64,000 nucleotides of DNA from NCBI GenBank assembly GCA_946699065.1, contig CAMPDV010000023.1, positions 930,001 through 994,000 of the forward strand, given 5' to 3'. The stretch is from Loxodes magnus. Lineage: Eukaryota > Ciliophora > Karyorelictea > Loxodida > Loxodidae. Positions 1 through 64,000 of the stretch are shown here, piece after piece. The position numbers were made by a program, and so were the translations under genes. Numbering within the stretch: the stretch's first letter is position 1; every line of letters begins with the position of its first letter. The notes under the pieces were generated by a model. The model ran no database searches, had not been told where the DNA came from, and was given only the letters and a program-made list of their open reading frames with translations.

Positions 1-152
1 GCCTCCATGCTTTTATTTTACTGTACTGAATTTATTATTTTTTCCATTAGTCCTAAAGTAAAAATTTACTAGATACGTTATTTTCAAGAATACTCTAAAC
101 GGTTTACTTTTCTTTATTTGTTTTTTCTATTTCTTGCTACCTTTTTTAGAGT

Positions 153-2153
153 TCACTTTCTTGTTTCTTTACTTTACTCAGTTCCTATTGTAATCGCTTT
201 ACTTCTGACTAAATATTAAATTATTACCTGTTACTTATCAGCTACTTAAACAAGTTCTTTTATTTTTTCATCTGCATTGAGCATTGAAAGAGGCATAGAT
301 AAATCACCTATCATTATATTATCTTCCTAATAGGGTAGATATCTTTTTTCTCGTGGAGATAGATTTTAAGGTACTATTGTGAAATCTTTAGGCAAAGGTA
401 CATTATTGGAAATCATGACTTATTCAAGATGTTCGCAGTATGCTGCTTTAATCTCTAATTAATCTTCGGTTTCTTTGTGAATTTTATCATATGCATCTAG
501 TTCTTCTTGAAGTTAAATAATTGTTTCATCTCTTTCATTAAGTCTTGCTGTAAGAGCTATCATAATATCACGCTATTTCAATAAAAGTTATTTATATCTA
601 TCAACTTAAGCTTTATCTTCTTCTATATTTTACCTTTCTCTTTCCAAATCTTATAACTTTTTTTCATATTCCTACCTAATTTTTTGCTGCTTTTACTCAA
701 GAGCTGTTCTAAACTAAGGAGTATCTTCTATTTTGACTCCTCCTTTTAGAACTTAGGAAGACATCATTTTAATTTTTTCTTCTAGTTTTTTCTTTTCTTC
801 TTTTTCCTTCATAAACTCTCTTGATCTTGATTCAAGGGCTACAATTGCTGCTTCTTTATCCTCTTCAGCTCTTCTTTTTTCTTCTTCTAATTGCATTAGC
901 TACTATATATCTACTACATGCTAAGCTTTCTAACTCAATTGTTCACGTAATTTCTTTAGTTCTATTTCATAGCGACGTAAAAGCGCCTTAGAGTCAACAT
1001 CTTCGTTAATTCTTGGTTAATTTCTTATATTTTTAGCTCTGTTTGCGAATTTTAAAGTAGAAAGGGACTCGGCAAATGAAGTATGTGCAGGTGATATCAT
1101 AGCCATAAATGTAGTTTTGCAGTTTCCACCTAAAGAATCTTCAAGAATTCTGGTAAGTTTAGAATCTCTATAGGGAATGTGAGCTCTGGGTTTTTAAGAA
1201 GTAAGTGCCGCAATAACATTTCCCAAAGCAGATAATGATTAATTTATTTTTTTTGTCTCTTCTAATCTTTTTCCAGTAGAACCAGAAATTCTTACTCTTT
1301 CGCTTCCTGCAAGATCTACAAGATTTAGTTTACCCATTCTAATACTACCTCCAGTTTCCTCACCATCAATAATGTTTTGAACCATATGCTCTAAAACAAT
1401 TATAAAGACAGCATGAGATCTAGAACTTATATCATTCATTTTTGTGCAAGCTGTTGCTCTATCTTATGCTCCTTTATGCATAAGCGAATAAATATCACTT
1501 GGAGATCTTACAGCCCATTCAGAAAGACCCTCAACAAAAACTCCTCTTTTTTTATCTTCCCTAATTGTAAGTGAAGTTCTTTCAGCTTTTAATAAATCAG
1601 AAATGTTTTCATTATATATTTAAAGATAAGAAGCTCTTACCATAAAAGTTGTATTAGGATCTATACAATTTTCAATATACAAAAATATATCTTCCATTGA
1701 TCTTGGAATTATTCCTCGTTGAGGATCTCCTGCTGTGTATTTAAAACCTTCCATTGTATAAGTTTTGCCAGTTCCTGTTTGGCCATAAGCAAGTATTGTA
1801 GCATTATATCCTTCTAGCACTGACTGAACACTTCCTTTAGCTGTACACTCATATACATGCTGCTAACTAGCATCTTAGTCATAAACATAATCAAAGGTGA
1901 ATTAATGAATAGTGTAAATGCAAGGATTTTCTTACATATCTCTCGCTCTATCCAGTTCCGTAGTTTCAGCACCAAGATATTCAATAATTTACACAACTTT
2001 TTCACTTTCATCTACCTGAGTAATAGCTTAGAAAGCATTATATTCATCATGTTCTCGAGGTAAAGGAGGCCTAATTCTAATTACTACTTTAAAATTTTCT
2101 ACTTATTACTCAAGTATCCCTTAATTTCTAGGAGAATAATACCCTCTTTCCAT
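153..2153 (-). CDS. Kinesin-family motor protein
   Basis: Microtubule motor ATPase with an N-terminal motor domain. The frame reads 666 codons without a shift if TAA/TAG are Gln. Visible in order: core strand [11 protein letters not shown] near residue 22, P-loop GQTGTGKT near 127, switch I NDISSRSH near 240, switch II DLAGSE near 280, then [17 protein letters not shown]. From about residue 375 to the end it is a charged coiled coil (runs of E, K, R, Q), so it probably dimerises. The start is the ATG closest to the motor; the TGA at 153-155 is taken as the stop, but TGA can be Trp so the tail might be longer. Subfamily is not certain; the motor looks like N-terminal, ungrouped or kinesin-2-like. 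No introns are needed. Confidence 0.93.
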
Positions 2154-3014
2154 TAATAAATTATTGAAAAAAAGCTTTTAAATATTTTCTTATTTCAATT
2201 TATACTAAGCACTCCTTTACTTTATCCTCATTCTTACTCTCCTTCTTACAATCCTGCTTACACTCCTACCTCATATCTTTACTCTACTACTTAGCATTTT
2301 TATATTAGCGTCTGCTTTTCTTACTATTATATCATTCGTATTCTCATATGGATATTAATAAGCCAATCTTAAAGGAGAAATGGGTAGAAATAGCATATTG
2401 ATGAGATGAAATAATAAAGGAAATAAGAATTAAATGAATTTGATTAAATAGAATAAAGGCATTGTTTTATAATATAATATGCTAGCATTTCAAGATACTA
2501 ATGATATAATCATGCTTATATATCTTATTATACCCTTTTCATGTCTGCTTTATATTTACTAACTTCTAACATTTATATCAGAGTGGTGAGCAGTTTGCTA
2601 GTCAATTATTAAAAGTATCTTTATTAAATTTAAGTAGATGCTTTAGTTTGTTGTATCTCAATTAATTATTATTAATTAAGCTAGACTATTTAAGTTCATT
2701 TTTGGATTGCTTTATATTTTATGAGGTTATAGCAGGTTTTAAACATCTAAGGTTCTTCAGTTTCTTCTAACTTCTTAAATTTAAGAATATAATTCTTTAA
2801 CAAAGAGTACTATACATAATTAAAGTGGTTAATAAGCATAAATAAGATTAGATATTAATATTGTGGAATGTATAATGCTAAAGAGATATAATAAGTTTAT
2901 TGATGCAAGTGCTTTTAAAGGAAATATATTTACGATATTTATTAATAAGATATCAGATTTTTTTAATCATAGAAATGATTTTACTTAGTGACTAAAAGCT
3001 AAATATTACTAAAT
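2154..3014. other. Intergenic spacer
   Basis: AT-rich sequence between the divergent kinesin and RING-finger genes. It should hold both promoters, but no motif could be singled out and no coding frame was recognised. Confidence 0.6.
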
Positions 3015-3956
3015 ATGGGAAATCAAAATACCTAAAATATGCCTAGACCGAGAAAGCCTAACTATTCTTAGACACATATGAATCGTAAGATTTTAAATGA
3101 ATTAATATCTTAAAATACGAACTATGAATATGATGCTTAAGAGCTATAAAATCTTCCTTTTGATGTAGATTTTGCATAATAGTGAAGAATAATTGAAAAT
3201 CCTCCAGTTTAAGTTAATAAAGGAGCACTTACAACAAATTCAGTAAACATAAAGAAAGATTCTATTAAATTAGTGAAAAGCAAGCAGCCTGTTAAAGAAT
3301 ATTCATTAGTTTTTCAATTTGACAGCTTGTATGACTGTACAATCAATATCTATATATAATGCGAAGAGGCAATTGATTTAAATTAATTCTACTATACCAA
3401 ATAGTAATTTCTATTACTTTAGCTTTTGATGTGGAAATCGAAAACCTCAAAGCTTTAATTTCAAAAAAGGAAATAATATCAAATTTCCTTCATCACTCTT
3501 TACTTTGAATTTTGATGAAATAAATTTACATGAAATGACTTAGATAGATCAAGAAAACATGCAATATCCTTTAGTCATAGAGATTGTAAATTTTAAATTT
3601 AGAGACAAAATGCAGAAAAGGAAATTGCTCATACTCAAATAACATATTGTGTACTTGAAGAGAAAAATGAACAGAACGTACAAGTAATTGTAGTTCAATA
3701 AAAAATAATAATTAATGATAAATCTTACTAAGTTTTTGATTTGTATGGAACACCTATGAATAACAATGAAAGCGAGTAGAATTAGGATAAATTATGCATA
3801 ATTTGTATGTCTCAAAATAAAGATACTGTTTGCATTCCTTGTCGTCACATGTGTCTTTGCTCTATTTGTGCTGGTATTTTAAAGTCTTAGAGAAACATAA
3901 AATGCCCAATTTGTAGGAAATAGTGCGACAGTTTTTTACAATATATTAATTAATGA
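3015..3956 (+). CDS. MGRN1/RNF157-like RING-finger E3 ubiquitin ligase
   Basis: Ubiquitin-protein ligase of the mahogunin (MGRN1/RNF157, plant LOG2) type, 301 residues after removal of two introns. The C-terminal RING is C3HC4: CIICMSQNKDTVCIPCRHMC, then CSIC and CPIC. The upstream domain carries family-like strands such as SLVFQFDSLYDCTINIYIQC. Intron 1 is 3404-3422 (19 nt, gtaatttctattactttag) and intron 2 is 3586-3602 (17 nt, gtaaattttaaatttag). Both are needed to keep the frame, and both restore family-like sequence (YFWCGNRKPQSFNFKKG across intron 1). The protein starts MGNQ, so N-myristoylation is plausible, as known for this family. Stop is TGA 3954-3956, just after a TAA read as Gln. 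The next gene begins 12 bp later. Confidence 0.9.
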
Positions 3957-3968
3957 TTTAATATAAAA

Positions 3969-5246
3969 ATGGAATACATTTTCTTAACTTCTGCTATTTT
4001 AGCGGCTCTTTTATCTTGGTGCATTGGTGCTCAAGATGTTTCAAATGCTCTAGGAACTTCTGTTGGATCTAAAGCAGTGACAATTTGCTAAGCTGTGGTG
4101 ATCGGAGCTATTTTTGAATTTTTAGGCTCTCTTTTGGGAGGAAAGGTAATATCAACAATAACATCACAACTAATAGAATAAGATGTTTTTTTAAACGAAG
4201 ACGTTAAAGAATATATGATTATAATGACGTGCACACTTATTGGAAGCTTTGTTTGAGTTTTATACAGCACTATTATGTCATATCCAATTTCAACGACACA
4301 TAGTTTAATTGGTTCTATGATGGGGGCTTCGTTTGCTTCAAAAGTAAGCTTTAATATATAGGGATTAAATTCCATTCACTGGCCTACTTTTAGCAAAATT
4401 TCAATAGGTTGAATTATATCGCCTATTTTAGGAGCATTCTTTAGTTATATTATTTACTTTTCTATTGTGAAATTCATATTACTAAGAAAATAATCAGTTT
4501 CAAGGCTTAAAAGTACAATTGCTTTGTACTATGCAGTTACTCTAGGATTGCTAAATGAATTTATATGTTTGAACATTGAATATTTTTAAAGCAAAACAGA
4601 TAATTATACGCTTGCAACAATAAGCTTTGCTATAGCTGTTTTTACGTATTTGATATTAACATTGTTCCCTACTATTGCTTAATAACTTAACATTTTGAAG
4701 ATATAAATAGACAAAGAAGCTGCTCAAGACTATACTCCAGAAAATGAATTTAAATCATTAATGGTACTCACAGCTTGTGTAGTAGCTTTAGCTCATGGTT
4801 CTAATGATGTTTCAAATTCAATAGGTCCTTTTGCTGGAATATTATATAGCTACTAAAGCAACGAAATTCCTACGAGAAATTTAACAGCTCCGCTATGACT
4901 CTTATCACTAGGAGGTTTTGGAATTGTAGTTGGTTTAGCAACTTATGGCTATAAAGTGATGTATACAGTTGGAGAAGGTATTACTAAGTTAGACTTTTCA
5001 AAAGGATTTTCTGCTTAAATAGCTACTGCTTTTACTGTTCTATTTGCTACAACTTTGGGATTAACAGTTTCAACTACACATATAATAATAGGATCTATTA
5101 CAGGTGTTGCAATGGTAGAAAAAAGTCCAATCAATAAAAAATTATTAAGAAAAATTGCTATAACATGGGTAGTTACTTTCCCTGCTGCTGCCATAGTTAG
5201 TTGCATTTCTTATTATCTGTTTATAGGCATATTGAACAATTTTTGA
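3969..5246 (+). CDS. PiT-family (PHO-4/SLC20) phosphate transporter
   Basis: Sodium- or proton-coupled inorganic phosphate symporter of the plasma or organelle membrane, 425 residues, intronless. The two inverted signature halves of the family are present: [15 protein letters not shown] near residue 17 and [16 protein letters not shown] near 278, within many hydrophobic segments and with a central hydrophilic loop. The repeat STTHSLIGS / STTHIIIGS is also seen twice, as in other PiT proteins. TGA must be Trp at three places (for example SFVWVLYS and GWIISP), and TAA/TAG are Gln throughout. The gene ends NNF-TGA. It starts only 12 bp after the RING gene stop, so promoter and 3' end are extremely compressed or the two genes share a transcript. 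Confidence 0.95.
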
Positions 5247-5559
5247 TACTTTCAGTGAGTTTCTTTTATTAAAACAATCTTAATTTATAAAACTTACTGT
5301 TTAAGAAACTATTAAAACATTTGAAAAAGCAGATCAAAAGCTTTTAGAACCATATAGTAATAATAATATGATAACTAGCTTCTTAAATATTAGCTTAATT
5401 CAGTATAGCTTTTATTTTAAGCTAGTGATTTTCTTTTAGATTCTGATTTATTTAATATTTTATTAAATATTAAAGGGATATTCACGGAAGCTATATATTA
5501 TCGTTTTACAACTTAGTTATATTAGAACAATTTTCTGATTATTAATAAAATAAATTTGT

Positions 5560-6249
5560 TCATTATTAAATTCTTTTTATTTCCACGTTGAGTAGAGTCA
5601 CTTTCGTATTAAAAAACGATCCATTTACATCTCCATATAGATCTCCATCTGTAAATTCCTTAATCTAATCAAAAGCAATTCCTAAATCTAAATTATCTAA
5701 ACTAAAGCTTAATGATCCAATCTTTGTATTTATTATCATAATCAATTACGATTTTTTAGAAGGCCAAAGATTTGCACTATATGTATTTCCTCATCCACTG
5801 CTATTATGTCTTAATTCACGTCATTTGACATGTCAAGCTCAACTATAGTTAAAAGCTGAAAAATTAGTTTTAAACTAGTTTCAGCAAGCTTTAGATACTC
5901 CAATCTTAATGTCTCAATTATAAGATTGAAAGGTAAATTTATAAATTCTATTTATTTTAAGCTTTGGCATTAATAAAATTCCTCTATATTTATCTTTATA
6001 AGTTAGTCTTGCTGTTTTGCCATATTTTGAAATATTCCAATCTTTATTAGCCTTTTAAGTATTTCATACAAAATTAAGGAAACAAAGATTTGGAAATGCT
6101 TCATATTTCAAGACTAGCAGAGGTATCGCAGCAAATAATGAAGCAGTTTAGTTTTATTTCTTCACTTTACATTATTTTCTCATTCATAATACTCTTATTA
6201 TCTAGTACTCTTTGTCTATTTATTTATCTTAATCTTTCCTTATTTCCAT
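5560..6249 (-). CDS. SPRY/B30.2-like domain protein
   Basis: A protein of up to 229 residues, most of which resembles a SPRY (B30.2) beta-sandwich interaction domain. Recognisable elements are WGNTYSANLWPS, then IMIINTKIGSLSFSLDN (the strand LsFslNG of SPRY), LGIAF and the terminal DGDLYGDVNGSFF. It probably binds protein partners; no catalytic role is implied. TGA codes Trp several times (for example in SYNWDIKIG). The start is uncertain: ATG 6247-6249 is the first in the open frame, but an in-frame TGA just before a second ATG near 6190 could mean a shorter protein. Stop is TGA 5560-5562 after two TAA codons. It runs convergently towards the phosphate transporter with a 313-bp gap in which nothing was recognised. 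Confidence 0.7.
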
Positions 6250-6567
6250 TTTGTGATTTTTATCTAATTAAAATTTTAAGAACCATAATAAAGGGAATTA
6301 AATAACTGCTATAAAAAGTAAAATGAATATATTCAGACTAATTAATATCTTTCATATGATAGTGATTATTAAGTTTATTTAAAAGAAGTTTAACTATTAG
6401 CCTAAATTGTGCTCTTTAACCTAACACTTTTTAGTTTGTTGTATTTAAAAGTAGAAGTATGTAATATCTTATAAATTATTATATTTAAAATAAATACTTT
6501 ATTAAATTATATCATTTAGTTGCTTACTATCATAAAGCATTATTATTTATAAATAATTTAATTTAAT

Positions 6568-7138
6568 AAAATTCCTATTTAATCGTTATTGCTTTCTATT
6601 CCCTTTTATCAGATCTAAATTTTGCTTGATACTTCATATATTATATCATTACTAAAGTAACTTAGAAAATTAGAAGAAAGATCTAAATAAAATACTTTAT
6701 CATATACTACAAATAAATGCTTATGTTATGCTTTTAACTCTTTGCCATATAAATCAAGAAATCTTCAGTTTTATTACTTAAAGGCAAAGGAAAAGTAATT
6801 TTTTCTAAAATTAAAAATAGTAAATTATAATAAAAATTTATAAATAGCTCATTTAAATTATGCAGCTGAAGAAATTAAGACTCATCCAATTTATAGAGAT
6901 ACAGCTGATTAATTATTCACTATTATTAATAAAAGTATAAAAAGCAGAATTAGATGATTTAATATTAGTTAGAATATTAAAGATATATTAATTATACTTT
7001 AAGAATATTAGAATTCTAGCTAGATTGATATACCTTTTAAAATAATGCTTATAACTTGTTTCTATGATATTGATTACTTCTACAATTATGTTTTAAGTTT
7101 AAAGATTTAAGCATAATTAGATTAAGAGATAGTTTTGA
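6568..7138 (+). CDS. Unidentified protein-coding region (5' end not found)
   Basis: A plus-strand frame, open when TAA/TAG are Gln, with natural-looking composition: it includes YAAEEIKTHPIYRDTADQLF and DIPFKIMLITCFYDIDYFYN. I do not recognise a family. A 22-nt GT..AG intron at 7090-7111 would lead to a tandem TGATGA stop at 7136. No ATG lies at the beginning of the frame, so an upstream exon joined by a small intron is likely. It converges on the sugar transporter, whose stop is about 58 bp further on. It could be a chance frame, hence the moderate score. Confidence 0.4.
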
Positions 7139-7195
7139 TGATGTATGTCTTAGTAAAAATTACTTTAAAATGTATGATTTTAAAATATACAAAGT

Positions 7196-8879
7196 TCAGA
7201 GAAGAAAGCAAAAGAAGGCTCCTATTGCACTGCAAATTCCTGCTGATGCTAGTCCCCAAATGTTATCATCTATTTCTTAAAAAACAAGGAAAAAAGCAGG
7301 AATTATGCTCCACATGAAAATCTGAGAAAGTAGCAAACTTAATTAGCATGCGCGAAAAAAAACACCTTCTTTATATAAAGCCTATGGGATATGTAGTTGA
7401 TCGCTTCTCTCTAATATTAAATTTTTATTTTCTGCATTTCCAGGACAATTTTTTGCTTAGTGACAGACATAATCGTGTTTGCATTACGTGATTAATTTAA
7501 GTTCTAATTATTCAGCAATTTCTTCTGGCAATGAATTAACAGTTGCAAAGGAAAAGCCACATAAAGGTAAAATAATAAAAACTGAACTAAATTCATCTAC
7601 TCTTAAAGTACTTAGCAAAGCAAAAGCAGAAATGATATGACTAATTCCTAATAATTATGCTTCTGTATATTTCTTTTTAAGCCAATGCATAGACATTTAT
7701 ATAATTGTGCAGATCATTGCTGTTCCTAATAAAGCAAAGGCACCCCATGAAACTCCAATTTCAAAAATTCTTCTTCTTAAACTAGTTTTACTATCTTCTG
7801 GAACTCCATTTAGTATCGAAATGCCTACCCAGCTTGTTGCATATACTTCAATCATTATATAGCTGGATACACAGAAAAAGTAGGATACAAGTAGGATTTT
7901 TACTTCTAAAGGAAAGAATTTAATTTTATCAATTTCTGGAAAAAACATAGTCACTTTATCATATTTCTATAAAGCTCCTTTATATTCTTTAAAGTCCTAC
8001 TAATTCATTTAATCAACTGCTTCTTATTCTATCTTTATGTTTATTTCTTTACGCTATTACTCACTTTCAATTTGATCAAAGCTTTTGCTCATCTTCAACT
8101 GTACAGCTTATTCACTTCAGGTAAATGTATAATTGCTGGCTAATTTAATTTAAGGAATGATAAAAAGGAAGACAAAAATAGAGAGAACTATTCCAACAAA
8201 ATAACAAAATGCCATGTTATCCTGGAATAGTTGCAAGCCAATATTTATTCCTAGAGCAGGTAAAGAAGCTAAAGCAAATCCTACTATTTTTCCAGAATGG
8301 ATTCAAGAAAGAGCAATCTTCTATGAGTTTTACTTACTTTCGTCAATGGTGTATGTTTCTAGAAAATTCTGCATTGTTTCGTAGAGAATTTCATGAGCTA
8401 CATCCATTAAAATAAAGCCAAAAAGGCCAAAAAACATAGTAGTTTTTCTAATTTAATGAATGTTATAGCTAATATCGTTTCGATGATACCATTCACCGAA
8501 ATTTTCAGCATAGCATAGCATCAGCATACCTTAGATTGATGTAAAAGTCATTATAAGAATCAGCATTCTTTACTTAGTAAAGTTATTTGCAAAGTATTTA
8601 AGTGTAGGATTAGCTAATAGCAAAATTAAAACTGGTAGGAGCCACACCATCGAATCTAATAAATCAGGAGTCTCAATTTTTATAAAGAAAGGAGTAATGA
8701 ATGAAATTTCAAGAGAATAAGCTATATATTATAAAGTTACCAAACTCTATAACAAATAATACTGAAGCTATGAGATTTACTTTTTCTTGAGACAAATAAA
8801 ACTGCTTTTTACGTATACTTTAGCTTGAATTTCCATTCTGGACACTATTATCATCCTAAGGTACAATATTTCTGTCCAT
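7196..8879 (-). CDS. SLC45-like MFS sugar/proton symporter
   Basis: A 554-residue major facilitator with about 12 membrane segments, best matching the SLC45/sucrose-transporter group, which imports disaccharides with protons. Family-like landmarks: EFAYSLEISFITPFF in the first helix (compare EFCYALETAYVTP in SLC45), a long charged cytoplasmic loop at about residues 250-310, WVGISILNGVPEDS at the start of the second half, GFSFATVNSLPEE in the tenth helix region, then CPGNA and IPQAL. One 19-nt intron (8722-8740, minus-strand gtaactttataatatatag) is required to join helix 1 to the rest. TGA codes Trp in LSWIHSGK and FTWSEQ. Stop is TGA 7196-7198. The exact sugar cannot be read from the sequence. 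Confidence 0.87.
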
Positions 8880-9290
8880 TAAAATAATATTTAAATCCTA
8901 AGTTAAAGGAATTTTCTCTTTTAACAAAATGTGATATATTAAAGCTTCATCAAAAGATAAATAAAAATATTACAAATGACGCTTTTTAAAATAGTTAGAT
9001 TTCTTTTATTTGGTAGGGATTAAATTCTTTGTTACTTCTCTTCTTAAAAAAGATTTCCTTAAGCAAGCTCTAAATATATTATCAATATATATAATTAAGC
9101 AATCAAACCAACTTTTTTTATAATTATAATATCATATTATTAGCTTTACTTAGAAGTGAACTTAGCAAATATTTATTATTAATGTAAATATTAATTGATG
9201 CAAGGTTGTCTAAAATCTATTAAGACGGTCAGATATTTAAGGCTTAATTAAATTAAATAAAGAATCAATTTTAAATTTTCTTTTAGATAA
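8880..9290. other. Intergenic spacer between divergent genes
   Basis: AT-rich promoter region for the divergent SLC45-like and cysteine-repeat genes. No recognisable element. Confidence 0.5.
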
Positions 9291-11390
9291 ATGAAAATTC
9301 TATAGATAGTAGTGTTTTGTTCTCTGTTGGTTACTCTTTTTGCTATTAAGGGGGAGGCAAAGGAGTAAAAAAAACCAAAACGAGTTCCATATTCTGAAAA
9401 AAAGAATAAATGTGCCTCTTTTCGTTGTAAAGGAATTCATAGAGATCAAATACTAGCAAGAGATATGTGTATACACTAATGTGTGCATGAGTAATGCTAT
9501 AAAGATGTTTACCATGAAATATCTTTATCGGATATTACAAGCAGAAAAGAAGAACTTATTCTTTCTGACAAACTCAGAAAAGATTTCTTACTTTGCTATG
9601 AAGGAGAATTCATCCAAAAAAACTATCACGAACTTAGAAGTTAATGTAGCTAGTGGAACTGCAAGAATATTGAAAAAAATGATATCGTTTAACGAGAAAT
9701 ATGTATTTACCTTTGCGTTTCTCCATCCTGCTACTACTAAATTTATGATGATCTTGATTCAGTTTAAAATTGGGACATATTAAATTAAGAACTTGAAATG
9801 GAAAGAAGAAAGTTTCTTTTTAAGGACTGTGTTGATGCGGCTATTCCTAAAAAGAAGTCGTTACAAAAAAAGCCTTATAATGAAATAAGAGCAGAATGCG
9901 TGCAAAAGAAATGTGGAGATATGTATGATGATAATTCCCTAGCTAAAGACGTATGTATTCATAAGTGTATTGATGTAGAATGTTATTATGAATCTTATTA
10001 CGAACTCTAGGGATAAGATATGTCCAAGTTGTCCAATACTTTAGTAAACAAAGAAAAAGAATAAAGAAAGAAGCTCTTTATTGAATGCTACGAATAGGAT
10101 ACATTAAAAATGGCTAAATACACTTCAAAAAGATCTTATTGTAGTGACAATTTTTGTAAAGAAATCGATAAATTTGATAAATGGGCTCGTGACTTGTGCC
10201 TTCATAAATGTGTTAGTGAAACTTGCTTTAGCGATATTTATGGAAAAGAAGAAGATTGGAATTAATTATTTACTGATGATTACGAGCAAATGAAAGTTTA
10301 AGAAGAACTAAAATAAAAATTTATTGACTGCTTCTAAGGAACAGAACAGTTGGAAAAGAGAAAATATAGTGCTTTATTATCCAAATGCATTCAGACTTAG
10401 TGCTTGAATTATAAATTCAGTCACGAATTTCAGAAAATCTAATCAGAAGAAGATACTACATCTTTCGAAGATAAATTCGAGAAAGAAAGTTGCATTCATA
10501 AATGTGTTTCCAGAGTTTGTTGAGATGAAATTTATATTCCTATAGATTTCAAAAAAGAAGAAAAGTAATCAAATGAAGAAAGATTTATTAGATAAAAATG
10601 GAGAAAGCATAAAATGACATAATGTATAGGTAAAAGAGAAATTCAAGAAAAAAGAAAAAATTATGACGAATTAAGAAATTAGTGCTCTATGTAAACTTGT
10701 GCATCAGTGAATAAATAAGATAGATTAAATAGAGATCTTTGTTTACACAAATGCATCAATGAGAAATGTTTCAAAATCGTTTATAAAGAATTTGTTCCGC
10801 ATGAAAACTTGGCCTAACGTGAAATATAAGTAAAAAATTTTAGACATAGTTTCGTTAAATGTGTTGAAGAAGAATCTGGGATTAAAAAATATTATCCAAA
10901 TATGAGAGCATATTGTGCTAAAAACTTTTGTACTTTTGTAAAAGCTGAAGGCGATTAAATTAAAACCGAAATGTGCATTCATAAATGCGTTAGTTAGGCT
11001 TGCTACTAATAAGTTTATTAGCCATTGATAATAGAAAATAGTGACGATTATATTCATCAATAATTTAACAGTGAAAAAGAAAAAGATCTTTTTATAGACT
11101 AATATAAATGGTAGTTTGTATAGTGCTACTAGTAATTATAGCTATTAAAAAGCTCTTCTATACTTCATGGAGAAGGAAGCACAGAAGATGAAGCATTAAA
11201 AAGCATAAAAATCGAGGAAGAGACAGATAGCTAAAAATAATCAGAATAAGTACAAAAACAAAATGAAATCGAGGAATTTTAAACTCAGGAAGAGATCGAA
11301 AGTCCTTAAATTCAAGAAGAATTTACATAGCATGAAGAAACAAGAGAAAGAACTGAAGAAACGGAGTATACTACTAAAGATGATCTCTGA
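9291..11390 (+). CDS. Secreted protein with seven six-cysteine repeats
   Basis: A 699-residue, intronless, probably secreted or surface protein. It begins with a clear signal peptide (MKILQIVVFCSLLVTLFA). Seven tandem units of about 90 residues follow. Each has C-x4-C, a variable stretch, then C-[IL]-x2-C-[VI]-x3-C-[YFW] (for example CIHKCVSETCF) and a later F-x2-C, giving six cysteines that could form three disulfides per unit. The core D-x-C-[IL]-H-K-C-[VI] is the most constant part. The last about 110 residues are acidic and Q/E-rich without cysteines. I could not name the family; short plant and animal secreted proteins with a similar C..C...CY core exist, so a known DUF is possible. Repeats are well diverged, so this is not a recent amplification. 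Confidence 0.88.
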
Positions 11391-11902
11391 CTTAATTTAA
11401 ATATATAAATTAAATGTAATTGCTCATTTAAAATAGTAATAAACCCTTTGCTTGCGCCAGCAGCGGTTTTTATTAGAATTAACTTTTAAATAAATTAAAA
11501 ATAGTAATTTTAATTAATATGATACATACAAGAATACCTCTAAAAATATTTCTATTAAATCACTTATTAATCTAATATCATTTTAACTATTTCCACAAGA
11601 TTAGTCAACATTTATTATTGGAATTATTTTAAGAACTTAGAAGCTTAACCAATATTAAAATTTAAAACATTACTCTTTCAAATATATTTAATTTCAATGC
11701 ATTTATTTTAGTTTCAATAAGAGTCATCTAAAAATATAATTAAGGGATTAAATTAATATGGTAATTTGGTATTAAGATTAAAGAATTTTACTAGAAGTAA
11801 AAGTTATCAAAACTTAATTTTATTACAAAATTATTATTTGAACAGTAATAAAAAATTATGAGCTATTTTATGCTAGAATAGCATTAAAAATTAGGTTAAA
11901 AG
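11391..11902. other. AT-rich convergent intergenic region
   Basis: Lies between two convergent genes. No coding frame or structured element recognised. Confidence 0.5.
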
Positions 11903-12721
11903 TCAAAACAGTATGCAGCTACAATTCCTCAGTTCACATTTATTCCTTTGACATTAAACGTTTTGTAGATTTTCTATATATTTAGATCTACTTCTTTTTT
12001 AAATGAATTCTTATTATTATAGTAGTTCTTCTTTATCTCTTTATTTATTTATCTCCTCAGTACTCAACTCATTTTCCTGTTATTTAAAACTTTAAAATTC
12101 TTCAAAATTTAAGAATTTAAATCTATCTTCATAAGCAAGATTTTGTGCGTCTAAATTTTTGGAAAAAAGTTCTTCATTAAAATCAATTTCAGGATTCCTT
12201 TATTTCATTCATTTATATAATTTCACTGCTTCACTCTTTATGTTAAAATTCAGGGATTATTTTTTTTCTGTATTGATAACGAAGAAATTAAAGCATTTTC
12301 AAATTTCATCATTTCATTCCTTTTAGAATTAAAAGAAAAGCTTATCAAATATGAGAAGACTTCGATCAAGTCTTTAATTTTATTGTTCTGAGGATTTTTT
12401 TTCTTCTATTAAGTTTTCTTAAGAATGTCTAGCTTAGATAATACTGAAGCTTTCTATTATTCATTAGCATATATTTATATATTCTCCCATTTACAAGTCT
12501 ATTTTTACTTAATCAATAAATTTCGTCTATTTTGCAGCTTCGGTTTGCATTATAATTTTTACAATGCTATCTAATACTCATAATTCATCTTCTATGTTAT
12601 CTAATAGATCTTCATAGCACTTTTATTACTTTTCCTATATAGTAGGCCTTTCGGTATATCTCTCATTTTTCCTGAAAGACTCTAATTAAGTGTCACTTGA
12701 CGATTATGTTTTAAATAGCAT
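11903..12721 (-). CDS. Hypothetical alpha-helical protein with C-terminal CaaX-like box
   Basis: A 272-residue intronless protein I cannot assign to a family. It is hydrophilic and rich in E, Q, K, with helical runs (for example EEKKSSEQQNQRLDRSLLIF) and a Q-rich C-terminal third. It ends NCSCILF followed by TGA, so the last four residues are C-I-L-F, a CaaX-type signal; terminal Phe is compatible with geranylgeranylation, and the second cysteine two before it could be palmitoylated. Membrane association by lipid is therefore inferred. The ATG at 12719-12721 is preceded directly by an in-frame TGA, which fixes the start well. TGA is Trp several times (for example EWNDEIW). Confidence 0.75.
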
Positions 12722-13550
12722 TCAATCTAATAAATTTAAAGACCCTTCCTACATTACTTAAATATGCAAGTATCTTTAATTTAATTTTCAAAATATAGCA
12801 TTATAATTACGTAAGTCTACACTGTGGTATATAGTATGGCTATTAAGTTTATATAAGATTAACTTATCTTAATAATAATCACTTTATAATAGTTCTTGTA
12901 ACCTTATTCTACTTATAGAATCTTACTACTTATTCCTACGAAGATTTCTAAATTTGTGAATAAAATGTAACAGTAAATTAAATAGCATATTCTATTAAAA
13001 TCTTTGCTATTAAAGAGTTAGTAGCTATGATAATCTTTATATATAGAACTAAGGCATCTTTAATCTGTCTGCTTATTAATTATAGCTGTAGTCATATGTT
13101 TAAGGACATAAAATAACTTTTTCTTATGTCAATAAACTAAAATTTCATATTTTTCAGAACACTACTTCTCATAGTTTATTAGCTTTAAAAGAGGAAATGT
13201 TTAAAGTTAGAGTTAAAAAGGATTATTAATAAAATTTATAATCAAAGTAAGAGTATCATAAGTATGTTTATTAAGTTTAGGTATAAAGATAAAAAAAGAA
13301 GAGTTTAGTAACTTGCTATGAATTAGTTTTTAAGTAATAATATAAAGTTAAGAAGATACTTATATTGAAATAACTACGAATGAAATACTTGATTACTGTA
13401 TATAATTTACTATCATTACAATAATTAGTGCTAATGTAGTATAAATATATGAGAACTTTTGCTACTTAATTGGTTTTTATGTTTTCTACAATTATTAAAG
13501 GGAAAGAGGGAAAATAATTATTAGTTCATATAGTTTAATTTAATTTAAGT
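12722..13550. other. AT-rich intergenic region
   Basis: Upstream of the CaaX-box gene and downstream of the aminotransferase. Nothing recognisable; possible long 3' tail of the aminotransferase frame only. Confidence 0.5.
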
Positions 13551-15120
13551 TCACTTCAATATAATAAATAGTAAATTTCTTGAGAAACATTTGTCTCTTA
13601 AGAATTCTGTAATATGTGATAGATAGAAAAATAGACGCTTAGTAAATTATAGATAAGAATCTAAAAAGAAAATTTTAAATAAATTAAATTAAATTTAAGT
13701 GTATTTCTAGATCCATTGCTAATGATATTCCTTCCACTTCTCCATCATTAAAATTATATCTTTATGAAGCCCAACTGTAGCTATTCTAACGTGATAAGTT
13801 CCAGGAAATTAGCCAAATTCAGATCCTGGTAAAAAACAAAGTCCAGCGTTTTCTAGCAAATCTAGACAGTACATTTTATCTACTTCAGTGTTTTTAGAAG
13901 TAGCTTCTTAAATAGCTTTTTCTTAGAAAAGGATTCTAGGGAATGCATATAAGCCAGATTAAATCAATTTGCAGTTAACATGTGGAATTTCGTTGCATTT
14001 CTCGTAAATTAGAGCTGCAGACTAAGACATTTCTTAAAGTACTTTTTGTTTTTATTCTTAAAATAGAGGAAAACTTTCCGAAGTTGGAAGTGGAGGAGAA
14101 CTCATAATTCCTACAAAGATTTATCCAACTGTATTAGCACACTATTCTTGCTAGGCTAAAGCAATAAGCTACTATTTGAAATTTGGAGGGATGTTATTTA
14201 ATTCCATATATCCCCCTCTTACTCCTTTCTCAATAAAGAAGCCTTTGCTTATAGAATTAATACTTATTAGCTAGCATTATGATTTCCTTTTAATTAGAGT
14301 TTTTCTCATACTAACAAAAGTTTTGTTTGGATCCCATATATTATCTTAATAAACTTCGTCCGCAATTATCAGAATATTTCGCTACTCGCATATATCCAAA
14401 AGTTATTCTAAAACAGATTCATCAAGAACTGAACCTGTTGGATTATTAGGGTTAATAAGAACAAGAGCCTTAACATTAGTAGCATCTTGAACTCCCTTTA
14501 AATCTATAGTTCACTCATTTCTGTTGTCATCTTCAATAAGATAATATTCTTTCTAAACACCTCCATATAATTTAATTAAAGCTCCATACAAAGGATATTA
14601 GGGACTTGGAACTAGTATTACATCATCTTTACCTTTTACTAGTATTTTCAGTATAAAATCTATTGCATTACTTCCACCTTTTGTAAGTATTATATCATCT
14701 GGAGAACTTGCTATCCCTGTTTAATCTCTGCATTCAAGAAATTCGCCTAGTTATTATCTCACTATTAAAAAGCCTTCAGGTTCCGAATAAGCTCCTAATC
14801 CTCTAGGGATATGCTAAAGATATTCAGTAGCTCTTTGTAAAATATCTTGAGGAAAGAAACGTTCATAACTTTTGATAGCCTGAGGATAACTTAATAAAGC
14901 CAATCTAAATAGCGAATTACATTTATCTAGGATAGCTTAGAGTTGGATAACCAACTTTTCTTGGATTACTAAGACTAAAATTTAAAATCCTATCAAAATT
15001 TAATTTTTCTTATCTAGCAAGCTTTTTCTAAAGCTGTTCTTACTTTATTCATATTTCTCCTCTAATAGCATACTCAGTAAATACTAAATTTTAGTTAAGT
15101 TTATCTACTGTCAAGGCCAT
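13551..15120 (-). CDS. Alanine aminotransferase (PLP enzyme)
   Basis: Interconverts alanine and 2-oxoglutarate with pyruvate and glutamate; fold type I PLP enzyme. Visible motifs: GLGAYSEPEGF, KGGSNAIDFIL, INPNNPTGSV (about residue 225), ADEVYQDN, and the PLP lysine in SISKGFF (about 286) followed by KGVRGGYMEL. The C-terminal half matches the family through LLENAGLCFLPGSEFGQ and GTYHVRIA. A 16-nt intron (14936-14951, minus-strand gttatccaactctaag) is needed near the N-terminus. The stop is a puzzle: family length (about 470 residues) is reached at a TAA at 13695-13697, but if only TGA terminates, the frame runs 48 more AT-rich codons to TGA 13551-13553. See findings. Confidence 0.92.
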
Positions 15121-16216
15121 TTTTAGCTAAGTATTATAGAGGATTAAGAAGTTCTTAGTAAATAGCTACTTTATATAAGATTTGATATTTTTACTTAAAT
15201 ATAAGGAAATAGTCACTTTTAAATTATATTAGCACTAAGCTATCTAGGATTAAATTAAAGCTAAGTCTTAATCTATCTTTATATTAATCTTTTCTTTATT
15301 AAATCCAACAAAATTACTTTTTATAAGCACTATCTTGGAGATTCCTTTATGAATACTTATATAATATTTTGAAATATAAGTTTAGAATTTAATATAAAGG
15401 ACTTTTGAGAAATGAAGAAGTGAATTTGTATGTTAAATCTATTAAATAGCAATAAAAGGAGATGATAGTATGAAGCTATAATGAAAAAACTAGCAAGCTA
15501 GAGATAAATAAAATATAAGCAATTAGGCTTTATAATTAAAGAAGTATAGCTAATTTTAATCTATCCTATATTATATTTTCTTTTCTAAAGCTATATATAT
15601 CCTTATACTTAAAATCCAATTCCAGTTTTGAATGAAATTATTTCCTTATAAGGGATTATTTACTTAATTTATCTGATTTCTATTTAACTTAATAAAAAAC
15701 TAATATTTAAAAATTAAATATTAATTTAAGCTTAAAAAGGTTTAGCGAAGAGTTCATAAATAATAGAATGCTTAAATCTTGCAATATGATAAGAAAGAAT
15801 TACCATAAAAGGAGGCAACTTAAGGATATAAAAGATACCTTTTTAATTATATTATGAAATAATTTAGCCTTATAACTATTTTTAGCTTAAGAACCATAAT
15901 CTAAAGAAGAAATACAAGAAATGTAATATTATGTTTAGTAACTTAATATAAATATAAGGCAAACATATTATATCTAGTATAATTAAACTAAGACACTTTA
16001 CTATCTTCACTATGTTTAAACTATTATAAAATTATTCTTCTAATAAATAATAAATGCTAGTCACTTAGTTGTCTATAATAGTGAACATACTATTAAATAA
16101 TTACAAGAGAAATAAAAAAAGCTATATTATAATATAAGTAAGCATTAAGTTATTTTTATATATAATTAGTCTTTAAAATATTTGACTTAATTAGTATTTT
16201 GTATATTTATAGAAGA
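15121..16216. other. AT-rich intergenic region
   Basis: About 1.1 kb between divergent aminotransferase and KIN17 genes. No gene, RNA or repeat recognised. Confidence 0.5.
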
Positions 16217-17314
16217 ATGGAAAATTCTAAGTAGAATAACTCACTTCTGCAAAGTGTCCCTAGATTTGTGAAAAAAACTAAATGATATTGCTAAATGTGT
16301 AAAAAGTAATGCAAAGATGAAAATGGATGAAATCAGCATAAAAGTTCGATGACTCATTAATAGTAGATGTCTATTTTCATCCAAGACCCATAAAAGTATA
16401 TGAGTGAATTTTCTTCAAAATTTGAGCAGGAATTTATAGAGATTCTTGAATTAGTTTTCTAAAATAAGAAAACATTAGCAAATACAGTTTATATCGAATA
16501 TTGCAAACAGATGCATCGAGTTCATCTCCATTCAACTATATGAAAATCATATGAAGAATTCATTGAATATCTTGAGAAATATCAGTTAGCTTATGTTTCA
16601 GTTGATGCTGATGGATAAATATGATTATAAAGTAAAAAAGCTAAACTTGAAGATAAAGAAAGGCAAAAGCAAAAAATTTAAAAGCAAAAAAACATCAAAA
16701 AAGTTGACATTTTAGATTAAAAACCTAGAAATAAGTGCTAAGCTGAAAATTTGTAAAAAACAGAAGGTGCTTTTTAAATGGAAATTTAGATTAAACATGA
16801 TCTTGAAGAAAACCTTTAAATAAAGAACGAAGATCTCATCGTTAAAAAAATAAAGCTTACTGAGATTCCTTGGATTAAAGAAAATTAAATAGTTATAATT
16901 AAAGATTAAAAACTTTAAGAATATTTCAACCGTTTAGGCTAAGTTATAAGTGCTAATTAATTTATGGCAACTGTTTAAATTTTGGATCTCAATAAACATG
17001 GTTTTATAAATTAAGCTGGAAGCAATTAATAATGAGAAACAAATGAATGAGAAAACTTTGAAGGTGATCAATTAGAAATTGATTAAGCACTGCTGACTCC
17101 AATCAGACCTTGAGAAAAAAATCAGAAAGCGATGATTCTTGACTAATAAGGAAATATTGTTTATGAAGGATTTGTAACTAAAATTGAACTTGCTAAAAAT
17201 CTTAGTGAAAATTAGACAGACTAGTTAAATAATGAATTACAGATTGATTAAAAAAAATCTTATGAAGTGAATGGAGTACTATATGATACTGAGCATACTT
17301 TCTTGTGCATTTGA
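16217..17314 (+). CDS. KIN17: KIN17 DNA/RNA-binding zinc-finger protein
   Basis: A nuclear nucleic-acid-binding protein linked to DNA repair, replication and pre-mRNA splicing, 365 residues and intronless. The N-terminus has the characteristic C2H2 finger and context KWYCQMCKKQCKDENGW followed by two histidines and QMSIF, then the conserved winged-helix-like part (FEQEFIEILE, VYIEYCKQMHRVHLH, WKSYEEFIEYL). A lysine/glutamine-rich linker leads to the C-terminal KOW-type domain beginning IPWIKENQIVIIKDQKL with MATVQILD. TGA codes Trp in KWYCQ itself and in STIWKSYEE. Stop at TGA 17312-17314 gives the ending HTFLCI. In an organism with extreme intron numbers a splicing-linked factor is of interest. 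Confidence 0.92.
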
Positions 17315-17928
17315 GTTTATTCAAATTTAATTAAACTTAATAATGTTACTATAAATGAAAGTGTAATTCTAATCCTTCTCTTTCTTTATATATTCTTAAA
17401 ATATTAAGTCTTTTAAAACTTAGTTGCTAAATACTAAACTATTTAAAATCTTAAAAATGAATAGAGAAAATAGTATTTGCATGAAAAATAATATTTGTTT
17501 ATATAGTTTAAAAATAGCATATGTAAAGTAGTTTTGAGATAATTTTAATTATTTAGACATAAATTAAATTAGACTCCTTAATTATTTTATAAAATATGGA
17601 ATAATAGAAGTTAGCAAATATGTTGCTAATAAAATATATTAAGTCAACTTTTAAGTATAAATTTTATCCCTTCTATAAATGCTAATATCAATTTACCTAA
17701 ACTTTAATCATTTCTAAAAAGGTTAAATAGAAAGGTAAAAGTGAATTCGATATAATGCTTGTGTGTTGAGTTATATTTATAAATTAATTTTCTTAAAATT
17801 TGATGTTTGATTATAAACTTTTAATTAACTTTTTATGCATTTATTTTTTCTTAAAACTGCATAAGATCAAGGAAATTTTTTAAACAAATTAAGTAACAAA
17901 AAAATTTAATGATTTTCGAGTGTCGGTA
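17315..17928. other. AT-rich convergent intergenic region
   Basis: No gene or structured element recognised. Confidence 0.5.
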
Positions 17929-18399
17929 TCAATTATAATTTCTTCTATTTCTCCTTATCTTGCTAGTGATTTTCTTTTTGATAATTCTGAAAGTTTTTTG
18001 TAAAATCTGAGTGTAACTTAAAAGAAAAATAGTACCTGAAATAGCTACTAATTTTACAAGCAATAACTTTCAATAGTTCGACAATAGTCCATCATCATAA
18101 GAAAACATAGTTTCACGTATCATTTAGTCAAGAGTTGGAGGCTCGCACAGCTTATAGATACATCTCTAATTGCACATTGGATCTTCACCACAAAAAGAAC
18201 TGCAAAGTGAAGGGCAAGATATTGGCTTTGCTTTCTAATTTGTTTTTATAGTAATTTCATCTAACAAAACTTTATCCTGTACTATTAGCTTTTTATTCTA
18301 GTATATCATTTCTTACACAGTCAATTTTAAATCTTAGTTTCCTTATTAGCCAAAGCAGAATGTTACAGACAATAGAATAAATAAAAATAATTAAGCCAT
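17929..18399 (-). CDS. Small Cys-rich type I membrane protein, hypothetical
   Basis: A 156-residue protein of unknown function. It starts with a signal peptide (MAQLFLFILLSVTFCFG), followed by a hydrophilic segment, then a compact cysteine cluster CPSLCSSFCGEDPMCNQRC ending KLCE (seven Cys), a single membrane helix near residues 112-132 (LLLVKLVAISGTIFLL) and a strongly basic tail (KKKITSKIRRNRRN). Topology is therefore extracellular Cys-rich head, one helix, short cytoplasmic tail. The spacing of cysteines is reminiscent of the repeats in the large secreted protein at 9291-11390, but the similarity is too short to claim relationship. TGA at 17929-17931 is the stop. Confidence 0.7.
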
Positions 18400-18663
18400 T
18401 TTTCAATATATTAACTAAAATAAAATAAAACTATTTGGTGTTTAAAGCGTAAGCTTTACATTTATAACTTTATATCAAACCACTTAAGTAGATATAATCT
18501 CTTTTTGAGAATGCAATCATTATACTTGTTTATCTTTATTATTGTTTCTTTAAACTTATTAATGCGAATTTTTATATTTTAAAATAATTGACTTATACTA
18601 ACAAAGTTATTTCATTCAGTTAAAGTTATTATATAAGAAGTTCGAAATTATTAAATAAATTTA
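18400..18663. other. Short intergenic gap
   Basis: AT-rich, nothing recognised. Confidence 0.4.
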
Positions 18664-19915
18664 TCAAAACTAATATTTAAGTTTTTCGATTATATCAAAA
18701 TCTACTTGATTTATTTCTCTCTGTACTTTTCTCTTTCTTCCAAATATTCTACTACTAAAACCTATATGAAAAGTAGCATCAGCATCTTCAAATTAAATTG
18801 TATAAAATCCTTATTTTCAATACCATTAGCTCAACAAAAATTCTAGTTTTATCGGTCGACTTTTTCATCATCTTTAATGCTTTATTTTCCTTAGCAAATT
18901 ATTCAAAACTCCCTATTAATTTATAATCGGCTAGTTTTTTCAAGCCAGGCTACCAAGTGAAGCCTTTTCATCTAAACTTAAATGTCATTACTTTGTAGTA
19001 GCTTTTATTTAATAATCTTATTGGATCTGAAATATTTATTCCATAAGAAAACGATTTTCTATGAGTTTAAAATGGTCATAGATCATATTTGTCTTTATTT
19101 TTTACCATTAAAATCTTTTTATCTTTCTTCATTGCTTCGACGCCTCACTTGATTAAAGGGTTTTTATAAAAAAGTCAATCATCTTCAGTCTAGTATGCAA
19201 ATTCTGTCTCTACCATTTATCAAAGTTTATCTAATGTTCTCACTTATCTTAAAGTCCTGTTATTTATTACTATTTCTACATGTTCTCTGTACCTTATAGG
19301 GATGCAACACCTTTAAATTTCTTCTACAGTAGTGTTAGCTGAATCATCAACTATAATAACTTTCGCTAAAGGAAAATCATTCATTTGAAAGAATGAAATA
19401 AGGCTGACTTATAAAAGGCTTAGTCTATTAAAACTAGTCAGAATCAAAGTAACAGGACTTGATTTATTAAAAGTAGTTTTTAAAGGATTTCCTCAACTGA
19501 AGTTTAAAAATTAGATAGCAACAGTGGAATCCATTAAAGTTATGTTTTTCAAGAAAATTCTGTACTTTTCTTCTTATTCTAGAAATCATTTGTTTTCTCA
19601 TGTTTAGTTCTGCTTATATACCAAAATAATAGTCTAATCATTCTCTACTCTTTATTTATCTCTTTCATATACTTAATATTTCATAGTGCTATTTCTATTT
19701 TCAATATCTACTCTTTCATTCTTTTAACTCTAGTTTGAATCATTTTAAAAGTAGATCTTCTTTTAGAAATTTTCTTTAAAACTTACGAAAGTACTATTTT
19801 AGTTTTTGATAAATAAAGTTGATCGTTTTCTTGAAGAAGCACCTAAATAAAAATATATAATTCAGGTAAAAGTAGTTAGCGATATAAACAATATAACTAT
19901 CTACTTTTGCTTCAT
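18664..19915 (-). CDS. Type II membrane glycosyltransferase, GT-A fold (GT2-like)
   Basis: A probable Golgi glycosyltransferase of 406 residues. It has a short cytoplasmic start (MKQKQ), a signal anchor VILFISLTTFTWIIYFYL, a polar stem of about 120 residues and a GT-A catalytic domain. Landmarks: VTLILTSFNRLSLL, AKVIIVDDSA, the acidic motif TEDDWLF near residue 245 in the donor/metal-binding position, FRWKGFTWQPGL and a terminal HIGF. This layout is like bacterial and ciliate GT2-type enzymes with EDDW motifs; donor and acceptor are unknown. A 31-nt intron at 18830-18860 joins KMMKK to NQWYWKQGFYTIQF; without it the frame is lost. Stop TGA 18664-18666. Confidence 0.8.
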
Positions 19916-20388
19916 TTAAATTTAATAAAAATCAAAAAGCAGCTAATTATTCTTTTATTTAAAGTATGAAATCTTATTTATTTCCCATTCTTTTTCACAC
20001 TCTTTTATACTTTTACAAATTTTTCGCTATTTATTTGTGATACTATTAAAATTTCCACATTTTGCTATTTATATTAATGAGCATCTTAGAATAGGCTTTC
20101 ACTAAAGATTTAAATATACATCAAAATATTTTTATTTGTATATAGTATAATAAAACTCTTATAAACTTGCTTGATTTTAAGCATATTATTATATTAAGTG
20201 AGACTTGCTATAATGATTCTTCTAAAATAATTAATAATTATCATTTTATTAAGATAATATTATGCTTACTAGACAATAAATCTGAATCAGTTAGTTAAAT
20301 GAGTTTAGAATATAGACTTATATATTTTTATTAAGATTTAGTCTTTTAAGTTTATTTTCAACTATAGTGCTTTGTCAGCTCTATGTTA
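19916..20388. other. AT-rich intergenic region
   Basis: Nothing recognised. Confidence 0.4.
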
Positions 20389-21450
20389 TCATTACTGCTA
20401 AATTAATAAAAGGACTTACGAATTAGAATCTCTCTTAGCCTTTCCACGAGAATCAATAATTTTTTGAACTGCTATTGCTAAATACTATCCTACTGTCATA
20501 AAAACTATAAAAACTATTAAAACTGATGTATTAAAGAAATCAACAAGACCTGGACCTGGACAAAAACCTGAAAATCCCCATCCAATTCCAAATAAGGCGT
20601 TTCCGATTATCATGGAAGCTTCAAGTTCTTTCTTTTTTGGAATTGCGAAACTATCAGCCCAAACAGGAATTTTTCTAACATATATAATATAATAAAATGT
20701 AATAGCATTCACTAAAACTGCTCCACCCATTACAAAAGCTAAGCTTGGATCCCAACCATCCTTAATTGTTAAAAATCCTAAAACTTTTGACTGTCTGCAC
20801 ATTCCTGAAACAACTAATCCTTTACCGAATAAACAACCTAGTAAAAATTATGTAAGAAGTAATTTGAAATGCTTTCTTTCAAAAACTAATGTTAGAACAA
20901 CACATACTAGTAAGCCACACCAGAAATAAAAGCTTAAATGACTCCAATCTTGTCCCCAATATTCTCCATTTTTAAGATGTTCACAATGATATCTTAGAGT
21001 TGCTACTAAAAAGCCAAAAAACATAAAAACACAAACAGCCACAATGCTTCTTAAGGAAAATCTAGGAAGTCCACATACACCATGTCCACTTGTACATCCA
21101 TTTCCAAGTTTAGTTCCAAAACCTACTAAAAGTCCTGCTATTACAAAGCATAGTATGTGTCCACTTTTGGCTACTGCAGCGTCATCGTCAAAAATAATCA
21201 GAGAAAAGTCCGTGAATTAAATCGCTCTTCCAAATACTGTAAACATTGCAAATGGTAAGGTAATTAATCCAACTAAAAAATTGAATCTCCAACTTACATC
21301 TCCATTCTAAGGATAAATAATTCCACTGAAAATTCCGCTTAAGCCAGTTATTTTTCCGTAGAGTAAGAGATTCAAAGTTGCAGAGATTCCGATAAGCACT
21401 CCGCCAATTAAGGCAGCTATGTACTCGTGTTTATTGTAATAAATTTCCAT
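20389..21450 (-). CDS. YeeE/YedE-family thiosulfate (sulfur) transporter
   Basis: A polytopic membrane protein of 353 residues from the YeeE/YedE (TsuA) family, which imports thiosulfate in bacteria. The three cysteine-bearing motifs of the family are all present: [13 protein letters not shown] near residue 113, [13 protein letters not shown] near 217 and [14 protein letters not shown] near 295, in the expected two-fold repeat arrangement with about nine helices. It probably moves thiosulfate or a related sulfur anion across a membrane. Intronless. The family is mainly prokaryotic with scattered fungal and protist members, so ancient transfer is possible, but base composition and code match neighbours. 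The frame ends after SNSQVLLLIQQQ at TGA 20389-20391. Confidence 0.9.
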
Positions 21451-23072
21451 TAATTTATTAATAAGTAAACTATCTCTCCAATTTAATAAGCAATTTAACC
21501 TTTAATTTATATCAAATCATCATATTTACAACCCTATTCTCTCAATTTATTTATTTATACCCGCTTAATCTCCCTATTTTTACTTACCTTAATTATATAA
21601 TTTTGTGTGTTATTGCTTTTTAGATTACTTAAATACCATTAAAATACTCTTGCAGAAATAAAATACTTCTCTTAAAAATATAGCTTTATTAAAAATAAAT
21701 TAAAAGTACTGATAAACTATTTTTAATATAACCATATTTCAAATTTGTCAATAGTTTCATTAAAGCTTTCTACAATTTGATATCATATTTATACTTCAAT
21801 TTACTATAACTCCTTAATTTCAAATTTACTTTATTATTAGCCTTTTAAGCTCTAAAGGAAGAAGCTAATCTAATAACTAAGCCAATTAAATAACTTATTT
21901 AGAGTGTAAGCTCTTCTGATCTAAATTAAATTAATAATGTAATAAAATAATTTCTTAATACTATTTTGATATTTTTATAAAGCTTTATGTTTTAAACAAT
22001 CTGTATCATTTCATAAAAGAGTATTCAATTGAATTATTAAGATTAAGTTATGCCAATTTAATGTTTTTATTGTAATTTGGATATCTTTAAGTAAGAGTTT
22101 AATTAAAATGGCATCTTTTTATGAAGTCTTATCTTGATAAAACTCCTCTATCTAGACTAAGCAAATAAATTTACCTGCATAAATAAGAATATCCTGCTAT
22201 TATGTAAGCCTTGCTAAGATATTATTCAATTATATTTTATACTTTTATGCAAATCTTAATTACTTACCTTAAGAAGCACTGAAATATAAGCACTTATTCT
22301 AAGAATTAATTCATTAGGCTTATAAAAGTTAATTTAAAGATCAGTAAGTAGCTATATAATTTATTTTATATGCTAGCTATATCTAATTATAAATATCTTC
22401 TTTTATTAAGAGATATACCATAAATCCTTAAAACTTATAAGAGGATATTTATAATTCTATCACCAAAAAGCACTTATATCTCTCCTATTTTTATAAGAAT
22501 CAGGTTTATACTTCTAAATAAATAAATTTATAGATAGATAAAATGTTTCCCTAAAAAGAACTCTTTCTTTTTTAGGTTATTACCTTATTTAAGTTTCAAG
22601 TATTATGAATTCATCAATGAAATATTGCTAAGCAAGCAGATATAAATGGAAATAATTTTTAATATATACATCTAAAATATATTTATAATAAGGACTTAAA
22701 ATGAGGTATTTAATATAAGTAAACAGTATGTAAGTTAATAAAGAGGATATAATAAATTTCTTAAATCAAAGCTTTAAAATCTATGAAATCTAAATTTTTT
22801 TAATTTTCATAGGTTTAATTTAATTTTAAAGTTGCGCTTAGATAATTAAAATAAATTTTAAGTTAGCTGCCTAATAAAAGGAACAGTTGAAAAGATTCTA
22901 CAGAATGAATTTAATTTCTAAGATTAAAATGTGATTTTGATTAAGTATTAGTTAAAAAGATAATGTTATTGAACTACCGAGTATAGAGTTTTTTAAATAA
23001 AAAATTTTGAATTAGCAGCTTTTAGACGTATTATTTTTGATATTTTAGTTTTCATCAATTATTAAGGAATAA
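21451..23072. other. AT-rich intergenic region, 1.6 kb
   Basis: Promoter side of both the sulfur transporter and the MORN gene. I see no coding frame of natural composition, no structured RNA and no clear repeat. Confidence 0.5.
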
Positions 23073-24189
23073 ATGGGATAAACGTGCAAAAGCTGTCATA
23101 GAGAGGATTTCATTTGTGGAGGAAAAGGAGATTTTCCTTTTTGTAGTTGTGGAATGTGCAAAAAAAATGAATCGTTCATTCTGTAAACAGAAAATGGTTT
23201 TTCATCGCCTTTCGCTAAGAATCAACAGGCTGAAGAGAAATTGGTATATATGTAGTCATTGTTTAGAGTTTGACTATATCAAAAGTTAATGCTGAAGAAA
23301 AATAAAGAATAGATGTCTAAAAGAGAGCTAGATATTTCCTGCTTTAGTACAAATGTTGATACTTCATACTTTCTACAATTATAAAATTATTCAAATTCAA
23401 AGGCTTCCTAGCTTTCTCCTTTTAAGTGGGATTAAGACTTAACTGATGGTGTAGAAGTTTATGATTCTTAGCCAGTTTAATTTGAAAACGGATGTATTTA
23501 TCATGGGTAATTTAGTTCTTTAGCACATTAAAAACATGGAAAAGGAATATAGATTTGGCCAGATGGCAGCAAATATGAAGGATATTGGTAAAATGGACAG
23601 GCTAATGGAAAAGGTCGCATGATTCACTCAGATGGAGATATTTACGAAGGAAACTGAAAAAATGACAAAGTTGACGGCTATGGAACATATTAGCACTTAA
23701 ATGGAGCAAAATATGCTGGATAGTGAAAGGATGATAAATAGCATGGATATGCAACAGAAATATGGCCTGATGGTTCTAAATTCGAAGGCTATTATGAAAG
23801 CGGACTTAAAAATGGTCACGGAAAATATTATTGGCCAGATGGAAGCATGTTTGATGGAATGTTTCAAGACAACTTCATGAATGGAAAAGGAGTTTATATT
23901 TGGACAGATGGAAGAAAATATGAAGGTGAATGAAAGAATAACAAAATGCATGGAAAAGGTCATTTTACTTGGTCTGACGGTTAATCATATCAAGGTGATT
24001 ATTTTGATGACAAGAAACATGGATATGGAATTTTTAAATACGCAAGCGGTATTTATTAATTTAGGTAAAATTTATGAAGGAGGATTTGTCAATGGGAAAT
24101 AGCATGGATAAGGCGTAATAGTAACAACCGATGGAAAGAAACTAGCAGGTGTATGGGAAAATGGAAAATTAATAAGCGTTGATAAGTGA
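23073..24189 (+). CDS. MORN-repeat protein with acylation-type N-terminus
   Basis: A 366-residue protein with about nine MORN repeats from residue 140 onward, each of the type YEGxWxNxKxxGxGxxxxxDG (for example YEGNWKNDKVDGYGTY). MORN arrays bind membranes or cytoskeletal partners and in ciliates are found in cortical and phosphoinositide-linked proteins. The start MGQTCKSCHRED carries Gly2 and two early cysteines, compatible with N-myristoylation plus palmitoylation (inference). A 16-nt intron, 24049-24064 (gtatttattaatttag), is needed in the eighth-ninth repeat. The first TGA, at 24187, is taken as stop; if it were Trp the protein would extend about 30 AT-rich codons. Confidence 0.88.
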
Positions 24190-26983
24190 GAAGCTGCAGA
24201 TTAAAAAAAATTCATGTTATTCTATTTATTTAAATAAAAAGAAATGAAAATTTATTTAAGTGAATAAGGTATATTGTGAAATATAGGAACATAAATTAAA
24301 CTATTATTCTATTAAAGGCACATTAATGCAAGGATCATCTTTTACTTTCCATAACAAATTAGAGCAAAAACAATTATTTAAATTAATTTTTATTTGATTC
24401 AAGTCTATTCATATCAAGAAAAATAGATGAATATTAATGTATTTTTTAGAGTTATTATTTAAGTATAATTTCATAATTAAACTTTTTAATATGTATACTC
24501 ATGCTAATTAACTAAAATTCTTTATTTTTATTAATATTCAAATCTTCTTATTCTAATTATGCTCATAAAATTTAAATTTATCTATCAATAAATTTTAGAA
24601 AACTAAGTCAAAATTCTATAATTAGAGTTAAAAATACAAATAAAGATTAAATTTCAATAATGATTATTTAAGGAAAATAATCCAGAAATTTATTTCGTAT
24701 AATATATTTAAAGAGTATCCATTAATTATTGCACATTCACTTTTAAAAATTCACCTTAATTTAAAAATATCGTTATTATGCCAAATCTTATACCATATAA
24801 TTTTTAATTATCAATACCATAAATTATTTTTCATAAAGGTAGTATAATTTTAGCTAAACTCTAAAAATAAAAAGAATATTTTTTAGTTATAATTAACTTT
24901 TACTAAATAAAGCTTATTAGTTTTATAAGCTAATAAATAAATTATAAATCATGCATTGTAGTTTATTCCCATGCTATTAAGTCATAAGCGACATTATAAA
25001 TTAGCAAGTATAATAATACATAACTTAAATTTTCTATTAGTGCTTTAAATTAAATAATTTCTTAAAATAGAAACTAAATTTTAAATTACATATCATTTAA
25101 ATAATTTGCTTTTTACTTCTTAAATAACTTTTTAATCCTTATTATTTGAATATTCATAGTTATATAATTTTTTATATATTAGATATTATACTTGCACTGA
25201 ATCTAAAACTAAATTAAATAAATTATCAAATTTAAATTTATTTGAATGCATTTAACAAAATTATAGTTTTTTTGCTTTAAGTTAGCAAAGTTAAAATGAA
25301 ATGAATAGCAATATTAAAACTAGCACAGAGAAATATAATACAGTTAATTACATGCTCAGTTACTAATTATTTGCCAATATTTAATTATATTAATTTGTAA
25401 GTATTTAGACTTTTAATTTATATTTAAATAACAGCATAAGAATAAATTATTAACTTATTGATATGCTAATAAATATTATAATTTAGATTAAAAGAAATGT
25501 ATAATATTTGAAAAATATAAGTAGTTTAAAATTAAAAGTATATAACTTAAAATAAAAATTTAATTTAGAATCTAGATTTTAATAAAAAATAAGGAGATAG
25601 AACAGCTTCATCTCTATACAATGCCTATTTTAAAAAATAGCACTTGATTCTTTTATTTAAAAATAAAACTTAATTTTGATTTTTTAAGAATCAAATATTA
25701 TTAAAATGACTTGCTTGAATATTATTAAAAACTAGAGTCATTTTCTTTCAATTTTAAAAGCTAAATACTCAAAATGAACTCTAAGTTGATTAAAAAAAAT
25801 TTTAATTGTTTTATTTTGGAGAATCATTTTAATTCGCTAGAGACAAATAATCTGAAATATAATTATTTAAAGTGAATTAATAAAGTAGTCCAGCTATTTA
25901 ATAATCAAAACTATTTTCCTTTCTCTTTAGCTATCAAATTCTGTATTGATTTTCTAGATACCTTGTCTTTAGTCAAAATATGAATAATGATCCTTAAATT
26001 ATTTAATAAAAATATATTCCAAGTTTTACCTTTTAATTATGAAATTATCATATTTTAAACCCTTTATATCTAAAATTCGCTCTATCTTAAGACATAACAA
26101 TGCAATAGATAAAAATAAAAGTGGCCTAACTAAAAATAAGCAGTTAAAATAAGACAGATAGATCTAATAACTTTTAAATTTAAAGAGTTTATTTCAACTT
26201 TCACTAAAATATATTGAAGAGCTTATATAACTTTAGTCTTATTCTTAAATAATTAATAAATCTAAGAAAAATAGTATTTTCCTATCACTCCTTCTTTTGT
26301 TAATATAGTTTTAAACTTTTAAAAAATTGCATAAAACAAAAAATATTAAATCTAAATAAACTTTTTATTGCAACGATGGTAAAAATTAGATAAATAATTT
26401 TAGTGAGAATATGCAGAAATGATGAATGATATCTTTTCATAAATATTTTAATAATGTTTAAGATTTCTAAGATTTAGTAATTTTACTAAGTGGAATGATT
26501 CATCAAAAATTAGCTTGATAAAAGTTAAAAAGATGTAATTAATTATAATTTAGTAATAAAAAATAGAAATTTTGAGTTAAATTGATATATTGCATTCCTC
26601 AGAAAAAATAATGAAATACAATCGAAAGTTAATTTTAAAGAATTTAATCTGAGAATTAAAAAATTGAGTTTGAAATTAATTTTGTTCAACAAAAAAATTT
26701 AATAAAGAAAACCTTTTGAGGGATTAAAATATGATAGAACTTTAAAAAAACAATTCTTTAATCTTTAATTATTCATTTTAATCATATGAACATTAAACTA
26801 TGAATCTAAATTTATTGTAAGGAACTAAAGCGAACTAAGACACGTTAGTATAACAAAAAAATAGGATATTATATAAGTAAGAAAACTTGCAAATTTTAAG
26901 AGAAAGTATAGGCTAGAGAAAGCAAAGCAGATTAATCTTCTATGCGAAATATATTGAGTGTTTGTTGGTAAACTAAATAGAAA
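24190..26983. other. Long AT-rich intergenic region, 2.8 kb
   Basis: Very low GC with many homopolymer tracts. I found no gene, no tandem repeat with a clear period and no inverted repeat. Confidence 0.5.
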
Positions 26984-27192
26984 ATGGCAGGTTTTGAGAA
27001 TGGAAATATTATAAATAGTGATAGAACAAGCAAAAAAGCTTGGAAATTACATATTGGATATAAATTAGAATTGTGAACTCTAATATTTGAAGATGAAGAA
27101 GATAACTTATATACTTTATACAAAATCCAATAATCGCAGGAAATGGAAATAGATGATATATTTATAAAATAAACCATAACATTATTAAACAT
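26984..27192 (+). CDS. Possible short exon or ORF, unidentified
   Basis: An ATG opens a frame (TAA/TAG Gln, TGA Trp) reading MAGFENGNIINSDRTSKKAW and continuing with EDEEDNLYTLYKIQ, more like protein than the surrounding AT-rich DNA. After about 70 codons it fades into low-complexity sequence without an obvious stop, so it may be the first exon of a gene with small introns, or a relic. No family recognised. Confidence 0.35.
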
Positions 27193-28363
27193 TTTAATAA
27201 ATAAAATAAGTTTATAATATCATATTAATAAAAACAATTTAAATTAATTTATTATTTTATTCTATAATATTTAGAATTATCATCACCAAATAACTTAAAC
27301 CAAATTTATTTTATTTTATAAAATATAAAGATAGGTAAAATTAATTTTTTAGATATATAAAGTAAGATTTTCCTTCAATACGGATTTTTAAATTAAGTTA
27401 AATATCGGTATAGTTATAAATTACGTTTTTAGTTATAAAATTTTAAAAGGGCTAATTTAATAAAAATATAAAATAAAAGTAATATAAATTAATAATAAAT
27501 TAAATAAAAAACTCTATAACCAGTTTATAATATTAAACTAACTGCATTTAACTTATAAATAAATGATATCATGTAAAAATAATTTTAATCTATTAATTTA
27601 TTATTATAAATTAAATTGAAAGCAACCTTCTTATTTTTAAATAAAAATAACTACCAAATAATTCTTGAATATTATGCTAAAATGATGAAAAAATAAAAAG
27701 CTTTAGTATACTTATCCAATTATATTGATAATTAATAATTAGATAATTTTATATTATATTTTTAAATAAAAGCTTGCTAGGTATAATATTAATTAAGCCA
27801 ATTATTTTAATTTTATTTTTTAATATAAAATATGAAAATAATAAAAAAACTAAATAAGCATTTGAAACATTTAAAAATATTAAGCTTTAATTAAGTGAAA
27901 TAATTAAAAGAATAAAAATTAAATTTTTTAACTTAACAGGAAATAAATTATTTAGCCAAGATAATTTAAATTTATCTTTATTAAATAAGAAAATAGTAAT
28001 ACATCAAATATAAACTTTAAATAATATCTAAATTTAATTAATTAAATTATTATAATTTTTGTATAATAAATTTTAAATAATTTATATATAAGGCATGATA
28101 AAATAAGCTAATCTGCAAAATAATATATTTCTGAATTTGCCTAAACTTTACATTTTTATCTAGTTAGAAAGGAAAAATATTTCATTAAAAGGGATAATTT
28201 CTAAATAAAAGAAAACAAAAAATTGCTAAAGATTTGATAAATTTTGCTTTTTCTATAAAATTAAACCATACTAATTCTTCTTGTACTTATAATCTATTTC
28301 TCATAATTTAAAAATTAAAGCATTATTTAAATTTAAATAATTCAAATTTAATAAATTTAATAA
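27193..28363. other. AT-rich region upstream of the micro-exon gene
   Basis: Promoter region by position. No motif or gene recognised. Confidence 0.4.
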
Positions 28364-31300
28364 ATGGCAATAAGAGTGTAGGAGGAATCTAATGAACAAG
28401 AAAAATCTTTATAAAACCATAATCAAGATTATTCTGAAACTTACGAGGAAAGATAAAGCAAAATAATAAAAAGAACTCCTTAGATTCATAATGTTTAGAA
28501 TCTTTACTAAATAAATAATTTCTATGAAACTTAAGAAGCTAATTTATTCAAATTGGCCTAGGAGCATAATTTATTAGAGAGTAATTAATTAATTTCAGAA
28601 AGTAATTTTTCAGAATTTCAATAAAGGTTCTTTTTATAAATGCAGAGTGTAAGAAAATGTTTAATTGTAGAGAGTAAGTTTAAATAAATTTTTAAGGATG
28701 TAGGATTTTATAAACTAAAAATCTGTAATGATTCATATTTTAGATAGTAAGAATTAAATTTAGTATGTAAGATATAGTTATTGTTAGAGAGTAAAATTTT
28801 AATTAAAGAACGTAAAATTTAATAATTTACAGGGGGTATTTTTTAATGCTTAGAAAATTGGAGTTATAGAGTATTATTAGCAAGTAATAGCTTTATTTTT
28901 TAGAGAGTTAACTTTTATTATTTAGTGAGTAAAATATTTAATATTTAGAGTGTATGTTTTGAATAAAAGCGCGTAAGGTATTTAATCTTAGTCTTAAAAA
29001 AACATATTAACTAGCAAACAAGTATACTTTTAATCTCATAGAGATTAAGAGCAATAGAATGCTATTAGTGTGTAAGGTATTATATATTAGAGGGTATGCA
29101 TTAAAATTCAAAGAGAGTATCATTTCTAGAAATTTAGAGGGTAAAATTTTATGATATAGAGTGTAAAATTATAAAATAAAGAGAGTAAAATTAAATGATA
29201 GCAGAACTCTTGAAACTGTGCAAAACTTATTAGAGTGTATATTGAAATAAAATAGTAAGGTTTAATAATATAGATCGCTAATTTTTAATTTATAGAATGT
29301 ATGAAAATAAAATATAGAGAATATAATCAAATTCTATTAGCAAGTTAAATATATAAATTATAGGAAGTTAAATTTTTAAATTAGAGAGTCAGACTTTTAT
29401 TTAGAGAGTATCTTTATAAATATTTTAGAAAGTATTTATTAAAGTAGAAAGTATGTTTCTATTTTCAGCCAGCAAGATATTTTTAAGCATAGGAGGGATT
29501 TAACTAACGAGGATAAGTATGAAATGTAAAATTCTTTTATAGATAGTATAATTTTGTGAATTATTAGGAAATCATCAGAGATAAATAATTATGTTCAGTA
29601 ATAGTTAAAAAAATAGAGTGTAATTATTAATTTATTAGGTCGTATGAATTAAAAATTTAAGCTAGTATATGATTCAATTTTAGAGAGTACGCATTTATTT
29701 CAGGGAGTAATTAATAAATTTAGCTAGTAAAATTCTTAAATAAAAGAGAGTAATTTATTTATTTTAAGAGAGTTAAGGATTAAATTTAGAGAGTAAAATT
29801 TAAAAAATATAAGAAATATAAATTACTAGATTTAAATGAAAGAGTATATGCTTTATTAGAAAAGAGAGTATAAATACTAAATTTAGAAAGTAAGAAATGT
29901 GAAAAGAAAAGAAAGTAAGGAATTTAATAAAAGAGAGTAAATACTTTAAGTATTAGATTGTAGGAATAATTAATACTCAAAGGAAGTATGTATTTACAAA
30001 CTTAGTATGTAAGGTATTTATTTAAAAGAATGTAGAGTCTTTAATTCAAGAAAGTAAAATTTATAAGATCTCCAAGAAAGTAAATTTTTTATTTTAAAGA
30101 TAGTAATCAAATTCAAAAATTTTAGCCAGTAAGAGTATTATTAGAGAGTGTAAGTTGTATTACTACTAATAGTTGGTTATTCTTTTATATGAAGAAAGTA
30201 ATTTTCTAGTTCAAAAGAAAGTAAATTCTTAAATTTGAAGAATGTGAAGAAATTTTATTCAGATTGTACATTTTTAAAATTAGCAAGTAGATCTTAAATT
30301 TTATAGGATGTAAATATCTTTAAACTTAGGTTGTAAGTATATTAATATAGTTGGTATGAAATTAAATTCGTAGTTGGTATTCAATTAAAAATTTAGCTTG
30401 TAAGATAATTTCCTTTTAGTTTGTACGAATTAACATTTAAGGTGGTATTACATAAAATGTTAAAGCTTGTTAAGGGATTTAATTTATTAGTCCGTAAGCA
30501 TAATAAATACTAAGATTGTTAAGGTTTAATTTTAGATTGTAAAAAATAAACTTGTAGTGTGTAAGAAAATAATATCTAGTATGTAAGTTTTTAAATTTAG
30601 AACGTGATTTTGCTATTTCAGCTTGTATTTTATAAAACTAGATGGTTAAAATTAATATTCTTAGTTTGTAATATTTAAAGTATAGGAAGTATTGCCTAAT
30701 TTATTTAAGGAAGTAATTATATTTATTTAGAATGTAATTTTTTACTTGCAGCTGGTAAAAATAATTATGATAGCATGTGATCTTTATAATGATTATAGAA
30801 AGTGAAAATTAATGTAGATGCGGTCAGTAATATTTTTATTGATTTTAGAAGGTTTGAAATTAAATTTAGTGAGTAATTTATTTATTCATCATTAGATTGT
30901 AATTCTTAATTTCTAGTTGGTAAAATTTGTCTATGACAGTTTGTGGTAAGCAGAATAATTAAGCAAGTAATTTTTTATATTTTAGATGGTAAAAATTCTA
31001 AATAAGCTGGTAAACATCACTATTCAGCTTGTAAATTTGTTAATAAAGCAAGTAAGTAATAACTTTTTCAGTTTGTAACGTTCTAAACTTAATAGCTGGT
31101 GAAAATTTTTAAGATTTAGATTGTAAGACTAGTAATTAGAAGCAAGTAATAATTAAAGTATTTAGAATGTAAAATTTAAAGAAGATGGTAAAATTTAAAA
31201 TAATAGTTCGTATTTAATTTATACTTAAAAGCTAGTATAAAATTAAAATTAGGTTGTATCAAATTTTAAAATTTTAAGGAAGTAAGTTTTAAAAATATCA

Positions 31301-31953
31301 GAAAGTATCTTAATTTTAAATTTAGTTGGTAAGTTTTAAAACAAGAATGTGATTTCGATTTTATGACAGAAAGTAAAAAAGTTATTTAAAGTTGGTATAA
31401 TACTTATTTGAAATAGGTCGTAAGCTATTTAAAAATAAAGTTGGTAATAACTAAAATTTAGCTAGTACAAATCTTTAATCTGAAGATGGTAAATATACTA
31501 TCAAAGAATGTAAATTTATAAGAATAAGATTGTAAGATTTAACATAAAAAGCAAGTAATATAATTTAATAAAGAATGTAAGAATTTTATGAAATAGATTG
31601 TAAAAAATAAATTAGATGGTATACATTTCAAAATTAAGTTGGTGATAATATATAATTAGTAGTTTGTATGGATTTTGATAGATTAGCTGGTAAATTATAA
31701 CTATTATATAGCTAGTAAGTGATTAATAATCTTAGATGGTTATCTAATTTAATTATAGCTTGTATAAAATTTAAGTTTTAGAACGTAAAATATTTATTAT
31801 ATAGTGGGTATAACGATAATATATAGAGGGTATTTTTAATTTTATTTGTAGATCGTAACTTGAGTCAACTTAGAGAGTAGGATCATAAATTTTAGTTGGT
31901 ATTTTCATAAATCAGAGAGTTAAAATTTTATTCAGTGTAATAAAATTATATGA
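28364..31953 (+). CDS. Hyper-fragmented gene: about 130 tiny introns and about 120 single-codon exons
   Basis: Exon 1 (28364-28648, 95 codons) reads MAIRVQEESNEQEKSLQNHN and stays Q/N/E-rich. After it, GT..AG introns of about 16-26 nt (one of 44) alternate with exons that are nearly all exactly 3 nt: AG-NNN-GT. Longer exons are 28992-29021, 29042-29071, 29202-29234, 29260-29298, 29320-29343, 29469-29516, 29568-29597 and 29814-29843, plus two of 9 nt and one of 6. Every one is a multiple of 3 and open in phase 0. The last exon, 31936-31953, ends in TGA. I count 133 introns and 317 residues; a few boundaries are ambiguous. The middle is Arg/Lys-rich, the end hydrophobic (DVLLLFVLSIICYNLMF), suggesting a membrane protein. 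Family unknown. The introns resemble those of ordinary genes in this window. Confidence 0.8.
28649..31935 (+). repeat. Intron/micro-exon array, unit about 23 nt
   Basis: The array part of the gene. Units are not similar in sequence, only in grammar: GTA-rich 5' end, about 14 A/T bases, TTTAG or AAAG 3' end, then three bases. Examples: tag-aac-gtaaaatttaataa near 28808 and tag-ttg-gtaagttttaaaacaag near 31325. Because only splice sites are conserved, this is not a minisatellite of recent origin. Confidence 0.8.
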
Positions 31954-33713
31954 GGTAAATTTTCATAACTAAAGAGAGTATACAATTTATTTAAAGAGGT
32001 ATGCTAAGTTAATAGTAAAGTAATAATTAAAATATTAGGAGACTAAAAATTCGTTTTAGATAATTAATTTTATAACTAAAGTAATTTTTTATATGCTTCT
32101 TAATTATTTGGTTTTTTATCTTTTATTTTAAAAAAAAATTCAAATTTTACATATTTTCAAAATCAATAAATTTTGAGGGATATTTTTAGAATAAAAAAAA
32201 ATTTAAGCGAATACTATTCTTATAGATATTCAATTATATATATATTTTAAATTTATGCTTTATTATTTTTAAATTAAATGATTTTCTAGAACATACCATA
32301 TATTTAGCAACTCACCTTAGTACTTTAGATTATCTATGCATTTTATCACAAGTTTATTTATTAAAGAAGTATTAATTAGAAGAGGTAAAATACCTAAAAT
32401 ATAAATCAATTATCACATTTTTCATAAATTTATTAATTTTATTTTCGTTATTTCCTTTCTATGTATAATATTTAAATACACTTTTAATACATTTTTATAT
32501 AAAGTAAGCTATTATTAGATATGACTCAATATAGCAAAGCACTTTAATTTCTTATATAGTTAATATTATACATAATTTGATTGAAAATTAAAATTTATAA
32601 GTTTCTATTAGTTTAAATGTAGTTATTTTTATTTACTAATATTATGAAATTTTATTAAATATTATCCAATGAAATATTTATTCTTCTAATTTTAGCTTTG
32701 CTAAATAGTTCTATAAGCTTTTAAGCCCATAATCTTGTAAATAAAAAATTATAAGTCTTTATAGTTAATTTCAAAATATTACAAATTATTTTGTATTCTT
32801 TATTTATAAATATATACTTAATTAATAAAATTTTTTAAGTATAATTAAAATTTAAAGTATTATAGTATAAAATTATAGATATTTAAATATATTTTAATCT
32901 TAAAATAATAATTAAATAAATCTATTATCCATGTTTAAAAGCTAAATAGCTAAAATTATTCAAACTAAAAGATAGGATTTATATTAATTTATTTTATTTT
33001 TTATTGTTAAAGAATTTAAAATAAGAAAGCTGTACATTATTCAATCATATATGTAAAACCTCGATTTTAATTACTGTAAAACTTATAATATGTTAATTAC
33101 TTATTATTAAGAAATAAAAATAATATTATTTAGATATATATTTAGTTGGATTTATATTCTAATGCTTTAAATATTAATTTTTTTAATATTCAATTTTTAA
33201 TTATTTTAGAGTAATATAATTCTTATTATTTGATCATGATTATACTAATATGAAACAATAGTTCTATTTATATTAAAGTAATTTTCTTTCTTAGGCTTAT
33301 AAATAATTAAATTAAGCAGTTTTAAAACTTTAATAGTTTTTATATATCATTTAAATTTATTAAAGACTTAATCGTTGCTTAAAATAATTTTTTATATTAC
33401 TGAAGAGAATTATATTTATTTATCATATTAATATATCTTAAAATTATGCAGAAAATTATTATCTCATTTAACTTTAATTGGAGCAAGCTTTATCGTTAAC
33501 ATAATTTTTGACTTTTAAAAAATTAAAAATTATTATACCTTTAAAAATTATGAAAATAAAGAATATTAATTTATAGCTTTAAAATATTTAATTAATGCTT
33601 AATTATTATAATTTTCAATCTTTTAATTTTTTAAAAATTTTAAAAGTAAATACTCCTCAAGTTATATAATAATTTTAATAATTTTATTTAAATTGTTTTG
33701 TGGCGCCAATTAG
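31954..33713. other. AT-rich region, including array-like units after the stop
   Basis: The first 100 bases still show AG-AGA-GT units (near 31973), then ordinary AT-rich spacer with no recognised gene. Confidence 0.45.
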
Positions 33714-34649
33714 TCACCACTAAAAAGAAGTTTTAAAGTTATCTTTATCTTGCTTGTTTCTAGTTCTAGGATTCTTGAGTCTTGCTCCTCTGATCTTTCA
33801 TCTCCCACTATATTTTATTTTAATTCTATCTCCAAATTCTTCCAGTTCAAGGTTACTTTTCAATCTGTAGATTTCTCCATTTTTTCTACATCAGATCTGG
33901 TTCTTGCTCTTTCTTATTCTTTGCTAGACTTGTTTTTTCCATGTAATTTCTTTTACTTAACGAAACTCACCGCTGTTCTTCCATTTGTGCCATTTACTTT
34001 TACAATAGTAGCACAGTTTCACAATCCGAGGTTTTTGATTAGTTTTCATCTTAACTTAAGGATTCTTCTCGATCTCCATCTTATCAGATAGAATTTACTC
34101 CAATGGAATTTGCTAACTTTGAAAGCTTTTCTGACTTTGTAAGATATTTTCGATCTGCTAGCTCTAGTCTTGAATCTTTTGCACTTAAGAGTTCGTCTAA
34201 CTAAATTACTCTCGTTAGTAATTCCAAATAGCGTCGAGTTCCCTCTCCTAATTGGCCATTCTAAGATCAAGTGTATCTTAAATTCCATGAGAGATCAGCC
34301 CCGTCAACTTCGTGTTCTCCTTGCGAAGCTTTTTAACCTCTTCCTGGAGGTTTAGTACTACTTTTATGAGCTATTCCATGCTCATCTGGCCAGAAGGATT
34401 AAATTAAGAGACCTCCTGGTGGAGAGCAGACTTCATCTGCTTCCTCGGTTTTTCACTTGAGGTTGGGGTTTTCGTATGGGCTGTCTTTAAGGTTATCTTT
34501 TGTTAATCTTGTTAAGTTTCAGGTTTTTATTAAGAAGAAGATTAAGGTTATTATTAAGAAGACAGAGAAGAGATAGTTTCCTGCTTCCTCTCTTCCTTTT
34601 TGGCTTAGAAAGAGGTGGTATAGAAGCCTTTCCTGAAACTTTATTCCAT
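33714..34649 (-). CDS. Gag-like zinc-knuckle element protein, copy A
   Basis: A 311-residue frame of markedly higher GC than its surroundings. It starts MEQSFRKGFYTTSF, matching the N-terminal motif (G)FKKGF[YF]TTS of copies C and G. A Ser/Gln-rich segment follows, then a coiled coil (LQEEVKKLRKENTKL) and a degenerate zinc knuckle CYYCKSKWHKWKNS in which the last Cys of CCHC is Ser. After it comes the family's G-x-IYR motif (NGEIYRLK). A TGA at 33891 must be Trp for this motif to be in frame; stop is TGA 33714-33716. No integrase, protease or reverse transcriptase is adjacent. Role inferred as a nucleic-acid-binding protein of a mobile element. Confidence 0.65.
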
Positions 34650-36059
34650 TTTTTTTTCCTTCTCCTCAAGTTATATTACATATAAATACACTTGTCTATT
34701 TTGTTTAATTTAAAATTTAAATAATTTTGTCTAAAGAGACTTTTGAATACCCATTAAATAGTGGATTTTAAAAGAGATTTTAAATTTTTTAGAATTTGTG
34801 CTATATTATTCAATTTAAGATATAAAATAATTTTTTTCACTAATATAATAAAATAATACCTACATTTTTTAAGATTTAAGGACATAACTAAAATAATCTA
34901 GCATATATCCATAATTTTAAATCTTTTCAATTTCTAAAATTTATCTAAAAATATAAAAATAAAAGAAAGTTAATTCAAAAATATCAGAACTTGGGCATAT
35001 TGGAAAAATGGAAATGTACCTTCTTAATTTTAAATTAAAAAATTTTTAACAATCCAAGTTAAACTTCAATTCAATCTTTTAAATGAAAAAGGCAAAAAAT
35101 AAAATTTTAGAATAAAATTAAAAAATTCGCTATAAATAAATCTACCGAAAAATTTAAAAATTTTTAGATTTTTTCGCTTCACTTTATTTACAGATAACTA
35201 AAGTTTGAATAAATTAATTTTCCCTCATCAAATTTTGTTTTAAAAATTTTAGTTTTTCTTCTTTTAGTCTCTATCTAATTTTTTAATTCTATTAAAAATG
35301 GTAAATTTAAATTAACTTTTAATTTATTATTAATATATTACTACTTATAATTATTTATATTTTAGCTATCATTTATTTATTTAATTTTATAATTCTTAGA
35401 TTAATTAATTAAATTAAATATTAAAACTTTAATCTAAATTTCTAATTATTTTTTATTTTAAAAGAGATTATTTGATTTATCTAAATTAAATAAAAAAAGT
35501 GTTTTATTTACTAATTATTTTTAAACATATTTTTAATTAAAAATATGAATTTAAATTATTTCCACAGATTATAAACTAAAAATTATTTAAAATTTTTTAA
35601 AGCTTAAAATTAAATTTTATATATTTTCTTTAGTTATTAAACTGAAATAATTTATATTAAATAAAAATACCTGCTATTTACTAAAAAAATATATTAGGAT
35701 ATTCTTTAAAATAATTAGATTTATTTTATACGTTTTTTGTAATAAATTATCTTTATCTTAATTTATATTTATTTAAAAATGTTATTCTTTTTAACTAACC
35801 TTAACGAAATTTATAATTTTTCATAATCAAATAAATTTAACGACTCTTAGTTTAAGCAATCTAAGATAAATAAAAGTAAAATCTGTAAATAAGATATAAA
35901 TCAAATAAAAATAAATTGCTTTGATATTAATAAAAGCTTTATTCATACATATCCTAGACTTATAGTTTTAGCAAATATTTCATAAATTTTATGTAAAAAA
36001 AATAATGATTTAACTTTAAATGTTTCAGATATAATTTGCAAAAATTAATCATTAAAATA
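34650..36059. other. AT-rich spacer
   Basis: No gene or structured repeat recognised. Confidence 0.4.
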
Positions 36060-37088
36060 AATGTTCGCCTTCCGGCTTAATTGAAGTTTTAAATGTATAA
36101 TATCTCCGTTCATGTATATTCGTTCCTTACATTGTTTTTTCCCTTGATTTCTCTCTTTTATATAATCTGTGTTGAAAATTTATTTTTCCATATTTTCCCA
36201 TTTCCCGATGGGAAGAATTAAGTCGCTTGTTACTTCATTTGCTATTTGTTAACATTTCTCCAGATATTCATTCTTATTTTTTTCTATTGGGGACATTTCC
36301 GTCAGAGATTTAAAGTGCTGTGGCAAATATAGCATCTTTTTCTTGCTCTAGGAAATGTCTTATCTTGTTTCTTTATTTCCATTGGAGTTTCTGATGAAGA
36401 CTTTTACAACTTTTCTTCTATTAATTTGAATCTTAAATCTAATTTTACGCAGTTTTTCACGTCTTGCTCTTTTTTTACTCAAATATCATTCTCTAAACTT
36501 GCCATTTGCTCATAAACTCCGACTTTAGCTCTTCGATCTACCATATGGACTCCATCATCATCTTCATGATTTATCAAATCCTGACTTAATACAAACATTT
36601 CTTCCTTCTGGGAGTTTAATTCATCTTCGATTTTTTTATGTTTCTAATAAGTTGATAAATTAGCTGTTTCATCTATTCAGAGTCCATTTGTTCTATTTCA
36701 GTATTGTCTAAATCAAAGGTAATAGGATCTATATTGAAATATCGTACTTTACCTTCTTCGTTTACTTTTTTTTTTTTCGTTATTATTTTTATTGATTCAG
36801 TTTAATGGTCTCTTTTTTTATTTTTCAATGGAGGTGTTGAGAGCTGTGTTAACTTTTCTGTTCTGAATTTTTATCTCTGTTCTTATTTGTCTTTTGATGG
36901 AAAGGATCCGCTTTATTTTTATTTTTAGGAGTTTTTTTTATAAGTTCTTCTAATCTATTAGATAGTTTTGGTTATTTTTATTAAGAAGACCGTTAAGTTG
37001 AAGAAGACGTAGTGAGAATATGTGTTTCTAGTTTTATCTCCTATTCTGAGGAGATGGTAAAAAAACCCTTCTTGAAGCCAGCCGATTT
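36060..37088 (-). pseudogene. Gag-like element protein, copy B, degenerate
   Basis: Shares the N-terminal motif (SAGFKKGFFTISSEQE) but the ATG is replaced by TCG. The similarity then jumps between frames at least twice, once at an A-rich run. The zinc knuckle is CYICHSTLNLWRKC, with Asn instead of the metal-binding His. The downstream motif survives as FFPSGNGKIWKN. Lost start, frameshifts and a broken knuckle point to a decayed copy, although small introns could explain some shifts. Confidence 0.6.
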
Positions 37089-37488
37089 ATTTTTAATATG
37101 AAAAATTAATTTAATTTCTTAATTTAATTTTAAAAATAAATTATTATTATTTTTAATAATATTACTTGAAGTTAATATTATTTTTTCTAATAGATAGTTT
37201 TATTTCAACTTATAAAAATTAAAATCTGATATATTTAAGATTCTTAAAATTATTTAAATACAGATCTAATTTAAATATTATGGATTTATTTATTTAATAA
37301 CTTAAATTAATAAGCTTAAGAGCATTTAGTATTTCTTATATTTATAAATTAATCTTATTTGATGCATTTATTATTTTTGTACATTATTATATTATCAAAT
37401 TTTTTTATTTTATTATACTTAAACTATCTTTTCAATATATTTGTTTTATATAGTCAAATTATATATAAATATAATCTAATAGTAAAAA

Positions 37489-38496
37489 ATGGTAGAAGGG
37501 TTCAAGAAAGGCTTTTATACCACCTCCTAAAAAGGGGAGAGAAAGTAAGAACCCTCATCTCTAACTAACACGTCTTCTTCCTAGAAATAATCTTCTTCTC
37601 AAAACCTTCAAGAATAATAGACTCAACTAGGAACTTCCAGGCCAACCACTAAGATGGGAAAAAAGCGCCAAAAGGCTACCTCGATGACACCAACTGAAGA
37701 GAAAGGACCTAGAAAGGTGCTGGAGACGCAAGAAGCAGCAGCCGTGCGAGAGTTTGCGATGCCACAGTTCCAGGAAGAACAGGCATAAATTTTAGTCGCA
37801 TTCTCTGACCTGAAGGAGGAAGTAAAGAAGCTACGATTAGAGAATAGAGCTCTAAAAAATCAAGTTACTGAGCTCAAGGAATGGAAAGAAAGCTTCTGGG
37901 AAATCTGCGATCGAGAGCAAAACACTTTCTTCATGGAAATGGGATTGCTGCAGCAGAGAACAACTGTGCTTGAAGAGAACAGCAAGTAGCAACAGTAGTA
38001 GGAATTCAAAGTTAAGACAATTCAAGATCCAATGTACATAGAAGGAGCTATTAATTTACCGAGGAGTCCAGACAAGAAATGAATTAGGAATAAACCAAGA
38101 TGTTTTGTATGCAAACAAACTGGACATAAATATAGACAATGTTAGAAATTGAAATTAATTAAATAATAGTACTGGAATAGAAAATAATAAGAAAAATAAT
38201 AGTACTAATATTAGGATAAGATTAGACGAGAATTCTGTAACTAATTTTATCCGTCAGGAGGTCAAATCTACAAACCGAAGTGTTATACAATCTAAGGCGA
38301 CTGAAGAAAGAGTCCTGAAGGGAGCTGGTTCCAGCCAGGCTATCAAACTGGTCCTGTGAACACGAGGTTGAAAGTCCTCCAAGTTCACTAAACTCCAATT
38401 TAAACTTTTTAATTTAATATAATCTAATTAAATTTATAATATAATTTATATAAAATTGAATAGTTTATCTGTTATAAGAATACAGATATGTTCTGA
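37489..38496 (+). CDS. Gag-like zinc-knuckle element protein, copy C
   Basis: Starts MVEGFKKGFYTTS, then a Ser/Gln-rich segment, a basic patch (MGKKRQKA near 37652), a long coiled coil (FSDLKEEVKKLRLENRALKN) and an intact CCHC knuckle, CFVCKQTGHKYRQC, at about 38101-38142. After it come YPSGGQIYKPK and, if TGA 38302 is Trp, SPEGSWFQPGYQTG. The homologous tail in copy G supports Trp. Conserved sequence ends about 38395; the formal stop is TGA 38494-38496. GC content is much higher than the flanks. This is the best preserved copy together with G. Confidence 0.72.
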
Positions 38497-39294
38497 TTAT
38501 ATAAATAATCTACATATGATTTCTAGTATTAATAATTACCATATATTTTTAATTACATAGGTATATATTTTATTTTTTATTGTCTATAAACATTATATTT
38601 TATTTAAGAACCTTTTTTAAATATAAAAGATTATGTTAAAGAGATTCCAATTAATTTCTTGTTGATTTTTGATTTATTTAAAAAATAAATTTTTAATTAA
38701 ATTTTAAATGAAAAATGTAAAATATTAGATATTTTAAAGTTGACTATGTCTATTAAAATACAAAATTATTTATAATTTATATTACATTTAGGTAAAATAA
38801 TAGAATTATTTATTTTTAGATTATTTTTATATAATTATGAAAATAAACTTTAATCATTTATTTTATTTTTGTCGAAATGTCAGATATAGGATATAATTTT
38901 ATTATAAATTAAACAATGAGAAAGTATTTAAATTAACATATTTGTAAATTAATAATTATTGCATATATTTTAATTTTATATTGCTTTATTTTATCTTATA
39001 ATATGTTAAGATTTAAAAATTAATAAATTTTAAATAGTATAAATATTAATATTTATATTAACTCCTTTAAATACATTTTTTAGAAATCTATTATTAGCTT
39101 TATTTTATGTAATGAGAAAAAATTCATTTTTTTAAGTTTCATTGTTCGAAGATCTTTATAAGGAAATAATATAGGAAAGAAGATTCATTAAAGCTTCTAA
39201 ATATATTCTTTAAATAGCTTAAAGGTAATTTGTAATTCCTATAAATTTCTTTCTTTCATCCTAAATAAAAATGATATCATAGTATGCTTTCTTC
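38497..39294. other. AT-rich spacer
   Basis: Nothing recognised. Confidence 0.4.
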
Positions 39295-39385
39295 TTTATG
39301 AATTATTATATCAATTTCTATTAAGAAGAGGGTTAATTAGAAGATGGCGTGGTATGAGAATTTGCTATTTTCTATTCTGCTTAAC
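39295..39385 (-). repeat. Fragment of gag-like element 5' region
   Basis: The stretch taagaagagggttaattaga and following bases match copy B around 36980-37060 with mismatches. Only the N-terminal coding part remains. Confidence 0.45.
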
Positions 39386-39689
39386 TGCTAAGTATCTTAG
39401 ATTATTTTTCATTATATAAATCATATTTTAAAATAAATTCTTTATTTTTATAAAATTTTTTAATCAAAATAAGTTCATCATAGGATTTTTCTTAACTGAA
39501 ATAAAAATTATTTTTTTTGTTTTCTTATATAATTTAAATTGATAATATGAAACAAAAAATTTAAATTCATCAAAAATTTTATGATAAAAAAAAAAATTTA
39601 AATTTATCTAAAATAAATAAAAACTTAATTATGAAAATTTAAATAATAATAATAATAGTAAACTAAATTAAAAAAAAATGTTTTGGCAT

Positions 39690-40490
39690 ATTCTGGACTT
39701 TCAACCAGTTCATGCCGCCATTTTTTTGACTCGGATGGATACTGCGACCATTTTTTTTATGTGGATGGTTACCACTAATTACTTTCAAAAGAGCACATAG
39801 ACAGTTTTTATTTGTATATTCCTGTTGGAGTTATCCATAGAAAATTCAATGCTCTTCATGTTCTTTATTATACCTTTTCATTTAATTTCTTTCATTCTCA
39901 GCATCTTCTTAATAAGTGGTAATTGGATTGGCAATATCAACATTATTTTTTAATCTTCTTTTGACTAATATGTTTTTTAAATAGCTTATTTTCAATATTT
40001 TCTAGTCTTTTAATTAAGTTATTATCATATCTAATTTCTTTCTGTTCTTAAACACTTTATAATGGAGTGAAAGTTTTTTCAATTTCCATCTTTGATTACG
40101 TTAAGATTTTTATTGCGATTACATTCAAAGTTGTTCTTCCGTTATTACCTTGTTTTCTATTAGCTGATTCTTAAGGATTTCCATTTCATTATTTTGCACG
40201 TCAATGTTTGTTGTAAGTTCCCATATTAATAAATCTTAATTATATATTGTTTCTTCGTATCGGGATATAATTTTTTACATTTGTTCGATCTTTTGTCGTA
40301 GTTCCTCTGAAATATCTGATTTAAATTCCTCAGCTTGCAAAGTTCCGATCATTATTTTACCTTATGAGTCGGAACTTGATTCTTCTTATTGTTTTTCTTT
40401 TTATCGAAGTACTTAAGCAGCCTTTTTCCGAGCATTTCTTATTTGATTTTTATTTAGTCTAATGTTCTGCTCTTTCTTTTTTTTCCGAAA
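39690..40490 (-). pseudogene. Gag-like element protein, copy E (E/F subfamily)
   Basis: Belongs with copy F: NIRLNKNQIRNARKKAAQ corresponds to SIRLSKNQIKNAKRKAAK there. A coiled coil and an intact knuckle CWYCQSNYHLLRRC are followed by ITPTGIYK and a Trp-rich C-terminus. No ATG is found at the start and one 1-bp shift (between RNQ and MEIEKT) is needed, so it is probably inactive, unless an undetected small intron or upstream exon repairs it. Confidence 0.6.
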
Positions 40491-40561
40491 ATTTAAATTG
40501 TTTAAATTGTTATAAATTATTATTCTTATATATAATTTTTATTATATAATTTTTAGAACCG

Positions 40562-41070
40562 CCATAGTTGTTCGAAGATGAACAACAAGTTCATCTTCAT
40601 CAGAGGTTGGGGAAGTTAAGTACCCATAATCGACTTTATGTCTTCCTCTGCTTTTGTTTGACCTCGAGACATAAGATTCTTAGACCTTCGACGTTGGCTT
40701 GACTTGGTTTCGTTTATTTTTAATACTGGAACGAAAAAGAAATAATATTGCGAGCTACATCAGAGGTGGGGAATTTAAGTACCCATAATTGACACATGTC
40801 GTCCTCTGCTTTGGTGATGCAATGAGACACAATCCTGCCATGTCCTTGGACCTCCAGCAAGTATTAAAGATTACGAGTATTCTAAAATTATATCGGTATT
40901 GAACATTTTTATCAGTACTGAATAATTGTACCAGTATTGAACAAAGTTTATCAGTATCTGATAATTTTATCAGTAAGAAACATTCTTGACAGTATGAAAC
41001 TTTTTTTTAAAGAGCTGCGCACCAACGAGAGTGCTACGCGCTCTATAATCAAATTTATTTATTTATTTAT
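40562..41070 (+). mobile_element. SINE-like element, copy 1
   Basis: About 500 bp repeated at 46423-46928 and 58935-59346 in the opposite orientation. The 5' end starts ccatagttgttcgaag. The body contains two related subunits, each with a tatgggtact core (reverse orientation) bounded by CAGAGG/CCTCTG. The 3' end carries a hairpin (agctgcgcaccaacgagagt, then gctacgcgctct) followed by (ATTT)n. The microsatellite tail and truncated copies sharing only the 3' end are typical of SINE/LINE retroposition. No protein is encoded. Confidence 0.65.
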
Positions 41071-41389
41071 AGTATTTTATTTCATAAAATGTAGTATATT
41101 AAGAAATATATTTATCATAAAAATATTTTTACATATTTTAAGCGTTTATTGCTTTAATTTCGAATTTAGATTATTACTAAATAATTTAAAGAAGATATGA
41201 ATTTACTAGAAATTCATTTTTTTACTAATTATGTTGTTACAAAAATCTATTTATTATAGTTGTCTGCTATTTTTTACTATTTATTAAGTTTTACAATTTA
41301 TTAATTTAAACTTTTATTAAGCTATTATAATTATTTATTATTGACAATTGCTTTTTTTTAACCAAATTATTTTTATTATATATATAAAT

Positions 41390-41696
41390 AACCAGGGAAG
41401 AGCAATTCTCCAACTGAAGCTGAAATAAACTCTGGTACCAGGAAGTTCTCAATATTTCAAGAACCAGCCAAGAGACAAGATCGAAGAGGCTTAAAGTATC
41501 ATTAATGACGAAAGATGCCAGATACTAAGGTCTCTTAGGGTAGCATTCCGATCGCGGCCCTATAGAAGACAGAATTCACAAGGGAATGCTAGCACTGTGG
41601 AAGACTTCAACAAGTAATTTTTTTATTTTAAAAACTTTTATTAAAGAGCTCCGCACCATTGATATGCTACACGCTCTATAATCTCATTTATTTATC
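41390..41696 (+). mobile_element. SINE-like element with a different body but the same 3' tail
   Basis: A GC-rich body (starting ccagggaagagcaattctcc) unlike copy 1, followed by the same tail hairpin in diverged form (agagctccgcaccattgata) and atttattt. Shared tails on unrelated bodies are expected for SINEs that use one LINE partner. Confidence 0.5.
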
Positions 41697-42189
41697 AAAT
41701 TTAAACTAAGAACATTCTTAATATTGTTGATGTTATGTCTTTAAAAATTAAAAATATGTTGACTTATACTTTTATAACGATAAATAGAAGCTTTTTATTT
41801 TTAAAGCTAGGAATATAATAAGATTAAGTCACTCTTTAATTATTCAGAAGCTTGTGTTTTTTAAACATTGATAAAAGTAAAATGAAGTGATGCTTTTACT
41901 ATTAAATTCCTTTATATATTTATTACACTAATTAAACTTATAAAATATTTATTTATTTTAATAATTTTTAATTCTCTTACACTCTTCAAATATTATTTAA
42001 TTATTTATTTTTTATTTCTTTTTAAAGATTTTTAAATTAAAAAGCATAGGAAAATATATTTATACATTAGTTTGCAGTTATATCTATAGTTGCTCTTCTT
42101 ATTAATAAAGCATTAGAGATAGGAACTTTTTTAAGATAATTAGATTATTAAGAATGGTTAAATTTTAATTTATAATGAGATAATTTAAA

Positions 42190-42600
42190 TAAATAAATTG
42201 ATTATATAGCACGAAGCATCTTGTTGGCACCTAGTTCTTTAAATATTAATATTTATATAAAAAAATGTTCTCATACTTCTTGTTGTAATTCTATTCGTCC
42301 AATGAATCATGTCAGCTTCTCAAAATGAGGATTCTGTTTTTTTTAAATTATTCTTAAATTTTGAAGTAAATGCTCCAATCTTCTTGAATAAGATCCAAAT
42401 AAGAATTAGTAATAAGTCATTAGCAGACCCTTCAGTCAAACGTTCACAATGCTAGCGAAAACCCTCGGGAAGTTAGGCTTATATCTTCCGAACTTGACAA
42501 TCCTTCTCCGTGGTGGCATCTAGTGCGAAATTATACGCAATGCAGTATACACTGTATCAAATTGCCTACTAATTCTTCTGATTGCTGCCTACATCAAGAT
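42190..42600 (-). mobile_element. SINE-like element, third body type, diverged tail
   Basis: On the minus strand a relatively GC-rich body begins gatgtaggcagcaatcagaa near 42597 and ends with the tail hairpin gtgccaacaagatgcttcgt, then an ATTT-like run at 42190. The tail is clearly related to that of copy 1; the body is not. Confidence 0.45.
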
Positions 42601-43587
42601 TTTTTATTATAATAATTTTAAAATAAAGGCAAAGTTTACTTAATTATACTCATAAAATATACTAACAATTAGATTTATTAATAAATATATAAAACTATAA
42701 AATTTATTGGGATTTATTTAGCTATGAAAAAAGTGTTAGTTAGTAATGAAGAAATATTTTAATAAGATATTTATTTTACTAGTATAATTATATATAATCA
42801 AAACAACTAACTAAATAAGTTATTGCTTTACATTTAAGACTTTTTATTTTAATTACATTTACCAGATAATAAATTATTAATTTCAGAAATATAGCCTCTT
42901 TTAATAATTACTAATCACTTAAATAACTTAATGTAATACATAACTTAAAAGGCTTAAAGAATGTTTTAGTTGTATATAAGTAAAAAGTTATTTTTTTAAA
43001 GTTTTTCTAAATAATTAGATTAAATTTAAATTAAATAGCTTAAAATAAAAGTTTTAGCAATAATTATTTATAATTAAAAACTTTAAATTAAAATTTCTGG
43101 AATTTTTATCATCTAAAATTTAATATTTCCATAGCAATATAATCAGATTAATTTAGATAGTAGATAGTTTTACTTATATGTAGATAAGAAAGATTATAAC
43201 TATAATATATGATAAACTAAATGTTAATTAAAAATTTTCATTTTCAATTATTTTTTTGCTTCATATTACATTTCTCTAAAACTTTGAAATTAATTTATTA
43301 ATTTTCGATACTCAAGTCTAAAGCTTTATTTCAGCAATCTACTTTAGTAATTATTAACTAATTTTACTTTTCTTAATTTTATTAATTTTCCTTTTTGTTA
43401 TCGTAAAGAACTGGTTGGTCTTAATGATTAATTTAATCTAATTACAGTTATCATTATCATTATGACTTATTTCATTCTATTACCTTTGTGCTTTATTTTA
43501 ATAGTTTACCATAGTTATCAGGCAATATTGTATTATTTAAGCTTTCCTTATTATTTTAACAATCTAACTATTCATATTCACCCTCAC
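42601..43587. other. AT-rich spacer
   Basis: Nothing recognised; includes the 3' flank of the receptor paralog. Confidence 0.4.
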
Positions 43588-46500
43588 TCAACTTTATTAT
43601 TAAGAAATGCTTTCCTACTAAATTTGAATTTCTTCTTATTATTTTAGAAATGAAGCAGAGCTTCTTCCATTGATACTTATTAAATGCATAATTTTATTTC
43701 TTTAGCTTAATTTTTCTTATCCTGACTTTGAATTTCTTCTTAAGTTTTCCTCAAATTGATTGTTCATTATTTTTAACCTTTAATCCTATGCCTTTACATG
43801 CTCAGAAAGAATTTCCACATCTTAATTTAGTCTAAAGGCAAATCGAAATAAATTAATTTTGTCAGGCTTAATCATTAACAATAAATCAGGAGCTCGCTTT
43901 GATAGAAGTAAGCCTATCAAAAAAATAATGGAGCAACTAGCTAATAGAGTATAAAAGAAAATTTCTTCCTTTTCTCTAATGAAACTGTATATTGTAATGA
44001 TAAATGAAAATTGAAATATGATAGCAACTAAAGTTATATATACTTTATTCACTTTCTCATATATAAAAGGCTTCTTCAAAATTTTATATATGAGGCAGCA
44101 GAAAATTACAATAATAAATATGATTGAGTATATAGATTCGTATTTTTTTTGTAATAGCTTATTACAAATTATTAGAATAACTCGAAGATGGAAAAAACTA
44201 AGTTTGCTTAGGGATATTACTTTATATGAAGAAACTCTGAATAGAGAAATTATCAATTAAGCTTTACCAATATTTCTAAAGGCAGATAAATTAAAATGAT
44301 GGTTGCAGTAACAATCATCTAAATTATATGGGTATATTCATAGGAACCAAAGGAGCAATCCTTATTTAAAAATACTTATTCTTTAGATATTTCGAAGTTA
44401 ATGTTATCGTCTCTTCCATTTAAGCATTTAAATATTTCGATTAGGGAATTTAAGCCTGGTATCATTAATGTTTAACTTGTAAAAGAACCTAAAAAAAAGA
44501 AGTGGTTCCAATAACTCTGAAAATTATACTTTATTTTAGTTATAGTTTCATTAAGAAAGCAATTATTAATAGTATTTATGACATTAAAGTCTTAAGACAA
44601 ATGTAAAAGAATATCCAGAACTAAACTCTATTTAGCTTAATTTCTAATATATTGGCTGATGAAATGCTAAGTTATCACTAAAATTTAATATTATATCATC
44701 ATAATTAGTACTTAGCGAAAATAGTTATAACAGTGTAAAAAAGGTAAAAATATAAAATTGATCTTCTTTGCTAATTCAGTGCTTTTATGTTAGTTTATTC
44801 AATTATACTGCTTTTCATATCTTTAAGTCAACAAAAACTATTATTAAAGTATAAATGAATATAAAAATTGAAACTACTATTAAAATTATACAACCTTCTT
44901 CATAGTCATCTACCTTTCTTTCTGTAAAACTACAATCATTGCTGTATTTTTCGAAGTTATCTTTAGGTAAGTTTGTACTATTATCATTTCATATTATATC
45001 TCCGTTTACCATCCGTCATACTATAGAACAAGTAGGACAATAAATTTACTTGTTTACCTCGTAGGTATTTCCCTACCAATCTCTTAAATCGTTTAAAAAG
45101 TAAAAGCCTATAGTATCTCTAAAATTATCTGCTAAGTTAAATTTAACTCTTCCACTGCAACCTTAAAATCTTGTTTATCTAATATTTTAAACTAGCACAT
45201 TTCCATCTTAGTAGTCTTAACCATTGTTGATAGTTGTTTAAAGACCATGTGCCAAAATAAGTGGCACCTCAAAAACGAAACAGGAAACGTCACTTTCTGG
45301 TAAGCATTATTTCTAAAGTTAATATAATTTCTATCCTTCTTCTCCTGAATATTCTTCAGGATAGATAACTACTGCTCCATTCAAAAGCTTTTTAGTAGAT
45401 TCTACTGTTTCTTGATTAGTCATGTTAGAAATCAAAAAGGATGTGGGAAAAAGAGTGACAAATTAAACATCTCCAGGCTTTACTCCTAATTTAATAAGTT
45501 TATTCGAAGCATAGAGAACAAAATCATAGCAAGGAAAGCAAACTATTATTTTAATCTCTTTTTAAACGATTTCTAAGGCTATTTAGATTCATAAAGAAGT
45601 ATTTTTAACGTTGTTTAAGAATCTTTGCTTGTTTAAAATAGTTCTTCCAGTATTATTTGCTCATTCTATTATTTAATTTTAAATTGAAAGTTAGTCAGGT
45701 TCTCTTGAATCTTAATAAAGCCCAAAGCGACGTCAACCTTTTTATTCTAAAAACTTAATAATCATAAAACCAAAATTTACGTGAGATGAATAGTTTATTA
45801 CAACTGTAGGGAACTGTTTATTGTTACTGAGAATTGATTCCATAGTAGCAAGTGCGTAAGGCATGTCTTTTATAATTTATTAAAGTAAATAATAGGTTGG
45901 AATATTAGTAACTATTATCAAGGTTCCATAATGAGCTACTCCTAATTTAAAATAGTTTTCTAGCAAAATGTTCAATGTCCAGTTCATGTCAAAAAATACT
46001 CCTCCATAAGAAATTGGATTAGCCTATAAATGATAATTTCAGAGCAAATTGTTATCTTTATTGACATATTAAACGACGCAAGGAGTATGTGTTATTTAAG
46101 AAACTGATATTTCTATCGACTGATAATCAAAGGGTTCATTTAAATGAGTAGCGTAACTAAACTCTATATTTAATTCTCCTTTAGGAGCAACAAGAGTAGG
46201 GTCAGGCCAGACAACTTCATTAACTTCAATGATTTATCTATTTATTATTTAAAAGATTTCAACGTTCATACTTTATTGCTTATTATATACTGAAAATTTT
46301 GGTATTATTTTTTGATTGGCAAATAATAATTTCTAGCTTCTTTTGAATTAATCCTTGAAAGTTTTATAAATTTGAACTATAAAAAGAATCAATAAAGTAA
46401 AAAACGTTAAATATATAATAAATAATAAATAAATAAATAAACTTGATTATAGAGCGCGTGGCACTCTCATTGGTGCGCAGCCCTTTAAAAAAAATATTTC

Positions 46501-47800
46501 ATACTGACAAGAATGTTTCTTACTGATAAAATTATCATATACTGGTAGATCTTGTTCAATACTGGTATAATTATTCAGTACTGATAAAAATGTTCAATAC
46601 TGATATAATTTAAGAATACTCGTAATCTTTTCTACTTGTTGGAGGTCCAAGGACATGGTAGAATTGTGTCTCATTGCATCACCAAAGCAGAGGACGACAT
46701 GTGTCAATTATGGGTACTTAAATTCCCCACTTCTGATGAAGCTTGCAATATTATTCCTTTTTCGTTCCAGAATTAAATTTAAATTAAGCCAGTGCCGAAG
46801 GTCTAAGAATCTTATGTCTCGAGGCCAAACCAAAGCAGAGGAAGACATAAGTCGATTATGGGTACTTAACTTCCCCAACCTCTGATGAAGATGACCTTGT
46901 TGTTCACCTTCGAACAACTATGGCAGTTTTAAATATATAATAAAAGATAAAATCATAATGGCTTTTATATACATATTTAAATGGTGTCAAAACAATAAGT
47001 CCGTTTCTTAGAATTTCTTTATTAAGGTAAGATTACTCTCTAATAGTTTTGTTATGTCCTCATGAAAAATATTAGAACTTTCAAAACTGTTAATTCAAGT
47101 GTATTGCTGAAACGTAAATTTTTGGTAAGTTCCTATGTTTAGATTAAATGCTTATCAGCATAGATCTAATGAAACTATTATGATTGAACTTCCATATATT
47201 CTTATTGATTTGGGAATTTCTTCTTATAGTCTTTGTTGTAGTCAAGTTTGATTACAATTATTTAGTCCATAATAACTTTTATGATATATGTTTATGGATG
47301 TTGATACTTTGGCTTTTTGAAAATTTTGCATTATATCTATAGGTTTATAAAATATATTTTAATTTTACTGAATCAAAGAAAAACCTTTAAAGTTAAATAT
47401 ATCTAACAAGATGCTTAAAGCTTCCCCTTCTTACTGGTAGTTAGGAATGATTGAATAAGTATTTTGCTTAAAGTTATTAAATTAAGTTCTATAACTTATT
47501 AGATGTATTAAGTTTTTGTTATTTAAGCTAATTGCTAGAGAAATTAAGGTTTTTACGATAAATCAATTATAATACTCACCTTCATTTACTCTAATTTTTG
47601 GAATAATGACAATACTTCTGTTACTTTTTTATTTCTACTGGAATTGGAACAAACTAATCTTTTTAAAATTTGCTCGTATAAAGTTAATAAGTCACAAATT
47701 CTGAGATATGAGGAGGAGAAAATTGAGAACTAATTATTGCAACATTAATGCTATTACAGAATGAAAATGCAAAAGCTGTTAAAAGAAGAAAAAAGTTCAT
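43588..47800 (-). pseudogene. Receptor-like PBP/multi-TM protein, paralog 1, split by a SINE
   Basis: Paralog of the gene at 59398-63213. The minus-strand ATG at 47798-47800 starts a signal peptide (MNFFLLLTAFAFSFCNS). The ectodomain follows in several frames joined by small introns (for example 20 nt gtaatcttaccttaataaag) and at least one unexplained 1-2 nt shift near 47630. The N-terminal part ends at LRNGLIVLTP, then a 506-bp SINE-like insertion (46423-46928) intervenes, and the rest continues with VVWPDPTLVAP, GCSGRVKF, CPTC, the conserved KCLNGRDDN loop and membrane segments. C-terminal tail ends at TGA 43588-43590. Insertion and shifts make a pseudogene likely; splicing out the SINE is the alternative. 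Confidence 0.65.
46423..46928 (-). mobile_element. SINE-like element, copy 3, with 16-bp target-site duplication
   Basis: Reverse-orientation copy of 40562-41070. The sequence ttaaatatataataaa occurs at 46407-46422 and again at 46929-46944, exactly flanking the element, so this is a target-site duplication. The tail is (AAAT)n next to the hairpin agagcgcgtggcactctcat. It sits inside receptor paralog 1. Confidence 0.8.
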
Positions 47801-48261
47801 CCCTATTATCTAAATTAACTTCGAAGTGTATTTTACATATAAACACATATTATGAGTCATCTACCACGTATTACCAAGAATTAAAACGATTTAAAGATTA
47901 AATTTATAAATTAGATCATTAAAATAGAAAATTCAATTTCAATACTCAAATCAATTCAATCATCCTTAAATTTATTTAATATCATAATTTAGTCTAATAT
48001 GAACTTAAATTTTGAGTAATTTACAAAACAAAAGCTAAAAAAAATTAGGGAATTATTTATATTCATAGCAAATTATTTAAATTATGATTAGTAACTTAAA
48101 ACACTAAATATATTAAAATAATTTAGCTTTAAGATTATTGTAATTTGGATTTTACTAAGTTTCATAGCTTTCATTCATTCATTTAAAAAAGATAAATTTT
48201 TAGTTTAAAAACAAATCTAAATGGTTACTTTAATATATAGTATATAGTAAACTAAAAGTAA
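47801..48261. other. AT-rich spacer
   Basis: Upstream of receptor paralog 1; nothing recognised. Confidence 0.4.
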
Positions 48262-49068
48262 TTAAAGTTTAGCGTTCCCTGGATTTTCAACCAGGTTTTT
48301 GCTACCATTTTTTTAGCGTGGATGGATACCACGCCATTTTTTTTTGTGGATGGAACCACTGAGAATCTTCTGTCTTTTATACGAATATCTTCTTCTTGTA
48401 AATTCCCGTTTCGGTGATTCAGAGTCTGCTAAGCATTCTTAACGTTCTTTGTTGTTCATTCATCTAAATTTATCTTCACTGATCGCAATTTTGTAATAGG
48501 TGTCACTTTGATTTGCAATAATAGCAATTTTTGATTGGTCTTTTCTTGAATCTCTTCAGAAATACTTTTTTTTCAAGTTAATCGATTCTTTGGAGTAATT
48601 CTATATTAATCTTTTCGTCATTCTATTTTTCTTGGATGTTTGTTTATGTAGAAACTTTTTCAATAATCATATTTTGTTCTTGCTTAAAATTCGATTGAGA
48701 TTATTCATATAGTTACTATTCCGTGACTAAATTATTTTAAATCAATTGTCGTCTTATTATTAGTAGCTCGTTGTTTTAATCTTCGATAGTATTCATTAGT
48801 TCTCTTATTTTTTCCCCTTGATTGTAAATTGTTTCCTAATAATTTTGTATTATTGTTTTCATTTAGTCAATTTATATTTAGATTTCTGATTATTTTTGTA
48901 CTTTTACTGGATTCGTCTCTATTGTTCCAATTATAACTTTTCCTTCAGATGAGGAACTTGATTTATCTTCTTCTTGTTATTGTTTCTGCATTAGTTTCGC
49001 AGCTTTCCTTTTTGCGTTCTTAATTTGGTTTTTGGAAAGGCGAATAGATTATTCAATTTTTTTTTTTA
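48262..49068 (-). CDS. Gag-like zinc-knuckle element protein, copy F (E/F subfamily)
   Basis: One open frame of about 265 codons: a basic N-terminus (SIRLSKNQIKNAKRKAAK), a Ser-rich stretch, a long Q/E-rich coiled coil, then an intact CCHC knuckle CYYCKSKWHLLQNC preceded by KRPIKN. It is followed by WITETGIYKKK and a tail with WFHPQ and MAWYPSTLKKW. No ATG is seen at the beginning (the frame opens with ATA and a run of AAA), so the element may be 5' truncated or spliced. The same tail is recognisable in copy E, which shows it is coding. No polymerase gene nearby. Confidence 0.6.
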
Positions 49069-50159
49069 TGGTTACTTTAATTTAATTTATTTTTTAATTA
49101 TATTAATTTTATTAGACTTTAATAGTTGATAACATTGCCTAAAATTAATAAATAATTCATAAAACCAAAATTAAGATTTTATTTAGATAAATCATTTTCT
49201 AAATTATATTTAAAATATATATTTGGAATCTCCTATTTTCTCAAAATTTTCAAGAAAAATGAAAAGTTATCTAAAAAAATAAAGTAAAAAATTGAAATTA
49301 AAAAAGATAAAAATTAAAAAAAGTAGGATATATTTAAGGATGCTATTATATATCAACTTGTAGAGTGATCTCACTAAAATAATTTAAAAAAATTAGAATT
49401 TATGAAAAGTTGAGCAGATTATAAAGGGTATTTATAATTTATTTTTTAATTATTTAATTAATAAATACATCCTTTTGCTAATTTAGAAAACTTATTTTAA
49501 AGTTTTGAAATTTTAAGTAAAAATAAGGAATTAAGCTTATTAAATGGTCCATTATCTAACAAATTATATAAAAATAAACTAAAGTGAAATTTAACCCAAA
49601 TAAAGTTTAAAGTGTTTAAAGATAAATTTGATTTGATATTTTAAAGCTTTCTTTATTTTTTTATTTTTATAATATAAATTTATATAAATTAAATAAATAT
49701 AAAATCTATTTAAAAACTGTTCAAATATTTGAAAATTCTGGATTCGATATCCATAGATTCTTTTGATATTAAAAAAGTAAATATACTACTTGAAGATTAT
49801 TTTAAATTTATTTTAATTTTCTTTTTGAGCTTTTCTATGTCTAAAATTCCATTACTTTAAAAAGATTAATTCAAATAAAAATATTTTCATTTTGAAGAAT
49901 AACATAAAAAAGTAAAAAATTGAGTTTTAAATTATATTTAAAGTTAAAGATATAAATTTATTATTAACTAAACGAAAATATACTTTGTATTTAATAGAAC
50001 TATATTTATATTTTATAACAAAAAACAGATAAAATTAAATATTAAATTTTAAATAAATTAATAAAATCAAATAATTTAATTTATTATAAACAATATTTTT
50101 ATTTCATAATGTCAAAATTTCTACATATATAATAATAAAAATAATAATAATAATTATTA
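49069..50159. other. AT-rich spacer
   Basis: Nothing recognised. Confidence 0.4.
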
Positions 50160-50740
50160 TTATTATTTATATCGATTCCTCCTTCATTAGGTTCATCACT
50201 GTTTAAAATTTTGATATTTTTGTAAAAGTTATATCTCCAGATTTCAACTAAATCATTTTATTTAAATAAATATCTAGCCATATACCTCTTTTAATTACTA
50301 ATATCTTAATTCAGTCGAATTCGATTATAATTATTTTTTATTTCTTCTTTATTGCGCAAATGTAATGTCTTTAAGATTTCACTCCCTTTATACGTTTTTT
50401 CTATATTAAAATGTGTTCATATTTCCTACAATACTATCCCCTCTTTTTCTCTTTAATAGAAGTTTTTTTGCTGATTGAATATCCGATTCGACTAATGAAA
50501 GATCTTTCGATTATATACTTTTAAGAAAAATTTTTCAGTAAACTTAGCTAATTAGTTGAATTTAATTTACATTTATTAAATTCTAAAATTTTAAGATTGT
50601 GGATTTTCGTTTTTTATTACAAAAGTGTCAGAAGTAAAATAGAATATTTTTCTTTCAAGCTTTTGTACTTGGCGTTAAAGAATTCATTTTAAATAAAGCA
50701 TTTTTTAATTTTTAAAGGTAATTTACTGATTGGGGCTAAA
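50160..50740 (-). repeat. Element remnant related to 58160-58754
   Basis: The plus-strand segment cttcattaggttcatcactg resembles cttcaattaggttcgtcact near 58178. Read on the minus strand both give S-D-E-P-N, close to SDDPNERWYHFN just after copy G. The rest is a decayed coding-like frame. Confidence 0.4.
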
Positions 50741-51544
50741 TAGAGACATATCCTTTTTTTATAAGACTTTTTGAAAATAATTTACCATATTAGTATTAAT
50801 AATATATGTCTTGCTAATAAGGTAAAATTTTTAATATCTCTTTTGTATTTCTAATTTATATTTTGATTTTATATTGTAATTTAATTAAATATTTTAATTT
50901 AAGTTTTTTCTTGCTATATATTTTTCCATAATTTAAAAATATATAAACCAATCGAAAGTTTTAGTTTTATAATCCAAGCACAAATTTATATTTTTTTCTA
51001 GTTTATATTATTAAATTAATTAAAAAATAGGAAAGTAAATAAGGAAGGAAAAATAAAAAAAATCTAACAACATAATAAATAAAATTAAAAATTTAGCCTT
51101 TAAACTAGAATATGTATAGCTTTTAGTTTCTAATCTAATATTTTTCATGCTTTATAATAAACACATTTTAGTTTATTTTTCAATATTGGTTTATTTAAAT
51201 CAGATAAAAGAGAAAAATTAGTAATTTATAAAAATAATTAAATTTTTTCTTTTTTTCATTAAATTAAAGAAAATTTTACAAGCTTCAATAACTTGATAGG
51301 CTTTAAGTTATAAAAATATTATTTTTTAAGTAAAATATTTTTTGAAACAAATATATTTAATTTCTAATTTCATTAATCTATTTGCAAAAATAATTTACCT
51401 GAGTATTTAATTATTTCTTTACTTCTAAACTCAACTTTAGTGCTTCTAGCCTAAAAAAGTATAAAATCTAAAAAGTTAATAATTCTTAAAAAATTAATTT
51501 TTAATTAAAAAAATAGTTTAAATATTTATTAGATATAAAAAAAA
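50741..51544. other. AT-rich spacer
   Basis: Nothing recognised. Confidence 0.4.
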
Positions 51545-52396
51545 ATGGCTGGCTTCAAGAAAGGTTTTTTTACCACCTCCTCAGAGTAGGAGAGAAAACC
51601 TGAAGCATCATCTCTAACCACGTCTTAGCTTTAACTAACCCACTCTTCTTCCTAAGATTTGTTAGATCCTCAGAAAATAATTTTTGAAAACCTTTAAAAA
51701 ATGCAAAATGATAATAACGAACTTTCCATACAACTTAATTCACTGAAAGAATAAATCTAATGCCTGATCAATAACGTGAACACGCTAAGATAAGAAAATA
51801 GTAACTACAAGACTGAACTCAGCAATCATCCTTAGTTATTAGAATTTAACTAGAGAATCAAGCAGACAGAAGAAAAATTAAACTAATTCGCTGAGATTAC
51901 TGAGAGTCTGTTTCTAAAAAATCTCTTTCACAACGATCCTATGGATATAGAGCCAGCAATTCAACCAGCAAAAAGAAATAGAATGAAGGAAAAACCTAAA
52001 TGCTGATTCTGCAGAAAACCTGGTCATTTTGTAAGACAATGCTGGAAATATTAAAATAAACAAAATGAAGAGAATAAAAGAATTTAAAAAACACTGAATA
52101 AATTAAGCAGATTGTATGTTACTCAAGAGGGTAAAATTTATAGACTTAAGATAACAAACGTAAAAAATTAGTAAATCGGTCCTGAAGAAAATATATGATT
52201 TAGACCCTAGTAAATAATTGGAAAAGAGATAGAGTAAATAATTGGAAAAGAACTAGATTTTAACCAAATCCCTATAATAAAACCTGGAGAAAAAAGTAAT
52301 AGTCGATATGTAATAATGAAGCATAAGACAGAAGAAGACTATGAAGAATATATCCAGAATACTTTTTTTTAACATTTATAAACATTATATCAGTGA
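51545..52396 (+). CDS. Gag-like zinc-knuckle element protein, copy G
   Basis: A 283-residue intact frame starting MAGFKKGFFTTSSEQERK. A Ser/Thr-rich segment is followed by a coiled coil (LQKMQNDNNELSIQLNSLKE), a basic stretch (PAKRNRMKEKPK) and a perfect CCHC knuckle, CWFCRKPGHFVRQC, whose first Trp is TGA-encoded. Downstream are YVTQEGKIYRLK, GPEENIWFRP and a duplicated IIGKE motif. The frame stops at TGA 52394-52396; a further motif, SDDPNERWYHFN, lies just after in another frame and recurs at two other loci, so the real C-terminus may be reached by a small intron. Confidence 0.72.
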
Positions 52397-52889
52397 TGAT
52401 CCTAATGAAAGGTGGTATCACTTTAATTAATTATTATTATTATTATCTTCTATTATTTTATCTTATTTTCATCTTAATATCTGATATTCAATAAACATTT
52501 TAAAAAATTTGCTTAATTCATAAAAATGTATTTTAAATAAAAAAATAGCAGAAACAAAAGATTAAATAAATATTTAATATCACTAATTAAAACTAAATTT
52601 TATGATATATTATTTATATTTTTTAAATAGATTAATATAATATAAAGTAAGATTTAACTATTTTTATTATTAATTTAGTCTAAATTTTTAAAGCTATTAA
52701 TTATTTTTAGTCGTTTTGATTCTTTAGAATTAATTTTTAAAGTTTCTATATATGATTTATATTTAAATTTTAATATTTTTAATATCTTTTAAATAATAAA
52801 TGATTTAACTAAACATTAAATTTTTCTAGTCTTATTTCAGAAAGTCTAAAATTCAAATAAAAAAGCTAAGTTAAGTTTAAGTTTATAGT
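52397..52889. other. AT-rich spacer
   Basis: Starts with an ATT trinucleotide run near 52420; nothing else recognised. Confidence 0.4.
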
Positions 52890-53701
52890 TCTTAGGGAGA
52901 GCTTCACAGATATCTTCCATTTTCTTCTGCTTTCTCCTAAACTAAAGGATGTCGTAGGACTTCACTAGTCCGCCATCCTTGTATCCTTCCCGAAATCCAA
53001 TTGTCCTACAGGTTCCTTCTCCCGTTATTATAGTCGTTAGCTTTTAAGTTGTAGAATTCTTTCTGTAGATTTATCCTGTCCTTGTTGGCCAAAAGCGAAA
53101 TAGTTCTTCTAAGATTTTATTCTTATTATTTCTTTCTATTTCTGGTTTCTTTCAGCAATTTCTCCAGCAGTGATTCCTTTAACATATATAGCACCGTATT
53201 TTTCTCCGATAAAATTTAATCTACTTTATTTCTTATTATTAGAATTCCGATTCGATTTCCATTAGGATACTTGGTTACTAATCGAATTATTTTTAGATTA
53301 TTACTTGTTATTATTCTTATTTTTCTCAAAGTTACTTTATTTGATATTCAAATTTATAAAAATTAAATTGGAATATTTAGGGGACTTCGTTAAATTATTT
53401 ATCAATTTATTCCAATTTAATTACTATTTATGATTAGATTTTACTTAGTGATTCTTCTATAGAGGAGAATTATAGGTCTAATTATTCGATCAATTTTTCT
53501 AGCTTGTCTTCTAGTTTTTCTATTCTTTATCTTTGTAATTTTAATTCGTATTAGATATTTGATACTCTTTTCTGTACCGATTATATGTAAGCTTCCTTCG
53601 ATTAGAATTTCTTAGATTTATTGCGGCTCTTATTCAGTTAGGTTAGATTATTATTATTGTTTTTTAAATTAGCCGAAAGAGTTCTATTTCTTGGGTACCA
53701 T
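52890..53701 (-). CDS. Gag-like element protein, copy H, diverged
   Basis: ATG at 53699-53701 (MVPKKQNSFGQFKK). After a frame change that may be an intron or a lesion, the coding frame gives a coiled coil (RIEKLEDKLEKLIEQL), a basic KFYRRKIR and a knuckle CYICQRNHCWRNC, one residue short between the second Cys and the His. Then comes the family motif WPTRTGQIYRKN and a Gly-rich GFREGYKDGG. GC-rich relative to its flanks. Confidence 0.5.
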
Positions 53702-54399
53702 TTTTTTATATATAATAGAAAAAAAATGATATGACTTCTTTAATTAGAAAATAAAAATTTGTATTCTTAATATAATTATAATATTATTATTATTTAGCTA
53801 ATTTTAAAATTGATAGCTATCAATTTTCTTTATAATCTATTTAACTTCAGTTTTAAAAGTGTACTCAATTTATTTTTTATATTTAATTATAATTTTTAAT
53901 TAATTTAATAAAATTATTTATTTCTCTAATTAAATATCTAAGATACTTTTATTTTTTAAATCTAAAAATAAAAAAAATAAATTATAAATTAAGAATTTGA
54001 GATAATTTAAAGAAAGGACAATTTACTGTAAATAAAGAAATATTTAAATTATTAAAAAGTATTTACATTATTTTATTAGGCTAAATAAAATAAATTAATA
54101 AGAATATTAAAATAACTAAAATCAAAGATTTAGAAAAGATATCTAGTTAATATTTACTCCATTTATTGGAAAAAATTAGAAAATAAAAATTAAACATATT
54201 GAATAAATTATTATTTTATTTTCCATAATTGCTCTTATTGTAATTTATTTTATTTTTAAAAGAGAATTTATATTTAATTGGAATGCATTTAATAAAATTA
54301 TTATTTAATTTTAAATTTTATCTTAAAGAGCTTCAAACTATTGTGGTATTAAGTGTTTTATAATCTCTATCTTTTTTGCTATATAGCATTTAAAAAAAC
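53702..54399. other. AT-rich spacer with a decayed SINE tail near 54325
   Basis: The segment aaagagcttcaaactattgt, followed by ttttataatctct, resembles the SINE tail hairpin with many changes. Confidence 0.3.
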
Positions 54400-54699
54400 G
54401 GACGAAAATCATAAATAGTCTTTTTTAGTCATATTTAGAGTAGATAAAATAATAAGTACTCTTGTAAAAGATATCGTCATAGATAACTAATGACGTGCCT
54501 TAGTATGATAAACCTAACTTATTCGAGAGTTCTCTCAAGCGATACGAGAAATTGAATAGAGACTCAGAATCAGTGATTGGAGTAATTGACACCGAAGTTC
54601 TCAAAATTTGATAATATTCACATGTCACTAATCTGGGTAGGATTTGTGAAATATCTAAGACATGAATGAAGCAATTAAAAGTTTTTATGTAGAAGAATT
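54400..54699 (+). repeat. Left terminal inverted repeat
   Basis: Inverted partner of 56687-56987. Contains gacgtgccttagtatgataa, whose reverse complement lies in the right arm. Confidence 0.85.
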
Positions 54700-56388
54700 A
54701 GATTGTGTCATTAAGAACAAAAATTTGAATTTCCTTTATTCCCTTTTAACTCCATCCTTTGGAAAAAATTTCAAGATTTTCGAGAGTGGAGAAAATCAAT
54801 TTTGATTTAAAAAATTAGGAAAAGAAAAAAATACAATCTGAAGAATGAAAAAGAAATAAATAAAATGTGGATTAATAGTTGAAGATCAGAATTATTTGTT
54901 GATATGACAATGATAGTACTTATTTAATTATATTTTGATTTATTTATTTATTCAAATTCAAAGAGATGCAAATTAAATTTTAAAATTAATTTTAAAATTA
55001 AGCTATAATTTTTTACATATAAGTTTAATTTATAAATTTAATTTTTATTCATTTTTTAAGTAAAAACATAAAAGTTAATATTTGTAAAAAAGTACATACA
55101 AAATTTATTTTCCAGTACCTTTAGGGATATTTACTTTAAAAATAAAATAAATTCAAATTTGATCATAATATTTAAGAAGTTGTAGCAAATGGTTTTAATT
55201 TTTAAAATTATAAATTAATAAATAAAATATTATTTAATTAATTAAGTCTAGAACGATATCACATAGATTAAATATATTATCATAAGTTACATATTTTTTA
55301 AATCATATTTTATATAAATTTAAAACTAAAGTAATAAAGATTCAAAAATTGTAATTGTATTAAATACCTTTTAAAATTTTGTTAAGCAATAATCCTATCT
55401 GAAATTATAAATTTATTTGTAAATATTAATTAGAAATAGAAAATCTAGATTAACTTAAAAAAGCTTTATTAAATTTCTAAATTTTATTTAAGTAATTGAT
55501 ATTTAGTTATTTACCAGCATTATTGTTTCAGCTAATAATAATATTTAAACTCCGATTCTAAAATTATCATATAGATTGATTAAAATAAACTAATTTTAAA
55601 ATAATAAAAAATAAATAATTATTTGAATAATACTATAATTTTCTTATAAAAAATATCTTTTTATTATTATTATTTTTAAATATCTTTCTAAAAATAAATA
55701 TTTGCAATTTTTTCGAAAAAGTTTTTAGAATTTATAATCCAATAAATTAAACCTAAATTTTTTAATTTTTGCAGTCATTTTATTTTATTTTATTATTTTC
55801 ATTTTGTTACTCAGAAAACCTATATTAACTTTTCTTATATTTAATGTTTAATTTAATTTCATAAATATGTAATTTAATTGATTCTATCTTTTTTTTAAAG
55901 TAATTCATTATGCTTATATTTATATTTATTTTTAAAATTTAAAATTATTATCTTGAGTAAATGAAAAAAGAATTGAGAAAAATTGCTTATATTTTTTAAT
56001 TTTTTAATAACTTAAACTTTAAAATTATGTTAAAATATGAAAATTATGATTAAAAATATTTATGAACTTTTATTCATTTTTACTTTAGTAAAATTTTATA
56101 GTTTTTCTATCATATTAATATAAATTAATTAATTTATTTATATAGTTTCACCATTTTTTGATTGTCATGATTAAAAAGAATCCAAATTATAATGTTAGTA
56201 ATATTCTATAAATTTTTCTAGCTTTACCTGGTCTATTTGTTTATATTTTTTCTTTTCTCCGTTTTCAAAAAATCTTGAAATTTTTTCCGAAGAATTGAGC
56301 TAACAGGAAATAAAGAAATTAAAATTTTGTGTTAAATAAAACATCTTAATTAATTAATTTATTAATTTTAGTTAAAATAATTTTGGGG

Positions 56389-56628
56389 ACCAAAAGCTCC
56401 TTTCCAGTTATACGACCCGTCGCTCTCTTTTTAGTAATGCTGGGAATATCCTGTTGTGTTCCAGACGCAACTACATCTAGCTCCATCGATATGAGCATTC
56501 AGGTTTCAAGCCTCTACCAAGAACGGAAAATCTTGAAGAAAACCGTTTCCTTCAGAAAATGACTCTGGCCAAGGACTTTCTCAACGACAAGAAAGGAACT
56601 TGTTCCTAGCCACAAAACCAGATAGCAT
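56389..56628 (-). CDS. Unidentified ORF inside the TIR element
   Basis: A GC-rich minus-strand frame from ATG 56626-56628: MLSGFVARNKFLSC, then ESPWPESFSEGNGFLQDF and CSCVWNTTGY, ending in AT-rich codons without an immediate TGA. Composition is protein-like, with several Trp and Cys. No similarity to known transposases was seen. It could be an exon of a longer element gene. Confidence 0.4.
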
Positions 56629-56686
56629 AATCCAGAAGATTAATCTCAACTCTCACCATCTTTTTAATTATGACACATCTTAATTA

Positions 56687-56987
56687 AATTCTTCTACATA
56701 AAAACTTTTAATTGCTTCATTCATGTCTTAGATATTTCACAAATCCTACCCAGATTAGTGACATGTGAATATTATCAAATTTTGAGAACTTCGGTGTCAA
56801 TTACTCCAATCACTGATTCTGAGTCTCTATTCAATTTCTCGTATCGCTTGAGAGAACTCTCGAATAAGTTAGGTTTATCATACTAAGGCACGTCATTAGT
56901 TATCTATGACGATATCTTTTACAAGAGTATTTATTATTTTATCTACTCTAAATATAACTAAAAAAAGACTATTTATGATTTTCGTCC
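56687..56987 (-). repeat. Right terminal inverted repeat
   Basis: Reverse complement of the left repeat, with a one-base T-run difference and a few substitutions. Confidence 0.85.
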
Positions 56988-58094
56988 ATTTTTCAATGAT
57001 TAAATAATACACTTTAATGATTTCTTTATATCATATTACTTTTAAATTTCTAACTTTCTTAATTCTTCTTTTTATAGCTTTTATTAGTCAAATATAAGGA
57101 TCCATTAAATTAAATTAACCTAAGCGATTAGAAAAACTTAAATATTATAATTAAATAAATAAACAATCTAAAGAAATAATTAAAAAATAATATTTTAGTA
57201 CTTAAAATTGAAACTTTTACTAATAAATAAGATAGATAATAATAAACTAAGTAATGAATAAATAATAACAATTTCTTTTATTAATTAAAATTAATTTCTA
57301 ATATTTCATTAAAAAAAAGATTTTAATAATTTAAAGTAATTATGTAAACCTTTGTTTAATCTTTGATTTAACTAATTAAGATTTCTTTATTAATCTAATT
57401 AAATCTATAATTTTAAATTTTATCTGAAAAGGAAAATATTTTATTTTAAGATTGAATAAATAAATTATTATTGTTTTATGTTTTAGAATATCCTTGTTCT
57501 AGTTCGGCATTTCTACATCATAATATTATTTTTAGTAATTTAAGTTCTAAAATAGAAAATTTAGAAAATATAGAAAATAATTTATTAACCTTTTCTTAAA
57601 TTTACTAATTAAAATAATATTTTAAACATTTTAAAATAATTGAGTTAGTATTATATTTCAACTATTTTTAATATCTTTTTTTAGTTTGAAAATCTTATTT
57701 TTTATTATTTTTTTATTTTATTTTTTTCTTTAAATAATTATAAATAATAAAACAATAAATACCTAAATTATAAATAGCAACTTAAAAATAAATAGAGCAA
57801 TTAAAATATTTTATATATATTACAATTATATAATATATATGATTTTGAATAATAATACATTCATTTATTTTTCTAGGTTAAAACTACTTTTAATTTAAAT
57901 TTTTATTTTTTTAATAATTTAAAACCAAGAAAAGTACAAAATTTAATAAAATTTAGGAAAAACTTGAAAAGGAGAACATCTTTTAAATTCAAAAAATAAA
58001 TTAGCCAGATTTAAGAGAGACTTTGTATCATTTGAAGATAATTTTAACAACTTATTAAAAATTATCTGAAATTTAATAATTTTTTAGTTATAAA
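56988..58094. other. AT-rich spacer
   Basis: Nothing recognised. Confidence 0.4.
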
Positions 58095-58150
58095 TAAATA
58101 AATTTGATTGAAGAGCGCGTAGCACATCGTTGGTGCGCAACTCTTTATAT
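58095..58150 (-). repeat. SINE-type 3' tail hairpin, isolated
   Basis: aaatttgattgaagagcgcg followed by tagcacatcgttggtgcgca: same tail as the full SINE-like copies without their body. Confidence 0.6.
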
Positions 58151-58754
58151 AATAATAAGGAATTATAGTGATATCATCTTCAATTAGGTTCGTCACTAGA
58201 TAAATGCTTAAAATTTTTGAAATAACTTCCTTAACACAAAATTTCACTCTCTTTCTCACTTTTATGTTACACTATAACATATCTAATGGTGCTAATTTCA
58301 TTTATCTTCATTATAGGCAATGAACTGAAATTCGAATTATCGCCGAATATTTATTAATCCCGATTTCTTTAGATTCTTTCAAACTTCATAATCAAATCTT
58401 TTCCGTTCATTATCTTAATCTATAAATGTTACTTTAATCAGTAGCATACAATTCTCTAATTTAACTTCAAAGTTTAAAATTTTTATTTTAAACTTATAAC
58501 AGAATCATATGAAATGCTCAGACTTTTACATTGCCAAAATTAATTCTTTTTTCTTTCCCTTTTTCTATACTGACTGTAAATCTAGTTAAATTTCCATAGG
58601 ATAATTTAATAACCATAATAGATATAATAGTTCCATTTTTTGAATATTTTTGAACATAATTGAATATTTACGTGGTTTGCAATATGTGAATTATGTTTAA
58701 ATAAAGTTTTTAATTTTCTTCAAACACATAATTATGCTTTTTGTTCAAAGCCAT
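58095..58754 (-). CDS. Element-type ORF ending in a SINE tail fragment
   Basis: From ATG 58752-58754 the minus strand reads MALNKKHNYVFEENQKLYLN and stays open for more than 200 codons with TGA as Trp, running into a SINE-type hairpin tail (58108-58145). A related remnant lies at 50160-50740. It contains no knuckle. It is probably the non-gag part of an element, possibly truncated; function unknown. Confidence 0.4.
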
Positions 58755-58934
58755 CTTATAAAGGTATTTTAAAAAATTATTTGTTTTCATTTGAGGAGTT
58801 TATTGCACTTTTATTTTTCAAATTTAACATTCTAATCTTCTCTTCAATAATCCTTAAGGAATATTTTTGCTAATTTAATTGTTTAAGGAAGTTATATTCT
58901 TGAAAAATTCTAATTAATATAAATTTATTTATAT

Positions 58935-59346
58935 AAATAAATAAATTTGATTATAGAGCGCGTAGCACTCTCGTTGGTGCGCAGTTCTTTAAAAAAATTG
59001 TTCAATACTGATATAATTTTAGAATACTTGTAATCTTTAATACTTGCTGGAGGTCCAAGGACATGGCAGGATTGTGTCTCATTGCATCACCAAAGCAGAG
59101 GACGACATGTGTCAATTATGGGTACTTAAATTTCCCACCTCTGATGAAGCTCGCAATATTATTTCTTTTTCGTTCCAGTATTAAAAATAAACGAAACCAA
59201 GTCAAGCCAACGTCGAATGTCTAAGAATCTTATGTCTCGAGGCCAAGCCAAAGCAGAGGAAGACATAAAGTCGATTATGGGTACTTAACTTCCCCAACCT
59301 CTGATGAAGATGACCTTGTTGTTCACCTTCGAACAACTATGGCAGT
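58935..59346 (-). mobile_element. SINE-like element, copy 4
   Basis: Close match to copies 1 and 3 in the same orientation as copy 3, but with a shorter region between the tail hairpin and the body. It ends 51 bp before the stop codon of receptor paralog 2, that is just 3' of that gene. Confidence 0.7.
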
Positions 59347-59397
59347 TTTAAAAAATATATATAATAATATAATAATTTACTTTAAATTTTATTATTA

Positions 59398-62300
59398 TCA
59401 AGTTATTTTTTTGCTAGCTTCCTCAGTGAATTGCACAACTGTACTGACATTTATTAAATCTGTTTTAGATAACGGATGTTCCACTAAATTATTTTACTCT
59501 TGACTGTCTTCTGATTTTATTTAAATATTTTAAGTTTTTAAGGTCATTATCAATTATTAATTTTGAAGCATTTCAAGTAATTTCTATTTTGATTTTGAAA
59601 GATAATTTTCTTCAGCCATTTACTACTTTAAGTTTTTGATCAAATCAGTTCTAGCATTTTTAATTTATTTATTTCGCTCTTTAATATGTTAAACTAAGAT
59701 ATTTAGATCTGATTTTTATCAAATTGCAAACTTGAATAGGATGGATAAATTGGGGTGTTCTTATCTTAATAAATTAGGGTATTTTTTAGTTACTATATAA
59801 CCTACTAAGAAGATTATTAAGGAACATAATATAAATATTATCTACATTACAAACCTTAAAAACTCACTGCCTTCAATTGCAATTGCAACTATACCTGTTA
59901 TAAATGAAGTGAACAAAAAGGAAAAAAATAGAATTTAGTTAAGCTTCAAATAATTAATAGGTTTCCCAAAAAAGACAATAATAGCTAGTATTAGAAATAA
60001 AACTGAGTATATAATTGCATGAATTCTAGGATAAAATTGCTTGAGCATTTATTTTAGTGTCCCTACAAATATTTGAACTGTACTCTAAACTATTATGTAT
60101 CAGCATTTGTACTTTATATGTAGAGTTTCTTTCTGTAGTTCTTACCAATGAGGACGAACCATTATTACTAGGGGAATGTATATTATTAGAATGGTACTTG
60201 ATATAAGCATCGTTTATATATGTAACTTTTAAAAACATTTTTCTGAGCATTCCACATCTAAAAATGCTTCTGAAAGTTCTATTTTAGAGTCTAAATTATC
60301 GTCTCTTCCGTTAGTACATTTATAAGTAGTAAGTAGTATAAAAATAATTGGAGTTAGCGTTACTTTTATAAAAGCAGCTGAAAATTTAAATGATAACTAC
60401 CCTAATTTTCTTAAGACTCAACATTTTTTACATTTAACTTCGAATTGAAATAAAAATGATAGCACTAAAATAATTGTTAAGATTGCCAGTCCAACGCATA
60501 AAAAATAATTCAACCAAAAGACTGAACTATTCATCTTTATATGAATGAAAGTTAAAGTAATTGTAGAAAAAGCATTTTAAATAGCCGAAGGAAATAAATA
60601 TTTTAAGTCAGGACCCATTGAAATATATTGCAAGATCTAAATAATTAGAGTGAATATAAAAATCTTATCATCTAAACTCATTTCTTCTTCTTTTTCTAGC
60701 ATATAAACATAGCTTTTCTTCCAAATTTTTAAGCCAAATATTGAAACAAGGATTGTATAAACTAAAATTCCTACCATCAAGCAAATAAATTCTATAATTC
60801 CTTTTTGAAATTTTTAAACTCTTCGGTTTGAAAATTCACATGATTCTTAATATATTTCAAAGGAATCTTTAGGGATATTAGTAGTGTTGTCATTTCAAAA
60901 AGAGTTATTATTTTAGAAATTTCATAGATTTGCACAAATTGGGCAATATTCTACATATGGCTCTTCATGTAAATTCCAATTTTAATCATAAACGTTTTTT
61001 ATAAAAATAAAACTTAATTTATCTCTAAAATTTCTAGAACTAGAGAATTTTACTATTCCGCTACATCCAGTAAGTTTTCCATATCTCATGCTTTATACTA
61101 AAATATCTGGATTTTAATAATTCTGACTTTTAGTTATACAATCTTAGATTCCATTTGCAATTATTAGTACTTGTTCTACGTAATAACAGGAAGAAACTGG
61201 GATATCAATGCATTCCTTTTCTGCTTATAAAAATATTTGTCCCATCTCTCCTACATATTCAACTGGTTAAATATTCACTGAGCCATGTAGAAGTTTCTTT
61301 ATTCTTTGCAATTACTTTATATCACCTTAACCATTTTATATAACACTAGCACTTTGCATAAGAATGAAATTAGTGTCTCCTTCTTTTCAGCCAGATTCTA
61401 TAATTTTATCTGAAATTAGTTAAATGAAATTAACAGCAGGAAAGGCTAAAATTATTTTGATTTCTCTCTGCATAATTTGAGAGGCTATTTAGTCATAAGT
61501 TTGCTGGTTAAACTTTTGAGAATAATTGAGGAAAGTAGTTTCATTAGAGTTTAAGATATTTCGGGTATTTTAGGTAGCTCATTCTTCTATCTTATCATGG
61601 ATTTTTTTATTGGAAGGCTCTTATTCCTAAAAAAACAGTCCAAATTTATTTCAATTGTTTATTTATAAAAATTTTATGTAAAGGTCAGCAAAAGTTGCTC
61701 AAGAGTCATAGTTATTGAAAGTATTAGGATATTCATAAGTATCTAAATATTAATCTTCTTTACTTGAGTAAATAAAGGGAATGTAAGTATTCATCTTGCT
61801 TAGTACTTCATATGCTAACTATCAGCTCTTCATTACTAAACTTGATTGGTGTGCAACTCCTAAGTTTTCATAGTTTTGTTCAAAATATAATAAAGTATTA
61901 TGTAAGTTACTTGATTCTTCTCCATATGATAGAGGATGAGCGTCTATAAACCAGTTTGCTAGAAAAGTAGTGTTTTTATTAATAATATCAATGATGCAAG
62001 GAATATGCAAAGGAGGATTCATATGAGTAAGGTTAGAATTAGAATCATCTGGCAAGTTTCCATTTGTAGAGTAAGACGTTTCTATTGTCACAAATTTTCT
62101 AGGTGGAGTTCAACTTGACCCTGGATAAATAATTTAAGATTTTTGTGTTACTTCGTTACTTAGAATTTAGAGAACTTCTACACTATTTTAGTTTTAAGTG
62201 TTATAAATAGAAAATTCTGGCTTTATTTCTCCACTAACTTCAAAAAATAAGTTTGACTTTTCCAGGAATATTTCTTTTATGCTTTTATCAATGTTTAAGT

Positions 62301-63213
62301 TTTCATATTCATTTATTTAGTTTAAAAACTCTAGAAAGTTACTTAAGTAAAAGATTGTAAGTTCAAAGTAATTTTAAGGAATAAACCCTTTAGGCGTTAA
62401 TGCTATCATTCCATTCTCTAATATATCTAGTGGATTATAATTATTTTGAATTAGCTTTATGTTGGAAGGTTCTACTAAGTAGCAAGATTCTAGTCCTATT
62501 ATTCAACTATATTGATCTCCAGTCATTTTAAAATTCGATGCTAGGCTTAAAACAAAGCTTTATCAGCATAAATCAGCTTACATCACAACTATGTTAGAGC
62601 CATAAACTCTTATACTCATTGGAATTTCATTTTCTAATCTGCCCTTTATATAGGAATTGTTGCATTGGCTTTCATCCAATCCAAAATGAGAGTTTAGAGG
62701 AATATTCACGGAAGTTCTTATTTACAAGACATCTGAGTTAGTTTACTCTAAGGGTTTATAAAATCTCTCTTCTTGCTAGTTGATAAAAGAAATTTTTCTA
62801 AAGTCTAATTATTAAAGCAAAGCTTATAAAGCATCTCCTTCTTATTCATAAGTAGGTATCAGCAGAAACATATTTCCACTTCGAAATTATTAATCAACTC
62901 TATAAGCAACAAAATGAAGACAGTATTTTTAGAGGTAATTTAGTCTTATCGTATAAAGCTTATTAAAGGTAATATCGACTATTACTTTAATGTTGGAGTT
63001 CACTATTTATTATTCTATATCTTTAAGTTCGAAGTTGGAGTCTTGCAAATGAAGAGGAATAGGTAGGAAATCGGTTTGATTAAAATGGCTTTAGAAAAGT
63101 GATTTTTAAATGAATAGGGAAAGCTATGGAATAGTTTAAGGTGAACTAACAAGAAGTAATTTGAGCGAATAAATTTGTCGTAAGATAATAAGCAACAATA
63201 TTAGCAATGACAT
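59398..63213 (-). CDS. Receptor-like protein: PBP-type ectodomain plus about eight membrane segments, paralog 2
   Basis: A single frame of 1271 residues with TAA/TAG as Gln and TGA as Trp. It has a signal-like start MSLLILLLIILRQIYS, an extracellular part of about 780 residues with a type-1 periplasmic-binding flavour (WATFADLYIKFLQINNWNKF and LTGCSGIVKFSSSRNFRD, as in the end of ANF-type ligand domains), and a Cys pair CPIC near 755. From about residue 805 come some eight hydrophobic helices, with an extracellular loop KCTNGRDDN shared with paralog 1. The tail is a Q/K-rich cytosolic segment of about 120 residues. The plan resembles class C GPCRs but the helix count is uncertain, so this is a receptor-like protein of unknown ligand. 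TGA stop 59398-59400. Confidence 0.75.
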
Positions 63214-64000
63214 TTTATTTTACTTATATCAAAAATTAAATATTAATAAATCTAAGATTTCATTTAATCTAATTTATTCTTTCAAATTTAGGATTTATAA
63301 ATTTATTGCAATTTCTTCTATTTCTTTATAAAATTTTAGTATTTTAATCTTTTAAAATATTTTATATAATTTTCCTATATTTTTATTATACTTTTAGTCT
63401 AATATTAATAATGCATTTATATATTGATATTGATATTGATAATTATTTAATTCAGGCAGAACCTTCTATCTCTATTTGTGTTAATTTTGTTTCATTTATT
63501 TAATATTAATTTTTTTAATTAAATTCTTTATAAAGAATAAAAGTTTAATTACAATTTTCAATTTCAATAATTTAAGAATATATCTAATCTGAAGATGCTT
63601 TTTATATTTAAAAATTCAAATTTAAATATTCAAATGTTTGAAATTAATAGCTTTTTAAATTTAATATTGCTAAGATCCATTGAAGTAATCACTGCTGAAG
63701 AGATAATTAGAGTAAAAAATGTTAGAGAAAAATTATTAATTATATTTATAAAATTTGTTAAATAGATAGATTAATTAATTAACCTTTAGTATTTTTAGCA
63801 TTTTATTAAACTTTATATCTTTTTAAGTTTTTCATTATGTTTAAAATGATATACTTTGAAGTTTAAGTAACTTCTTTAAAAATAAAAAATTTAACTTAAA
63901 TTAATAATTTATTATTTATATAAAGTTAATAGGCTTTTATTTTTAAATTTAATTTATAAAAATTATTCAAAGAAACATACTTTGGATATTAATAATTAAG
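63214..64000. other. AT-rich sequence to the window end
   Basis: Upstream of receptor paralog 2. Nothing recognised. Confidence 0.4.

Follow-up and report, generated by a model that had tools for sequence, protein, structure and literature searches.

In the window, the 64-kb stretch of Loxodes magnus DNA analysed here (C23:930001-994000, in an assembly of 705,730,643 bases), one gene appears to be a spliced protein-coding gene built of one-codon exons. We put the probability of this reading at about 0.84. After a normal first exon of 95 codons, about 130 spliceosomal introns, each about 19 nt long, would split the coding region; of the exons so formed, about 116 would be one codon long and about 15 would be longer internal ones (6–57 nt in the phase-0 parse). 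The arrangement itself is genuine and is found again elsewhere in the genome. The reading had been put forward in the original prediction, and it is supported chiefly by comparisons within the genome (between the arrays L039 and L033, and between the two copies of the C89 gene), less by the window gene alone. The kinesin gene at positions 153-2270 of the window contains 40 in-frame TAA or TAG codons, which indicates a ciliate genetic code. According to the available text of the L. magnus genome paper, the introns of this species have a mean length of 19.3 bp as determined from RNA-seq, and TGA is either Trp or a stop (PMC11441545). The features of the gene are listed in Table 1.

Table 1. Features of the candidate gene of one-codon exons, in window positions
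Feature	Position	Strand	Remarks
First exon, 95 codons	28364..28648	+	Open with TAA/TAG = Gln; ends in AGT before GTAAGA, phase 0
Array of introns and one-codon exons	28649..31935	+	Introns 16–23 nt, mean 19.4; phase-0 parse: 132 introns, 116 one-codon exons
Uncertain stretch	28671..28724	+	Phase-0 parse: single 54-nt exon; phase-blind parse: 28-nt exon from 28697; other splits possible
9-nt exon (KIG)	28854..28862	+	Splice parses
One-codon exon TGA (Trp if code 27)	28926..28928	+	
30-nt exon (SQKNILTSKQ)	28992..29021	+	Both parses
30-nt exon (RLRAIECYQC)	29042..29071	+	Both parses
36-nt exon of the phase-0 parse, boundaries uncertain	29182..29217	+	Phase-blind parse: 16 nt from 29202
39-nt exon (VQQYRSLIFNLQN)	29260..29298	+	Phase-blind start 29256
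24-nt exon (NIIKFYQQ)	29320..29343	+	Phase-blind start 29318
57-nt exon with in-frame TGA	29469..29525	+	Both parses; 48-nt reading to 29516 is without TGA
30-nt exon (EIIRDKQLCS)	29568..29597	+	Both parses
30-nt exon (KYKLLDLNER)	29814..29843	+	Both parses
Second half, one-codon exons rich in Leu/Ile/Met/Phe, membrane-protein-like	30173..31918	+	Mean hydropathy +0.78 vs -1.98 before
9-nt exon (MRS)	30818..30826	+	Splice parses
One-codon exon TGA (Trp if code 27)	30870..30872	+	
Last exon in the proposed model, TGT AAT AAA ATT ATA TGA (stop)	31936..31953	+	
GT..AG units past the proposed stop, out of phase; position of the 3' end uncertain	31954..32038	+	Parses

On the plus strand between positions 28640 and 32050, AG-NNN-GT starts 135 times, while dinucleotide-preserving shuffles of the array stretch (n = 500) contain it 21 times on average and 33 times at most. 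Thus, the predicted repeats of AG-NNN-GT with GT..AG spacers over 3.3 kb were borne out. Other spacings in the same interval occur 3 times (AG-N2-GT), 4 times (AG-N4-GT), 11 times (AG-N5-GT) and 6 times (AG-N6-GT); AG-N1-GT occurs 38 times, chiefly within AGAGAGT. Three AG-NNN-GT sites in a row, spaced by 9–20 nt, were found 112 times, compared with a mean of 0.09 and a maximum of 2 in the shuffles (n = 500), and a scan of both strands gave none in the rest of the 64-kb window. A phase-blind parse of the array contained 138 introns and 114 three-nucleotide exons. The same parse gave 65–77 introns and 0–6 three-nucleotide exons in 20 Markov copies, and 0–2 such exons in each of 34 other 3.4-kb segments, taken on both strands.

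When phase 0 was imposed, the parse gave 133 exons, 116 of them one codon long, and 132 introns, with a coding length of 1029 nt including the stop; GT..AG ends are imposed by this parse, and the excess over controls was measured separately by the shuffles and the Markov copies. All but two of the 133 exons are internal, and none of these 131 exceeds 57 nt. These counts agree with the about 120 one-codon exons and about 130 introns that had been claimed, and all 132 introns have the form of L. magnus spliceosomal introns (GT..AG, about 16–25 nt). The lengths of the phase-blind introns are distributed as 40, 51 and 47 for residues 0, 1 and 2 modulo 3; in L. magnus introns, lengths divisible by 3 are under-represented. 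The idea of consecutive one-codon exons stood only in part: 3-nt exons dominate the array, but the run is broken, and its strict maximum is 48. Introns next to each other resemble one another no more than introns far apart do (lag-1 score 0.28, SE 0.29, background -0.07). Weak local repeats of 22–23 nt are present in the array.

The phase of the array is that of the 95-codon first exon, as had been predicted. We forced the exons that are not 3 nt long to residue 0, 1 or 2 modulo 3 and obtained log scores of 356, 334 and 334, respectively, compared with 367 for the unconstrained parse. Frame 0 is therefore 22 log units above the other frames and 11 below the unconstrained parse. Taken one by one, 9 of the 12 irregular gaps were best explained by residue 0, two by residue 2 and one by residue 1, with a slight bias toward residue 0 that arises from taking the gaps from the phase-0 parse. 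In an earlier form of this test, residue 0 was best in all four gaps resolved of seven, and the other three had no parse at all. The claim that exon lengths are always multiples of 3 holds in the phase-0 parse but fails in the best phase-blind parse: there, 12 of the 23 exons that are not 3 nt long do not satisfy it; the claim thus depends on the choice among neighbouring AG and GT sites. From the window gene taken alone, we are moderately confident that the frame is real.

The array had also been described as open in one phase and as ending in a short exon with TGA. Frame 0 is indeed preferred, but two or three in-frame TGA codons lie inside it, so TGA has to be read as Trp within genes, as it is under karyorelict code 27. 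With TGA as Trp all frames are open, and openness consequently tests nothing. The short TGA exon is there, but GT..AG units continue after it for two or three units, out of frame. Unspliced coding with TGA as a stop was rejected: no frame is open across the array, and the longest open stretches on the plus strand span 210–439 codons. We also discarded a home-made gene finder, trained on window sequence, because the genes it predicted on the two strands overlapped. The in-frame TGA and the units past the stop could also be the marks of a former gene of this architecture that is now a pseudogene or unexpressed, and in the RING-UBL family described below four of ten copies have a broken splice site and one locus, L027, has decayed. 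However, the window array retains its sites across 3.3 kb and its preferred frame, and we consider such a loss unlikely.

If the gene is a working chain of one-codon exons, its mRNA would have a coding sequence of about 1.03 kb and specify about 340 residues, basic at first and then hydrophobic, and the protein would probably be membrane-bound. The first half encodes chiefly Arg, Lys and Ser, and the second half Leu, Ile, Met, Phe and Asn; unlike the encoded residues, intron composition is the same in both halves of the array. Beyond the two halves there is no clustering of hydrophobic residues (p = 0.054 overall and 0.39 inside the second half). In DNA and protein searches of the 706 Mb assembly, the only match of the first exon was the window gene itself, that is, no paralog was found. 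The best match of the 81-residue spliced tail in the same genome had E = 2.26. No relative of the spliced protein was found in Pfam, PDB or large protein databases; a tblastn search for the RING-UBL family gave no match in the window at E 0.01, and the window protein had no Pfam hit. Codon usage describes the window triplets better than intron composition does (lnL -458 vs -480), but a position-only model fitted to these triplets is better than codon usage (lnL -419), so that codon usage is not decisive as proof of coding. Of the 116 one-codon exons, 2% have C as their second base, and none is TTA, TAA or TAG. Given the position-only fit and the skewed triplets, some non-coding constraint may act on the window triplets.

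The view of the gene as a lone oddity turned out to be too narrow. Three consecutive TAG-NNN-GTA units matched the genome 14,412 + 15,060 = 29,472 times, and the reversed control 449 + 298 times; 39 of the 100 places listed are one decamer repeat, simple repeats are thus part of the total, and so are numerous copies of one gene family. The version with 4-nt exons gave 204 + 67 = 271 matches (control 191 + 335), the places listed for it being one octamer repeat. Thus, an exon size of exactly 3 nt, not 4, is enriched genome-wide. A stricter pattern matched 73 + 49 times, compared with 1 + 1 in the control. The 100 stricter-pattern matches listed form at least 14 clusters (at least two hits within 5 kb), including the window and leaving out the C44 simple repeat, so at least 13 further clusters exist among these places, some of them copies of each other. 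At the locus L030, strict runs of one-codon exons reach 55. Outside such places, 22 stretches totalling 220 kb had no excess of 3-nt exons, which means that the arrays occur only at certain places.

With simple repeats set aside, the listed TAG-NNN-GTA places up to C10:1010173 contain four array loci (L025, L026, L027 and L028), all of them members of one family, RING-UBL. In Pfam searches, the first exon of both L025 and L026 contained a RING finger above the curated cut-off and ubiquitin below it, and L028 contained ubiquitin above the cut-off and RING below it. L027 (E 6e-14) and L028 (E 4e-6) are tied to L025/L026 by tblastn. The first exon of L026 had 2496 candidates in the genome, and the 150 of them that were scored all had E <= 7e-48. 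The set used below consists of ten members, eight of them picked by choice from these 150. One structure of 20 consecutive exons (3,3,3,27,3,3,6,21, then twelve of 3) fits all ten; the lengths are imposed by an exon-wise fit, which we used instead of a MAFFT alignment of the ten copies that shifted introns by one base. In this family, one-codon exons are conserved downstream of the RING and ubiquitin-like exons. Both GT and AG are kept in 186 of the 190 introns, the other four lack one of them, and intron length varies at 15 of 19 positions. The variability of the one-codon exons is 0.176, 0.127 and 0.139 at codon positions 1, 2 and 3, so the third is not the fastest. Since introns (0.128) are not more variable than one-codon exons (0.11–0.17), the ten close copies alone prove nothing. 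The comparison of L025 with L026, for which exons were typed by hand, was also set aside as a test: 36 of 48 bases of the one-codon exons are equal (shuffled 38%), but the pair is too close, because the intron cores are also alike above the shuffled level (66% vs 57%).

We compared a diverged array, L039 on C228, with three of the ten members (L025, L026 and L033). Over 14 consecutive one-codon exons, 33 of 42 bases are equal between L039 and the RING-finger gene L033 (shuffled 35%), and 31 of 42 when the exons are chosen by splice sites alone. With permuted exon order, the mean is 15 and the maximum 24 of 42. The intron cores of this pair are 56% equal, exactly as in shuffled pairs (56%). In the other two comparisons, 29 of 42 exon bases are equal with L025 (introns 53%, shuffled 55%) and 31 of 42 with L026 (introns 57%, shuffled 53%, SD 2); a slight residual intron similarity between L039 and L026 may exist. 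The L039 stretch compared is 1.3 kb long and covers exons after the first; we assign it to the family solely from one 21-nt exon (IWMSLKK) and those that come after it. The Trp codon in the shared block is TGA in nine of the ten members and in L039, which fits code 27. Judging by this comparison, one-codon exons look like real coding units and not like decaying repeats.

The C89 gene is duplicated in inverted orientation; the two copies, which share 98.7% identity across 3 kb, consist almost wholly of one-codon exons with a chain of 120 in each. None of the 480 splice-dinucleotide bases differs between them; the chain was defined on one copy, and a splice site destroyed there would go uncounted. 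The copies differ at 14 of 360 exon bases (5, 2 and 7 at the three codon positions) and at 23 of 1974 intron-core bases, that is, exon bases changed more often than intron bases. The one-codon exons of C89 use Ala, Thr and TTA, unlike those of the window gene, and the C89 protein has no similarity to the window protein. A Pfam search with the spliced pieces of C89 and C61 gave nothing above the cut-off, the best being a weak chemoreceptor match (Sre, E 0.003).

These comparisons bear on the origin of the pattern. The original prediction held chance and a decaying minisatellite to be inadequate, and the ordered exons of L039/L033, the unchanged dinucleotides of C89 and the ratio of 29,472 to 271 matches uphold this. 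A minisatellite whose unit happens to contain AG-NNN-GT, with no coding role, is suggested by the real 27-nt satellite found in some relatives and by the weak repeats of the window array. Nevertheless, neighbouring window introns are not especially alike, a frame is favoured in the longer exons of the array, triplets but not introns are kept in order between L039 and L033, and the C89 duplicates keep their splice dinucleotides; we regard this origin as very unlikely. The array could also be a non-coding transcript or DNA array that supplies regularly spaced binding sites or small-RNA precursors. In its favour, triplets vary more than introns in the satellite and the C89 pair, and the position-only model outperforms codon usage on the window triplets. 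This is highly improbable in view of the position of the conserved one-codon exons after RING and ubiquitin-like exons and of the codon-position pattern in C89, although the numbers there are small.

The footprints of the splicing machinery on an acceptor and a donor that flank a 3-nt exon should overlap, as the two sites should be too close for joint occupancy. For this reason, neighbouring introns of a gene of one-codon exons should be removed successively. Introns of about 20 nt would most likely be recognised as units (intron definition) and would leave the pre-mRNA one after another, probably in the 5' to 3' direction, with the upstream exon lengthening at each step. Another explanation is that the spacers are excised from DNA during macronuclear development and not from RNA, as many short internal eliminated sequences are in other ciliate groups, according to the available text of the genome paper (PMC11441545). 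We find this scarcely credible: at 705.7 Mb, the present assembly is taken as macronuclear, the L. magnus macronuclear assembly in the same text being 706 Mbp; classical eliminated sequences are described as undetected in L. magnus in a section heading of that paper; and the spacers are GT..AG and intron-sized.

Microexons of animals and plants are usually single and lie between ordinary introns. They are exons of 15 nt or less, as far as the accessible text of the source goes (PMC8831610), and share very short exons with the genes described here, which differ in that the exons form arrays. In schistosome micro-exon genes, as described in the available part of PMC5825161, about 80% of the coding region lies in symmetric exons of 6–36 bp, and the products are almost always secreted or membrane-anchored. 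The window gene resembles them in that its coding region consists mostly of short exons, multiples of 3 in the phase-0 parse, but differs in that the typical exon is 3 nt, with introns of about 20 nt, and in the length of the strict one-codon runs (48 in the window, 55 in L030). Ciliates with tiny introns, L. magnus and Stentor coeruleus, have similar introns of about 15–25 nt, but the available text of the papers describes short introns and not arrays of one-codon exons (PMC11441545, PMC9505925). The word 'microexon' is absent from the main text of the L. magnus genome paper (PMC11441545). One-codon-exon arrays were not found in the accessible text of the literature searched, bioRxiv preprints lying outside it. 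Exon size limits, steric models of splice sites and ideas on intron gain treat the 3-nt exon as a rare exception, while one genome seemingly has thousands of them, some one-codon exons being conserved. Such a genome is a natural test case for intron definition, splicing order and intron multiplication, and gene prediction in genomes of this kind probably misses array-encoded proteins. According to the part of the genome paper available, RNA-seq of L. magnus exists (PMC11441545), so that the claim can soon be checked.

It is quite possible, and we propose it tentatively, that such genes grow codon by codon, by tandem amplification in the reading frame of a unit that joins a complete 24-nt intron to a single codon. 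In old arrays, of which the window gene would be one, intron similarity would have been lost and the selected splice sites and codons kept, and young ones would have identical introns and varied codons. Every copy would add exactly one codon together with the splice sites it needs, so that amplification would leave the frame intact. If this is true, it would be a hitherto unrecognised route of protein extension, and the spliceosome would have to cope with dozens of successive 3-nt exons. The window introns, which have no trace of such tandem repeats, are as expected if the array is old, whereas in the middle of several RING-UBL genes neighbouring units are similar. The middle of each of the ten RING-UBL loci contains 6 to 58 units of 27 nt, composed of a near-identical 24-nt intron (consensus GTAAGATATTTTAAATATTTATAG) and one variable triplet. 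The satellite introns resemble introner-like elements and introns gained by tandem duplication, in which similar introns are multiplied in genes, as stated in the available text of PMC4457414 and PMC4974935; the difference is that here the units are a tandem of intron plus codon, with the triplet varying among otherwise identical units. TGA makes up 27 of the 304 middle triplets, which would tell against, or at least strain, a coding role of the satellite triplets. Triplets vary more than introns in the satellite and the C89 pair, which may reflect selection for variety, conversion restricted to introns or a mutation bias. In L032, 54 of the 58 unit introns are identical, yet 11 different triplets occur. 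In L025, short blocks a few units long recur with identical triplets, which indicates that the units multiply in tandem.

The window array (28649-31935) has 116 one-codon exons, and TTA, TAA and TAG are absent from all of them. Just 2% have C at the second position. By contrast, three other open frames of the window use TTA and TAA commonly.

We also compared two near-identical copies made almost wholly of one-codon exons (L037 and L038). Their exon triplets differ by 3.9% and their intron bases by 1.2%, an approximately three-fold excess in exons.

The middle of the genes with a RING and ubiquitin-like first exon (RING-UBL) in this assembly carries a 27-nt satellite, whose unit consists of a near-identical 24-nt intron and a highly variable triplet. 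Between units of these loci, triplet divergence was 54–68% versus 2–35% for the intron, depending on the locus. The copy number of this family in the assembly is unusual. A search with the first exon of one member (L026) returned 2496 candidates across the assembly, 150 of which were scored; part of the copies are decayed or have broken splice sites. Pattern-match counts in the assembly are inflated by the two simple tandem repeats tabulated below.

The in-frame TAA or TAG codons of the window kinesin fit a ciliate code. The sulphur-transport and DUF6691 families are known mainly from bacteria; the window frame carrying both domains is a possible candidate for lateral transfer.

Coordinates of the features in the window and elsewhere in the assembly (G000)
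Feature	Location	Strand	Remark
Kinesin	window 153-2270	-	40 in-frame TAA or TAG
Two adjoining open frames with DUF4787 domains	window 8829-11390	+	domain search
Sulphur-transport/DUF6691 open frame	window 20389-21516	-	Pfam
27-nt satellite	for example L025:2423-3461, L031, L032		mid-gene, RING-UBL
L037	C89:615400-618400		one of two recent copies
L038	C89:735200-738200		second of two recent copies
Simple tandem repeats TAGGTAGTAT and TAGTATAG	G000:C6:517092-517525 and G000:C13:788338-789187
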